Source: Anaerolineales bacterium
Lineage (GTDB): Bacteria > Chloroflexota > Anaerolineae > Anaerolineales > E44-bin32
Assembly: GCA_004376895.1 (NCBI GenBank)
Contig: SOIH01000128.1
Coordinates: 1-47,091, forward strand
DNA: 47,091 bases
Direction: 5' to 3'
Both the position numbers and the translations under genes were made by a program. The notes beneath the pieces are model-generated. The model worked only from the letters and a program-made list of their open reading frames with translations. It did no database searches and was not told the origin of the DNA. This document shows, one piece after another, positions 1-47,091 of this stretch (the first letter of the stretch is position 1; each line of letters starts with the position of its first letter).

Positions 1-285
1 TCTGAGGAGTGGAGCGACGAAGAATCTCACCCCTGGCAAGAAAACCCCGAACGTCCGAAGAACGAGGTGCTTCACTTCGTTCAGCATCACAAGCTTCTTC
101 TTTCTGTCAACCCTTCGGCGTTGCTCCCCACACTCTTCGGGCGGGGACTTCTCAGGACAGGCCTGAGGCATGCAGTGCCGAAGAATCTCACTCCTGGTAA
201 GAGCCTAGTACAGCGGTTCATAGTAAGAGATGCTTCGTCGGAGTTTACCCTGAGCGTTGCCGGAAAGCTCGCGATCACAAAATCC
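1..285. repeat. Partial dispersed repeat at window edge
   Basis: This stretch has no convincing gene; the short open frames on both strands lie inside repeated DNA. Bases 180-236 match 10968-11025 almost base for base (GAAGAATCTC, then CCTGGTAAGAGCCTAG and onward), and similarity continues more weakly to about 275. The opening CTGAGGAGTGGAGCGACGAA also recurs near 10949. A short piece of the same family occurs at 46889-46915. It looks like a degenerate member of the dispersed palindromic family found elsewhere in the window, cut by the left edge. Confidence 0.75.
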
Positions 286-379
286 GAGTATGCGCTGTGA
301 GATCCCCGTCTGCAATTTCATTGGGACAAGCGGTTTGGGAGCAGCTCAGCATGACATCTTCAATTTTGATGTGGGATAT

Positions 380-408
380 TTGACATTTCCTTTCGAATTT
401 GTATTATT
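380..408 (+). promoter_or_regulatory. Candidate promoter of the liv/acyl-CoA ligase operon
   Basis: TTGACA at 380-385 is followed after 16 bases by TATTAT at 402-407, or after 17 by ATTATT. This is the best sigma-A-like promoter between the left-edge repeat and livG. It would give a leader of roughly 165 bases. I see no clear terminator or riboswitch in the leader. Confidence 0.5.
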
Positions 409-546
409 AGATACGGTGGATAGGTAAGCACTTCCTGCGACCGGTTTCACTTCGCCAAAGAATCAACCACTGGGAACACCCAGAGTTCAGTAACGAACAA
501 CGAAACGTAGAAAATTCGGTGACTCGGTTCCATTCATTCTGATTCC

Positions 547-585
547 ATGGATCCAATAGCAATGGAATTTCTTCTGCCTGTATGA
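547..585 (+). CDS. Possible 12-codon leader ORF coupled to livG
   Basis: An ATG at 547 opens a 12-codon frame (MDPIAMEFLLPV), with a second in-frame ATG at 562. Its TGA stop at 583-585 overlaps the livG start codon in an ATGA arrangement. Neither the leader ORF nor livG has an evident Shine-Dalgarno sequence, so livG translation could depend on coupling. It is short enough to be chance. Confidence 0.25.
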   Translation: MDPIAMEFLLPV

Positions 586-1358
586 CAACTGAAACGATTT
601 TTCTAAAGGTAGATGACGTCTCATTGCGCTTCGGCGGCACCCAGGCACTCACGAGTGTTAGCTTCGACGTCCATCCTGGTGAGATCCTGGCAATTATCGG
701 GCCCAACGGCGCCGGTAAGACTTCCATGCTAAACTGCCTCAACGGCTTCTACCGACCCTATCAGGGGCAGATCCTCTTCAACAGTAAAGACCTCACGAGG
801 CTGCCACCCGATCGCATCGCCCAAATGGGGGTGGCGCGCACCTTCCAAAATATCGCCCTGTATACTGGCCTGAGCACGCTCGATAACCTAATGGCAGCCC
901 GTCATATTCATATGCGGGCTAACTTTTTACAGTGTTTGATCTATTGGGGTCCGGCACACCGTGAAGACATCACCCATCGGGTGCGGGTTGAAGAGATCAT
1001 CGATTTCCTCGAGATCGAACACATCCGCAAATCAATTGTCGGATCGCTGCCCTACGGACTACGCAAGCGAGTGGAATTGGGTCGCGCCCTGGCGCTCGAA
1101 CCGCGCTTGCTACTGCTGGATGAACCCATGACTGGCATGAATCAGGAAGAAAAGGAGGATATGGCGCGTTTCATCCTCGATATCCACGAGCGCGAGCATA
1201 TGACAATCTTGCTGATAGAACATGATATGGGCTTGGTCATGGACATCGCCGATCGCGCCGTGGTGCTCGACTTCGGCGCCAAGATTGCCGAAGGTTCTCC
1301 CAAGCAGATACGCTCGGATCCAACTGTGATCAACGCCTACCTAGGTGAGGCTGCTTGA
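582..1358 (+). CDS. livG: Branched-chain-type (HAAT) ABC transporter ATP-binding protein, LivG-like
   Basis: This is a cytoplasmic ATPase subunit of an importer of the Liv/HAAT family. The 258-residue length is normal. Visible motifs are Walker A GPNGAGKT at residues 40-47, Q-loop Gln89, a slightly divergent signature (LPYGLRKR, 156-163), Walker B LLLLDEP (176-182) and the H-loop His214. It is the first gene of an operon with an acyl-CoA synthetase, two permeases, a binding lipoprotein and LivF. That context suggests the cargo may be a carboxylic acid rather than an amino acid (inference). No Shine-Dalgarno precedes the ATG, and the start overlaps a tiny upstream ORF. Its stop overlaps the long form of the next gene but not that gene's preferred ATG. 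Confidence 0.92.
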   Translation: MTTETIFLKVDDVSLRFGGTQALTSVSFDVHPGEILAIIGPNGAGKTSMLNCLNGFYRPYQGQILFNSKDLTRLPPDRIAQMGVARTFQNIALYTGLSTLDNLMAARHIHMRANFLQCLIYWGPAHREDITHRVRVEEIIDFLEIEHIRKSIVGSLPYGLRKRVELGRALALEPRLLLLDEPMTGMNQEEKEDMARFILDIHEREHMTILLIEHDMGLVMDIADRAVVLDFGAKIAEGSPKQIRSDPTVINAYLGEAA

Positions 1359-1359
1359 G

Positions 1360-3294
1360 ATGGGCGATATGGATACCCTCCCGAAGAGTTTGCGGGCTAC
1401 TGCCGCACGCTATGGGTCGAGCAGAACCGCCATGCGGCAGAAGGACCGCGGCATCTGGCGCTCCTTCACCTGGGAAGAATCGTTTGAGCAGACGCGCGAT
1501 CTTTGCCTGGGTCTTACGCAACTGGGTTTTGCACACGGAGAAAAGGCCTGCATCATTGGCGATAACGATCCGCAATACTTCTGGGCGCAAGTGGCGGTCC
1601 AATCTGTCGGCGGTATTGCCGTGGGTATCTTCACGGATAGCTCGCCGCTTGAAATTGAATATATCGTGGCACACTCGGATTCCACCCTGGTGTTCGCTAA
1701 GGATCAGGAACAGTGCGATAAGCTGATCGAGATCAAGGATCGGCTCCCTAAGGTGGAGCGCGTCATCTACTGGGATGAGAAGGGTTTGTGGAGCTACGAT
1801 GATGAATGGCTGCTGGATTACGACGAGGTCCAGGCATTAGGCAGACATCTCCATGAGGAAAAACCGGCGCTGTTCGATCAATTGGTCGACGCAGGAAAGG
1901 CTGATGAGTTTGCCATCTTTTGCTACACATCAGGAACAACTGGCCAACCGAAAGGGGCGATGATCAGCCACGCAAATTTGATCGACGGTTGCGATCTAAC
2001 CCTGGAAGTAGACCCGCGCACCGCGGATGATGAATACCTCTCATTCCTACCCCCGGCCTGGATCACTGAGAACGTGCTTGGCCTGGCGATTCACCTGCGC
2101 ACGGGCATGATCGCCAACTTTCCAGAGGCTCCCGAGACAGTCCAGGAGAACTTGCGCGAGATCACACCCTTCGTGCAGTTATTCAGCGCCCGTCAGTGGG
2201 AAAGCCTGGTTGCTCTGGTGCAAGTGAAGATGACCGAAGCCACCTGGGTCAATCGTTTACTCTACCGACTCTTCATGCCGGTTGGCTATAAAGTAGCGAA
2301 TTTGCGCTACGAACAGCATAAACCGATTCCCTGGATCTGGCGCGCATTGTTCGCTTTCGGTGAAGTTGCATTATTCCATCCACTGCGGGACAAACTGGGT
2401 ATGACCCGCATCCGCTCGGCCTATTCTTCGGGTGCAGCCCAGAGCCCGGATGTGATCCGTTTCTTCCGTGCCATCGGGGTCAATATCAAGCAGCTATACG
2501 GTTCTACGGAAGCCCAGACGCACACGCTCCACATCGGTGATGACGTGCGTTTTGAGACTGTCGGTCTGCCACTGCCCGGGATGGATGTCCGCATTGCTGA
2601 TGACGGCGAGATCCTCATCGCCGGTCCTTCGGTTTTCCAAGGCTACTACAAAGATCCTGATGCCACTAAAGCAGCACTCGAGATCGATTCGGAAGGTAAA
2701 AGGTGGTTCCGAACCGGGGATGCCGGGCACATCGATGATGACCAGCACGTGATCTACCTCGACCGTCTTAAGGAGATGATCCCACTGGCAAGCGGGGAGC
2801 ACTTCTCGCCACAGTTCATAGAAGGTCAGCTCAAATTCAGCCCCTATATCCGTGACGTGATGACGGTTGGCGCGGCCGATCTTCCATTTGTCACGGCTTT
2901 AATCAACATCGATTTTGAGAACGTGGGCCGCTGGGCTGAAAGACAAGGTCTTGCTTATACGACGTTTGTGGATTTATCTCAAAAGCCAGAGGTCTATAGT
3001 CTTATCCGACAGGATGTGGAGCGCGTCAACCAAACGCTGGTCGAGGCGGCAGCCGTGCGCCGGTTTGTGCTGATGCATAAAGAATTCGATGCTGATGAGG
3101 CAGAGCTTACTCGCACCCGTAAACTGCGCCGAAGGATTTTGCGGGAACACTATCAGGATATTATTGACGCCATGTATAGTGAAAGCGTCGAAGTGCGTGT
3201 CAAAGCTTCCGTGCGCTACCAGGATGGTCGTGAAGGGATCATCGAAACGACGGTGCGTGTAGAAGCGCTCGATAAGGAGGAGAGTCCAGTATGA
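1360..3294 (+). CDS. Long-chain acyl-CoA synthetase (AMP-forming), embedded in the importer operon
   Basis: This enzyme forms an acyl-AMP and then an acyl-CoA from a carboxylic acid, ATP and CoA. It belongs to the long FadD15/FACS branch (COG1022-like), about 644 residues. The phosphate-binding loop TSGTTGQPKG lies at about residues 190-199, YGSTEAQ near 380 and TGDAGHID near 451. The C-terminal part retains the lysine-rich TRKLRRR segment of this branch. A GTG at 1345 could extend the protein by five residues, but GGTGAGG at 1344-1350 is well placed as a ribosome site for the ATG at 1360. The stop overlaps livH by four bases. Position between livG and livH implies tight co-expression with the transporter, consistent with activation of the imported substrate. 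Confidence 0.9.
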   Translation: MGDMDTLPKSLRATAARYGSSRTAMRQKDRGIWRSFTWEESFEQTRDLCLGLTQLGFAHGEKACIIGDNDPQYFWAQVAVQSVGGIAVGIFTDSSPLEIEYIVAHSDSTLVFAKDQEQCDKLIEIKDRLPKVERVIYWDEKGLWSYDDEWLLDYDEVQALGRHLHEEKPALFDQLVDAGKADEFAIFCYTSGTTGQPKGAMISHANLIDGCDLTLEVDPRTADDEYLSFLPPAWITENVLGLAIHLRTGMIANFPEAPETVQENLREITPFVQLFSARQWESLVALVQVKMTEATWVNRLLYRLFMPVGYKVANLRYEQHKPIPWIWRALFAFGEVALFHPLRDKLGMTRIRSAYSSGAAQSPDVIRFFRAIGVNIKQLYGSTEAQTHTLHIGDDVRFETVGLPLPGMDVRIADDGEILIAGPSVFQGYYKDPDATKAALEIDSEGKRWFRTGDAGHIDDDQHVIYLDRLKEMIPLASGEHFSPQFIEGQLKFSPYIRDVMTVGAADLPFVTALINIDFENVGRWAERQGLAYTTFVDLSQKPEVYSLIRQDVERVNQTLVEAAAVRRFVLMHKEFDADEAELTRTRKLRRRILREHYQDIIDAMYSESVEVRVKASVRYQDGREGIIETTVRVEALDKEESPV

Positions 3295-4211
3295 ATTGGC
3301 AATTACTGCCCCAGTTCGCCGTAACTGGATTATTGGCCGGCGGTCCAATTGCCTTGATGGCGCTCGGCCTGGTGCTCATCTTCAAGTCCTCCTACATATT
3401 CAACTTCGCGCAAGGCCAACTGCTTCTCATAGGTGCGCTGATCACCTGGTGGTTTTCAGTGGAACTGGGGCTGCCATTGTGGGTCTCGATCGCCCTGGCG
3501 TTAATCATCTCGGCTTTTCTGGGTCTGGTCATCGAACGTTTGGCGCTGCGACCGATGACTGGACAACCACTGCTTTCGATCATCTTGATGACGCTTGGTC
3601 TCAGCCAGGTTCTACAAGGATTGGCGCTGCTGTTTTTCGGCGGAAGTCAGCGCAATTTCCCACATATTTTCTCGGCCGGTGACCCTTATAAGATCACCAC
3701 CCCATTTATATACGAGGGTAATCCGATTGTGCTGATCCTCAAGCAGAACCTGGTGTGGTCCTTTATCGTGGCCATCCTGGGCGTGATCGTGATCGGCGCC
3801 TTCTTTCAATTTACCAAAGCCGGGCTGGCGATGAGAGCCACCTCCGAGGATCACGAGCTGGCACAGAGCATTGGACTGCGCGTCCACCGTATCTTTGGCA
3901 TCTCATGGATGTTAGCCGCTGTTGTTGCGACTACTGGGGGGGTGCTCCTGGCAACATCAAGCGGCCTCGACCTGAGCCTTTCCGTCGTGGTGCTAGCGGC
4001 CTTTCCAGCCGTGCTCTTGGGTGGCCTGGAGTCGATCCCGGGCACGATCGTCGGCGGCCTTTTAATTGGCCTATCGCAGGGGTTGGTCTCAGTCTCGAAG
4101 ATCCAATTTATTCGCAATTCAGGCGAGATCATGCCCTATATCGTACTCCTGTTGGTCTTGCTGATCCTGCCAGAAGGATTATTCGGTCAAAAGAGGATCG
4201 AGAGGATCTAG
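3291..4211 (+). CDS. livH: Branched-chain-type ABC transporter permease, LivH-like
   Basis: This is an integral membrane permease of the HAAT importer family, 306 residues, with about eight hydrophobic segments. The amino end (QFAVTGLLAGGPIALMALGL) and the segment around IFNFAQGQLLLIGA are typical of LivH. It pairs with LivM to form the membrane channel. AAGGAGGAG just upstream is a strong ribosome site for the ATG at 3291, which overlaps the ligase stop codon (ATGA). It is followed after three bases by livM, so translation of ligase, livH and livM is probably coupled. Confidence 0.93.
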   Translation: MNWQLLPQFAVTGLLAGGPIALMALGLVLIFKSSYIFNFAQGQLLLIGALITWWFSVELGLPLWVSIALALIISAFLGLVIERLALRPMTGQPLLSIILMTLGLSQVLQGLALLFFGGSQRNFPHIFSAGDPYKITTPFIYEGNPIVLILKQNLVWSFIVAILGVIVIGAFFQFTKAGLAMRATSEDHELAQSIGLRVHRIFGISWMLAAVVATTGGVLLATSSGLDLSLSVVVLAAFPAVLLGGLESIPGTIVGGLLIGLSQGLVSVSKIQFIRNSGEIMPYIVLLLVLLILPEGLFGQKRIERI

Positions 4212-4214
4212 AAA

Positions 4215-5276
4215 ATGGCTGTGTTACGACCTGCCGGTGAATTCGATACAAGTTATGCAGAGGACATGGCCACCATCCGTCGCAAGTGGCAGTGGGTGGT
4301 TCTGTTCGCGCTCATTATTGCGCTTTACACATTGCCGTTCTATGCCAGTCAAAGCCTTGTCGCCCTGGTGAATCGCATCTGCATTACCATCATCGCAATT
4401 CAAGGTCTCAATTTACTCACTGGCTATACCGGACAGATCTCACTGGGCCAGGCAGCCTTCATGACCACCGGAGGCTATATTTCTGCGCTGCTGGTAAACC
4501 AGCTGGGCTGGCCCTTCTACTTCTCAATGCCAGCTGCTGCTCTGGGGGCTGGTGTGATCGGGTTGCTATTCGGTCTGCCCTCGCTGCGGGTGAAGGGGTT
4601 TTACCTGGTGATGGCTACCCTGGCAGCCCAGTTCATCATCCCCTGGTTTACCCGCAACTCCTTCAAAGAGCTTCTGAACGGTGCCCAGGGGTTGAACGTG
4701 GCTGTGCCCGTGTTTTTCGGGTTGGAAATCAACACGCCGCAGCGCTACCTGGTGTTGACATTAACTGTCCTGATCGTGACTACGTTCGTTGCCCACAATG
4801 TCTCGCGCTCTCGTCTCGGGCGCGCCTTCATCACGATCCGCGATAATGATTTGGCCGCGGAGGTGCTTGGAGTTAATTTATTCCGAGTAAAACTTCAGGC
4901 TTTCTTCCTGGCGGCTATGTACGCTGGCCTGGCAGGTGCGCTAGCAGCCCACCAACTGCGCCATATAAATTCTGAAACCTTCAATTTGACCGACTCGATC
5001 ATCTTCATGGGGATGCTGGTCATCGGCGGTCTAGGATCCAATCTGGGTCCTTTCTTCGGCGCGATTGTGGTCGAGATGTTGATCGAAATTGCCACTATCC
5101 TCGGACCAGTTTTCTCCGATATTCTTCCGGCTACAGCTTATGGCGCCGTTCAGGCATTGCGTCCATTGTTCTTTGGCACAGCTTTAATGCTGTTCCTGAT
5201 CTTTGAGCCGCGCGGTTTAGCCTATCGCTGGAATGTCATAAAAGCAGCCTGGCGATTACGTCCATTCTCTCATTAA
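4215..5276 (+). CDS. livM: Branched-chain-type ABC transporter permease, LivM-like
   Basis: This is the second membrane permease of the importer, 353 residues. After a hydrophilic head of about 25 residues there are many hydrophobic spans. The family-typical stretches include LNLLTGYTGQISLGQAAFM near residues 75-95, LPSLRVKGFYLVMATLA near 125-142 and SRLGRAFITIRDNDLAAEVLGV near 195-215. The last is the EAA-like cytoplasmic loop that contacts the ATPases. Another in-frame ATG at 4269 (MATIRRKW) would remove the hydrophilic head. The 117 bases before the binding-protein gene contain a short TGTCATTTCGAA repeat fragment. Confidence 0.93.
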   Translation: MAVLRPAGEFDTSYAEDMATIRRKWQWVVLFALIIALYTLPFYASQSLVALVNRICITIIAIQGLNLLTGYTGQISLGQAAFMTTGGYISALLVNQLGWPFYFSMPAAALGAGVIGLLFGLPSLRVKGFYLVMATLAAQFIIPWFTRNSFKELLNGAQGLNVAVPVFFGLEINTPQRYLVLTLTVLIVTTFVAHNVSRSRLGRAFITIRDNDLAAEVLGVNLFRVKLQAFFLAAMYAGLAGALAAHQLRHINSETFNLTDSIIFMGMLVIGGLGSNLGPFFGAIVVEMLIEIATILGPVFSDILPATAYGAVQALRPLFFGTALMLFLIFEPRGLAYRWNVIKAAWRLRPFSH

Positions 5277-5393
5277 CCCGGAAGGAGGTGCAGGAACAAC
5301 TTGTGTCATTTCGAAGCTCAGGGCGTGCCCCGATCCCCGACATCGTTCCGAAGGCCTGAGTAGAAACCGTCAAACTTAACGAGGAGATGAGCC

Positions 5394-6731
5394 ATGCGTA
5401 GCAAGATCCATATCCTTCTTAGCCTATTTGTCCTAGTAGCACTGGTATTAGGTGCCTGTGCACCTGCCGCTACGGAAGAACCACCACCACCACCGCCACC
5501 GCCAGAGCCTACAGCCCCTCCGGAGCCAGAACCTGAAATACCGGCTGGGCCGCCTGATCTGACCGGTGAAACGATTACGATCTATCACTTCGGCGATCTT
5601 TCCGGCCCATATGCGGCTATCACCTCGCCGCTGGTGCACGGAGCGGAAGATGCCGTCGCGGCAGTTAATGAGGCCGGGGGGATTTATGGCGCCATGCTTG
5701 ATGTGAAATTCGCCGATACTGGCGGCAGCATCGATGAAGCCGTGGCAGCTTTCGATCGCTTCACCGGTGAAGATGACAATCCGCTGGTGATGATCACCTA
5801 CGGCTCAGGTGAAGTTGAAGCGCTAGCGCAGCGCTTCGCCGAGAATAAGGTCGTCAACATCACCGCCGGTTTGAGTGCCCGGGGCTTCTACATCGATTCG
5901 GGTTACTCCTTCGGGCTGGGACCGATCTACCCCGATCAGTTCGGCTTAGTGATGACCTTTTTGCACGATAACTGGGAAGCGTACAAACCGGCCGATGCAG
6001 GGGATGAGATCAAGCTGGCCTACGTCAGCTGGCCCACAGCTTTTGGCCAAGGGGCGCTTACGCCCGAAACGCGGGTCTTCCTTGATGATTTAGGCATCGA
6101 GGTGGTCGCTGAAGAAACCTACGATGTCTCGCCGGCCGCGGATACAACCACCGCCATTCTTAACGCCCAGGCGGCTGGTGCCAATGTCATCTGGACCAAT
6201 ACCTTGGCGTTCGGCGTCTCGGTTGTCTTGAATGACCTCAATAGCCTTGGTCTACGTGATCAATTTGTCGTCGCGACCGATAACTGGGGTATGGACCTGG
6301 CTACCTATGCCTTCCTAGCGGATGGGGCTTATGGTGTCGGTCTGATCTCGGCCTTCCCCTATCTCTGGTGGACCGATGCTGATAATGCCGGTGTGCAGTA
6401 TGCCGAGAACTTGTTCGCCGCCAACGAGCGGCCGTCGAGTGAGCACAATGTCGGCTACCTGCTGTTAGTCGCCGGGATCGATATGGCCGTTCAGGCGATC
6501 CAGCACGCTATCGATACGGTGGGCTACGAGAATCTTAATGGTGAGGCCGTGCATGATGCCCTGATGGACTTGAGTCCGTTCGAGGCGCTGGACGGTGTGC
6601 TACGTGTCGACTACTCAGGTACGAGCCGATCGCCACATGTCTCCCAGATTCGTATGATCATGGGTGGACCAGACGCCTTTAATGTTCTTCAAGACTGGAC
6701 CGACACCCCAGATCTGCGACCCACAGAGTAG
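5394..6731 (+). CDS. Substrate-binding lipoprotein of the HAAT importer (LivJ/K-like)
   Basis: This is the extracytoplasmic receptor of the importer. A signal peptide ends in a lipobox (VLGAC, Cys22), so the mature protein should be lipid-anchored. A strongly Pro/Glu-rich tether follows (residues about 27-52, including a run of eight prolines), then a periplasmic-binding-protein type I fold beginning near ITIYHFGDLSGPYA. The length of 445 residues is typical once the tether is added. A ribosome site GAGGAGATGAG precedes the ATG. The ligand cannot be read from sequence; the two flanking acyl-CoA synthetase genes suggest an organic or fatty acid, whereas the fold family includes amino acid, urea and aromatic-acid receptors. 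Confidence 0.92.
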   Translation: MRSKIHILLSLFVLVALVLGACAPAATEEPPPPPPPPEPTAPPEPEPEIPAGPPDLTGETITIYHFGDLSGPYAAITSPLVHGAEDAVAAVNEAGGIYGAMLDVKFADTGGSIDEAVAAFDRFTGEDDNPLVMITYGSGEVEALAQRFAENKVVNITAGLSARGFYIDSGYSFGLGPIYPDQFGLVMTFLHDNWEAYKPADAGDEIKLAYVSWPTAFGQGALTPETRVFLDDLGIEVVAEETYDVSPAADTTTAILNAQAAGANVIWTNTLAFGVSVVLNDLNSLGLRDQFVVATDNWGMDLATYAFLADGAYGVGLISAFPYLWWTDADNAGVQYAENLFAANERPSSEHNVGYLLLVAGIDMAVQAIQHAIDTVGYENLNGEAVHDALMDLSPFEALDGVLRVDYSGTSRSPHVSQIRMIMGGPDAFNVLQDWTDTPDLRPTE

Positions 6732-6754
6732 AGTATCCATCGTTAAGAATTACC

Positions 6755-6785
6755 CCCGGGGGCGTCTGGATTTGATGCCCCCGGG
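6755..6785 (+). other. Strong intra-operon hairpin
   Basis: CCCGGGGGC at 6755-6763 pairs perfectly with GCCCCCGGG at 6777-6785 around a 13-base loop. It lies between the binding-protein gene and livF. There is no U-tract, so it is more likely an mRNA-stabilising or processing hairpin that raises receptor expression relative to the ATPase than a true terminator (inference from other binding-protein operons). Confidence 0.6.
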
Positions 6786-6800
6786 ATCCATAAGGTGCCT

Positions 6801-7607
6801 ATGTCGCAGTTAATGCTTAATAACATCGAGGTTGTGTATTGCGACGTCATCCAGGTGCTGCGAGGGGTATCGCTCGAGGTGCAGCCTGGAACCGTCGTAG
6901 CTCTATTGGGTTCGAACGGCGCTGGAAAGACGACCACCCTGCGAGCGATCTCGGGCTTGCTGGTAAGCCAGGACGGCAAGATCACGCGCGGCACGATCGA
7001 GTACGACGGCGAGCGCATCGACCGCCTGCCACCAGATGAAGTCGTCCGAAGGGGTTTGATCCAGATTCTGGAAGGGCGACGGCTCTTCCAACACCTCACG
7101 GTCGAGGAGAACTTGGTCGTAGGTTCGGTGGCGCGTGGTCGCACAACGGATGCCAGCTTGAAACACGATCTGGCCGAGGTCTACCGCTATTTCCCCAGGT
7201 TGGAGGACATGCGCAAGCGTGTCAGCGGCTACCTGTCTGGTGGGGAGCAGCAAATGCTGGTCATTGGGCGGGCACTCATGAGTAACCCGCGCTTCATCCT
7301 GCTGGATGAACCTTCCCTGGGATTGGCACCCTTACTCGTCGCCGAGATCTTCCGGGTTATCCAGCAAATGAGCGATCAAGGCGGGATCTCGATCCTCCTG
7401 GTGGAGCAAAACGCCAATCTGGCGCTCAGTGTGGCGGACTACGCATACGTGATGGATAACGGACGTATCGTATTGGACGGGTCGGCAGAGCAAATGGTCA
7501 ATAATGAGGACATCAAGGAATTCTATCTGGGATTGAATCAGTTGGGTGAGCGTAAGAGCTACCGGGACGTGAAGCACTATAAAAGACGAAAGCGTTGGCT
7601 GGGATGA
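6801..7607 (+). CDS. livF: Branched-chain-type ABC transporter ATP-binding protein, LivF-like
   Basis: This is the second ATPase of the importer, 268 residues from the ATG at 6801; TAAGG just upstream favours that start over the GTG at 6795. Walker A is SNGAGKTT, the signature is YLSGGEQQ, Walker B is FILLDEPSLGLAP and the H-loop region is LLVEQNANLAL, with Gln replacing the usual His of the switch, as is common in LivF. The carboxyl end carries a basic tail of about 15 residues (SYRDVKHYKRRKRWLG) beyond the usual LivF end. I recall similar tails in LivF proteins encoded beside acyl-CoA ligases, but could not check this. Confidence 0.93.
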   Translation: MSQLMLNNIEVVYCDVIQVLRGVSLEVQPGTVVALLGSNGAGKTTTLRAISGLLVSQDGKITRGTIEYDGERIDRLPPDEVVRRGLIQILEGRRLFQHLTVEENLVVGSVARGRTTDASLKHDLAEVYRYFPRLEDMRKRVSGYLSGGEQQMLVIGRALMSNPRFILLDEPSLGLAPLLVAEIFRVIQQMSDQGGISILLVEQNANLALSVADYAYVMDNGRIVLDGSAEQMVNNEDIKEFYLGLNQLGERKSYRDVKHYKRRKRWLG

Positions 7608-7652
7608 GATCCAATCTCATCAGGAATCATCCCGGGGAAGGTGGGTAGAATT

Positions 7653-9152
7653 ATGGGACAAACTTTTTATACGATCCTTCAAGAGAACGCCCGTACGAGT
7701 GGTACAAAAATAGCACTCATTGGTTCATCTGATTCGCTCACGTACAATCAATTACTAGAACGTGTGGATAGGCTTGCCGAGGGTCTCAACCAGAGAGGTA
7801 TCGCATCGGGCGAACGCCTCTGCCTCCTGGCTCATAATGCCATCGAGAGCTTCCTGCTGTTTGGCGCTTGCGCAAGAACCGGGGCGATAATCTTCCCGAT
7901 CAATTGGCGTCTGTCGAGCGCAGAGGTTCAAGCGGTGTTGAACCTGGCTGAGCCGAAGATGGTGATCGTGGATGCAGCCAACCTGGGGACACTTGAATCG
8001 ATCGAAGTCGATTCTATTCCGCTTCGAGCCATTATTGGCATCGAACCCCAGGAGGGTTGGCTGTCCTTTGATGACTTGTCACAGGAGGCGGTGAGTGAAT
8101 TCCCGGTCGTCAAGGCGGACGATGCCTTCGTGTTGCTGACAACGGCAGCTGTTGAAGGCGTGCCGCGTGCTGCGACGTTAACACACGCCAATATCCTGAC
8201 GGCCAGCGATCAATTGATTGATGGTCTTGGATTAACACCCGACGACCGCCATCTCGCTGCGCTGCCACTCTTCCACGTCACCGGGTTAGGGCTCTCATTA
8301 GCGACACTTCAGGCTGGTGGCGCCAATATCATCCAGGAGCGATTCGATCCCGCTGATGCAGTAGGGCTCATGGATCAACATCAGGTGAGCTTACTAGCCA
8401 GTTTCCCGCCGGTATTAGCGACCTTGCTGGAGGCGCGTGAAGCGACCGGCGCCACGTGGGATTCGCTGCGCTATGTCTTGGGGCTTGATGCCCCTGAGAT
8501 GATCCAGCGCCTGTTGGCGGAAAGCGGGGCGAGTTTCTGGACTGGTTACGGTCAATCCGAGACATCCGGGGTTGTCACACTGATCGATGTGCGGGAGAAA
8601 CCAGGTGCGGTTGGCAAGCCCCTACCTGCCGCTGAGTTGCGTTGCTTCGATGAGCAGGGCAACGAAGTACCGGTGGGCGCGCCGGGGGAGATCGTCGTTC
8701 AAGGCCCCCTGGTCTTTCAGGGCTACTGGCGGGACGAAGATGCAAACCTTTACGCTGCCCGTCACGGGTGGCACCACACCGGTGACCTGGGACGTTTCGA
8801 TGAGGAAGGCTACCTCTACTACCTGGGTCGCAAACCGGAGAAGGATCTTATCAAGTCGGGTGGGGAGAACGTATATCCAGCCGAAGTGGAGTTCGCCATC
8901 GCTTCCCTAGCGCAGGTCAGCGCCGTTTGTGTCATCGGGGTTCCCGATGAGACCTGGGGCGAGACGGTAATGGCTGTGGTTGAACTAAAGCCGGGAGAGA
9001 CGTTGACCGATCAGGAAGTGATCGAGGCAGTCACGGCGCGAATTGCTGCGTATAAGAAGCCTAGACGAATTCAGCTTGTTGAGGTATTGCCACGCACGTC
9101 CGAAGGTCAAATCGACCGTGCAGCAGTAAAAGCGACCTACGGAGGAGAGTAG
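7653..9152 (+). CDS. AMP-binding acyl-CoA synthetase-like protein with altered catalytic motifs
   Basis: This protein has the full ANL-superfamily layout in about 499 residues. YGQSETSG and the HTGDLGRFDEEGYLYYLGR hinge region are clear, as is KSGGENVYPAEVE. Two key motifs differ. The phosphate loop, normally TSGTTGxPKG, reads TTAAVEGVPRAA at about residues 163-175 (bases 8140-8176). The C-terminal catalytic lysine of PRTxxGKI is glutamine (Gln486, RTSEGQIDR; bases 9108-9110). It may be a specialised ligase subfamily, a thioesterification-only enzyme, or a non-catalytic acyl-binding partner. It lies 45 bases after livF and probably belongs to the same operon. A GTG at 7641 could add four residues. 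Confidence 0.85.
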   Translation: MGQTFYTILQENARTSGTKIALIGSSDSLTYNQLLERVDRLAEGLNQRGIASGERLCLLAHNAIESFLLFGACARTGAIIFPINWRLSSAEVQAVLNLAEPKMVIVDAANLGTLESIEVDSIPLRAIIGIEPQEGWLSFDDLSQEAVSEFPVVKADDAFVLLTTAAVEGVPRAATLTHANILTASDQLIDGLGLTPDDRHLAALPLFHVTGLGLSLATLQAGGANIIQERFDPADAVGLMDQHQVSLLASFPPVLATLLEAREATGATWDSLRYVLGLDAPEMIQRLLAESGASFWTGYGQSETSGVVTLIDVREKPGAVGKPLPAAELRCFDEQGNEVPVGAPGEIVVQGPLVFQGYWRDEDANLYAARHGWHHTGDLGRFDEEGYLYYLGRKPEKDLIKSGGENVYPAEVEFAIASLAQVSAVCVIGVPDETWGETVMAVVELKPGETLTDQEVIEAVTARIAAYKKPRRIQLVEVLPRTSEGQIDRAAVKATYGGE

Positions 9153-9186
9153 GACCCCTATTGTTTAGCGTGAAACCCCGCTTGTT

Positions 9187-10350
9187 CTAACTCAATCTTA
9201 GGATTCGCCGAAACCAAGTCGTTATTAGCTGGATTCCGACCTGCATAAATCTCAGCGCTGTCCCCAAAGGCTTAACCACGACGGTGCTTAAAGGGTTAAA
9301 CGCTGAGATCCAAGCAGGTGCTTTTCGGCGAGAGTGAAGGAAGGGGATTGGTTTTACGCGTTCGGCCACCTTGACCACGGCCGCCGCCCAGGAGAGACCG
9401 GCGCCAAAGGCTACAAACGCTAGCGTGTCACCTACTTTAGCGCGCTCTTGCTCGAAGGCTTCCACCAATGCAATCGGGATCGACGCGGCGGAGGTGTTTC
9501 CGTAGCGATCGATATTGATGAAGATTTTCTCTTCGGGGAAACCCACATAGCGTGCCGCGCTCTCGATAATACGCAAGTTCGCCTGGTGGGGGATGAAGAG
9601 ATCGATGTCGTCGCTCGTCAATCCGGCTTGTTGGATCACCTGCCGCAGCGCTTTGCCGATGATTCGAGAGGCGAAGCGGAAGACTTGGTTTCCGTTCATC
9701 TTCAACGTGTGAAGTCCCTGGTCGATCGTTTCATGGGTGGGGGGCATGGCTGTTCCCCCGCCTGGCAGGATCAGATGCTCGGCGCCCGATCCGTCAGAGC
9801 CAAGGACAGATGAAAGCACCCCGGCAGGTTCGTTGCTCACTTGTAGGACGACCGCTCCGGCGCCGTCGCCGAAAAGCACACAGGTTGAACGATCGGTCCA
9901 ATCGATGAATCGACTCAGCAGCTCAACACCGATGACGAGTACGTTGTCGCAGACACCATTGGCTATGTATTGCTGGGCAGTGGTCAGCGCATAGACGAAG
10001 CCAGCACACCCGGCTACAAGCGTGAAGGCGCCCACGTCGCGCGCTCCGAGTGCGTGCTGGATCTGCGAAGAGACCGGAGGAGTGAGGTAATCCGGGCTGG
10101 AGGTGGCGACGATGATTAAGCCTAGGTCGCGCGCCCGTACCTCGGCCATGGCCAGAGCATCGCGCGCTGCGGCGACAGCCATATCCGAGGTATTCTCGGT
10201 CGGGTTGACGATCCGGCGTTCACGGATGCCGGTACGCTTAACAATCCACTCATCGGTTGTCTCGATCATACGCTCGAGGTCGGCATTGGTGAGCACCTGT
10301 TCGGGGGTGTATTTGCCCCAGCCGACGATATTAGCGTAACGTTCTGACAT
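9187..10350 (-). CDS. Beta-ketoacyl-ACP synthase III family protein with C-terminal extension
   Basis: FabH-type enzymes condense an acyl-CoA with malonyl-ACP to start fatty acid synthesis; relatives make other beta-keto or hydroxymethyl products. The Cys-His-Asn triad is present: Cys115 (VAGCAGF), His255 (IPHQANLR) and Asn285 (YGNTSAAS). The ATG at 10350 is preceded by CTGGAGGAGATCGTT, a strong ribosome site, so the longer frame to 10383 is not used. After the normal fold ends near residue 330, about 57 more residues follow, basic then hydrophobic and ending in FRRILRLS. It is not in a fab cluster but lies tail to tail with the acyl-CoA ligase operon, so it could use products of that system (inference). 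Confidence 0.87.
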   Translation of the reverse strand: MSERYANIVGWGKYTPEQVLTNADLERMIETTDEWIVKRTGIRERRIVNPTENTSDMAVAAARDALAMAEVRARDLGLIIVATSSPDYLTPPVSSQIQHALGARDVGAFTLVAGCAGFVYALTTAQQYIANGVCDNVLVIGVELLSRFIDWTDRSTCVLFGDGAGAVVLQVSNEPAGVLSSVLGSDGSGAEHLILPGGGTAMPPTHETIDQGLHTLKMNGNQVFRFASRIIGKALRQVIQQAGLTSDDIDLFIPHQANLRIIESAARYVGFPEEKIFINIDRYGNTSAASIPIALVEAFEQERAKVGDTLAFVAFGAGLSWAAAVVKVAERVKPIPFLHSRRKAPAWISAFNPLSTVVVKPLGTALRFMQVGIQLITTWFRRILRLS

Positions 10351-10383
10351 AACGATCTCCTCCAGGGATGTATTCTTCCACAC

Positions 10384-11096
10384 ATTGAGTCTTGTATGGG
10401 TAGATCTTTGGACACTACTTTACACAACACTATATTGGTTACAAAGTTACTTCATTTATCCAGGCTTCCTGTTCGTTCTACATCTGGCGTCGGGGAGTTC
10501 ACTCGGGTTGGGTGGATTCATGCAGGGGCGAGAAATTCCTAGGACGACTCAAGAAAAATTTAAGGATTGATGGAACGTGGTTTTGTGTTCATTTCCAGGG
10601 ACCGAACTCTCACAAGCAGCATCACATGGATTTCTCGGTCGCCGCTGCACGGCTCTCTCGAAATGACAAACGGAGAAAAGATTTCTCACGAAACCTATCC
10701 TGAGCTAAGCCAAAGAGCTCGCAATGACAGCAGGGGATAGAGTCATTCAACGCATGTCATTTCGAACCCCTGCAAGGGGTGAGAAATCCCTGAGACGACA
10801 CAATTCAGAGTCTGATGATCTGTGGAAGGGGGATCCATTCGGTTCCTGAGATCGAGCGCACACGAGCAACATCACATGGATTTCTCGGTCGCCGTTTCAC
10901 GGCTCTCTCGAAATGACAAATGACGAAGAGCCATTCTAATTCATGTCATTCTGAGGAGTGGAGCGACGAAGAATCTCGCTCCTGGTAAGAGCCTAGTACA
11001 GCGGTTCATAGTAAGAGATGCTTCGCCGGAATTTAGCCTGAGCGAAGCTGGAGAACTCGCAATGACATTAATAAAATGGCATAGGAGCCCATTCTT
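10384..11096. repeat. Repeat block: two tandem-like 155-bp copies plus a palindromic element
   Basis: No convincing gene lies here. About 10518-10675 and 10768-10922 are diverged copies of one unit. Both start near GAGAAAT-CCT and end with the shared segments CACATGGATTTCTCGGTCGC and GGCTCTCTCGAAATGACAAA. The second copy is bounded by TGTCATTTCGAA (10755) and its inverse TTCGAAATGACA (10919). A further element at about 10944-11067 starts TGTCATTCTGAGGAGTGGAG, ends CTCGCAATGACA, and shares about 95 bp with bases 180-275. The outward TGTCATT/AATGACA ends suggest MITE- or REP-like elements. Confidence 0.8.
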
Positions 11097-11161
11097 CTTG
11101 CTCAGCATCCTCGGCTATGGTAGACTGTCGGGGTTCATCAAATTGATCGGGGAAAATACGG

Positions 11162-11533
11162 ATGGAAAAAACAGCCCACGAAGCCATGGTCGATCGATTG
11201 CATGATTTGCAGGGCAGAACGCCCGACGTAGAAGCATCGGCTGTAGTGAGTGTTGATGGTCTTACGATCGCTGCCGCACTGCCTTCTACCGTGGAAGAGG
11301 ATCGGGTTTCGGCGATGTCTGCAGCTATGCTCAGTCTGGGTGAGCGGATCGCTGGCGAACTGGGTCGGGGCTCCCTGGATGAGGTTTACATTCATGGTGA
11401 TGGCGGCTACGTACTCCTTACTGCGATTGGTAATGGCGCTGTCCTGACTGTCCTGGCACGTAAGCAAGCGAAGCTCGGATTGGTTTTTCTCGAGATGAGG
11501 CGTGCCGCCTCGGACTTGGAGAAACTTGTCTAG
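11162..11533 (+). CDS. Roadblock/LC7 domain protein
   Basis: The 123-residue protein is a single roadblock/LC7 domain (helix, then beta-strands around ASAVVSVDGLTIAAALP, a central helix with SAAMLSLGERIAGEL, and strands DEVYIHGDGGYVLLTAI). Bacterial members such as MglB regulate Ras-like GTPases or act as dimer scaffolds. No MglA-like GTPase is encoded in this window, so its partner is unknown. It stands alone between a repeat block and pyrG. A weak promoter (TTGCTC, 17 bases, TAGACT at 11121-11126) lies just upstream, and a strong terminator follows, so it is probably monocistronic. Confidence 0.85.
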   Translation: MEKTAHEAMVDRLHDLQGRTPDVEASAVVSVDGLTIAAALPSTVEEDRVSAMSAAMLSLGERIAGELGRGSLDEVYIHGDGGYVLLTAIGNGAVLTVLARKQAKLGLVFLEMRRAASDLEKLV

Positions 11534-11579
11534 TGAGAAGGAAAACAACCATCCATTCGAGCGGTAGTCTCGAAATCAG

Positions 11580-11620
11580 GTGGGGAGGGGCACTAACATG
11601 ACCCTCCCCACTTCTCTTTT
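11580..11620 (+). terminator. Rho-independent terminator after the roadblock gene
   Basis: GTGGGGAGGG (11580-11589) pairs with CCCTCCCCAC (11602-11611) around a 12-base loop, followed by TTCTCTTTT. It separates the roadblock gene from pyrG. Confidence 0.8.
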
Positions 11621-11651
11621 AACCAACTATGTACGGGGGAGGTGAGATGAG

Positions 11652-13325
11652 ATGGAAAAGTATATCTTCCTGACTGGTGGTGTAGTGAGCTCCGTCGGCA
11701 AAGGGGTCACCGCGGCTGCATTAGGTAAGGTGCTGAAAGAACGAGGTTTTGCGGTTTCCATCCAGAAGCTCGATCCTTATATCAACGTTGATCCGGGCAC
11801 GATGAGCCCTTATCAACATGGCGAGGTTTATGTCTTGGATGATGGCGCTGAGACAGATCTGGATCTTGGACATTACGAGCGTTTCATCGATGCCAGCCTC
11901 AGCTCTGTTTGCAACATCACCACGGGTCAAATTTATTCTGAAGTTATCGCTCGTGAGCGGAGGGGAGATTTCCTGGGGGGCACAATCCAGGTGATCCCGC
12001 ACATCACGAATGAAATCAAACGAACGATCAGTCTTGTGCCGAAAGCTACAAATGCAGAGATCGTCCTTGTAGAAGTCGGCGGCACGGTTGGAGACATCGA
12101 ATCACTGCCGTTCCTCGAGGCATTACGTCAGATGCGCACGGATGTGGGCCGAGAGAATACCATCTACATCCACGTCACTTGGTTGCCCCATATTGGTGCG
12201 ACGGGTGAGTTGAAGACCAAGCCAACCCAACACTCGGTTCGCGAGTTGCGCTCGATTGGTATTCAGCCAGATGTGATCATCGCCCGGTCGGATTACCCCA
12301 TGGGGCAGGAACTGTGCGAGAAGATCGCACTGTTCTGCGATGTCGAAGTGCGAGCCGTAATCCCGCTCTCAACGACATCAGTTCTGTATGAAATACCGCT
12401 TCTGCTGGAACAGGAAGGGGTTGGGAAGTACATCCTGTCTCGCATGGGCCTCGAAAGCCGCAAGAAACCAAATTGGACTAAGTGGGAGTCCTTGATAGCG
12501 GAGCAACGCAAACCTCGACCGAAGGTCAGAATTGCACTTGTGGGGAAATATGTTGAGCTAAAAGATGCTTATATGAGTGTCCGTGAGGCGGTTCGCCACG
12601 CGTCGTTGACTGTAGGTGTGGACGCTGAGATCCTTTGGCTGCATTCTGCTGAATTGGAACGCGGGAAAGGCTGGGATGAGCTTGAACAGGCGGATGGGAT
12701 CATCGTACCCGGTGGATTCGGCTCACGTGGGATTGAGGGGAAAATCACAGCTGCTCGTTATGCCCGTGAGAAGCGGGTGCCTTACCTGGGACTATGCCTT
12801 GGAATGCAGGTGATGGTTATCGAATTTGGACGCTACGTGTTCGATTCTGAGGATGCTAACTCGACAGAGTTCAACCGAAACACACCGCATCCCGTCATCG
12901 ATCTGCTCCCAGAGCAGCGTGGTATTGGTGAATTAGGGGGGACGATGAGGTTGGGATTGTATCCGTGCCAGCTACTTGATGGCACGATCGCTGCGGGCGC
13001 CTACGGACAATCATTGGTGCAAGAGCGGCATCGCCACCGATTTGAGTTCAACAACAACTACCGAGAGATCTTCAACTCAAAGGGTATGGTCTTCTCCGGG
13101 GAATCACCTGATGGCAGGCTTGTGGAAATTGCAGAGTTGGCAGACCATCCCTTCATGGTTGGAAGCCAGTTCCATCCCGAGTTCCTATCACGCCCTAACC
13201 GCCCCCATCCACTTTTCAAGCATTTCATTGAAGCAGCTACCCAATTCTCCCGCGAAAAACATGATGATGCTCAATTTACTGGGGAGCAGACACAGGATGG
13301 AGGTGAAATTGTCACAAGTGTGTAA
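11652..13325 (+). CDS. pyrG: CTP synthase
   Basis: This enzyme converts UTP, glutamine and ATP to CTP, the last step of pyrimidine nucleotide synthesis. The amino-terminal synthase domain begins [18 protein letters not shown] (P-loop). The class I glutamine amidotransferase domain holds the nucleophile in GLCLGMQ (about Cys382) and the FHPEF motif near residue 507. The 557-residue length is normal, with an acidic Gln/Asp-rich tail of about 25 residues. A strong GGGGGAGGTGAG ribosome site precedes the ATG. It appears to be a single-gene unit between two terminators. Confidence 0.97.
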
Positions 13326-13360
13326 GCTGAAAGTGCGTGACTTTCAATTGGTTTAATAAA

Positions 13361-13415
13361 AAAAAAGACTGCCTAACCCTGAAGTATAGCTTGGTGAGGG
13401 CAGTCACTGCTTTTC
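13361..13415. terminator. Bidirectional terminator between convergent genes
   Basis: GACTGCC (13367-13373) pairs with GGCAGTC (13398-13404), extended with imperfect pairs (TAACC against GGTGA). A run of nine A lies on the left, which is a U-tract for the minus strand, and CACTGCTTTTC lies on the right for pyrG. It lies between pyrG and the oppositely oriented coiled-coil gene. Confidence 0.7.
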
Positions 13416-13449
13416 TCTGCGCTTCCACACAATGGGTTGTGTTCGCGGG

Positions 13450-13956
13450 CTATTCCTCTACCGCTGATTCGCTCTCCTCTAAACTATCTTCAAAATCACC
13501 GCCGAAACCCTGTCTTTCAGCAGTTAATTTTGCGATTCCGTTTCGAGCTTGATTGATTAAATTGGAGAGTTCGGCTTCGAGGGCTCCCAGCGATTCGATG
13601 ATGTAGTCATCGGCTTCGATGTGGATTCTTTCTACCTCGACCCGAGCCTGAGCGATGATTTGATCAGCGCGACTCTGGGCTGCTTCAACAATAGCGTCAC
13701 GAGCAATTATGTCATCCCCCTTATCTTTCGCCAGCTTAACCGTCCGTTGGGCTTCTTCCTGCGCCTGGGCTAAAACACGATCGCGCTGTGCGATAACCTG
13801 TTGAGCGTTCTTCACCTCATCAGGGATCGAGATACGCATCTGGTCGATAATCTCCAGCATTCGATCTTCGTTGACGATGACGTTATTGGTCAGTGGAATC
13901 GCAAAACAATCATTGAAGAGTTCTTCCAATCGATCCACTAGGTGCAGGATATCCAT
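13450..13956 (-). CDS. Coiled-coil protein resembling ATP-synthase b / V-ATPase subunit H-like proteins
   Basis: The function is unknown. The 168-residue protein opens with a short conserved head (MDILHLVDRLEELF). It then has a long Ala/Gln/Glu-rich helix (about residues 40-140) of the type annotated as ATPase subunit B/H-like or DivIVA-like, and ends in an acidic tail (FEDSLEESESAVEE). There is no membrane span. It is the last gene of the recG-coaD run, separated from coaD by 100 bases. A role as a cell-division or envelope scaffold would be a guess from its coiled coil only. Confidence 0.8.
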   Translation of the reverse strand: MDILHLVDRLEELFNDCFAIPLTNNVIVNEDRMLEIIDQMRISIPDEVKNAQQVIAQRDRVLAQAQEEAQRTVKLAKDKGDDIIARDAIVEAAQSRADQIIAQARVEVERIHIEADDYIIESLGALEAELSNLINQARNGIAKLTAERQGFGGDFEDSLEESESAVEE

Positions 13957-14056
13957 AGATCCCTCCGGTCCACCCCGTTGTTCAGATGGACCTGTTTCCT
14001 AGGATGCAAGGTTTGGGCCGAAGCGTACACCAAACAGGGTTTGACGTCAACATTGC

Positions 14057-14584
14057 TCAATCTCGCAATGAAGTCATCGGGACGACATTGGGGCCATCGT
14101 CGCCGAGATCTTGAAAACGTTTTGTCAGAGCAGTATGTACAAAATCTGGAACAAGCGTGGTCACATCACCGGCTAAGGAGGCAATCTCCTTGACCGTACT
14201 GCCGGTAAGAAAGCTGTGCTCCTCACTGGTGATCAACAGAACGACGTCAATATTTGAGTCTAGTCGGTGGTTTGCCAGCGCCATGCGGAATTCGTGTTCA
14301 AAATCGGAGAAAACGCGCAAACCGCGGACGATTACTTTAGCTCCAACGTCACGACAATAATTTACAATCAGTCCACTGAAGATGCTCGCCTGAATCCGCT
14401 CATTACCCGCGAAGGCTCTGTTGGCCATTTCCAGGCGTTCGTCTGCAGAGAAGAGAAGGTTTTTCGGTGGGTTGTCGTATACCGCGATGATGAGCTCATC
14501 GAAAATCTTTGCGGCTCGATTTGCGATGTCAATATGACCAAAGTGAACAGGATCGAATGTCCCCGGGAAAACTGCCCGTACCAT
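14057..14584 (-). CDS. coaD: Phosphopantetheine adenylyltransferase
   Basis: CoaD transfers AMP from ATP to 4'-phosphopantetheine, the penultimate step of coenzyme A synthesis. The nucleotidyltransferase signature PGTFDPVHFGHIDIA is at residues 7-21, and the carboxyl-side motif HSFLTGSTVKEIA is present. The 175-residue length slightly exceeds the usual 160 because of a tail after FVHTALTKRF. Its ATG overlaps the recG stop (TGATG), so the two are translationally coupled. CoA supply is functionally consistent with the acyl-CoA chemistry elsewhere in the window. Confidence 0.95.
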   Translation of the reverse strand: MVRAVFPGTFDPVHFGHIDIANRAAKIFDELIIAVYDNPPKNLLFSADERLEMANRAFAGNERIQASIFSGLIVNYCRDVGAKVIVRGLRVFSDFEHEFRMALANHRLDSNIDVVLLITSEEHSFLTGSTVKEIASLAGDVTTLVPDFVHTALTKRFQDLGDDGPNVVPMTSLRD

Positions 14585-17106
14585 CAGCTGATTTCTCCCT
14601 TCTCGATAGACCAGAAGCGTGCCAGCTCCTGTGCAAGCGCCTCATGATCGGGTTTAGTAAGTTCTGGATCCACTTCGAAAAGGCGGGTCGCCTCTCGACG
14701 TGCTTTCTCAATCAAGCGGATATCTGTGAGTTGAGCTGTGCGGAGCTGCGCAAAACCTGATTGGCGAGTGCCAAGGAAATCGCCTGGACCGCGTTGTTCG
14801 AGATCCAAATCGGCGAGTTCGAAGCCGTCATTGGTTGCTTGCATGGCGGTCAAGCGGGCATTCTCAGCGTCATCGTCGCGGTCGGGAATTAGTAAACAAT
14901 AGGACTGAGAATCCCCCCGACCTACGCGGCCTCTGAATTGGTGAAGCTGCGCTAGTCCAAAATGATTTGCTCCCTCGATGAGCATCACTGTCGCATTTTG
15001 GATATCCATGCCCACTTCAACGACCGAAGTGGATACCAAGACCTCATACTCGCCCTTTCGAAAACCATCCATAACTTGCTCTTTTTCTTCCTGCCGCATG
15101 CGTCCGTGAAGCAAACCAACCTTGTAGGATGGGAAGACATTCTCTTGTAATGTCTGATGTTCATCGACTGCGGCTTTCGCCTGAACCTTCTCAGAGCCCT
15201 CGACAAGTGGATAGATGATAAAAGCCTGTTTTCCTTTTTCTATTTGGCTGTCAACGAATACATGGGCGCGTGAACGCTCGCGCGGTAGTAACACCCGGGT
15301 ATCCACTGGCTGGCGACCGGGGGGCATTTCATCCAGAAGGGTCAGATCCAGATCACCGAAGACCGTCAGCGCGAGCGATCGTGGGATCGGCGTCGCCGTC
15401 ATTACCAACAGATTCGGGTTTTGTCCTTTGTCGCGCAGGGCTGCCCGCTGTTCTACACCGAAGCGATGCTGCTCGTCGATAATCACCAGACCGAGTCGTT
15501 TGAAGTTTACCGGATCTTCGATCAGCGCATGGGTACCGACGATGACTTGGATCGAGCCCTCTTCTAGCCCTTGGCGGATCTCATTTTTCTCAGCCTCGGG
15601 AGTGGCGCCGATAAGCAGCCGGATGGAATCTTCAGGAATCTGTGCTGAAACGGGGAGCAGTTCTCGCAGGGTTTGAAAGTGTTGTTCGGCAAGGATGCTC
15701 GTGGGTGCCATAAAAGCGGATTGCGCCTTGTTCGCGGTGCTGATTCCAATAGCGGCCGCGGCAACCACAGTTTTCCCCGATCCAACATCTCCCTGGAGCA
15801 AACGATTCATTGGTTTCGATGAGGTCATATCCTTACGGATATCGTCCAGAGCGCCCTTCTGGGCATTGGTGAGTGTGTAAGGAAGGTTAGTGGTGAAGTG
15901 GTCGAGCCATTGATCTTCGACCTGAAGCGGTTCGGAGACGAGTTGTTCCCAATCCTGTTTTTGCCGCAACACGCCCAACTGGAGCAAGAACATCTCGCCA
16001 AAGGCCAGCCGGTGCTGCGCCTTATTCAGTTGATCCTGGTCGTCAGGGAAATGGATTTGTTGTAGGGCAATGCTTAAGGGAACGAGATCTGCGGATTGGC
16101 GAATCCCGGCAGGGATTGGATCCGGGACACGGGAAGCCAAGCGCTGAACGATAGAGTGGATCACCCGCCGCAACCACTTCCCGGACACGCCAGCTGTCAG
16201 AGGGTAAACCGGCACGATCCGGTTTGTATGAAGTTGATGCCGTTCGAGCGGCTCCCACTCGGGACTATTCATTGTGAGTCGACCGAGATATTGATCGACT
16301 TTTCCGGATAACACAATACCCCGGCCGGGTTTTAATTTATTCGCAATCCATGGCTGATTAAACCAAGTGACCCGCAGGGACCCGGTTCCGTCGCTCACCA
16401 CGGCTTCGGTGAGCTTCATGCGACCGCCGCGAACTGCACGCATCTCGATTTTCTCGATCGTTCCGATGACCGTAACATCCTGACCATACCAGAGACGGTT
16501 GATCGTTTCGAGTTGGGAGTAATCATCGTAACGCCGGGGAAGATGCCAGAGTAAGTCGCCGAGGTTCTCGAGGCCCAGCTTTGAAAGCGTCTTCGCCGAC
16601 TTTGGTCCGATCCCTTGCACGGTGGTTAAGGGCGCAGTGAGCGCGACAGGGGGTGAAGGAGGGGCGGATTGTTTCTTTTCCACATCCGCTGCGGTTGGAG
16701 CTGACTTCTCCTCAGCGCTTTCTTGTAAGGGAGTTGAGGGGAGGTCCTCCTGGGTTTCAGTGGTTTCCAGGGCGTCTGATTCGATGACCGCCGTATCTTT
16801 GGAAGGGGGGGAGTCCCCGGTTGGCGGCGTAATCAGAAGGTTATCAGGAAGCTCGGGATGAGTCTCGCGAAGCCGGTTCCACAGACCCTGGAGTGATTCA
16901 TAGCGAGAGTTTGGGGAAAGCCGGCCGTAGTCACGCAGCCGCGAGACGACCAGTTCGATGGACGAATCCGTTAAGTTTGATGCTTTCGCTCCTTCCGCCC
17001 AGGGCTCAAGCATCTGCTGGAGCCCGCCAACGACCGCCCGGTTATCATAGGAGCGCTCGGCTTCAAGTCGAAGGAATTTTGAGAGTTTGTCCAGTGATGG
17101 GTTCAT
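14584..17106 (-). CDS. recG: ATP-dependent DNA helicase RecG
   Basis: RecG remodels stalled replication forks and Holliday junctions. The wedge/OB domain follows a helix-hairpin-helix-like segment (VQGIGPKSAKTLSKLG). Walker A GDVGSGKT lies near residues 437-444, the DEQH box near 542, TATPIPRS near 570, and the helicase motif QFRGRVGRG toward the end. At 840 residues it is longer than the usual 680-780: residues 1-95 form an extra helical domain and 95-155 a Pro/Ser/Glu-rich linker. An amino-terminal extension is also known in Thermotoga RecG. It lies 39 bases after the degV gene and overlaps coaD. Confidence 0.95.
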   Translation of the reverse strand: MNPSLDKLSKFLRLEAERSYDNRAVVGGLQQMLEPWAEGAKASNLTDSSIELVVSRLRDYGRLSPNSRYESLQGLWNRLRETHPELPDNLLITPPTGDSPPSKDTAVIESDALETTETQEDLPSTPLQESAEEKSAPTAADVEKKQSAPPSPPVALTAPLTTVQGIGPKSAKTLSKLGLENLGDLLWHLPRRYDDYSQLETINRLWYGQDVTVIGTIEKIEMRAVRGGRMKLTEAVVSDGTGSLRVTWFNQPWIANKLKPGRGIVLSGKVDQYLGRLTMNSPEWEPLERHQLHTNRIVPVYPLTAGVSGKWLRRVIHSIVQRLASRVPDPIPAGIRQSADLVPLSIALQQIHFPDDQDQLNKAQHRLAFGEMFLLQLGVLRQKQDWEQLVSEPLQVEDQWLDHFTTNLPYTLTNAQKGALDDIRKDMTSSKPMNRLLQGDVGSGKTVVAAAAIGISTANKAQSAFMAPTSILAEQHFQTLRELLPVSAQIPEDSIRLLIGATPEAEKNEIRQGLEEGSIQVIVGTHALIEDPVNFKRLGLVIIDEQHRFGVEQRAALRDKGQNPNLLVMTATPIPRSLALTVFGDLDLTLLDEMPPGRQPVDTRVLLPRERSRAHVFVDSQIEKGKQAFIIYPLVEGSEKVQAKAAVDEHQTLQENVFPSYKVGLLHGRMRQEEKEQVMDGFRKGEYEVLVSTSVVEVGMDIQNATVMLIEGANHFGLAQLHQFRGRVGRGDSQSYCLLIPDRDDDAENARLTAMQATNDGFELADLDLEQRGPGDFLGTRQSGFAQLRTAQLTDIRLIEKARREATRLFEVDPELTKPDHEALAQELARFWSIEKGEIS

Positions 17107-17145
17107 TATCGTAAATATACGCGGGATGGTGTAAAAGTGCCAGAG

Positions 17146-17994
17146 TTAATCCTGTGTTAAAACGGCGAGTCCAACGCATCCTGGTCCAACGTGGACACCG
17201 ATGACCGTGGTTACATCGACGATCATCAAAGGGCTCGGGCACAGATCAGCCACCCGCTCGGTGAGCTCCTTAGCTTTTTCTGGTGCTCCTGAATGGAGCA
17301 CGGCGAGACGTCTAATATTACTCCAGGTAAAGGCTATCGAGATTAATCGCTCGAAAGCTTTCGTGTATGTACGTGTGCGTGCAAGCGCATTAACGAGACC
17401 ACCTTTAACTTCCACTAATTGCTTGATATGAAGAAAATCGCCTATATTGGCACGAAGCCAGTTCACTCGCCCGGATCGGCGCATAAATTCGAGACGATCA
17501 ATCAACGCAACGACATACGCTTTATCTCGAAACTGCCTCGCTGTGCTCACAACTTGGTCGAAATCCAATCCTTCCTTTACCACCCGGGCAGCCTCGATGG
17601 CTTGGAAGCCAGTACCCAGGCTGAGCTGGCTGCTGTCGAACACTTTCACGCGGTCACCAAAGCTGCGGGCTGCCTGCATGGCAGTATTGATCATTCCGCT
17701 GAGTTTGGAAGAAAGGTGGATAGAAAGAATACGCTCAGCGCCGCTTTCAAGCAGATGTTGGTATGTCTCTTCGAAAACTATTGTGGACGGCACGGCCGTC
17801 GTGGGGGGTGTCCGCAGGTCAGGCATTCGCAGGTAGAACTCAGCTCTTGAAATATCACGACCATCCACGTACGTCTCACCGTCCAATGTCAACACCGCTG
17901 GGATCACGGAGATGTTCAGGGATTCTGCAGTTTCAACTGGGATATCAGCCGTGCTGTCCGTCACGATGGCAATGGAACTAGATTTAATGCTCAT
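17146..17994 (-). CDS. DegV family (FakB-like) fatty acid-binding protein, canonical copy
   Basis: DegV/FakB proteins hold a fatty acid that FakA phosphorylates to acyl-phosphate. This 282-residue copy retains the family landmarks: IVTDSTADIP at the start, HLSSKLSGMINTA, the RRSGRVNW segment and the carboxyl-terminal IGVHVGPGCVG. The ATG at 17994 has an AGAGGA ribosome site and overlaps the stop of the upstream paralogue (ATGA). The longer frame to 18075 runs into that gene and is not favoured. Context (a FakA-like gene two positions upstream) supports a role in incorporating exogenous fatty acids. Confidence 0.9.
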   Translation of the reverse strand: MSIKSSSIAIVTDSTADIPVETAESLNISVIPAVLTLDGETYVDGRDISRAEFYLRMPDLRTPPTTAVPSTIVFEETYQHLLESGAERILSIHLSSKLSGMINTAMQAARSFGDRVKVFDSSQLSLGTGFQAIEAARVVKEGLDFDQVVSTARQFRDKAYVVALIDRLEFMRRSGRVNWLRANIGDFLHIKQLVEVKGGLVNALARTRTYTKAFERLISIAFTWSNIRRLAVLHSGAPEKAKELTERVADLCPSPLMIVDVTTVIGVHVGPGCVGLAVLTQD

Positions 17995-18848
17995 ATGGAT
18001 TCCTCTTTTGATTCCAGCACGATCGCCCCAAGACCGTTGAAGCCAATGAATGGCGCCAGCGTGGGGCCGTAGCATACCTGTGAAATCGGCGAGCTCGGAT
18101 ATAAAGAGCGCAGTCGTTCAGCGATATAAAGTGCGTCTTGCGTTGGTTTCCCATATCCATGAAGGATACCCAGGTGGTCTACACCTGAAAATTCACAAAC
18201 GAATTCGATCAACTTCTCGAGAGCCCGCACTCTTGATCGGACCTTCTCCATTGGTTGCAATTCACCATTTTCGATCGTCAGGAATGGAATAACCCCCAGC
18301 ATATTTCCCAGAATTGCCTGTGATTGACTTACGAGTTGGTTTCGTGCCAGATAGGATAGATCATCAAGAAACATGACCGTGTAGAGGCGGGTGATCATTC
18401 CGCGAACGGTTTTTACCAATTTATCCAGCGATTCACCCCGCTGCATCCCTTGTACGGAGGTTTGTACCAACAATCCCAGTCCTATTGAGGTGGTCTGGGA
18501 GTCGACCACGTGGATGTCCATCCTCCCTAGGAATTGCTGACTGGCTTTTTGCGCGTTTCTAAATGAGTCGATCAATCCTGAGGATGTATGGATGGATAAA
18601 ATATAATTCGTCTGGGCGCTTAGACGTGCATAAATCTCTGCGATTTGATCGACGGAGGGACTCTCAATACGTATCTCCTGCTCACACCCTTTAAGCGTAG
18701 GACGGAGATCACGCAGGTCAGCATCTGGGCCATCGGAAATGTGGACATCTCCACAGTGGACAGAGATTGGGGCGATCGTTACCCCGTGTTTCTGGGCGAA
18801 GTTCGGCGATGTGAATCTAACCGCTGCGTCGGTGACGATTTTAATCAT
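17991..18848 (-). CDS. Divergent DegV family protein
   Basis: This 285-residue paralogue has the DegV fold pattern (MIKIVTDAAVRF, ILSIHTSSGLIDSFRNA, HVVDSQTTSIGLG). Several landmarks of FakB proteins are altered. The RRxGR segment reads LARNQLVSQ, and the HxGPG segment near the end reads APFIGFNGLG. The opening DST motif is DAA. It may bind a different acyl ligand or act as a regulatory partner. It lies nine bases after the fakA-like gene and overlaps the canonical copy, so all three are probably made together. Confidence 0.87.
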   Translation of the reverse strand: MIKIVTDAAVRFTSPNFAQKHGVTIAPISVHCGDVHISDGPDADLRDLRPTLKGCEQEIRIESPSVDQIAEIYARLSAQTNYILSIHTSSGLIDSFRNAQKASQQFLGRMDIHVVDSQTTSIGLGLLVQTSVQGMQRGESLDKLVKTVRGMITRLYTVMFLDDLSYLARNQLVSQSQAILGNMLGVIPFLTIENGELQPMEKVRSRVRALEKLIEFVCEFSGVDHLGILHGYGKPTQDALYIAERLRSLYPSSPISQVCYGPTLAPFIGFNGLGAIVLESKEESI

Positions 18849-18857
18849 AGGCGATAC

Positions 18858-20552
18858 TTACTCGATGGAAAGGATGAGTTGATAGTGTGGTTGAGCGCCC
18901 TCGTGGACTTCAATCTCCTGCTTTGGGTAGATTTCGCGAACGATATCTGCGAGTTGGTTAACCTGCATCGCATTCAAATCTTCACCATAATACAGGGTAA
19001 TTAATTCGAATTTCTCTGTTGAAGCTTCCTTGAGAATATCGGTCAGGACCTCTTCGATCGATTGTCCAGAACACGCAAGTTTCCCGTTGAGAAGACCAAT
19101 CACCTGTCCCATTTCCACCTTAACATCATCAATCTCGACTGAACGAGTGGCAGTTGTGATTGCGGCGGATTGGATTGATTCGAGCGCCGCCGCCATCGCT
19201 GTGGCCGTGGCTTCGAAATTGCCATCAGGGTTCCATGCGAACATGGCGGCAATACCCTGTGGAACGGAAACGGTGGGAATTACTGCGACTTTCTTAACCG
19301 TAAGTTCGGTCGCCTGTTGTGCGGCGAGGATGATATTTTTATTGTTGGGCAGGATCACGACCTGATCTGTTGGGAGATTTTCAAACGCGTTCATGATCTC
19401 CTGTGTGCTTGGATTCATCGTCTGACCACCCTCAATGAGAGCCGTGACGCCCAGGCTGGCGAAAACTCGAGCGAGACCCAAACCTGGAGCGACTGCAACC
19501 ACGGCAATCTCTCCGGGCTCAATGCTCTGAAGACGGATCTCAGACAGAGAACGATCATGGTCTGGTCTTGCGGTTTGAACCATTAGGTTCTCTATGGCAA
19601 TATTTGTGATCGTCCCTAAGCCTTTGATGTAATCAATAGGCTCGTACTCCTTTTCATCCGGCACGTGGATATGCATGCGGTACATCCCATCACCCTCGCC
19701 GACCTGGATGGACGTGCCAATCTCCTCTAGTTTTGTATAGAAGGGTCCGAGATCTAACGACTCCTCGGGAGAGAAGTCAATAATGACTTCCCAATCCTGG
19801 CCAGGTTCAATAGCCTCTGCGGCTCTGTCCAAGTCCAGTAAACTCAAAGGTTGGACGCTGAGAAGCGGTTGATCAAGCGGCAGCCGGTATGCTGCGCGAA
19901 GCATGCCTTCCAGGATAAAGAACAAACCTTTACCGCCGCTATCGACGACACCAGCATCCTTTAATACTGGAAGGAGATCGGGTGTCCGTTCGACGGAATC
20001 GTCGGCGGCTTCCACAACCCGCTCGAGAAGCTCGAGGGTGGAAGTTGTTCCACTCTCCAATGCTTTCTGTGCCTCAGCAGCAATATCTTTCGAGACTGTG
20101 AGGATTGTCCCCTCCACGGGGCGCACGACGCCTTTATACGCCGTCTCACTCGCTTCTTTCAGGGAGGAAACGAAGGATTCGGCGGTCATCATTTCTTCGT
20201 TTTCCAGAACGCGGGCGAACCCACGCCAGATCTGTGAAAGAATGACACCAGAATTGCCGCGTGCGCCCATGAGTGCGCCTTGTGCTATTGCGGAAGCCAC
20301 CTCTCCTACTGGACGTTCGCTAATATTGACGATCTCGTCTACTGCCGATTGCATCGTCAGGACCATGTTGGTTCCAGTATCACCGTCTGGAACGGGGAAA
20401 ACGTTCAATGAGTTGACGAGCTGTTGGTTGGTTCGGAGCCAGTCCAGACTGGCGAAGACCATCTGGCTCAGGGTGGCTCCATCGATTTCTAGAGCTTGCT
20501 CAAGAAGACGCGCTCGAAGCTCTGGATTGATATCTTTGTGCGACTTGCTCAT
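18858..20552 (-). CDS. DAK2 domain fatty acid kinase subunit FakA (YloV-like)
   Basis: FakA phosphorylates fatty acids carried by FakB/DegV proteins, using ATP. The 564-residue protein has an amino-terminal DAK2 (Dak-L) kinase domain with VFPVPDGDTGTNM (about residues 52-64) and GARGNSGVILSQ (about 94-105). A central domain and a carboxyl-terminal EDD-like domain follow, ending QPHYQLILSIE. The length matches YloV/FakA. It is preceded 18 bases upstream by an Asp23-like gene and followed by two degV genes, an arrangement like Firmicutes yloU-yloV. Confidence 0.92.
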   Translation of the reverse strand: MSKSHKDINPELRARLLEQALEIDGATLSQMVFASLDWLRTNQQLVNSLNVFPVPDGDTGTNMVLTMQSAVDEIVNISERPVGEVASAIAQGALMGARGNSGVILSQIWRGFARVLENEEMMTAESFVSSLKEASETAYKGVVRPVEGTILTVSKDIAAEAQKALESGTTSTLELLERVVEAADDSVERTPDLLPVLKDAGVVDSGGKGLFFILEGMLRAAYRLPLDQPLLSVQPLSLLDLDRAAEAIEPGQDWEVIIDFSPEESLDLGPFYTKLEEIGTSIQVGEGDGMYRMHIHVPDEKEYEPIDYIKGLGTITNIAIENLMVQTARPDHDRSLSEIRLQSIEPGEIAVVAVAPGLGLARVFASLGVTALIEGGQTMNPSTQEIMNAFENLPTDQVVILPNNKNIILAAQQATELTVKKVAVIPTVSVPQGIAAMFAWNPDGNFEATATAMAAALESIQSAAITTATRSVEIDDVKVEMGQVIGLLNGKLACSGQSIEEVLTDILKEASTEKFELITLYYGEDLNAMQVNQLADIVREIYPKQEIEVHEGAQPHYQLILSIE

Positions 20553-20570
20553 CGAGCCTCCGTTCGCCGA

Positions 20571-20927
20571 TTAAGCTTTGCTGCTGATCCGCAAGCCTTG
20601 AACGTGAACGTTCACAGCCTTAACAGGCATGCCAAGCGATTTCTCTACCTGGTAGTGTACGATGTTGGCGACACTCTCAGCGACGGAAGATACCCGGGTT
20701 TGATATTCAACGATGATAAACAAATCAATGGTGATTTGATCGTCAGAGGTACTGACCTGCACACCGTGGCGAGGGTCGCGTACGAGAGCCTGTGCGATGC
20801 CGTCGACGATGTTCTTCGAGGCCATGCCAACGACGCCGTACGACTGCAGCGCGGATTGTGATGCAATTGTGGCGATCGCCTTCGGTGAGACGATGATTCG
20901 CCCTAGAACATTACTTTCGTCGGTCAT
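20571..20927 (-). CDS. Asp23/Gls24 family envelope stress protein (YloU-like)
   Basis: The 118-residue protein matches the Asp23/Gls24/DUF322 family: GRIIVSPKAIATIASQSALQSYGVVGM at the start, the ISTSDDQITIDLFIIVEYQTRV-like strands, and VNVHVQGLRI near the end. These proteins are linked to cell-envelope homeostasis, but their biochemical role is poorly defined. It heads the minus-strand fakA operon and is divergent from rpmB, as yloU is in Bacillus. Confidence 0.92.
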   Translation of the reverse strand: MTDESNVLGRIIVSPKAIATIASQSALQSYGVVGMASKNIVDGIAQALVRDPRHGVQVSTSDDQITIDLFIIVEYQTRVSSVAESVANIVHYQVEKSLGMPVKAVNVHVQGLRISSKA

Positions 20928-20957
20928 TCGATTTCTCTCCCATCATAGAGCTAGGCA

Positions 20958-20986
20958 TTGATGGACGGTCTAAGCTGTGGTAACAT
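20958..20986 (+). promoter_or_regulatory. Candidate rpmB promoter
   Basis: TTGATG (20958-20963), a 17-base spacer and TAACAT (20981-20986) lie about 50 bases before rpmB. An inverted repeat (GGACGGTC / GCCGGTCC) straddles the -10 region. Confidence 0.5.
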
Positions 20987-21035
20987 TTGCGCCGGTCCAT
21001 AAATAAACGATTTTGTTAGAAAGGAAGCATCCTAG

Positions 21036-21215
21036 ATGGCTAAGTGCGAGAATTGCGGCAAAAAAACTACTTTCGGCCAGAGCCGTAGCTTCTCCATGAA
21101 GGCGACGAAACGCAAGTTTCATCCCAACCTTCAGAAAGTGCAGGTAATGGAAGGTGGGCGCATGGTTCAGAAGACGCTGTGTACGAAATGTATCAAACGG
21201 ATGGCCCGCGTCTAG
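21036..21215 (+). CDS. rpmB: 50S ribosomal protein L28, zinc-binding (C+) type
   Basis: A 59-codon gene beginning MAKCENCGKKTTFGQSRSFS encodes L28 of the large ribosomal subunit. Two CxxC pairs (Cys4/Cys7 and Cys49/Cys52) identify the zinc-binding form. AGAAAGGAAG at 21019-21028 is the ribosome site. The gene is divergent from the Asp23-like gene and convergent with rpe, so it is a single-gene unit. The match over its whole length is clear. Confidence 0.95.
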   Translation: MAKCENCGKKTTFGQSRSFSMKATKRKFHPNLQKVQVMEGGRMVQKTLCTKCIKRMARV

Positions 21216-21254
21216 TCTTTTACCTTCATCCTCCTACTCCCAATCGTAACCCAT

Positions 21255-21273
21255 GGTCGCCTTCAGGGCGACC
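21255..21273. terminator. Hairpin between rpmB and rpe
   Basis: GGTCGCC (21255-21261) and GGCGACC (21267-21273) form a tight seven-pair stem with a five-base loop in the gap between convergent genes. The following TGTTGCGTTC is only weakly U-rich, so termination strength is uncertain. Confidence 0.5.
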
Positions 21274-21281
21274 TGTTGCGT

Positions 21282-21962
21282 TCACCTTGATTCTAACTCA
21301 ATTGATGATTGTAATGCACGAATTCCAGCCGTGATCCCATTTGGGTGCTGGAAGATTGCACTTGCAGCGACGAAATAATCTGCCCCTGCCTCGGCGCATG
21401 CAGGCGCCGTCTTGGAATTGATCCCTCCATCCACTTGAATGTGTGTATTCAGACCAGCTGCGTTGATTAAGTGGCGCATGCGGCGGACCTTTTCTGGTGA
21501 AGTCTCGATGAAGCCTTGGCCGGCAAAGCCTGGCTGAACGGTCATCACCAGAACAAGGTCAACCAGATCGAGAACATCTTTGATTTCATCAACCGCTGTT
21601 CCAGGGCTAATCGCTATGCCGGCATTTAACCCCATATTCCGGATCGTACTGAGCGTATTTCGTACCTGAGGGCAGACCTCATAATGGACGCTGATTGAAT
21701 TTGCCCCAGCTGAGGCAAAAACCTCTAGGAAACGGTCCGGATTTTCAATCATCAGATGAACATCGAGAGGCAGATCTGTGGCGCGTCGACAAGCCTCGAC
21801 GAAGCCTGGACCCAGCGCAATATTGGGAACGAAGTGCCCGTCCATGATATCTAGATGAAACCAATCGGCACCGGCAGCAACGCACTCGGCGATTGCATCA
21901 CCCAGGTTTAAAAAATCCGCCGATAGGATCGACGGCATGATGACGTTTTTATTGACCATCAT
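21282..21962 (-). CDS. rpe: Ribulose-phosphate 3-epimerase
   Basis: Rpe interconverts ribulose-5-phosphate and xylulose-5-phosphate in the pentose phosphate pathway. The TIM-barrel landmarks are present: PSILSADFLNLGDAI, WFHLDIMDGHFVPNI with the metal-binding His and Asp, LDVHLMIENPD, MTVQPGFAGQGF and IQVDGGIN. The 226-residue length is typical. Two adjacent ATG codons (21962 and 21959) are both possible starts. The tail is slightly extended (GIRALQSSIELESR). Confidence 0.95.
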   Translation of the reverse strand: MMVNKNVIMPSILSADFLNLGDAIAECVAAGADWFHLDIMDGHFVPNIALGPGFVEACRRATDLPLDVHLMIENPDRFLEVFASAGANSISVHYEVCPQVRNTLSTIRNMGLNAGIAISPGTAVDEIKDVLDLVDLVLVMTVQPGFAGQGFIETSPEKVRRMRHLINAAGLNTHIQVDGGINSKTAPACAEAGADYFVAASAIFQHPNGITAGIRALQSSIELESR

Positions 21963-22025
21963 GTAATCATACCTTTCGGGCTAGGAATTGACAAGACAGA
22001 TGCTTATTTGGCATCGGATGAGGCA

Positions 22026-23081
22026 TTACCGGGAGACGTTTCCCTGCTTTTCGGCAGCTAACTGGCCGCATCCCGCTTGGATATCGATCCCACGGCGGAC
22101 GCGGATTGTTGTGGATATCCCCGCCTGTTCTAAGGCATTTTGAAAATGAAGGACTTGATCGAGGTTCGCGGCTTGACCTTCATAGCCGTGAGTTGGATTT
22201 AGAGGGATGATGTTTACGTGGCAGTTCATTCTGTGTACCCAATCTGCAAGGGCCGCAGCTTGTTCATCTCCATCATTTACACCTTCAATGAGCGCCCATT
22301 CGAAGGTGATCCTTCGTCCACTCTGCACCGTATAGGATCGGCATGCGGGCATCAACACATCCAGCGGATAGCGGCGATTGATCGGCAGCAACCGTTCACG
22401 TAAAGCGTTTGTCGCCGCATGCAGCGAAATTGCGAGGTTCGCCTGACGACGTTCTTTTGTAAACCGTTCGATCATAGGGACCAAGCCTGCCGTGGAAATT
22501 GTGAAACGACGTTTTCCGAAGTTGAAACCTTCGGGGTCATTCAGGCGGTCGATCGCCTCCATCGAGGCGTCGTAATTCTGAAAAGGCTCACCCATTCCCA
22601 TGAATACGACGTTCGAAAGGCGGTCGCCGTTAACATCAAGTCGCCGGGCAACACTGATCACCTGCTCAATGATCTCGCCCGAGCTTAGGTTGCGCTTAAA
22701 GCCCATCTGACCCGTAGCGCAAAAAACACAACCCATACCACACCCGATTTGTGTAGAGATACAGGCTGTATGGCGGTGGTGGTAACGCATCAGAACAACT
22801 TCAATTGACTGTCCATCCTGGGTTTCCAAGAGGTACTTCTCTGTTTCGCCGTCCCGGGAGCTGACCGTTGATTGAACGGTCAACCCAGAGAAGTTGAGCG
22901 TTCTTTCCAGTTGTTGGCGTAGATTTTCAGGGAGATTGGAGATTTTCTGAGGAGAGGGTGTTAATTTTTTGTACATACCCTCCCAGAGCTGACGAGCGCG
23001 GTAACGTTCAGCGCCGAGTGCCTGTAGGTGAGCCTCTACCTGGGAGAGGCTTAGGTCGAAGAAGAATGGCTTCGGTTTCAC
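22026..23081 (-). CDS. rlmN: 23S rRNA (adenine2503-C2) / tRNA adenine37 methyltransferase RlmN
   Basis: This radical-SAM enzyme methylates A2503 of 23S rRNA and, in some species, A37 of tRNA. The cluster motif Cx3Cx2C is Cys114, Cys118 and Cys121 (GCGMGCVFCATG). The catalytic mechanism cysteine is Cys338 (QAGCGQL). VVFMGMGEPFQNYD and TISTAGLVPMI are also diagnostic. The 351-residue length is normal. The start is GTG at 23081, overlapping the TGA of the upstream HAD gene (GTGA), with no strong ribosome site, so translation is probably coupled. Confidence 0.96.
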   Translation of the reverse strand: MKPKPFFFDLSLSQVEAHLQALGAERYRARQLWEGMYKKLTPSPQKISNLPENLRQQLERTLNFSGLTVQSTVSSRDGETEKYLLETQDGQSIEVVLMRYHHRHTACISTQIGCGMGCVFCATGQMGFKRNLSSGEIIEQVISVARRLDVNGDRLSNVVFMGMGEPFQNYDASMEAIDRLNDPEGFNFGKRRFTISTAGLVPMIERFTKERRQANLAISLHAATNALRERLLPINRRYPLDVLMPACRSYTVQSGRRITFEWALIEGVNDGDEQAAALADWVHRMNCHVNIIPLNPTHGYEGQAANLDQVLHFQNALEQAGISTTIRVRRGIDIQAGCGQLAAEKQGNVSR

Positions 23082-23881
23082 TCGTTTGTCCCTGTGAGCT
23101 TGCGCGTGAGGGATGGCAAGTCATCAAAGATCCAATCGGGTTTGATCTCCGATGCTTCCGCCTGGTCACTCGATGTCACCCCGGTGAGAAGCAAGCCGGC
23201 TGCTATTCCAGCACGTTGGGCGCCTAAGATGTCGGTCTCTATCCTGTCGCCTATGGCAAGGATTTGTTCGGCTGTGAGACCTAGGCGTTCTCTCGCGAGG
23301 TCAAAAAGGCGGGGTTCCGGTTTCCCGATGATGATCGGTTCCACGCCTGTTGTGAGCTGAACGGCTGTGATGAAAGCGCCTGCGCCAGGAGCCTGTCCGC
23401 GCTCGATCGGAAAGCTCAGGTCCGGGTTGGTTGCGACGAAAAGCGCCCCCGATTGAATGGCGATGGAAGCTTCAACCATCTTCGCCCAGCTGATCTCTCG
23501 ATCGAAGCCCATTACGACGGCTTGCACATTATCCGCTGAGTCTTGCAGGCGAAATCCAGCAGCGGATAGAGCGCTCTTCAGCGCATCTTCACCGATGGCG
23601 TAGACCGTGGTTCCAGAGGGGAATCTATGCTGCAAGTAAGCTGCGGTTGCCTGTGATGAGGTTAAAACCTCGGCCGGTTTGATCTGCACACCAGCACCTT
23701 CTAGGCGATCAACGATACTCTTTGGCGTGGCGGTGGAGTTGTTTGTGACCAGCAATAACGGCATGGAGTTGGTCCGCAGGAATGAAAAGAATTCGGGTAC
23801 GCCTGTCAGAAAAGTCCGCCCGCGCCACAGCACGCCGTCCAGGTCTATAATCAGGCCTTTGATGTCCGACAGTTGTTCCAT
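23078..23881 (-). CDS. HAD-IIA family phosphatase, NagD/AraL-like
   Basis: The 267-residue protein is a HAD superfamily hydrolase of the IIA (C2-cap) class that dephosphorylates small sugar or nucleotide phosphates. The motifs are LIIDLDGVLWRG (nucleophile Asp), LLVTNNSTATP, the lysine segment IIGKPEPRLFDLA and AIGDRIETDILGAQRAG. The substrate cannot be read. It is coupled by overlap to rlmN, which follows. The carboxyl end (PDWIFDDLPSLTRKL) is typical of the family. Confidence 0.92.
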   Translation of the reverse strand: MEQLSDIKGLIIDLDGVLWRGRTFLTGVPEFFSFLRTNSMPLLLVTNNSTATPKSIVDRLEGAGVQIKPAEVLTSSQATAAYLQHRFPSGTTVYAIGEDALKSALSAAGFRLQDSADNVQAVVMGFDREISWAKMVEASIAIQSGALFVATNPDLSFPIERGQAPGAGAFITAVQLTTGVEPIIIGKPEPRLFDLARERLGLTAEQILAIGDRIETDILGAQRAGIAAGLLLTGVTSSDQAEASEIKPDWIFDDLPSLTRKLTGTNE

Positions 23882-23968
23882 GTTTACTGCCTTAGGAATA
23901 GCATTGTGATATTCCCTGTTTGAAGCGTCGAATGAAGTCGCAGATCTTTGCGCAGCGATCTCTCGAAA

Positions 23969-24841
23969 TCAGCTGCGGAATTTCTTCAGCAGGTATTCAT
24001 ATACCGGTTGATCGATGCGGCCTTTTTTGAACTCCGTGCGCTCTTCGAAATTCTCGTTGCCGATGAACTGGCGAAGCGCGGTCTGGGTTTTATGATCATA
24101 TTCTCCTGTGATTTCTTGGATGTCATATCCCAGATTCTGCATTATTTGCTGCAGAGCTTCGCAGACTGTACCGTCGATTTCAAGCTCCTCTTCAGATGGG
24201 CTTTTCCCGAAGTACAGGCTATGAAGCCCGAGGATCTCTATCAGCCGCGGGACTGGGTCTTCGTGATCATCGACACGATAATCGATCCAGCGGTCGTTGA
24301 AGCCCCCATATCCGCCTTCGGGCTTTACGACGTAAATCGCCGCGCTCTGTTTCCCGCGGCGGTCACCACCTGCTTGATCGGCGGCAAGCAACGCTTCGAG
24401 CAAGCGTTCGGGAAGATCTTTCTTTGAGTCCTCAAACGCGAAAGCCATCTTGTCGATCACTTCCGGACCGGTGAGTATATTTCCCTGAACGCAGTAATTC
24501 TCACCGGTTTTCCCACCGGCCCATTCGAAGCAATCTTCGCCTGTGAATGTAGCTGAGCGACCTTGTGCGTCGACGATCCCTACCTGTCGAAGCTCTCGCT
24601 CCTCGTCATTCGAAAGCAAATCATTCAAAGCCTCCTGAGCGGAGCGGTCCTTCGACATGAGTTCCAAGCCTTTCGGACCGAAAGTTGTGTTGGCATAAGA
24701 TTGAGTGGCGACGGCACCTGTACCCGCTTGAACCCAAGGGACGACTGCACCGACGGCCGGGAACTTTGAGGCGACGGCGATTCCCCACGCATGCAGAGCT
24801 GCATCGTAGGCAACGATTGAGAAAGTAGAAAGTCTATTCAT
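23969..24841 (-). CDS. DUF1028 (Ntn-hydrolase-like) protein with C-terminal peptidoglycan-binding-like domain
   Basis: Residues 1-210 match the DUF1028 family: TFSIVAYDAALHAWGIAVASKFPAVGA near the start, VPWVQAGTGAVATQS, YCVQGNILTG, and the ADQAGGDRRGKQSAA segment. The family has an Ntn-hydrolase-like appearance but no firmly established reaction. Residues about 225-290 (TVCEALQQIMQNLGYDIQEI... TALRQFIGNENF) resemble the putative peptidoglycan-binding domain seen at the end of some DUF1028 proteins. No signal peptide is visible. AGGTAATAAAAATG gives a clear start. It appears to be a single gene downstream of clpX. Confidence 0.87.
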   Translation of the reverse strand: MNRLSTFSIVAYDAALHAWGIAVASKFPAVGAVVPWVQAGTGAVATQSYANTTFGPKGLELMSKDRSAQEALNDLLSNDEERELRQVGIVDAQGRSATFTGEDCFEWAGGKTGENYCVQGNILTGPEVIDKMAFAFEDSKKDLPERLLEALLAADQAGGDRRGKQSAAIYVVKPEGGYGGFNDRWIDYRVDDHEDPVPRLIEILGLHSLYFGKSPSEEELEIDGTVCEALQQIMQNLGYDIQEITGEYDHKTQTALRQFIGNENFEERTEFKKGRIDQPVYEYLLKKFRS

Positions 24842-24868
24842 TTTTATTACCTGAGAGCGTGAATTGGA

Positions 24869-26173
24869 TCAAGCGGCGTCGGGCAGGCTCTTGTCGCTGA
24901 TCGAGAGCTCCTCCCCATTTCCATCGTAGAGATGGGGTTTTCCCGTTCGGTGAATAGCCTGCTCGTCAACCAGAACTCTGCTGATATCTGGGCAGGAAGG
25001 GATGTCGTACATTACATCGAGCAGAGCACCTTCAATGATTGCACGTAGACCGCGCGCTCCTGTCTCTCGTTCGAGAGCGAGCTGGGCGGCTGTAGTGAGC
25101 GCTTCTTCGGTGAATTCGAGCTCCACCTTGTCCATCTCAAGCAGGCGTTTGTACTGCAGGACGAGTGCATTGCGCGGTTCGGTCAGGATGGCGCGCAACG
25201 CTTCTGCATCGAGGGGATCGACGTTTGTCACAACAGGCAGACGACCGACGATTTCCGGGATCATCCCGAACCGCATCAGATCGTCTGGTATGACCAAACG
25301 TAGAAGGGCGCTTTCCTCGAGTTTTTGCGCCAATGTGTCAGTGACTGCACCGGAGAAACCCATTCTGCCGCGGTGCCCCACGCGCTCGGCGACGATATCC
25401 GCCAGCCCGTCGAAAGTGCCGCCGCAGATAAAAAGAACATCGGAGGTGTCGACCTGTATGAACTCTTGCTGTGGATGCTTCCGCCCGCCTTGCGGTGGGA
25501 CGTTCACGACTGCACCCTCGATGATCTTCAGGAGTGCCTGCTGGACTCCCTCGCCAGAAACGTCACGCGTGATGCTCGGATTATCGCCGCTTTTTCGGGC
25601 GGTTTTGTCAATTTCATCGATATATACGATGCCGCGCTCGGCGCGCTGAATGTTGAAGTCGGAAGCCTGTAAAAGACGAAGAAGGATATTCTCTACATCT
25701 TCACCAACATAGCCAGCCTCTGTGAGCGCCGTAGCGTCGGCGATGCAGAAGGGTACATCTAGACTGCGGGCCAAGGTCTGGGCAAGAAGCGTTTTCCCGC
25801 TTCCCGTGGGACCCACTAGTAGAATATTCGCCTTATCCAATTCTACATCGTGGTGGCCGCGGTTGGCGATACGCTTGTAATGGTTGTAAACAGCCACAGA
25901 AAGCACGCGTTTTGCGTGCTCCTGGCTAACGACGTATTCTTCAAGATTGTCGAAGATTTCTCGAGGGGATAGAGATGGCTTGCCGGAAGAAGAAAGACCA
26001 CCAGACGGCCGGGCTCCTTCACCCTCTAATATATCCTGGCAGAGGTCGACACATTCGTTGCAGATGAAGACGCCTTCAGGACCGGCGATAAGGCGATGGA
26101 TTGTCTCCTCATCGCGGCTGCAGAAGGAGCACTGCCGCGTCTCAGGTACTTGTGGTTCCTGTTTCTTTGGCAT
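24869..26173 (-). CDS. clpX: ATP-dependent Clp protease ATP-binding subunit ClpX
   Basis: ClpX unfolds tagged proteins and feeds them to ClpP. The amino-terminal zinc finger is Cys15, Cys18, Cys38 and Cys41. Walker A GPTGSGKT, the pore loop GYVGED, Walker B with DEIDK and the [14 protein letters not shown] segment are all present. The ClpP-docking tripeptide, IGF in Escherichia coli, appears to be MGF here ([10 protein letters not shown]), a conservative change. The 434-residue length is normal. It starts 11 bases after clpP. Confidence 0.96.
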
Positions 26174-26184
26174 AGACCTAACTT

Positions 26185-26814
26185 TTATTTCTCTTTTTCT
26201 TCTTTTTCCTCGTCTTCATAGGGCTCGAGGATATGGTCAATGATACCGTATTCCTGCGCATCCTTTCCAGTCATGTAGAAATCGCGCTCTGTGTCACGCT
26301 CGATATCATCCAGAGATCGACCGGTATGGTGTACGAGTATGGTATTCAATTCTTCACGCAAACGCAAGATCTCTTTCGCCTGGATCTCGATATCCGTCGC
26401 CTGGCCTTGCACGCTGCTCAAGGGTTGATGTAGGTGGATCGTTGCGTGGGGCAGGGCGTAGCGTTTCCCTTTCGTGCCTGCGGCTAACAGGACCGTGCCA
26501 AAGGAAGCAGTCACACCCACAGCGACGGTAGAAATCGGCGAGCGGACTTGCTGCATGGTGTCATAGATCGCTAGACCGGAATAAATCTGACCACCAGGGC
26601 AATTGATATACATGTTAATCTGTCGGTCGTGATCCTCTCGATCGAGAAACAACAGTTGTGCGACCATAAGGTTGGACACCTGATCATTTATCGGTGTGCC
26701 AAGGAAAATGATGCGTTCGCGCAAGAGCAGCGAGTAAATATCATAGGCGCGCTCACCACGCCCGCTCGATTCGATCACCATTGGAATTATTGAACGCGGA
26801 TCTTTTACATCCAT
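26185..26814 (-). CDS. clpP: ATP-dependent Clp protease proteolytic subunit ClpP
   Basis: ClpP is the serine peptidase barrel. The catalytic triad is Ser104 (TASFG), His129 (HLHQP) and Asp178 (ERDFYM), with exactly the family spacing of 25 and 49 residues. Around the nucleophile the usual AASMG reads TASFG. The 209-residue protein ends in an unusually Glu/Lys-rich tail ([13 protein letters not shown]). Gene order tig-clpP-clpX is the common bacterial arrangement. Confidence 0.96.
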
Positions 26815-26824
26815 GATTGGGTGT

Positions 26825-28231
26825 TTACTCCTTTTTCATGTCATCTGCGTCTGAGACCTCAGGTGCAGAATCCATACCATTATTCTCTTCTTTGCTATTA
26901 ACTTCTATAGTAGATACATCCTGTTCGTACGGTTCATCTTTGGCGATTGAGACTATACGGCGCATTGCTTTATCGGTGAGAATATCCATTGCAATACGCT
27001 GGCGGCCTGCGGGGGATTCGAACGCTTCAAGAAGGCGTTTATCAGCATCCGCCCCCAAGGGTTCTGTAAGGCGCTTGATCTCGGCGTCAATTTCTTCATC
27101 TTCTACCTTCAGTTCTTCGACGTCGACAATCTTGCCTAACACAAGACCGCGCTTAATGCGCTCAATCGCTTCAGGTTCCAGCTCCTTTCGGAGATCTTCT
27201 TCTGTCTTTCCTTCGATCTTTAAATAATCCTCGAGTGCTAGATTTTGATTACCCAGACGCATACGTAGATCTTGTAGGAGGTGCCCGGTCTCTTCCTGAA
27301 GGACGATGGGGGGATATTCCACAGAGGCTCCTTCAACGAGTTTCTGCATGATTTCGTCCCTGTGTTGGGTTTCCGCTTCCATTTCTGCTTGTTCCTGAAG
27401 GTTCTCTCGAAGTTTCACTCGCAGATCGAGCAAGCTTTCAAAATCGCCCAGATTTTGCGCCAGTTCATCCGACCAATCCGGGATAAGGCGGGATTTCACT
27501 TCCAGGCACTTGATGTGAAACCTGGCTGCGCGATTTCGCAGATCTTCAGAAGGATGGTCGCCTGTAAAAGTATATTCGTAGGATTTTTCACCCCCGGCAA
27601 CTAATCCTAAAAGATGCTCCATAACGCCAGGGGTGGGGACATCGGTTTCCGGGTCGACCAGGACGGAGATGTCCTTCATGTCGAGCAATTTTGCGTCTTC
27701 CTCATCCCCTGGCTCAAGGAGCTCGCCGGATAAATCTATGATCACCAAATCCGTTTCTTCGGCAGGGCGATCGATAGGTTCAATCAATGCCTGTCGCTGG
27801 CGAATTCCTTCCAGTGCATCTTCAAAAGCTTCATCTGTGACTTCCGTGTCTTCAAAGGGGATCCTAATATCTCGATATGCGCCTAGATCGACATCAGGCG
27901 CGAGGGGCACCGTATAGCGAAGTTTGAGCGGGTCTTCACGGATGACTTCCTCAAGCGCGCCGGGAGCGTAGGGATCGATCTCGGATTCTTCGAGCGCGTC
28001 ACGATAGATTTCCTGGCCGAGGCTGTCCAGTGCTTCTTCGAAGACAACATCTTCACCGAATTTGCCCACGATAACCTCGTAGGGTGCCTTCCCAGGGCGA
28101 AACCCGGGAATCTTGGTCCCTCGGCTGAGGCGTCGTGCGGCGGAGTGCATTGCTGTTTGAAGCTGGTCCGAAGCGACTTCAACTTGAAGTTCAACTTGGC
28201 GGTTTTCCAGGTCCTGTCTTTCGATTTTCAA
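26825..28231 (-). CDS. tig: Trigger factor (ribosome-associated chaperone, peptidyl-prolyl isomerase)
   Basis: Trigger factor binds nascent chains at the ribosome exit. The amino-terminal ribosome-binding domain contains [17 protein letters not shown], matching the family signature loop GFRxGKxP. A FKBP-like domain and a helical carboxyl-terminal domain follow; the tail is acidic (about 40 residues). The likely start is TTG at 28231 ([12 protein letters not shown]), with AGGAAGGAA seven bases upstream. The ATG at 28294 would add 21 residues unlike any trigger factor head and has no good ribosome site. The gene lies 93 bases after tRNA-Leu and 10 bases before clpP. Confidence 0.93.
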
Positions 28232-28324
28232 TATACATTCCTTCCTGGCAGTTTTGATTATTTTCGGGGGAAAATTGATGGCTTGATCTTCCATGCGAGA
28301 CCAAACCAAACGAACAGTCCACAG

Positions 28325-28406
28325 TGGGGAAGGTGGGATTTGAACCCACACGCCCGAGGGCACGTGATCCTAAGTCACGCCTGTCTGCCAATTCCAGCAC
28401 TTCCCC
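28325..28406 (-). tRNA. tRNA-Leu (anticodon UAG)
   Basis: The minus strand folds as a class II tRNA. The acceptor arm is GGGGAAG/CTTCCCC with discriminator A. The D-arm is TGGAATTGGCAGACA, the anticodon arm CGTGA-CTTAGGA-TCACG with anticodon TAG, then a long variable arm (TGCCCTCGGGCG), and the T-arm TGGGTTCAAATCCCA. CCA is not encoded. It lies directly upstream of tig with its own promoter. Confidence 0.96.
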
Positions 28407-28416
28407 CACTTGAAGG

Positions 28417-28445
28417 ATTATAACTTTCGCCCGAAGGAGTGTAAA
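28417..28445 (-). promoter_or_regulatory. Promoter of tRNA-Leu (and probably tig-clpP-clpX)
   Basis: On the minus strand TTTACA (28445-28440), a 17-base spacer and TATAAT (28422-28417) lie just upstream of the tRNA, placing the start site about four bases before its 5' end. No terminator separates the tRNA from tig. Confidence 0.75.
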
Positions 28446-28834
28446 GGTGGGTTAGGAGAGGGTGAGAGGATTCTCGTGTAGGGGGCACACCTGCCCAGAC
28501 AACAGGGGCACGGGCACCGTGCCGCCACTGGAGGATTAATTGCCCAACCTTTGGTTTATAAGCGCTTATTTACTCCAGCATATTCCTATAATAATGCCTA
28601 GGCAGACCCGTGTGTCAGTCCATCGTGACAAATTTACTGGAAAACTCGGCGTTCTATCCGTTGGTTCATGAACCTGAGCGGCGTACAATCCGCCCCAGCG
28701 CGATGTTTGACCTCAACATTTCCTAATCGGAGATGCCCTTATTCGAAAAAGCACCATCTGGAGGCAAGGCGCTGCCGTGCCTCTGCTTTAGGATGCCATA
28801 TATGGGTACTCAAAGCCACGAATGGCGTAGTGAA
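28446..28834. other. Gene-free interval
   Basis: No supported gene lies between the tRNA-Leu promoter and the HAD-DinB gene. A perfect seven-pair hairpin (GGCACGG/CCGTGCC, 28507-28523) lacks a U-tract but may end the minus-strand HAD-DinB message. An AT-rich patch with TATAAT near 28588 has no well-spaced -35 and no plausible gene after it. Confidence 0.5.
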
Positions 28835-30019
28835 TCAGTTGGTCTTTAGGAGCGTAGAGCGTATCTGTGCCAGATGCAGGAGATCATGGTCCGTTGCGAT
28901 TCCCATTACCTCGAGCAAAGATGTAGGACCGAGCAGGGAGTGCAGAGCCGGCCGGTTCCACTCAGCCTCGGTGAGAATCTCCAATTCCTGTAGAAGGGCC
29001 ACTCGCGCTTCGAGAAAATCACTTAACGCCTCCGGTCCGGATTGGCTGATGTAATCTCGGTCATCCGCCCAGGCATCGGTGTCTAGTGCAGTTAAATGAG
29101 GCCGTTCGGCAGCGGAGAAAGCCGCCAGCCGTGGTCTATTGACCTCCACCTCTACGTCGCGTAGATGACAGACGATCTCTACAGGCGCCCATTCACCCGG
29201 CGCTGGCCGGCGTTTCCACTCGTCATTCGTAAGCTCACGTACTAGCGTTGCGAGAGCGCCAGCATGCCCACGGAATCGGGCGGAGACCGCCTGCGCTGTG
29301 CGGATTTCATCAGGATCGGGGACGTTAACTTTCTGCTCTATCCACCCAAGCATATCGTCAAGACTTCCGCCGGGGTATCCATCACTGGGATCGTTTGAAA
29401 GATGGTAGACGCGCATGGATAATGATCGTGCCGGGTCGAGGTCGAGCCCGGGGTCGTTTCCAACCATCACAACCTCATGCGGCTTGCGACCTAATTGGCC
29501 GAGGATCTCGGCGTAATACGCTGGTTGGGGTTTTGTGAAATGGCAGATTTCGTAGCTTGTGATCAATGTGAAAGGGATTTCTTCAGGTGCCAGATTCGCC
29601 CATCGAAGCCGCTCCTCGATCGCAACCTTCGGAAAGAGAGGGTTGGTCGCGACGACGACTTCAAAACCCTGGTCGATAAGACTCTCCACAACGGGCCTTG
29701 CAGAAGGGCGCATGCCAGTCACGGCTTTTAGAGATGGGAAGACTTGTTTGTAGAAGCTGTATATCTGCGCTTCAACTTCGCCCGCGTTGAGGTCCAAAGC
29801 TGGATAGAAGTAATCCGCGAAAGCTTTTTCAAGTGTCACTCGGGGGTCGGTGTTTTCAAGCATCTTCTGACTGCCGACGACGAGCTCGCGAATGAAACCG
29901 TCTGGAGAGAGGGTGTCTGACATATATTGTCCCAACCGCTGGAAATAGGCTGGGAGGAAACTCTCCATCTGGTTATCAAGGAGCGTATCGTCCAGGTCAA
30001 GAAGGATGGTTTTGAGCAT
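28835..30019 (-). CDS. HAD family hydrolase fused to a DinB-like domain
   Basis: Residues 1-240 are a HAD hydrolase: LLDLDDTLLDN (nucleophile Asp9 by position), VVVATNP, and VVMVGNDPGLDLDPARS. Residues about 250-394 form a DinB/YfiT-like four-helix domain: FRGHAGALATLVRELTNDEW, GEWAPVEIVCHLRDVEVEV, and the closing HDLLHLAQIR with the paired metal-ligand histidines. DinB-like proteins include thiol-dependent transferases and hydrolases, so a two-step reaction on one small molecule is possible (inference). The ATG at 30019 has GGAGGAATA directly upstream and overlaps the stop of the next gene upstream (TAATG). The longer frame to 30064 is not favoured. Confidence 0.88.
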   Translation of the reverse strand: MLKTILLDLDDTLLDNQMESFLPAYFQRLGQYMSDTLSPDGFIRELVVGSQKMLENTDPRVTLEKAFADYFYPALDLNAGEVEAQIYSFYKQVFPSLKAVTGMRPSARPVVESLIDQGFEVVVATNPLFPKVAIEERLRWANLAPEEIPFTLITSYEICHFTKPQPAYYAEILGQLGRKPHEVVMVGNDPGLDLDPARSLSMRVYHLSNDPSDGYPGGSLDDMLGWIEQKVNVPDPDEIRTAQAVSARFRGHAGALATLVRELTNDEWKRRPAPGEWAPVEIVCHLRDVEVEVNRPRLAAFSAAERPHLTALDTDAWADDRDYISQSGPEALSDFLEARVALLQELEILTEAEWNRPALHSLLGPTSLLEVMGIATDHDLLHLAQIRSTLLKTN

Positions 30020-30357
30020 TATTCCTCCGGGGAGGTTCTGAAAACTGGAAATTCGAGGTGGCACTGCCCGCAGCCGATCTCTGGTTCGGGCACATCCTGG
30101 AGTGTTTTCGTGCAGAAAGCTGCTACCGCGATACGTCGTCGAAGACCAAGGAAGCCGCGTTCAACCTTCGCTTCCAACACCATATTCGGGCAGGCGTTGG
30201 CCATCTTGATCCCGGGAACTTTACACTTTTCGCAAAGATCAGGTGTGTATTCCCCACCGCCGGGGGTACTCTCTAGCAGACGGCATTCCTGTATCGCTCG
30301 ACCTCGATTGAAGTCCTCGTAGTAGTAGGGGCATTCCCGGCCGGCAGGGTTAATCAT
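30019..30357 (-). CDS. Cysteine-rich conserved hypothetical protein
   Basis: I do not recognise a characterised family. The 112-residue protein holds eight cysteines. Its opening motif is CPYYYEDFNRGRAIQECRLL (residues 9-28), followed by CEKCKVPG and NACPN, then CTK and finally CGQCHLEFP near the end. The pattern suggests one or two metal sites (zinc or iron-sulfur). It has no signal peptide or membrane span. Its stop overlaps the start of the HAD-DinB gene, and efp lies 26 bases upstream, so it is probably made in a short efp-cysteine-rich-HAD-DinB operon. Confidence 0.8.
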   Translation of the reverse strand: MINPAGRECPYYYEDFNRGRAIQECRLLESTPGGGEYTPDLCEKCKVPGIKMANACPNMVLEAKVERGFLGLRRRIAVAAFCTKTLQDVPEPEIGCGQCHLEFPVFRTSPEE

Positions 30358-30383
30358 AGTGATGGGGAGACGGTTTAATGGAT

Positions 30384-30941
30384 CTAAACCCGAGTTACGT
30401 ACTCGCCAGTGCGGGTATCGACACGAATTTTGTTGCCCATCTCGACGAAAAGAGGAACCTGGACCTTAAGGCCGGTCTCCACCGTAACGGTTTTATTTGC
30501 TCCTGTGGCAGTGTCGCCTTTTAGCGCCATCTCCGCCTCTTTGACTTCGAGATCCACCGCAGTTGGTAATTCAATATCGATCGGTTCTTGATCATAGAAG
30601 GTGAGCTTCACCTCCAAGTTTTCAGTGAGGTAATTCACTGCATCTCCCACCGCATCGCTGTCAAGTGCAGGCTGCTCGAATGAAACCATGTCCATGAAGT
30701 GGTACAGGTTCCCGTCGTAGTAGAGGAATTGGGCGGTGCGGTAGTCGAGCCGAACGTCCTGCACCCGATCGCTTGATGTGAATGATTTCTCAAGGACGGC
30801 GCCGCTGCGCAAATTGCGCACTTTTGTGCGGATCGTGGCCTTACCCCGTCCGGGTTTATGATGGGTGTATTCGATCACTTTATAGAGGTTCCCATCCAAT
30901 TCGAAGGTTACCCCATTTCGCAGTTCGTTGACATCAATCAC
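30384..30941 (-). CDS. efp: Elongation factor P
   Basis: EF-P relieves ribosome stalling at polyproline stretches. The 185-residue protein has the normal three-barrel layout: KVIEYTHHKPGRGKATIR in domain I, VPLFVEMGNKIRVDTRTGEYVTRV at the end. The tip of the domain I loop, usually PGKG, reads PGRGK, with Arg32 at the residue that is post-translationally modified in other bacteria. The window contains no EarP, EpmA or YmfI gene. Proteins with polyproline, such as the importer's binding lipoprotein, would be natural clients. Confidence 0.96.
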   Translation of the reverse strand: MIDVNELRNGVTFELDGNLYKVIEYTHHKPGRGKATIRTKVRNLRSGAVLEKSFTSSDRVQDVRLDYRTAQFLYYDGNLYHFMDMVSFEQPALDSDAVGDAVNYLTENLEVKLTFYDQEPIDIELPTAVDLEVKEAEMALKGDTATGANKTVTVETGLKVQVPLFVEMGNKIRVDTRTGEYVTRV

Positions 30942-30984
30942 GTTAACCTATCCTTCGACTTATGTGTTCAGATTTGGTGTCCTG

Positions 30985-31014
30985 ATTATAGTCGGACGCG
31001 GCGAGGAGCGTCAA
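30985..31014 (-). promoter_or_regulatory. Candidate efp promoter
   Basis: On the minus strand TTGACG (31014-31009), an 18-base spacer and TATAAT (30990-30985) lie 44 bases before efp and partly overlap the end of the dinG-type gene. Confidence 0.6.
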
Positions 31015-31021
31015 TGCGTGA

Positions 31022-33802
31022 TTACAGACCAAGCCAGCGAGAAGCTGCTTCCGGAAGTTCTGCCAGGCTCCCGAGTTTGACGCTGCAGCGGGGGAGCGAA
31101 TCGACGAACATCCGCCCGTAGAATTTCGAGATGATTCTGCGATCGAAGACCACAACGACGCCCCGATCAGATCGGGTGCGGATCAAACGGCCAAAACCCT
31201 GCCGGAAACGCAGGATGGCTTCGGGAAGCATATACTCATCAAAAGGGGATTCATACGTGTCTGCACGAGCGGCGATAATTGGGTCGTTGGGGACTGCGAA
31301 TGGCAGGCGCACGATCCCAAGCACAGAAAGCGCCGGTCCAGGGATGTCAACCCCTTCCCAAAAAGAGCGTGTGCCGAGCAAGACGGCTTGCTCTGTCGAC
31401 CGGAAGCTCTCTAATAAGGCGTGGCGGGAGGCTCCTCTACTCTGCTCTAAAAGATGAATACCCTCACTTGTCAAAGGTTCGGCCAACGCACGGGCGGTAG
31501 CTTGGAGCTGGGCATTCGATGTGAAGAGGACCATTGTCTGTCCTCCGATCTCCTTCACCAGGCGGATCAATCCACTTTCGAGAGCGCGCTGATAGGCTTG
31601 TCGTTGGACGGGCTCTGGTATGTCGTTTACGAGATAGAGCAATGTGGATGATTCATGATCAAAAGGTGAACCCAGTGCCAGCTCGTTGGCGTCCTGTGCG
31701 TACAATCGCCGACGGATATAGTCGAAGTCGCCGGCTGTTGTGAGCGTAGCTGAGGTCATAATTACAGCTTCTTTTTCGTGCCAAAGATAACGCTCCACGA
31801 GCGGTCCGACTTCGAGAGGTGCGGCGTGCAGCGAAAGACGCTCGCCAGGGGGTCGGACATTAGCCCAATAAATATCAGCTGGGTCCGGCTCGAAGATCAT
31901 CCGTTCGAGGTGTTTGTAGACCTCACCGAGGCTGCGCCGGGCGATGCGTGCAGCGACCGACAGGTTTTCCGCAGCTTCTACCCCCGTCTCTGCCAGACTT
32001 TCAAGATCATCCGCCATCTCTGCAAGTTTCTCAACGATCTTCGCGAGCGGGCCGCGTAGATTTTCCCAGGAGATCTCCACCTTTTCCCAATCAGGGAGAG
32101 TTCTCGTGGCAGGTAGGATGCGCATTTGCTGCCCGTAGAATCCCAGCTCCTGCCCTTCACGTTGATTCTCAAGAACTTCAGAGATGCGTTCGAAGAGAGT
32201 CTTGGACATCTCGATGCATTCGACGGTTCGGTCGGAGACTGCGCTGATGACTCGATCGACCTGCGTGGATCCTTCGGGAGGCAGCGAGGCGCGGGCGACT
32301 TCTAAAATCTGGCGCAGGAGCCCCCTTGTACGGTTCCCCAGGTTGCGCAGCACGCGTTGAACTTCTATCTCCGTTACGCTGAAGCTCAGGCCGTTTGTCG
32401 TCGCTGCCTCAAGGTGATGGGCTTCATCGATGATCAGGTATTGATACTCGGGGATCACGCGGTTCCCGATGGCGATATCAGCTAACAAGAGCGCGTGGTT
32501 AACGATTATGATGTGGGCGTGCTCTGCTGCAAGTCGAGCGCGGTAATAGGGGCAGATCCCGCCAGCATATTGAGCGCAATTCTCGAGTGAGCAGTCCTCG
32601 TTATCTGCAGATAATCTCGACCAAATTAAAGACTCTTCCCGGGGTAGGTTGAGTTCGCTGCGATCGCCGCTGCCGCCGTTGGTCAGCCAGAGCAGGAGCT
32701 TGGTGAGGACCCGTGTCTCTTCCGGCGATCGCGGTCCCAGGCTGCGCAGGGTGTTAAAACGGCGGGGGCAAAGGTAATTGCCTCGTCCTTTAAGCACAGC
32801 TGCACGGTATTCCGTCCCCAGAGCCTGATTCAGGTCGGGGATGTCTTTGTGAATCAATTGATCCTGGAGGTTGAGCGTATTGGTTGAGATGACTACGGGC
32901 TGCCCATTTTGTACTGCCCATGCGAAGGCAGGCGCCAGGTAAGCCATTGATTTTCCTGTCCCCGTTCCAGCCTCAACCATCAAGTGCTTGCTTTCTGAGA
33001 GCGCCTCCGTCACCGCTCTCACCATGCTGATCTGCTGTGGACGATCTTCATATCCTGGAAATGCGCGTGCCATTGGTCCGCCCAGCTCGAAAATGGAGGC
33101 GATCTCCTCCACATCAAGCGGTTCATACTCGGTCGATGGGGTCAGCTTTCCTTCAGGGATAATGGCTTTTGGGAAAAGGGTTGGGAATTCACCCTTAGTT
33201 GGTTCTTCTTTCTCACGTCTCTCGCCGTAGGCTAAATCAAACACCCAGCCGGCTCCCCATTCAATTTCCTCTCCATAGCGGGTGATCTCCTCCAGGATGG
33301 GGAATGGGATTGCACGCGCTTCCTCATATAGCTGAAGAAAAACCTGGCGAGTTGTGTGGGCGTCATCTATCGCGCGGTGGGCAGCTCGCACCGGCACACC
33401 GAGCGACTGTGCCAATGCCTGGAGACCATACCGTCCCACGGAGGGAAGCATGACGGAAGCCAGGTCGAAAGTGTCGAGGTAGGGATTCAGTTCGAATAAG
33501 CCAAGGTGCTTCATGAATGCCAAATCGAATTGAATGTTATGCCCTAGGATGGGCAGGTCGCCGACGAAAGCATCCAGATCTGAGAGAACCTTGGTGATCC
33601 GTGGAGCACTTGAGAGCATGGCGTCCGTGATGCCGGTGAGTTGGACGACGGCGGGGGGGACCGGGCGGCCGGGGAAGATGAGTTCCGACCATTCATCTTC
33701 GACACGGTCGCCGCGAAATCGAACCGCACCGATTTCAATAATGGCGTCGCGAGCGGGATCCAGGCCGGTAGTCTCGAGGTCGAAGGAGATTAGTGATTGC
33801 AT
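31022..33802 (-). CDS. dinG: DnaQ-like exonuclease fused to DinG/XPD-family helicase
   Basis: Residues 1-200 are a DEDDh exonuclease: ISFDLETTGLD, LGHNIQFDLAF and HRAIDDAHTT. The remainder is a superfamily 2 helicase. Walker A is AGTGTGKSMAYL, four iron-sulfur cysteines lie in LCPRRF, EDCSLENC and GGICPYY, the DEAH box is IIDEAHHLE, and GVDIPG and QGFGRLIR close the core. The ATG at 33802 starts the exonuclease domain; the longer frame to 33934 adds a head unlike the family. A TATAAT 15 bases upstream leaves only a very short leader without a ribosome site. The fusion is typical of Firmicutes and Chloroflexi DinG. Confidence 0.92.
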   Translation of the reverse strand: MQSLISFDLETTGLDPARDAIIEIGAVRFRGDRVEDEWSELIFPGRPVPPAVVQLTGITDAMLSSAPRITKVLSDLDAFVGDLPILGHNIQFDLAFMKHLGLFELNPYLDTFDLASVMLPSVGRYGLQALAQSLGVPVRAAHRAIDDAHTTRQVFLQLYEEARAIPFPILEEITRYGEEIEWGAGWVFDLAYGERREKEEPTKGEFPTLFPKAIIPEGKLTPSTEYEPLDVEEIASIFELGGPMARAFPGYEDRPQQISMVRAVTEALSESKHLMVEAGTGTGKSMAYLAPAFAWAVQNGQPVVISTNTLNLQDQLIHKDIPDLNQALGTEYRAAVLKGRGNYLCPRRFNTLRSLGPRSPEETRVLTKLLLWLTNGGSGDRSELNLPREESLIWSRLSADNEDCSLENCAQYAGGICPYYRARLAAEHAHIIIVNHALLLADIAIGNRVIPEYQYLIIDEAHHLEAATTNGLSFSVTEIEVQRVLRNLGNRTRGLLRQILEVARASLPPEGSTQVDRVISAVSDRTVECIEMSKTLFERISEVLENQREGQELGFYGQQMRILPATRTLPDWEKVEISWENLRGPLAKIVEKLAEMADDLESLAETGVEAAENLSVAARIARRSLGEVYKHLERMIFEPDPADIYWANVRPPGERLSLHAAPLEVGPLVERYLWHEKEAVIMTSATLTTAGDFDYIRRRLYAQDANELALGSPFDHESSTLLYLVNDIPEPVQRQAYQRALESGLIRLVKEIGGQTMVLFTSNAQLQATARALAEPLTSEGIHLLEQSRGASRHALLESFRSTEQAVLLGTRSFWEGVDIPGPALSVLGIVRLPFAVPNDPIIAARADTYESPFDEYMLPEAILRFRQGFGRLIRTRSDRGVVVVFDRRIISKFYGRMFVDSLPRCSVKLGSLAELPEAASRWLGL

Positions 33803-33817
33803 AGGATTGAGGGGGGC

Positions 33818-33823
33818 ATTATA
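33818..33823 (-). promoter_or_regulatory. -10 element of the dinG promoter, near-leaderless
   Basis: TATAAT on the minus strand ends 15 bases before the ATG at 33802, so the start site would fall about 8-10 bases before the codon, too close for a normal ribosome site. No good -35 is seen; the region where it would lie overlaps the opposing -10 element of the sigma gene. Confidence 0.5.
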
Positions 33824-33843
33824 GCATCCATGATAGTGCCCTA

Positions 33844-33852
33844 TGCTATACT
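33844..33852 (+). promoter_or_regulatory. Extended -10 promoter for the sigma factor gene
   Basis: TGCTATACT at 33844-33852 is an extended -10 element facing the sigma factor gene at 33980. It occupies the -35 zone of the divergent dinG promoter, so the two may compete for RNA polymerase. Confidence 0.45.
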
Positions 33853-33979
33853 GCGAAGACATTTCGAGGGAGAAGGATGGGCGCGGATTCATTCTGAAAT
33901 CACGACCATGGTAACGGTAACGAATGATGGACAATGGTGTTCTCCATTATAGAAGTTCAGGATTTAGGACCGGTGCGCA

Positions 33980-34576
33980 ATGAAAGAACCGGTGATGGAT
34001 GATATGTCGCTGGCGCGGCAAGCGGGTTCAGATCCTGAGGCTTTCGGCGAGCTTTACGAGCGGCACGTCCGGAAGATTTACAACTACATCTACTATCGGA
34101 CGGGGAACTATCACGATGCCGAAGACTTGACAGAGATGGTCTTCCAGCGAGCGCTGCGGCATGTGGCAACGTTCGAGGATAAAGGAGTTCCCTTTACTGC
34201 CTGGTTGTATCGCATCGCACACAACCTGGTTGCGAACTGGCACCGCGATCGCAGTCGTCGCCCGGTCGTCCCGCTTGATCAGCACGTAGCGGTGAGCGAA
34301 GTAGCCGAGTACCCAGAATCGGAGGCGATGGCTAATGAGGAGACCGAGCTGCTGATGACGATCGTACGGCACCTCCCTCCCGACCGACAACAGTTATTGA
34401 TCCTTAAATTCGTTGAGCGTATGTCGAACGCGGAGATCGGAGATGTGATGGGTCGAAGTGAGGGGGCGGTTAAAAGCCTATATCACCGGACATTGAATGC
34501 CCTCCGTGCTGAAGCAAGACGTCTGGAGGAAGAGAGCTCCGCAGACAGATATGTAAAAGATGAAAAAGCGGGATGA
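33980..34576 (+). CDS. ECF-type RNA polymerase sigma factor
   Basis: The 198-residue protein has sigma-70 region 2 (FGELYERHVRKIYNYIYYRTG, DAEDLTEMVFQRAL and FTAWLYRIAHNLVANWHRD) and region 4 (LPPDRQQLLILKFVERMSNAEIGDVMGRSEGAVKSLYHRTLNAL). It should direct RNA polymerase to a limited regulon. Region 3 is absent, as in ECF factors. Its last 17 bases overlap the start of a small membrane protein gene, the kind of neighbour that is often an anti-sigma factor or signal protein. The ribosome site is weak; an internal ATG at 33995 is an alternative. Confidence 0.92.
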   Translation: MKEPVMDDMSLARQAGSDPEAFGELYERHVRKIYNYIYYRTGNYHDAEDLTEMVFQRALRHVATFEDKGVPFTAWLYRIAHNLVANWHRDRSRRPVVPLDQHVAVSEVAEYPESEAMANEETELLMTIVRHLPPDRQQLLILKFVERMSNAEIGDVMGRSEGAVKSLYHRTLNALRAEARRLEEESSADRYVKDEKAG

Positions 34577-34871
34577 AAAAAAGATGGATGCAAGTCTGAG
34601 CAAAAAGCGGTTGGAAGAATTACTTTCGGACATCCTTGTCCCGGTCGAGCCCAGTGTGCAGTTTATCCGGCGATTGCGCGCTCGATTGGTCACATATCAC
34701 GGCAGAGGTCCGCTCTCGAGCTGGATGGTCATCGTTGTGATCGCGACGGTGTTTTTGTTGGCGGTCACCTCGATCGGGTTGATCATTCGCATTTTCCTCG
34801 GTTGGGTCAGCCTGATTGGGCTCATCGCCAATCGGCGGCGGATGAAATCTGAAGCGAGAGTCGCGACGTAG
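34560..34871 (+). CDS. Small single-span membrane protein overlapping the sigma factor
   Basis: The family is not recognised. The 103-residue protein has a charged amino-terminal half (MKKRDEKKMDASLSKKRLEE then a short helix to about residue 45) and one long hydrophobic stretch (about residues 54-92, WMVIVVIATVFLLAVTSIGL and onward), possibly a hairpin or one helix plus an amphipathic piece. The tail is basic. An in-frame ATG at 34584 (MDASLSKKRL) is an alternative start. Position and overlap suggest a cognate regulator of the sigma factor, but it lacks the HxxxCxxC motif of zinc anti-sigma factors. A strong terminator follows. Confidence 0.75.
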   Translation: MKKRDEKKMDASLSKKRLEELLSDILVPVEPSVQFIRRLRARLVTYHGRGPLSSWMVIVVIATVFLLAVTSIGLIIRIFLGWVSLIGLIANRRRMKSEARVAT

Positions 34872-34912
34872 ATCTGCGTTATCCCTACTAGTATCAATAT
34901 TGAGAGTGTATG

Positions 34913-34938
34913 GACCTCTGGGAAAGAGGTCTTTTTTT
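34913..34938 (+). terminator. Terminator of the sigma operon
   Basis: GACCTCT (34913-34919) pairs with AGAGGTC (34925-34931) around a five-base loop, followed by seven T. It is a textbook rho-independent terminator. Confidence 0.9.
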
Positions 34939-34959
34939 GATCCATTCAAGGTGAATTCC

Positions 34960-35112
34960 CGAGGATCGTAATAGGGATTTCTCGCTGCGCTCGAAATGAC
35001 AACGGGGGACGAAGTGTTTCCGTGCTTGTCATTGCGAGGAGCCTGTAAGGGCGACGTGGCAATCTCAGCGTATGAAAGAGCGAGATTGCTTCGCTTCGCT
35101 CGCAATGACATT
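34960..35112. repeat. Palindromic dispersed element with 12-bp inverted ends
   Basis: The element at 35027-35110 begins TGTCATTGCGAG and ends with its exact inverse CTCGCAATGACA; an inner pair GCAATCTC/GAGATTGC extends the palindrome to about 84 bases. A half element (GGATTTCTCGCTGCGCTCGAAATGACA) precedes it at about 34975-35001. The rest of the interval to 35251 is AT-richer and shows nothing else. Confidence 0.8.
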
Positions 35113-35251
35113 TAATAGGCGGGTTTCGTCTGAGGGGGAGCTTGTTGAATAGCTCGCTTTAACATATTGTTTAAGGATGGAGATTAAATGTTATCTAGTC
35201 AAATCGGAAACCAAACTGTTGACGCTAACTTAGCTCAAGTAATGTTTTGAG

Positions 35252-35539
35252 ATGAATAAAAAATACTACGTCTACATTATGACGAACAAGAGCAACTCGA
35301 CGCTGTATACAGGTGTGACCAGCGATCTAAAACGCAGAATCTATGAGCACAGAGAAGGGTTTGGGGGTGGTTTTACAAAAAAGTATGCTATCAAGAAGCT
35401 GATCTACTACGAGATAACCACCGATGTGCATTCAGCCTTGGCGAGGGAGAAGCAGATCAAGGCAGGTTCACGGAAACGGAAGGTTGATCTTATCAATAGT
35501 TTTAACTCGGAATGGAAGGATTTGTATAATGAATTGTAA
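35252..35539 (+). CDS. GIY-YIG nuclease family protein
   Basis: The 95-residue protein is a stand-alone GIY-YIG domain: YYVYIMTNKSNSTLYTGVTS carries the YVY...YTG pair, DLKRRIYEHREG the conserved Arg and His, and KLIYYEI plus AREKQIK the later Glu and Lys positions. Such proteins (the UPF0213/YhbQ-like group) are common, repeated in genomes and of unclear role. It is flanked on both sides by palindromic dispersed elements, and its base composition is more AT-rich than the neighbours, so it may be an acquired passenger. Confidence 0.87.
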   Translation: MNKKYYVYIMTNKSNSTLYTGVTSDLKRRIYEHREGFGGGFTKKYAIKKLIYYEITTDVHSALAREKQIKAGSRKRKVDLINSFNSEWKDLYNEL

Positions 35540-35592
35540 GGACATGTAGCCGCTAGAATCCCGTCATGATGATGCCTGTCCTTCGCTATGTT

Positions 35593-35629
35593 GAAAGAGC
35601 GGGATTGGTTCGCTTCGCTCGCAATGACA
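35593..35629. repeat. Right half of a palindromic element
   Basis: GAAAGAGCGGGATTGGTTCG and CTTCGCTCGCAATGACA match bases 35074-35110 with few differences; the left half is degenerate. It lies about 55 bases after the GIY-YIG gene. Confidence 0.7.
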
Positions 35630-35658
35630 TGTCGTGGAATGGAGAAAATTGCTGCGCT

Positions 35659-35790
35659 GAGTTTATCGTTTCTCGGTTGAGTTGATGCTGATCTGGTTTC
35701 AGCTCGGTCTGTGGCGTTCTTGGTTTTTTTTCCCAAACCCTAAGCGGGGGCTCCGAGGGGAATAGTTTTCCCCCGGAGCCCCTACAATAA
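35659..35790. repeat. Long dispersed repeat, copy 1 (about 130 bp)
   Basis: This segment (GAGTTTATCG ... CCCTACAATAAA) is repeated with about 80-85 percent identity at 46955-47090. Its distal part forms a long hairpin: GGGGCTCCG (35747-35755) with CGGAGCCCC (35774-35782), and GGGGAA with TTCCCC inside. No gene is seen within it. Confidence 0.85.
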
Positions 35791-35822
35791 AGACAGGCCG
35801 TGAGAAATCCGGATACCGTCCT

Positions 35823-35893
35823 TGTCATTGCTATGAGCGAAGTCTCCGACCGAAGGGAGTGGGGGCCACAATCGCAGGGCTCGAAATGACAGC
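35823..35893. repeat. Diverged palindromic element
   Basis: The segment runs from TTGTCATTGCTATGAGCG to GGGCTCGAAATGACAGC and so keeps the TGTCATT/AATGACA ends of the dispersed family with a different middle. The rest up to the DUF59 gene shows no gene. Confidence 0.6.
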
Positions 35894-35962
35894 TTGAGGC
35901 GAAACGTTCTATGTCGCACCATTTCGAATTTATGCAATAGGGCTAGTACCTAGCCCTTATCT

Positions 35963-36307
35963 TCAGAATAGTCCCCAGTCGCCGCCGGTCCCATCCTCCA
36001 TCATCGATGGTTCCCACATTTCCATGCCGAGCTCAACCATCGCCTCGATGCCCATCGCTTCGATGGCTTTACTGCGAGTCATTTCGATCAATGCTGGTGC
36101 GTAGGGGCAGAAGGGCGTCGTCAAGATCATTTTCAGTTGGACGCTCTCGTCATCGATCGACACATCTCGAATTAGGCCCAGTTCGATAATATTGAGTCCG
36201 AGCTCAGGGTCCATCACTTCGCGCAGCCGATCTCGAAGCGTTTTGGCTCCTTCAGGATGGGTTGAATCCGCTTCCCATATTGTCGATGGGGGTGTTTCTT
36301 CACTCAT
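35963..36307 (-). CDS. DUF59/MIP18 family metal-sulfur cluster assembly protein (SufT-like)
   Basis: Proteins of this family help mature iron-sulfur proteins. The DUF59 core is LRDRLREVMDPELGLNIIELGLIRDVSI and MILTTPFCPYAPALIEMTR with its conserved Cys. The ATG at 36307 (MSEETPPSTIW) overlaps the stop of the SufR-like gene by eight bases; a GTG at 36319 would add four residues. About 20 residues precede the core. Co-transcription with the regulator and divergence from the suf operon support a role in the same pathway. Confidence 0.9.
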   Translation of the reverse strand: MSEETPPSTIWEADSTHPEGAKTLRDRLREVMDPELGLNIIELGLIRDVSIDDESVQLKMILTTPFCPYAPALIEMTRSKAIEAMGIEAMVELGMEMWEPSMMEDGTGGDWGLF

Positions 36308-36932
36308 GTTCTTTTTCACTCATTAACTGGACAGAGAAGGCACAATGAGCATCACCATCCAACATGCTTTGTACCTGCTCGACCGGTAAGGATAACGCCT
36401 TGGCGATGAAGGTTTGATCGATCATGCAGACCTCGGGGTGTTTCTGTCCAATTGCAAAATAGGGGCAGCTAAATGCACGGATCACGACGATATCTTCGCT
36501 CCGCTCCCACTCCGCAGTGAAACCCTCTTCGTTAAGTAGTTCAAGCAGACGGACCAGGCGCTGTGTCAATGGAAGCCCCTCGAGCTGGCTGGCATAATCC
36601 TCTGCCATCGCATCGGCGATATTCGTAAGCACACCTTCGTAGTAAATAAGGGGCAGCGATTCTTTCATCTGGTCGAGAAGCCGATTGGTAAGCCGGAGGT
36701 AGCGGGTGGGGAAGAGTTCGTGAGCCTCTTCTGTCAATGAAAACAATTGGTGTGGTCGACCGACGCCGTGTTTCACTTCCTCTATGCACAGCAGGCCATC
36801 AACCTGCAGTTTTGTCAGGTGGTGGCGCACGGAAACAGGGGATATGCCCGCCGCTTGAGCCAGTTCCTTCACTGTGCAACTGCTGCGGGCACGTAGAGTC
36901 TGCAGTATTGTTTCGCGCGTTTGGGAAGCCAT
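36300..36932 (-). CDS. sufR: SufR-like iron-sulfur transcriptional repressor
   Basis: The 210-residue protein has an amino-terminal winged helix (TRETILQTLRARSSCTVKELAQAAGISPVSVRHHLTKLQVDGLL, residues 5-48). A carboxyl-terminal domain bears three cysteines, Cys156 (SCPYF), Cys169 (EVCMID) and Cys197 (DAHCAFS), in the pattern that binds an iron-sulfur cluster in SufR. SufR represses suf genes when clusters are plentiful. It is divergent from sufC, and both promoters lie within one symmetric control region. Its own -10 element ends seven bases before the ATG, so its message should be leaderless. Confidence 0.92.
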   Translation of the reverse strand: MASQTRETILQTLRARSSCTVKELAQAAGISPVSVRHHLTKLQVDGLLCIEEVKHGVGRPHQLFSLTEEAHELFPTRYLRLTNRLLDQMKESLPLIYYEGVLTNIADAMAEDYASQLEGLPLTQRLVRLLELLNEEGFTAEWERSEDIVVIRAFSCPYFAIGQKHPEVCMIDQTFIAKALSLPVEQVQSMLDGDAHCAFSVQLMSEKEHE

Positions 36933-36939
36933 TTTCCGC

Positions 36940-36969
36940 AGTATAGCACGTCCTGCCAGCGGATGTCAA
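36940..36969 (-). promoter_or_regulatory. sufR promoter (leaderless)
   Basis: On the minus strand TTGACA (36969-36964), an 18-base spacer and TATACT (36945-36940) precede the sufR ATG at 36932 with only seven bases between. A transcript starting at the usual distance would begin at or next to the ATG. Confidence 0.75.
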
Positions 36970-37065
36970 TATTTCAGATATTTATGATTATTATTTGGGC
37001 GGATTACCTAAAATAGGTGATTAACGGATGGAATATATTAGATATTTATCACAAATATTGACATC
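36962..37065. promoter_or_regulatory. Symmetric SufR operator region
   Basis: GATGTCAATATTT (36962-36974) is the exact inverse of AAATATTGACATC (37053-37065); each copy overlaps the -35 hexamer of one divergent promoter. Between them a direct repeat AGATATTTAT occurs at 36976-36985 and 37040-37049. These are likely binding sites for the SufR-like protein. Confidence 0.65.
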
Positions 37066-37087
37066 TAGAAACGGTGCGTGCTATAAT
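37058..37087 (+). promoter_or_regulatory. suf operon promoter
   Basis: TTGACA (37058-37063), an 18-base spacer and TATAAT (37082-37087) give a near-consensus promoter, with a leader of about 48 bases before sufC. Its geometry is the mirror of the sufR promoter. Confidence 0.85.
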
Positions 37088-37141
37088 CCCTTGGTGTCCA
37101 AGCGCTATAGAGGTCGTGGAAAAGAGGCCGGAGGAAGTCTA

Positions 37142-37921
37142 ATGACGGATATATTGGAAGTAAAAGACCTGCATACTTCCATCGATGGACAGGAGATCCT
37201 TAAGGGCGTGAACCTTATCGTCCGCGAGGGGGAGATCCATGCTTTGATGGGCCCAAATGGAACAGGCAAATCGACGCTAGCGAACGTGTTGATGGGTCAC
37301 CCGGCATATGAGGTGACAAAGGGTCAGATTCTCTTCAAGGGTGAGAACCTGACAGAGATGGCTACGGATGAGCGGGCGCGGATGGGACTGTTCCTCGCCT
37401 TCCAATATCCCGTAGCCATACCTGGGGTTTCCGTCGCCAATTTCCTGCGCCAGGCGATTAACGCTCACCGCAAAGCCCGGGACCCAGAATATAAAGGTAT
37501 CCCGATCCCTGAATTCCGTAAGCTCTTGAAGGAGAAAATGGACTTGCTCCAGATGGCGCATGAATTCGCGGGTCGCTACCTGAACGACGGGTTCTCCGGC
37601 GGCGAGAAGAAGCGCGCCGAGATTCTGCAATTAGCGACGCTGGAACCCTCGATCGCAATTCTTGATGAGACGGATTCTGGCCTCGATATCGACGCTCTGC
37701 GGATTGTGGCGAATGGCGTAAATACACTCGCTGGCCCCGATCTGGGCGTCCTGATTATCACCCACTATCAACGTATTCTGAATTACATCAAACCCGACAA
37801 AGTGCACATTATGCTCGATGGTCAGATCGTTGAGTCTGGCGGAGCAGATCTAGCGCAGCACTTGGAAGAGCAAGGCTACGACTGGGTTCGTGAAAAGCAT
37901 AATGGGAAGGTAGAGGTGTAG
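37142..37921 (+). CDS. sufC: Fe-S cluster assembly ATPase SufC
   Basis: SufC is the ABC-type ATPase of the SufBCD scaffold. From the ATG at 37142 ([20 protein letters not shown]) it is 259 residues. Walker A is GPNGTGKST, the signature region is [13 protein letters not shown] and Walker [16 protein letters not shown]; the last stretch is diagnostic of SufC. GGAGGAAG lies just upstream, and the longer frame to 37028 crosses the promoter and is not used. It is the first gene of the operon, followed 15 bases later by sufB. Confidence 0.96.
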
Positions 37922-37936
37922 GGAGGCTTCGGCGGT

Positions 37937-39349
37937 ATGGCTTCATCAGGGGATCTCAAGAATCTCCAGGATATTGATCAATATAAGTACGGATTTAGCG
38001 ATCCCGATGTCTCGGTCTTTAAAACCCGCAAAGGTTTGGATCGTGAAGTTGTGGAGCAGATCTCGGCAATGAAGGGCGAACCGAAGTGGATGCTCGAGTA
38101 CCGCTTGAAGGCGTTCGAGCATTTCTTGGAACGGCCAATGCCAACCTGGGGCGGCGATGTCGGCGGTCTTGACCTGGATAATATTTACTACTACGTCAAA
38201 CCGGCGGAGATGGAAGGGCGCACCTGGGATGATGTTCCTGATTCGATCAAGCAGACCTTCGATAAACTTGGTATCCCAGAGGCGGAGCAAAAGTTCCTCT
38301 CTGGCGTCGGTGCGCAGTACGAATCGGAAATGGTGTATCACAGCATCCTGGAGCACCTCGAAGAACAAGGCGTAATATTCCTCAGCATAGAAGAAGGCCT
38401 GCGGCAGCACCCAGATCTATTCCGTGAATATTTCGGAACGGTTATCCCCTATACCGACAATAAGTTCGCCGCGTTGAACGGTGCGGTATGGTCGGGAGGG
38501 TCTTTTGTCTACGTCCCGCCCGGGGTGAAAGTGGAGCTCCCGCTTCAAGCATATTTCCGCCTGAATATCGCCAACATCGGTCAATTTGAACGCACGATGA
38601 TAATCGTCGACGAAGGTGCGGATGTTCACTATGTGGAGGGCTGTACGGCGCCGACCTACACGACGGATTCCTTACACAGCGGTGTGATCGAGATCATCGT
38701 CAAACGCGGTGCCCGCAGCCGCTACACAACGATTCAGAATTGGTCGAACAACGTTTACAACCTGGTCACCCAGCGGGCGATGGTCTTTGAAGATGCATCC
38801 CATGACTGGGTGGATGCCAACATCGGAAGCAAACTTACGATGAAATACCCATCCTGCTACTTGATGGGGAAGGGCGCACGCGGCGGGATCCTTTCCATGG
38901 CTTTCGCCACAGATGGGCAGCATCAGGATACAGGCGGCAAAATGATCCATGTCGCACCTTATACGACCAGTAAAATTACCGCTAAGTCGATAAGCCAGGG
39001 CAGCGGTCGGTCATCCTATCGTGGTTTGTTGAAAGTTCATGATGGTGCGGTCGGATCGAAGTCGAACGTTGTTTGCGATGCCTTACTCCTGGATCCGCAA
39101 TCGCGCTCGGACACTTACCCCTATATCGAGATCGACGAGGATGATGTCAGCATCGGGCATGAAGCCTCGGTGAGCAAAGTCGGGGAGCAGCAGCTTTATT
39201 ACTTAATGAGCCGTGGATTGAGCGGGGAAGAGGCGATCACAATGGTCGTCTCTGGTTTCATCGAACCACTGGTTAAAGAGCTTCCGATGGAGTATGCCGT
39301 GGAGATGAACCGCCTGATCCAGCTTCAGATGGAAGGCTCGATCGGGTAA
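37937..39349 (+). CDS. sufB: Fe-S cluster assembly protein SufB
   Basis: SufB forms the scaffold with SufC and SufD on which clusters are built. The 470-residue length is typical. Diagnostic stretches include [11 protein letters not shown]-like [16 protein letters not shown] near residue 50, [14 protein letters not shown], the beta-helix [17 protein letters not shown], and [21 protein letters not shown] with the conserved Cys. The ending ([23 protein letters not shown]) matches the family. GGGAGG precedes the ATG. Confidence 0.97.
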
Positions 39350-39408
39350 GAGCGGTCTCCGGTCCATGTCATCCTAATCATAGATTTCAAGATGAGGTTG
39401 TACAGAGC

Positions 39409-40758
39409 ATGAGTTCCCGAACTGTTAGCCGGCGTAAACGTGTAGTACGAAAGCAGGAAGCGCCGGAATTCAGCTTCACACGTGAAGATGTCGAGGGTAT
39501 CTCTCAAGCTCTTGGCGAGTCTGATACGCTTAAAACACATCGGATGGCAGCATGGGAGAAATTTGAATCTATACCGATGCCATCGACGAGTGATGAGGCA
39601 TGGCGACGGACGGACATTCGCGGCCTCGATGTTGATCGGATCAAAATGCAGGCGAGTGCGAAAACGCCTGTTGGCCCAGAATTGCGCCAGCCACTTGTCG
39701 CCGAGTCTCATGGCGCGCTGTTAGTCCTGCGACCGGGACACACTCCAGAACTTCGAGCGGAAGACGACCTACAAGAACAGGGAGTGGTGTTCACAGATTG
39801 GGCTACTGCTGTGCGGGAACACGCAGAGATCATCGACCGTTATATGGATACAGTCGTTCCGGCTGAAGACGGCAAGTTCGCCGCGCTCGCTGCCGCGATG
39901 AGTCAGGAAGGTGTGCTGCTCTATGTCCCTGCTGGTGTTCAGCTCCAACAGCCGCTGCACTCGATTTTCTGGGCGCCGGGCACCGAAGCGGCGTTTTTCC
40001 ATCGGGTGCTCATCGTTCTTGAGCGTGGTGCGTCGGCAATGTTCTTCCACGAAACCGCTTCACCGACGGAAAATGAAGGCCAGACGGTTCACGCCGGGAT
40101 TGTAGAAATCTCCGTAGCGGAGGAGGCATCACTGAAGTTCGTTGAAGTGCAAAATCTTGGCGGGCATGTTTGGAACTTCACGCATGAACGAGCGAAGGTC
40201 GCGCGTGAAGGCCGGTTGGACTGGATTTTCGGTGCGGTTGGGAGTCAGCTGACGAAGACTTTTTCCGATTTGGACTTGACGGGGCAGGGGGCGGAGGGGC
40301 GTATCTCCGGATTCTACTTCGCCAGCGAACGGCAGCATTTCGATCATGATACGCAGCAGAATCACCTGGCGCCGAACACAATGAGCGATCTGCTTTACAA
40401 GGGCGCACTGGTCGATCAGAGCCGTTCTGTTTGGCAGGGAATGATCTATGTTGCACCTGAGGCGCAAAAGACGGATGGTTTTCAGGCAAACCGCAACCTG
40501 ATATTAAGCAAGAAAGCGCGCGCCGATTCGATTCCCGGTTTGGAAATCCTGGCGGATGACGTACGCTGCACCCACGGCGCCACGGTGGGTCAATTAGAAG
40601 ACCTGCCGATTTATTATTTGATGACGCGTGGTTTTCCGCGCGAGGAGGCTGAGCGAATGATGATCGACGGCTTCTTCGCACCCATTATGGAGCGCATCCC
40701 CTTCGACGGCATGCGAGAGCGTTTTCGGGGGATGATCGAAGCGAAACTTGGCAATTAA
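39409..40758 (+). CDS. sufD: Fe-S cluster assembly protein SufD
   Basis: SufD partners SufB in the SufBC2D scaffold. The 449-residue protein has a divergent amino-terminal helical part with a very basic opening (SSRTVSRRKRVVRKQ). The beta-helix core follows, then the conserved end DVRCTHGATVGQLEDLPIYYLMTRGFPREEAERMMIDGF with the His of the CTHGAT motif. It lies 59 bases after sufB. The operon order C-B-D is that of Gram-positive-type suf loci, although there S and U follow D directly. Confidence 0.95.
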   Translation: MSSRTVSRRKRVVRKQEAPEFSFTREDVEGISQALGESDTLKTHRMAAWEKFESIPMPSTSDEAWRRTDIRGLDVDRIKMQASAKTPVGPELRQPLVAESHGALLVLRPGHTPELRAEDDLQEQGVVFTDWATAVREHAEIIDRYMDTVVPAEDGKFAALAAAMSQEGVLLYVPAGVQLQQPLHSIFWAPGTEAAFFHRVLIVLERGASAMFFHETASPTENEGQTVHAGIVEISVAEEASLKFVEVQNLGGHVWNFTHERAKVAREGRLDWIFGAVGSQLTKTFSDLDLTGQGAEGRISGFYFASERQHFDHDTQQNHLAPNTMSDLLYKGALVDQSRSVWQGMIYVAPEAQKTDGFQANRNLILSKKARADSIPGLEILADDVRCTHGATVGQLEDLPIYYLMTRGFPREEAERMMIDGFFAPIMERIPFDGMRERFRGMIEAKLGN

Positions 40759-40818
40759 AGGCGGACTGCCATACAATAATAAACTGGTCCGTCTGAGAGA
40801 AAAAGCGAGAGATAGTAC

Positions 40819-41115
40819 ATGGCAAGAAAGATTAATGGCAGTGCGACAATTAACAGGATAGATAAACATCTTCACGCGGTTGGGGAGGTCGTTGAAGTTT
40901 ACTGCGACCATAATAGGGATGGCCGCCGTGTGCGTGACTGGCTGCAAGGTGTCGTCGTGCAAGTGGACGAGAAAATGGTTGCGATCCAGTTCACTGAAGA
41001 CGTGTATCTGACCGACGGTTGGATGGTCCCCGATCGAGTCCTCTGGACGCAGCACAGCAGCGAATCCATCCGTCAGGCAAAACGAAAACGCAAACGTGCT
41101 AAGCGCAAATCCTGA
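40819..41115 (+). CDS. Unrecognised small basic protein inside the suf operon (orf98)
   Basis: I do not recognise this 98-residue protein. Residues 15-75 look beta-rich, with alternating hydrophobics (VGEVVEVYCD, WLQGVVVQVDEKMVAIQF, WMVPDRVLW), as in a small SH3- or Tudor-like barrel. The end is a strongly basic tail (RQAKRKRKRAKRKS) that could bind nucleic acid. The opening also has two or three basic positions. It lies 60 bases after sufD and 30 before sufS, in the same direction with its own ribosome site, so it is co-transcribed with the suf genes. Function in cluster assembly is possible only by context. Confidence 0.8.
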   Translation: MARKINGSATINRIDKHLHAVGEVVEVYCDHNRDGRRVRDWLQGVVVQVDEKMVAIQFTEDVYLTDGWMVPDRVLWTQHSSESIRQAKRKRKRAKRKS

Positions 41116-41145
41116 CAGGCATTCCAAAATCTAGGTGAGGGTTTA

Positions 41146-42393
41146 ATGGGATTATCCTTCGAATCAACCACGCTTGACATCCCGGCGATACGTCGGGATT
41201 TTCCAATTCTTGAACGCGAGACGGAACCGGGAGTAAAGCTTGTTTATCTAGACAACGCGGCGACATCTCAGAAGCCCGTGCAAGTAATCGAGGCGATGGA
41301 TTTATATTATCGGCAGATGAATGCAAATATCCACCGCGGCATCCACTGTCTGGCGGAGGAAGCTACGGTCGCCTACGAAGACGGCCGCAAGAAGATCGCC
41401 TCCTTTATCGGCGCGGAGAGCTGGCGGGAGATTGTCTTTACACGCAATACGACAGAGTCACTCAACTTGCTGGCGTACAGTTGGGGCAGGGCAAATCTGA
41501 AAGCGGGTGATCGTATCCTGCTAACGGAGATGGAACATCACTCGAACATCGTGCCATGGCAAATGCTGGCGAGCGAGGTGGGCGTGACGCTCGATTTCGT
41601 CACATTAACCGACCAGGGGATGCTGAACCAGGAATCGTATGCAACTCTGCTCGAACGCGAACCGAAATTAGTCTCCTTCACCCAGATGTCCAACATGCTG
41701 GGAACGATCAACCCGGTCACCGAGATGACCGAGCAGGCGCATCGTGCAGGTGCAGTTGTGATCATAGATGCAGCGCAGTCTGTGCCGCACATGCCAGTCG
41801 ATGTGCAGGAGTTAGGTGCGGATTTCATGGTGTTCTCAGCGCATAAGATGCTGGGTCCAACAGGGATCGGCATCCTTTATGGGCGCAAAGAATTGCTGCA
41901 GGAGATGCCGCCGTTTCTCGGTGGTGGGGATATGATCAAGCGAGTGCAGCTTGGCGGCTTCACGATGAATGATCTGCCTTACAAATTCGAAGCTGGCACA
42001 CCCGCTATCGCCGAGGGGATCGGTTTTGGAGAGGCTGTAGACTACCTGGCGAACTTGGGAATGGAGGTAGTACATCAATACGAGCAGGCGTTGACAGCGT
42101 ACGCACTCGAACGTCTCGAAGAAGTTCCAGGTATTCAAGTATATGGTCCTGAGGCGCAAGATAAGGGTGGTGTGCTCTCCTTCACCTACGACGGCATCCA
42201 CACGCATGACGTCGCACACATCCTGGATTCCTTCGGGATCGCGATCCGCGCCGGTCATCACTGTGCCCAACCGGCTCATCAACATTTCGACATCGATGCT
42301 ACATCGCGCGCCTCTTTTTATATCTACAATGTGAAAGAAGAAGTTGACCATTTGATCGAGGGTCTTTACAAGGTGAAAGAGATCTTCGGCTAG
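41146..42393 (+). CDS. sufS: Cysteine desulfurase SufS
   Basis: SufS takes sulfur from cysteine with pyridoxal phosphate and passes it to a carrier. The 415-residue length is typical of the group II desulfurases. YLDNAATSQKP opens the fold, the PLP lysine is in FSAHKMLGPTGIG, and the active Cys is in RAGHHCAQP near residue 372. The AGGTGAGGG ribosome site precedes the ATG. The next gene but one downstream shows the scaffold/acceptor SufU, its usual partner. Confidence 0.96.
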   Translation: MGLSFESTTLDIPAIRRDFPILERETEPGVKLVYLDNAATSQKPVQVIEAMDLYYRQMNANIHRGIHCLAEEATVAYEDGRKKIASFIGAESWREIVFTRNTTESLNLLAYSWGRANLKAGDRILLTEMEHHSNIVPWQMLASEVGVTLDFVTLTDQGMLNQESYATLLEREPKLVSFTQMSNMLGTINPVTEMTEQAHRAGAVVIIDAAQSVPHMPVDVQELGADFMVFSAHKMLGPTGIGILYGRKELLQEMPPFLGGGDMIKRVQLGGFTMNDLPYKFEAGTPAIAEGIGFGEAVDYLANLGMEVVHQYEQALTAYALERLEEVPGIQVYGPEAQDKGGVLSFTYDGIHTHDVAHILDSFGIAIRAGHHCAQPAHQHFDIDATSRASFYIYNVKEEVDHLIEGLYKVKEIFG

Positions 42394-42402
42394 AGGAAAA
42401 GG

Positions 42403-42433
42403 GGTCCGACGTCATTTCTTTTTTTCACGGACC
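42403..42433 (+). other. Hairpin between sufS and sufU
   Basis: GGTCCG (42403-42408) pairs with CGGACC (42428-42433) around a loop containing a run of seven T. The T-run is in the loop, so it is not a standard terminator; it could modulate or process the sufS-sufU message. Confidence 0.4.
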
Positions 42434-42475
42434 TAGGGTTTCACCAAAACCTATTTGGAGCGGGCAAGACAAATA

Positions 42476-42871
42476 ATGGATGATTTCTATCGAGAACTGA
42501 TCATAGACCGTTATAAAAACCCACAAATGCGGGGTGAACTGGACCCGCATGATTATTCGTACGAGGACGACAATCCCTTGTGCGGGGATGAAATTCGCAT
42601 CGACCTGCGGGTGGATGGTGATAACCACATTACCGAAGCGGCATTTACGGGAAAGGGGTGTGCGATTTCCCTGGCATCCGCTGATTTGCTCGTCGAATCA
42701 ATCATCGGCAAGACTCTCGATGAGATTAAAACGCTCTCGAAAGATGACGTCATCGAAATGCTGGGGATCGAGTTGGGACCCGTGCGGTTGAAGTGTGCGT
42801 TGCTTTCCTTGAAGGTTCTCAAAGCCGGGATTTATGGTTTGGATGAGCTAGAAGAGGAACTAATCATCTAG
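42476..42871 (+). CDS. sufU: SufU/IscU family sulfur acceptor or scaffold
   Basis: The protein accepts sulfur from SufS. From the ATG at 42476 it is 131 residues; a TTG at 42455 could add seven. The three ligand cysteines are Cys36 (PLCGDEI), Cys62 (GKGCAIS) and Cys107 (RLKCALL), with Asp38 also conserved. Spacing of the second and third Cys is 45 residues, as in IscU, so the insertion of about 18-20 residues that marks SufU is missing. A Lys rather than the IscU His precedes the last Cys, as in SufU. Genomic context with SufS favours the SufU role. Confidence 0.92.
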   Translation: MDDFYRELIIDRYKNPQMRGELDPHDYSYEDDNPLCGDEIRIDLRVDGDNHITEAAFTGKGCAISLASADLLVESIIGKTLDEIKTLSKDDVIEMLGIELGPVRLKCALLSLKVLKAGIYGLDELEEELII

Positions 42872-42915
42872 GGATAGTCGGTTTAATAAAAAGCTGTGTC
42901 TTCTCCGAGGGGTGG

Positions 42916-43266
42916 ATGTACAATTACAAGACATATAAAGAAGAAGATGTGGAATTCGTCTCAGTAGCCTCGGAAGATGAGGTTGGGAATGGAGAACGGA
43001 TCCTGCTCGAGATCGATGGGCAGGGGATCGCCCTGTTCAACATCGCCGGGGAATTCTTTGCCATCGCCGACGTCTGTTCGCATGATGATGGTCCCGTGGC
43101 CGAGGGGGAGCTCGAGGCGTATGAGATTATCTGCCCGCGGCATGGAGCTCATTTTGATTTGCGAACGGGGAAGGCGCTGACGCTTCCCGCGGTGGTTGAT
43201 ATCCCCGCGTACCCGGTGAGGGTCGCGGGTGGTGAGGTTTTAATCGGGCTGCCGGTGGAAGGGTAG
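42916..43266 (+). CDS. Rieske [2Fe-2S] ferredoxin-like protein
   Basis: The 116-residue protein is a single Rieske domain with cluster ligands Cys54 and His56 (CSHDDGP) and Cys73 and His76 (CPRHGAHFD). It has no signal peptide or membrane anchor, so it should be a cytoplasmic electron carrier. The same kind of Rieske gene is often the last gene of suf operons in Gram-positive-like bacteria and in Chloroflexi. GAGGGGTGG precedes the ATG, and the gap from sufU is 44 bases. A hairpin terminator follows. Confidence 0.93.
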   Translation: MYNYKTYKEEDVEFVSVASEDEVGNGERILLEIDGQGIALFNIAGEFFAIADVCSHDDGPVAEGELEAYEIICPRHGAHFDLRTGKALTLPAVVDIPAYPVRVAGGEVLIGLPVEG

Positions 43267-43304
43267 AAGCGGGGGCGGTTGTACATTTTTGAAATTATTG
43301 TAGA

Positions 43305-43326
43305 GACGCCCCGCCGGGGCGTCTTT
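43305..43326 (+). terminator. Terminator of the suf operon
   Basis: GACGCCCCG and CGGGGCGTC (43305-43323) form a nine-pair GC-rich stem followed by TTTAC. The stem is very strong but the U-tract is short. Confidence 0.65.
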
Positions 43327-43360
43327 ACGTTGATCGCCGGTTTATAAATCACAAGAATTC

Positions 43361-43465
43361 CATGGATGTGCATTGTGTATGTTCCTACGCGGGAGGGTTT
43401 GTTGGTTTTTGTGGAGTAGGGAAGCTCTGCATCCGGCCGCAGGCGCAGCCTGCGCCTTGAGATTT
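43361..43465. repeat. Direct repeat, copy A (about 105 bp)
   Basis: This segment (CATGGATGTGCATTGTGTAT ... GCAGCCTGCGCCTTGAGATT) recurs at 43642-43749 with about 85 percent identity. It contains a perfect hairpin GGCGCAG-C-CTGCGCC at its right end. The 176 bases between the copies hold C-rich and G-rich runs but no gene. Confidence 0.85.
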
Positions 43466-43641
43466 GCGTGTATGAACGAATAGATAGACCATTGAAGAGG
43501 TAATGAATCGCTTTTTCTTTTTCCCCCCTATTGTCCCCCCAAGGGGACGTGGGGGCAACAGTCTGTCCCCACACCCCCTGACAACGATCGATTCGGCTTT
43601 CCGTTTCAAAGGGACGTCTGTAAGGAACACTTAGCAGTGCT

Positions 43642-43749
43642 CATGGGATGTACATTGTGTTTGTTCCCACGCTGGTGAGGGGTTGTTGTTTTTTGTGGAG
43701 TCAGGAAGCTCTGCTTCCGGACGCAGGCGCAGCCTGCGCCTTGAGGTTT
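43642..43749. repeat. Direct repeat, copy B (about 108 bp)
   Basis: This is the second copy of the segment at 43361-43465, in the same orientation, with the same GGCGCAG/CTGCGCC hairpin. Short open frames across both copies are inside the repeat and are not convincing genes. Confidence 0.85.
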
Positions 43750-43852
43750 GATCCTGAACCTGGGGGATAGCTGGTTGCTTGAGGGTAGCGGACCGACGCA
43801 CGGGCCGGCCTCTATGGTTGAACAGAGGGAAGCCCATATTTACCGAATCTCT

Positions 43853-43881
43853 TTCACAGTAAACGGGAAATCGGTTATCAT
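43853..43881 (+). promoter_or_regulatory. ppdK promoter
   Basis: TTCACA (43853-43858), a 17-base spacer and TATCAT (43876-43881) differ from consensus by one base in each hexamer. The start site would be near 43888, giving an 80-base leader. Confidence 0.65.
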
Positions 43882-43891
43882 ATCTCTTTGT

Positions 43892-43926
43892 GCGCCGTGA
43901 CCGCGAAATTGGTGGACGCGGCGCGC
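43892..43926 (+). other. Structured 5' leader of ppdK with tRNA-Leu D-arm-like segment
   Basis: CGCG (43902-43905) pairs with CGCG (43917-43920), with outer GCGC/GCGC pairs, in the very start of the predicted transcript. The loop region AAATTGGTGGACGC resembles the D-arm of tRNA-Leu, but no anticodon or T-arm follows. It may be a leader hairpin or a tRNA remnant. Confidence 0.35.
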
Positions 43927-43967
43927 TCCATATATGTAGTCATCCTAAACGAAAGAGGATTATCAAC

Positions 43968-46703
43968 ATGGCAGAAAAATGGGTTTACCTATTCGATGAC
44001 GTCGACCAGGCAGAGAAGAAGGCTGGTTCGTGGGAGGGTGTGCGCGCTCTCTTGGGAGGTAAAGGCGCCAATCTTGCGAATATGACCCGCATAGGCGTGC
44101 CGGTACCGCCGGGTTTCACCGTAACGACCGAGGCGTGCAATGCCTTTCTCGCGCATGACGAGACTCTCCCAGATGGGCTGTGGGATCAGGTTCTGGAGGC
44201 AATAAAGGCGATTGAAAAGAAGACCGGCAAGGTTTTTGGTGATGCGAAGAATCCGCTCTTGGTGTCCTCCCGTTCGGGGGCAAAGTTCTCCATGCCGGGC
44301 ATGATGGATACGGTCCTGAACCTGGGAATGAACGACAAATCTGTTGAGGGGATGATCGAACTCACCGGTGATGCGCGCTTCGTTTATGACTCCTACCGGC
44401 GGCTGGTCCAGATGTTTGGCTCTGTCGTGTTGGGGATAGAGGATACAGCTTTTGAGCATCCAATGAATGAATACAAAGAGGAGAGGGGACTCAAGCTGGA
44501 TACGGAGCTCGAAGCAGAGGATTGGAAGGCGATCACCGAGATATTTATAAAAGTGATCAAAAAGCATAAGGGCTTTGAGTTCCCGCAGGATCCCTACGAG
44601 CAGCTCCGTCTCTCGATCGAGGCTGTTTTTGGGTCATGGTTCGGTAAGCGTGCTGTGGATTACCGCAATAAGGATGGGATAAGCCACGATCTCGGCACCG
44701 GCGTGAATATCATGACGATGGTCTTCGGGAACATGGGCGACGATTCTGGAACGGGTGTCGCCTTCACACGCAATCCTGCTACGGGCGAGAGGAAGCTCTA
44801 CGGCGATTATTTGCTCAACGCGCAGGGCGAGGATGTTGTTGCTGGTATTCGCAACACGAAGCCGATTGCCGAGTTGGAGAAGGACCTTCCGGCAGCTAAT
44901 GAAACCTTCGTTGAACTGTGTGAGAAGCTCGAGAAACACTACAAAGAGATGCAGGATGTTGAGTTCACCATCGAGCGCGGTAAGTTCTGGATGCTTCAGA
45001 CGCGGGATGGGAAGCGCACTGCTAATGCGGCAATGCGGATCGCGATCGATTTTGTTGATGAGGGCATGATAAGCAAGGAAGAAGCTGTGCTTCGAATAAC
45101 TCCGGATCAGGTCGACGCACTGCTGCACCCACAATACGATCATCAAGCACTGGAGAGCGCCCGCGAGCAGGGTAAATGCTTCGCGAGCGGTGTGAATGCG
45201 TCACCCGGGGCGGCGGTCGGACGGGTGTATTTCGACGCCGATACGGCGGAAATTAAGGCGAAAGAAGAAGGGCAGGACGTGATCATGGTGCGGCCTTTCA
45301 CCAAGCCAGACGACGTTCATGGAATGCTGGCATCGAAAGGCATCCTCACGAGCGAGGGCGGCGCCACCAGCCACGCGGCCGTCGTTGCCCGCCAATTTGG
45401 CATCCCCTGCATTGTTGGTGCGTCTGAGATCAAGCTTGATCTTAAGAAACGCAACCTCACGGCGAATGACATCACGGTCGAAGAGGGGGATTGGATCTCC
45501 ATCGACGGAACGACCGGCGAGGTTTTCCTGGGGCAGATCCCCACGACGATACCTTCCTTCGATGAGCAGGAAGAGCTGCTCACGTTGCTCACCTGGGCGG
45601 ATGAAATCGCAGCCAGCGATAATGTGCGCAAGGGACCAAAGGGATTTCCAACAACCGGTCTGCAGGTTTGGGCAAACGCCGATTATCCGGCAGACGCCCG
45701 CCGAGCGCGCGATTACGGCGCGCAGGGCATTGGACTCTGCCGCACGGAGCACATGTTCTTCGAACAGGAGCGATTGCCGATCGTGCAGCGCATGATCCTG
45801 GCGGATAGTTCGGAGGAGCGCACGAAAGAACTCGACGAACTGCTGCCCTTCCAGCGCAGCGATTTCGACGGTCTTTTCGAGGCGATGACCGGGCTGCCGG
45901 TGATCATCCGTTTGATCGACCCGCCTTTGCATGAGTTTCTGCCCGAGTTGGTGGAGCTGGTTGAAGAGATCGCCACGATGCGGGCGAAGGGTGAGACGAA
46001 GGGTTTGAAGGAGAAGGAAGAACTGCTCGTTAGCGTGCAAAGTCTGCATGAATCGAATCCGATGATGGGATTGCGCGGCGTGCGCCTGAGCATCGTCATG
46101 CCTGAGATCGTCGAGATGCAGGTGCGGGCGATCTTCGAGGCGGCGGCGGATGTTAAACTGAGAGGCTTCGAGCCGCATCCGGAAGTGATGATCCCGCTCA
46201 CGGGTCATATCAATGAGTTAACTGCAATCCAGCCTCGGCTGGAGGAAATCGCCAGTGATGTCATGGAGAATAAGGGCGTCGAGTTTGATTACAAGTTCGG
46301 CACTATGATTGAGATACCGCGAGCTGCTCTAACCGCAGAGGAAATCGCCGGTGTGGCCGAGTTCTTCTCCTATGGTACAAACGATCTGACGCAGATGACC
46401 TTCGGGTACAGTCGTGATGACGCCGAGCGCAACTTCCTGCTTACGTACGTTGAGCAGAAAATCTTGCCGGTGAACCCCTTCCAGAGCATCGATGCCGACG
46501 GCGTCGGGCGGCTGATGGAGATGTGCACGGCGGAGGGGCGCAAGGCACGCCCGGAGCTGGAGGTGGGGATCTGCGGGGAGCATGGCGGCGATCCAGATTC
46601 GATTAAGCTGTGCCACAAGTACGGCTTGAACTATGTGAGTTGCTCACCGTTCCGCGTGCCGATCGCCCGGTTAGCCGCGGCGCACGCGGCGATGGGGAAG
46701 TAA
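43968..46703 (+). CDS. ppdK: Pyruvate, phosphate dikinase
   Basis: PPDK interconverts pyruvate, ATP and phosphate with phosphoenolpyruvate, AMP and diphosphate, working in glycolysis or gluconeogenesis. The 911-residue length is typical. The nucleotide-binding domain includes GGKGANLANMTRIGVPVPPGFT near residue 30. The swivelling domain holds the phospho-His in LTSEGGATSHAAVVARQFGIPCIVG, and the carboxyl TIM barrel has IGLCRTEHMFF, FFSYGTNDLTQMTFG and GICGEHGGDPDS. The ATG at 43968 has AAGAGGAT upstream; the longer frame to 43890 crosses the leader hairpin. It is followed by a strong terminator, so it is a single-gene unit. Confidence 0.97.
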   Translation: MAEKWVYLFDDVDQAEKKAGSWEGVRALLGGKGANLANMTRIGVPVPPGFTVTTEACNAFLAHDETLPDGLWDQVLEAIKAIEKKTGKVFGDAKNPLLVSSRSGAKFSMPGMMDTVLNLGMNDKSVEGMIELTGDARFVYDSYRRLVQMFGSVVLGIEDTAFEHPMNEYKEERGLKLDTELEAEDWKAITEIFIKVIKKHKGFEFPQDPYEQLRLSIEAVFGSWFGKRAVDYRNKDGISHDLGTGVNIMTMVFGNMGDDSGTGVAFTRNPATGERKLYGDYLLNAQGEDVVAGIRNTKPIAELEKDLPAANETFVELCEKLEKHYKEMQDVEFTIERGKFWMLQTRDGKRTANAAMRIAIDFVDEGMISKEEAVLRITPDQVDALLHPQYDHQALESAREQGKCFASGVNASPGAAVGRVYFDADTAEIKAKEEGQDVIMVRPFTKPDDVHGMLASKGILTSEGGATSHAAVVARQFGIPCIVGASEIKLDLKKRNLTANDITVEEGDWISIDGTTGEVFLGQIPTTIPSFDEQEELLTLLTWADEIAASDNVRKGPKGFPTTGLQVWANADYPADARRARDYGAQGIGLCRTEHMFFEQERLPIVQRMILADSSEERTKELDELLPFQRSDFDGLFEAMTGLPVIIRLIDPPLHEFLPELVELVEEIATMRAKGETKGLKEKEELLVSVQSLHESNPMMGLRGVRLSIVMPEIVEMQVRAIFEAAADVKLRGFEPHPEVMIPLTGHINELTAIQPRLEEIASDVMENKGVEFDYKFGTMIEIPRAALTAEEIAGVAEFFSYGTNDLTQMTFGYSRDDAERNFLLTYVEQKILPVNPFQSIDADGVGRLMEMCTAEGRKARPELEVGICGEHGGDPDSIKLCHKYGLNYVSCSPFRVPIARLAAAHAAMGK

Positions 46704-46736
46704 ATTGTCCTAACCATTCAAGCAGACGAACATTGG

Positions 46737-46775
46737 AGAGGCTGTCATAAAGGGGCAGCCTCTTTTTTCTTTTCC
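46737..46775 (+). terminator. ppdK terminator
   Basis: AGAGGCTG (46737-46744) pairs with CAGCCTCT (46756-46763) around an 11-base loop and is followed by TTTTTCTTTT. Confidence 0.9.
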
Positions 46776-46954
46776 CCTTCGAGCGAAAGTATTGATTTGC
46801 GGGAAGCGCAACCAAAGCTGTGGCAGTTCGCATTCTGTGTGCGGGTTGCAGAAGTCGCTCGAATTGATAGATTGTCGGAAGGATAAACTCCGTGCCGAAG
46901 AATCTCGTTCCTGGCAGCAAGAACCTTCCTGTTTGAAGATCAAGATGTTTCGCG
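46776..46954. other. Gene-free interval with repeat fragment
   Basis: No convincing gene lies here. Bases 46889-46925 (GTGCCGAAGAATCTCGTTCC and onward) match part of the left-edge repeat at 175-200. The remainder shows no strong structure. Confidence 0.6.
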
Positions 46955-47091
46955 GAGTTTATCGATTCTTGGTTGAGTTAATGCTGATCTGGTTTCTGCT
47001 TGGTCTGTGGCATGCTCGGTTTTTCTTCCCCCCAACCCCCCAACGGGAGCTCCGGGGGGAACAGTTTTCCCCCGGACCCCCTACAATAAAA
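46955..47091. repeat. Long dispersed repeat, copy 2 (about 135 bp)
   Basis: This segment matches 35659-35790 in the same orientation, including GATGCTGATCTGGTTT-like core and the CCCCCGGACCCCCTACAATA end. It includes the same large hairpin (GGGAGCTCCGGGGGGAA against TTTTCCCCCGGA) with more mismatches. It is cut by or ends near the window edge. Confidence 0.85.

Follow-up and report, generated by a model that had tools for sequence, protein, structure and literature searches.

A clade of ligase-like proteins with altered adenylation motifs, predicted to form only the CoA thioester and often encoded behind a Liv-type transporter operon

The gene at 7653..9152 on the + strand of the window (the whole stretch of 47,091 nucleotides analysed here, from an Anaerolineales bacterium) encodes an ANL protein, P0001, in which both adenylation motifs are altered, and the altered loop is fixed in the clade to which this protein belongs, referred to here as the AAV clade. 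In textbooks, an acyl-CoA ligase is a single enzyme that catalyses two steps; in the case of the AAV protein, two proteins may share the work that is normally done by one enzyme. The AAV protein is predicted, with moderate confidence, to be a thioesterification-only enzyme that converts acyl-AMP, probably made by a FadD-like ligase, into acyl-CoA.

How would the two steps be divided? The AAV protein would no longer bind and align the triphosphate of ATP, its loop being without hydroxyls and without the first glycine and the A10 lysine being absent, while the AMP pocket (A5, TGD and Arg393) and the CoA-side A8 loop with Lys401 would have been retained. Within the presumed operon that also holds the AAV gene, the FadD-like ligase would adenylate the imported acid and hand the acyl-AMP over to the AAV protein, which would then swap AMP for CoA on the ready-made adenylate and release acyl-CoA and AMP. 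Uptake of the Liv type would thereby be coupled to trapping of the acid as its CoA thioester.

Motifs lost and motifs kept

Translation of 7653-9152 gives 499 amino acids ending in a stop (coding part 7653-9149); the longest open reading frame opens upstream of the ATG, at GTG 7641. Pfam matches to AMP-binding (225 bits) and AMP-binding_C (65.7 bits) point to the two-domain ANL fold. The first-pass annotation had noted that the phosphate loop is not TSGTTGxPKG and that the C-terminal catalytic lysine is replaced by Gln486 in SEGQIDR, and both translation and alignment bear this out. The loop (residues 163-174, TTAAVEGVPRAA; 8139..8174, + strand) reads TAAVEGVPRA and departs from the A3 consensus (S/T)(S/T/G)G(S/T)TGxPK. 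Gln486 (9108..9110, + strand) falls in the alignment column of the A10 lysine, a residue that PMC8388817 describes as highly conserved throughout acyl-CoA ligases.

Further motifs of a canonical ligase, namely A5, A7 (TGD), the A8 arginine and the GGEN loop, are all present. The A8 region (residues 393-413; 8829..8891, + strand) contains Arg393, an insertion at 395-396, Lys401 and GGENVYPAEVE, and its CoA side is intact. The earlier remark that the hinge and acyl-binding regions look intact holds for A5 (GQSE), A7 (TGD), Arg393 and the A8 loop; it had overlooked the two-residue insertion, which lies before the A8 motif in the clade alignment, and the clade-specific Lys401.

Is the altered loop a peculiarity of one gene or a trait of a clade? 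An alignment of 82 rows was made from 79 of the best 80 loci in a profile scan of contigs, together with P0001, 3IVR and a plasmid protein of Polaromonas JS666; one locus, L102, was left out, since its match stops at residue 419 and the frame is lost after that point. Ala165, Ala166, Arg172, Gln301, His374, Lys401 and Lys493 are invariant in all 82 rows, as are Lys397, Lys468 and the CoA-side motif that includes Lys401, and Val167 is found in 79. The alignment suggested by the first-pass annotation as a check on the AAVEGxPR loop therefore identifies it as a clade trait, with Ala165, Ala166 and Arg172 in every member. The A10 place is occupied by Ser (26 rows), Ala (15), Glu (14), Gly (7), Thr (5), Asn (4), Leu (4), Gln (3), Lys (2), Val (1) or Arg (1), so that 79 of the 82 rows, drawn from the best 80 loci, have neither lysine nor arginine there. 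Column entropy is high at position 486 (88th percentile) and at position 490 (81st), and low at Gly485 (22nd), Asp488 (11th) and Arg489 (0). Three loci, L041, L151 and L093 (L138), hold clade members that have an A10 lysine, which may be either retained or regained, yet keep the TAAV loop.

Among 190 pairs of clade genes, the 16 closest have dN/dS values of 0.03-0.22, and six of these pairs set L107 (three pairs) or L090 (three pairs) against one and the same near-identical trio. Values in this range indicate that the AAV genes are under purifying selection. Sequencing error, assembly error, chance and a pseudogene were considered as explanations of the altered motifs and rejected, given a motif fixed in 82 of 82 rows and the dN/dS values of these 16 pairs. 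Two loci, L181 (G330) and L160, carry a partial AAV gene from which the N-terminal part is gone. The 17 kb read contain no Liv operon, and these partial genes are possibly decaying.

Could the lost residues be compensated within the same protein? A complete acyl-CoA ligase, in which the backbone amides of the loop act together with Arg172, and Lys401 or Lys493 stands in for the A10 lysine, to support a perhaps slow adenylation, is unlikely but has several observations on its side. Arg172, Lys397, Lys401, Lys468 and Lys493 are invariant, the residues of the AMP pocket are kept, and three of the 82 members have lysine or arginine at the A10 place; we count these three, and the invariant Arg172 and Lys493 that could compensate, against the division into two enzymes. 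The possibility that a lysine elsewhere takes the catalytic position had been raised as an objection from the start; Lys401 and Lys493, both invariant, are candidates for this role. In 4-chlorobenzoate:CoA ligase, according to the review PMC8388817, a change at Gly163 lowers activity 1,000-fold and a change at Lys169 lowers it 4-fold; in our mapping onto this numbering, Ala166 takes the place of Gly163 and Arg172 that of Lys169, and the large effect at Gly163 argues against a complete ligase. So does PtmA2, which shares the losses, keeps the A8 lysine and is reportedly non-adenylating (PMC6594144).

Alternatively, the AAV protein might be a catalytically dead partner, acting as a scaffold, a sensor or an allosteric subunit of an importer-ligase complex by binding FadD, acyl-AMP or acyl-CoA. 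This explanation, which resembles the pseudoenzyme partner of the first ligase proposed earlier, is consistent with two altered adenylation motifs and with a gene order that includes an intact ligase and a transporter; the first ligase is indeed the likely partner. It appears improbable, because Lys401 and the rest of the CoA-side loop are invariant, as are Arg393 and the AMP pocket; a scaffold would have no need of them, and they point rather to an enzyme.

Ligases outside the clade have conventional motifs. In 18 distinct non-clade ligases, taken from among the next-best matches in 61 related genomes and five others, the A10 lysine is always present and the loop starts with TSG, TGG or TAG and has a lysine or arginine near its end; one of them, L141, has the odd loop TSGTESTPKG. 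No intermediate between the canonical and the AAV form was found among these 18.

The AAV clade is represented in Desulfobacterota, Rokubacteria, Chloroflexota and Burkholderiales. The closest named relatives (L041 and L042) are from Chloroflexota, with 58% identity in the AAV protein and 70-71% in LivF. The clade is rare in the phylum of the window: 300 other genomes of this phylum, with at most five candidates scored in each, gave no match of at least 300 bits. The earlier suggestion that this is an unusual subfamily already known is correct in part: a solved structure, 3IVR, belongs to the clade, but a literature search found no study of the clade, functional or other.

The transporter operon and the source of the acyl adenylate

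Upstream of the AAV gene, the + strand of the window carries the gene order LivG-FadD-LivH-LivM-SBP-LivF: a LivG-type ABC ATPase (582..1358), the FadD-like ligase (1345..3294), a LivH-type permease (3291..4211), a LivM-type permease (4215..5276), a substrate-binding protein of the Peripla_BP_6 family (SBP, 5394..6731) and a LivF-type ABC ATPase (6795..7607), which a gap of 45 bp separates from the ATG that opens the AAV gene. The genes are presumably co-transcribed, and their order suggests a link between the ABC importer and activation of its substrate. The SBP is 95% identical to that of the window in a relative from the same genus (L178), 79% in L176 and 38% in L177 and L179. The other parts of the operon keep 56-73% identity in these last two, and relatives may thus differ in what they import.

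The FadD-like ligase has an intact loop (TSGTTGQPKG) and an intact A10 lysine (RTRK), and is the likely adenylating partner. TSGTT and the A10 lysine are kept in 19 of 19 aligned FadD rows. Thus the window protein, like PtmA2, has a separate ligase encoded with it, here in the same run of genes and with both adenylation motifs intact. Five further ligase-like proteins in the genome of the window reach E 0.001 or better, and the loops of three of these read TSGTTGQPKG (the FadD of the operon), TSGTTGKPKG and SGGTTGISKA (L002 and L003). The operon FadDs have no A8 lysine, and the glutamate of this motif varies among them. The degenerate A8 motif was considered as proof that FadD only adenylates, and this argument was dropped because the FadDs of genomes without an AAV protein are alike.

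The next gene, convergent with the AAV gene, encodes a FabH-like ketosynthase (9187-10383, - strand). The ketosynthase has a C-terminal extension of about 60 amino acids past the family match, and its gene also adjoins the AAV gene in L042, L177, L179 and L181.

Is CoA the acceptor? The AAV protein might instead pass the acyl group from acyl-AMP to a carrier protein or an amine, run in reverse from acyl-CoA and AMP, or clear stray acyl-AMP. The adjoining ketosynthase could use acyl-thioesters, which would suit such a role, but its gene lies on the opposite strand, no match to a carrier-protein family was found among the operon genes of the window, and the A8 loop is of the CoA-ligase type. An acceptor or role of this kind is therefore very unlikely, and CoA would be the acceptor.

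Gene order in other genomes ties the AAV gene to Liv components in many cases and not in all. At least 900 bp of upstream DNA is available at 72 of the best 80 loci, and the nearest upstream match to any window protein is a same-strand Liv component at 40 of these, or at 39 of 72 once L054, with a weak 28% ATPase match, is left out. LivG, FadD, LivH, LivM and LivF are all present at 18 of the 47 loci, again from the best 80, that have at least 8 kb upstream; these counts come from tblastn with the window proteins, by which distant components can be missed, and gene calls in the GC-rich Rokubacteria are partly antisense artefacts. No further ligase was found in the flanking DNA examined at L066, L072, L109, L112, L120 and many other loci. 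Given how many members have no neighbouring ligase, and that no more than 18 of these 47 loci show the full operon, a dedicated neighbour is not the rule. Such members speak for the complete, compensated ligase and against the dead partner, and they would need some source of acyl-AMP, a point that can also be claimed for a non-CoA acceptor. A putative lipoprotein of about 200 amino acids, with a LEA_2 match below the cut-off, is encoded at 14 loci, including L104 (7157-7759), L062, L064 and L071; in Desulfobacterota its gene mostly sits between those of LivF and the AAV protein.

The association with FadD is clearer among close relatives. In 61 genomes (that of the window and 60 relatives), the AAV protein is found in 12, at full length with at least 683 bits in 10 and as partial matches of 478 and 413 bits in two; the best non-member scores 406 bits, and a 438-bit match in G320 is of another type and was excluded from the count. 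A FadD-like gene is present in 11 of the 12 genomes with the AAV protein versus 7 of the 49 without it (Fisher p 8e-7, a guide only, as the genomes are related).

What stands at the end of the FadD-Liv operons? Twelve operons in the related genomes have a visible end, and 11 of them finish in a ligase without the phosphate loop; the remaining operons leave their contigs or the stretch read and were not counted. An AAV protein ends seven (in the window, L176-L179, L239 and L240, the last visible from the SBP on) and a PaaK-like protein ends four (L221, L222, L223 and L226), while in the twelfth (L232, of G330) neither LivF nor a second ligase was found. No PtmA2 profile was used in labelling these ends, and a PtmA2-like gene could carry another label. 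The PaaK-like proteins, of about 370-410 amino acids, are also found in Azospirillum (L220:14549-15778) and L236, the copy in L222 lying at 7048-8154; all six have SPGPI(Y/H)EP or SPGPLYEP where PaaK has SSGTTGxP. Two different ANL branches without the usual phosphate loop, the PaaK-like family being unrelated to the AAV clade, thus occupy one place behind an intact FadD; among the results on gene context this is the strongest. That another loop-less ligase can stand behind LivF counts against a complete ligase with compensated losses. No second ligase was found directly behind the FadD-Liv operon in L227, L228, L229, L234 and L237 (Desulfobacterota and Rokubacteria) or in L218 and L219 (Alphaproteobacteria), which speaks against a general rule.

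It is tempting to generalise, with rather less confidence than for the AAV protein itself, that a split ligase is a widespread way to couple uptake to activation and no oddity of a single antibiotic pathway. An adenylating FadD and a thioesterifying partner would have been brought together at least twice, with the TAAV clade and with the PaaK-like SPGPIYEP proteins, each partner having discarded its loop. If the thioesterification-only role is true for the AAV clade, a large environmental group, the label of fatty-acid CoA ligase would be wrong for many annotated genes, and acyl-AMP would be a metabolite handed over between proteins. The clade also offers a natural set of sequences for asking why the two steps were separated.

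Descent and predicted structures

Have the AAV clade and PtmA2 lost their motifs together? In a tree that includes the motif columns, solid groups are formed by the 48 rows of the AAV clade and by the nine rows of the PtmA2 group, and the split that sets the two apart from canonical ligases has support of 98.7/100. With the motif columns removed (74 rows, 414 columns), support is 100/100 for the AAV clade, 100/100 for the PtmA2 group and 87.1/95 for the two joined. Placing either group with a canonical Azospirillum/Variovorax group is not rejected (AU p 0.34 and 0.28). From these trees, a single loss in a common ancestor of the AAV clade and PtmA2 is favoured, and parallel loss in the two groups is possible. 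The CoA-transfer-only enzyme, one of the options in the first-pass annotation, is best supported, given that the motifs of the adenylation half are altered and that PtmA2, reportedly non-adenylating, has the same losses and is the closest neighbour in the trees.

The AlphaFold model of the AAV protein (53 rows) has a pLDDT of 94.3 and draws the loop as a hairpin with strands at 158-167 and 170-177, while in the FadD control (19 rows; pLDDT 87.0) the loop is open, with pLDDT <50 at 197-199. The AAV model superimposes on 3IVR over 389 residues at 1.3 Å (Z 58.8). As a whole chain it fits 5UPS (PtmA2; 488 residues, 3.0 Å), 5BSR (4CL with AMP and CoA; 492 residues, 2.8 Å) and 5X8F (472 residues, 2.9 Å), and it fits poorly to the ATP-bound 5BUR (459 residues, 9.0 Å) and to 8WEV (9.6 Å). 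The FadD model fits the ATP-bound 5BSM (488 residues, 2.9 Å), 4FUT (479 residues, 3.2 Å) and 5BUR (459 residues, 3.1 Å), and fits 5BSR over 395 residues only. The two models thus differ in domain arrangement, and they are suggestive of a thioester-forming state for the AAV protein and an adenylating state for FadD. A predicted conformer is weak evidence here, because the adenylate-bound 5BST, 5WM6 and 4ZJZ fit the AAV model equally, because 5UPQ and 5UPT of PtmA2 do not (11 Å), and because BadA, an ordinary ligase, adopts the thiolation state even without CoA, as stated in PMC8388817.

Comparison with known ligases

FadD13, MatB and the feruloyl-CoA synthetase 8WEU share with the window protein the fold, the two domains, A5, A7 and A8, but differ in having an intact TSGTTGxPKG-type loop and A10 lysine. 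Another branch of the ANL superfamily holds the PaaK-type phenylacetate:CoA ligases (4R1L, 2Y4O) as well as the PaaK-like proteins without the loop; the latter occupy the same place behind LivF as the AAV protein, with the loop SPGPIYEP and not TAAV. Among the closest solved structures is 3IVR from Rhodopseudomonas palustris CGA009, deposited as a 'putative long-chain-fatty-acid CoA ligase', which is a member of the AAV clade with 43% identity to the window protein, the loop TAAVGGRPRGA and alanine at the A10 place. Its solved chain has 394 residues (5-398 aligned), and the C-terminal domain is seemingly not modelled. In a PDB search with a 54-row clade profile, 3IVR scores best (686 bits), followed by PtmA2 (353 bits) and, just behind it, 8WEU (352); when the window protein alone is used, PtmA2 comes 10th-11th, with canonical ligases ahead.

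PtmA2 of Streptomyces platensis (PDB 5UPQ, 5UPS, 5UPT and 5E7Q) is a known precedent. Wang et al. (2018) are said to have found that PtmA2 catalyses thioesterification only and does not adenylate, the adenylate being made by PtmA1. That PtmA2 works with PtmA1 as a separate adenylating ligase is also stated in PMC6594144. PtmA2 has the loop TAAMSGRQCG, alanine at A10 and LKSAAEN at A8, and thus shares with the window protein, at 28-29% identity in structure alignments, a T-A-A-x-x-G loop without hydroxyls, the absence of the A10 lysine and a kept A8 lysine; its GYGQTE is a further likeness. Eight plasmid-borne relatives (42-52% identity to PtmA2) also have the TAA loop and no A10 lysine, making nine of nine with PtmA2 itself, and five of the eight have a PaaK-family ligase within about 3.5 kb, with the loop SSGTTG, TSGTTG or GSGTSG. 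Beside PtmA2-like and PaaK-like genes on plasmids of Rhodococcus, Massilia and Sphingomonas there are genes for proteins of 220-230 amino acids without a Pfam match (L123:2697-3386, L125:5274-5963 and L128:2459-3118); hypothetical genes of similar size are found in L121 and L126.

The two groups also differ. PtmA2 has GT for GR, and so no Arg393, and TTD for TGD, whereas the window protein keeps both; in the PtmA2 group Arg393 is kept in none of nine and TGD in two of nine, while the AAV clade keeps both. PtmA2 acts in a natural-product pathway, and the window protein is encoded in a transporter operon. By analogy, the AAV clade is best regarded as a widespread variant of the PtmA2 kind, and the chemistry proposed for it is itself not new.

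Follow-up and report, generated by a model that had tools for sequence, protein, structure and literature searches.

We show herein that a 34-bp dyad, present twice between a sufR-like gene and a suf operon in an Anaerolineales genome, recurs in relatives and stays with sufR and the suf genes even where these lie apart. The dyads are very probably operators of the adjacent SufR-like Fe-S repressor on a bidirectional promoter, where they would serve to occlude the -35 boxes of both suf and sufR. It also appears reasonably likely, from the sequences compared, that the SufR of Anaerolineales has its own operator class, a 34-bp two-way switch with a -35 box in each end, which was repeatedly duplicated and pulled apart, leaving independent copies far from each other and, in certain lineages, also in front of superoxide dismutase, A-type carrier and DtxR-type genes.

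The DNA analysed (the window, 47,091 nucleotides) belongs to a draft genome of 2.96 Mb. Among named genomes, MAGs of Anaerolineales (Chloroflexota) are closest to it, and SufR identity reaches 94%. The sufR gene (minus strand) and sufC (plus strand) diverge from an A/T-rich gap of 209 bp. The features of this locus are as follows.

35963..36319, minus strand: SufT-like (DUF59/FeS_assembly_P) gene, overlapping the end of sufR
36303..36932, minus strand: sufR-like gene, 210 aa (SufR_cyano model, 4.4e-25, below the curated cut-off)
36940..36945, minus strand: sufR -10 box TATACT with TGC extension, 100% conserved in five close genomes
36964..36969, minus strand: sufR -35 box TTGACA, at the outer end of operator 1
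36965..36998, centre 36981.5: predicted operator 1, 34-bp dyad GTCAATATTTCAGATATTTATGATTATTATTTGG (R1 match 36965-36995, E 7.1e-6; matrix score 28.0)
37029..37062, centre 37045.5: predicted operator 2, 34-bp dyad TGGAATATATTAGATATTTATCACAAATATTGAC (R1 match 37032-37062, E 1.9e-7; matrix score 31.2)
37058..37063, plus strand: suf operon -35 box TTGACA, at the outer end of operator 2
37082..37087, plus strand: suf operon -10 box TATAAT with TGC extension, 100% conserved in five close genomes
37130..37136, plus strand: GGAGGAA, Shine-Dalgarno sequence of sufC (leadered message), read from the sequence
37142..37921, plus strand: sufC, first gene of the suf operon (TIGR01978, 3.4e-108, above the cut-off)
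37937..43266, plus strand: remainder of the putative suf operon (sufB, sufD, a 98-aa ORF, sufS, sufU and a Rieske-type ferredoxin gene)

The SufT-like gene is presumably cotranscribed with sufR. While sufS, sufU and the ferredoxin gene were checked against models, sufB and sufD were named by sequence and position only. The 98-aa ORF between sufD and sufS (window 40819-41115) had no Pfam match, and a tRNA was the sole Rfam match in the window.

Both promoters are near consensus. The outward-facing TTGACA boxes, each followed by an 18-nt spacer, lie where the initial annotation had placed them, as does the 13-bp perfect inverted repeat to which it drew attention (GATGTCAATATTT, 36962-36974; AAATATTGACATC, 37053-37065). 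Extended without gaps, this repeat covers 24 nt with 83% complementarity, and the TGC extensions of the two -10 boxes fall within another perfect inverted repeat of 9 bp (TATAGCACG/CGTGCTATA). Of 3000 dinucleotide-shuffled versions of the 209-bp gap, 3 contained a perfect inverted repeat of at least 13 bp; a chance origin is unlikely, though still possible in A/T-rich DNA of this kind, and conservation weighs more heavily. Both arms precede the predicted transcription starts, and for this reason we rejected the idea that the repeat acts as an attenuator or terminator.

Comparison of the intergenic regions of relatives showed that the unit of repetition is not the 13-bp arm, which had been taken for the operator, but a 34-bp dyad, GTCAATATTT-nn-GATAWWTATC-nn-AAATATTGAC, of which each arm is merely the outer end. 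The direct repeat AGATATTTAT, described as an additional element, is indeed present (36976-36985 and 37040-37049) and sits in a longer direct repeat of 28 nt with 79% identity; it is not a separate element, since it forms the centre of each dyad. The two centres are 64 bp apart. With a weight matrix made without the window's genus, the dyads scored 31.2 and 28.0, versus 2.7 for the next non-overlapping site in the 47-kb window. Among five close genomes, identical columns made up 84, 94, 100 and 100% of the two dyads and two -10 boxes, versus 39% of the DNA between the dyads, and the promoter-distal half of the dyad was conserved as well. The region-wide mirror symmetry is a by-product of operator duplication, each copy having retained its outer -35 box, and the comparative evidence supports the earlier proposal of two sites, one for each promoter.

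In most Anaerolineales genomes sufR and sufC are divergent, and nearly all of these gaps contain the same 34-bp dyad. The inverted-repeat element, whose absence from relatives with the same gene pair had been named as evidence against the original reading, is kept in those relatives. Most of them have a single dyad in the gap, each of its ends containing a -35 box, and the distance between the two -35 boxes is then 23-27 bp (24 bp in 32 loci and 23, 26 or 27 bp in 14, n=46). At 19 two-operator loci, the window not counted, 68-528 bp separate the boxes; no gap between 27 and 68 bp was seen among these 46 single and 19 two-operator loci. Where both sites of a two-operator locus are recognisable, there are two dyads, each with a -35 box only at its outer end. 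The doubled form occurs in the window's genus and in about a dozen other sampled lineages.

The dyad also persists where the genes are separated. At 27 named loci with sufR away from sufC, one dyad lies upstream of sufR, and all 11 genomes in which both the remote sufR and sufC were located have a second dyad 81-132 bp upstream of sufC, one of the 11 being weak (E 0.52). Similarly, where genes intervene between sufR and sufC (1.3-3.5 kb; L127, L135, L150, L178, L196 and L197), a dyad is present at both promoters, the one exception being G046, with a dyad at sufC only. This retention at both promoters after separation of the genes points to an operator for a trans-acting factor. When mapped onto a 103-protein SufR tree, the single, double and split states require at least 22 changes, versus 40 for shuffled labels, a count that is approximate in that half of the inner branches are weakly supported; the starred branches by themselves force several changes of each state. 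As the single form predominates in the deepest families, duplication followed by separation appears to be the simpler direction of change on the tree as rooted. Single, doubled and separated operators may form a natural record of one shared control site becoming two independent ones. At two loci of one class-level family (L244 in G090 and L245 in G202), the place of sufR opposite sufC is taken by a SufT-like (DUF59) gene, and the gap still contains a weak dyad.

Genome-wide scans relied on R1, a profile of the dyad built from sequence alone. In the window's genome, the two window sites were the sole matches at E<=1. Across a class-wide sample of 150 genomes, 23 had a match at E<=0.05, and in all 23 the best one lay at sufR, sufC or a HesB/IscA-type carrier gene (the last in two genomes). 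The initial annotation had suggested searching for the motif upstream of other Fe-S genes; such sites exist at A-type carrier genes in some relatives, and the window's genome has only its own two. Among 61 order-level genomes, a dyad (E<=0.05) was found in 43 of those with a SufR ortholog and not in the other 9, and was found in 0 of 9 genomes lacking the ortholog, figures that are uncorrected for kinship and include five SufR-less genomes also without a detected sufC. Four genomes have sufC and no SufR ortholog; three of them have nothing dyad-like upstream of sufC, and the fourth, G047, has a doubtful site (score 17.1) there. The correspondence has other exceptions: G090 has a weak dyad at sufC though no SufR match at E<=1e-25, and in G009, G011, G008 and G019 SufR is present and the dyads are weak or absent. 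No dyad was found with SufR-like proteins outside the class, and no SufR relatives were found on viral contigs. The VRHHL helix motif is common to SufR-like paralogs too, and for that reason co-variation of protein and operator is not clean.

These distributions bear on whether SufR itself is the binder. A Fur-, DtxR-, Rex- or IscR-like iron/redox regulator could bind the dyad and control both promoters, with SufR acting elsewhere, and the TGATA/TATCA half-sites do resemble those of Fur; moreover, in some genomes the dyad also precedes a superoxide dismutase or DtxR-family gene, as in wider iron regulons. However, the GATA-TATC spacing is 2, versus 5 in the 7-1-7 box of Fur, no iron-uptake gene lies beside the off-suf matches examined, a lone sufR still has the dyad at its own promoter, and none of the 9 genomes without a SufR ortholog has it at E<=0.05. 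Another regulator therefore appears unlikely, and SufR remains the favoured candidate.

Less probable still is that the dyad is a mere UP element for two strong promoters, its symmetry arising from their back-to-back arrangement. The dyad is A/T-rich and occupies roughly -36 to -62, where an UP element would be expected, and the strength of the two promoters would suit such a role. Nonetheless, 17 split sites, each serving a single promoter, were still symmetric (0.58 versus 0.40 for shuffled sequences, 0/2000), which an UP element would not need; conservation extends to the promoter-distal half; and the dyad, rather than occurring at many strong promoters, is confined to sufR, suf and a small set of Fe-S or oxidative-stress genes. 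Given its position, promoter strengthening may be a second role of a SufR operator. The two operators might also act only jointly, with SufR holding the DNA in a loop or forming a dimer of dimers over 64 bp, the reading nearest to the joint repression predicted in the initial annotation. This is very hard to credit, even though the window's copies are spaced by about six helical turns and those of many two-operator relatives by 52-74 bp, since a single operator is enough in most relatives, operator spacing reaches 504 bp, genes can intervene, and no fixed helical phase between the operators was established.

The presumed binder, window SufR, matches TIGR02702 (the NCBIfam model of cyanobacterial SufR) over its full length with 88.6 bits (E 4.4e-25), below the curated cut-off of 178.8, which no Chloroflexota genome sampled reaches. 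In keeping with the wider SufR family, its gene is divergent to a suf operon, and it has an N-terminal winged HTH and a C-terminal domain in which three cysteines, C156, C169 and C197, are invariant (alignments of 28 and 31 rows), giving an X12/X27 spacing. A structure model built from 31 relatives (mean pLDDT 83.6) contains the winged HTH, and its domain arrangement is unreliable because the pTM is only 0.59. Foldseek against the PDB returned general winged-HTH matches only, with low whole-length TM-scores, and a sequence search found no solved SufR structure. Residue 189 is a serine in the window protein and in a 94%-identical relative, and a cysteine in over 90% of relatives.

If SufR here acts as it does in cyanobacteria, it would bind each 34-bp dyad as a dimer, presumably with its [4Fe-4S] cluster in place, cover the -35 box and keep RNA polymerase off, shutting both the suf operon and sufR. 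When clusters are scarce or damaged, SufR would release the DNA, and expression of suf and sufR would rise together. With the single shared operator of most relatives one dimer could close both promoters, while the two operators of the window could allow each promoter to be tuned separately.

The 34-bp dyad differs from every described SufR operator that we found. The cyanobacterial operator is CAAC-N6-GTTG, whereas that predicted in Anaerolineales is a longer dyad that incorporates the -35 boxes and that most relatives have only once. Neither CAAC-N6-GTTG nor ACACT-N5-TGTGA, the SufR operator reported for Mycobacterium, occurred in any of 93 sufR-sufC intergenic regions (0/93 for each). IscR and RisR, in whose control of isc/suf an Fe-S regulator likewise feeds back on the assembly machinery, are of the Rrf2 type, unrelated to SufR, and recognize other motifs (PMC9973013 for RisR). 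The closest parallel is Synechocystis, where sufR (sll0088) and sufBCDS form a divergent pair of repressor and operon with two sites in the gap (PMC6034842, PMC13421787, PMC8593673), the affinity being high at the suf site and low at the sufR site (PMC6034842), and where the oxidised holo-protein represses both suf and sufR (PMC13421787, PMC8593673). The divergent layout, two sites (here predicted), autoregulation together with suf repression, and C-terminal Fe-S cysteines would all be shared with the window. Its circuit thus appears to work in a SufR-like manner and, judged by the TIGR02702 cut-off and CAAC-N6-GTTG, the two features tested, lies outside the cyanobacterial equivalog.

In M. 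tuberculosis Rv1460, cysteines 203, 216 and 244, whose spacing equals that of 156, 169 and 197 in window SufR, are needed for function (PMC6034842). Unlike here, sufR of actinobacteria (Rv1460, S. avermitilis and C. glutamicum) heads the suf operon and there is no divergent promoter; in S. avermitilis the CAAC-N6-GTTG site overlaps the -10 box (PMC11995493). We found no published description of a SufR operator in Chloroflexota; RegPrecise 3.0 has a small Chloroflexi collection, the text of its paper does not mention SufR, and an unpublished database entry is possible.

The sufR ATG (36932) lies only 7 nt past the -10 box, and sufR is therefore probably translated from a leaderless message, as the initial annotation had predicted. 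The same distance is 6-10 nt in nearly all members of the window's family with a recognisable promoter and in over half of all listed loci, and 16-87 nt in several other families. A leaderless message has also been reported for Rv1460 (PMC6034842).

Together, the data point to a conserved SufR-type circuit across a large, mostly uncultured Chloroflexota order, with an operator that is new and testable; Levilinea saccharolytica is a cultured member, so the circuit is open to experiment.

Away from suf, four order-level genomes have a dyad immediately before an Fe/Mn superoxide dismutase gene, which in two of them is followed by a ferredoxin gene: L240 (G203) at ~2475-2508, L192 (G052) at ~2590-2623, L231 (G062) at ~2029-2062 and L232 (G064) at ~2057-2090. 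Such sites were found in some members of the order only, families f11 and f14 among them, and are absent from the window's genome. A DtxR/MntR-family metalloregulator gene is preceded by another dyad at a distance of ~20 bp, L242 (G166) at ~2435-2468. The superoxide dismutase and DtxR-family sites are single-genome predictions of modest significance, and the former possibly belong to a wider SufR regulon. In two class members of one family, a dyad precedes HesB/IscA A-type carrier genes (L241 in G194, ~2486-2519; L243 in G130, ~2459-2492). Matches inside ORFs (L193, L194 and L199) were discarded as chance. Two matches upstream of NDH-2 contain the Rex-like TTGTGAAATTTATCACTA and were also set aside; this Rex-operator-like sequence is identical before the type II NADH dehydrogenase genes of two genomes (L227, ~1896-1929; L230, ~2014-2047).

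SufR paralogs with 26-35% identity lie beside HesB/IscA genes at L061, L062 and L066-L069. The dyad was not found at the HesB/IscA genes near these paralogs, where the promoters have another mirrored element, TTTGTCAA ... TTTGACAAA, suggestive of a parallel design with a different operator. In G001, of the window's genus, a second SufR-like gene (L064, at 1615) has no HesB gene beside it, and an operator-like GTCAATATAATTGATATTAATG...TTTGACG lies at its promoter.
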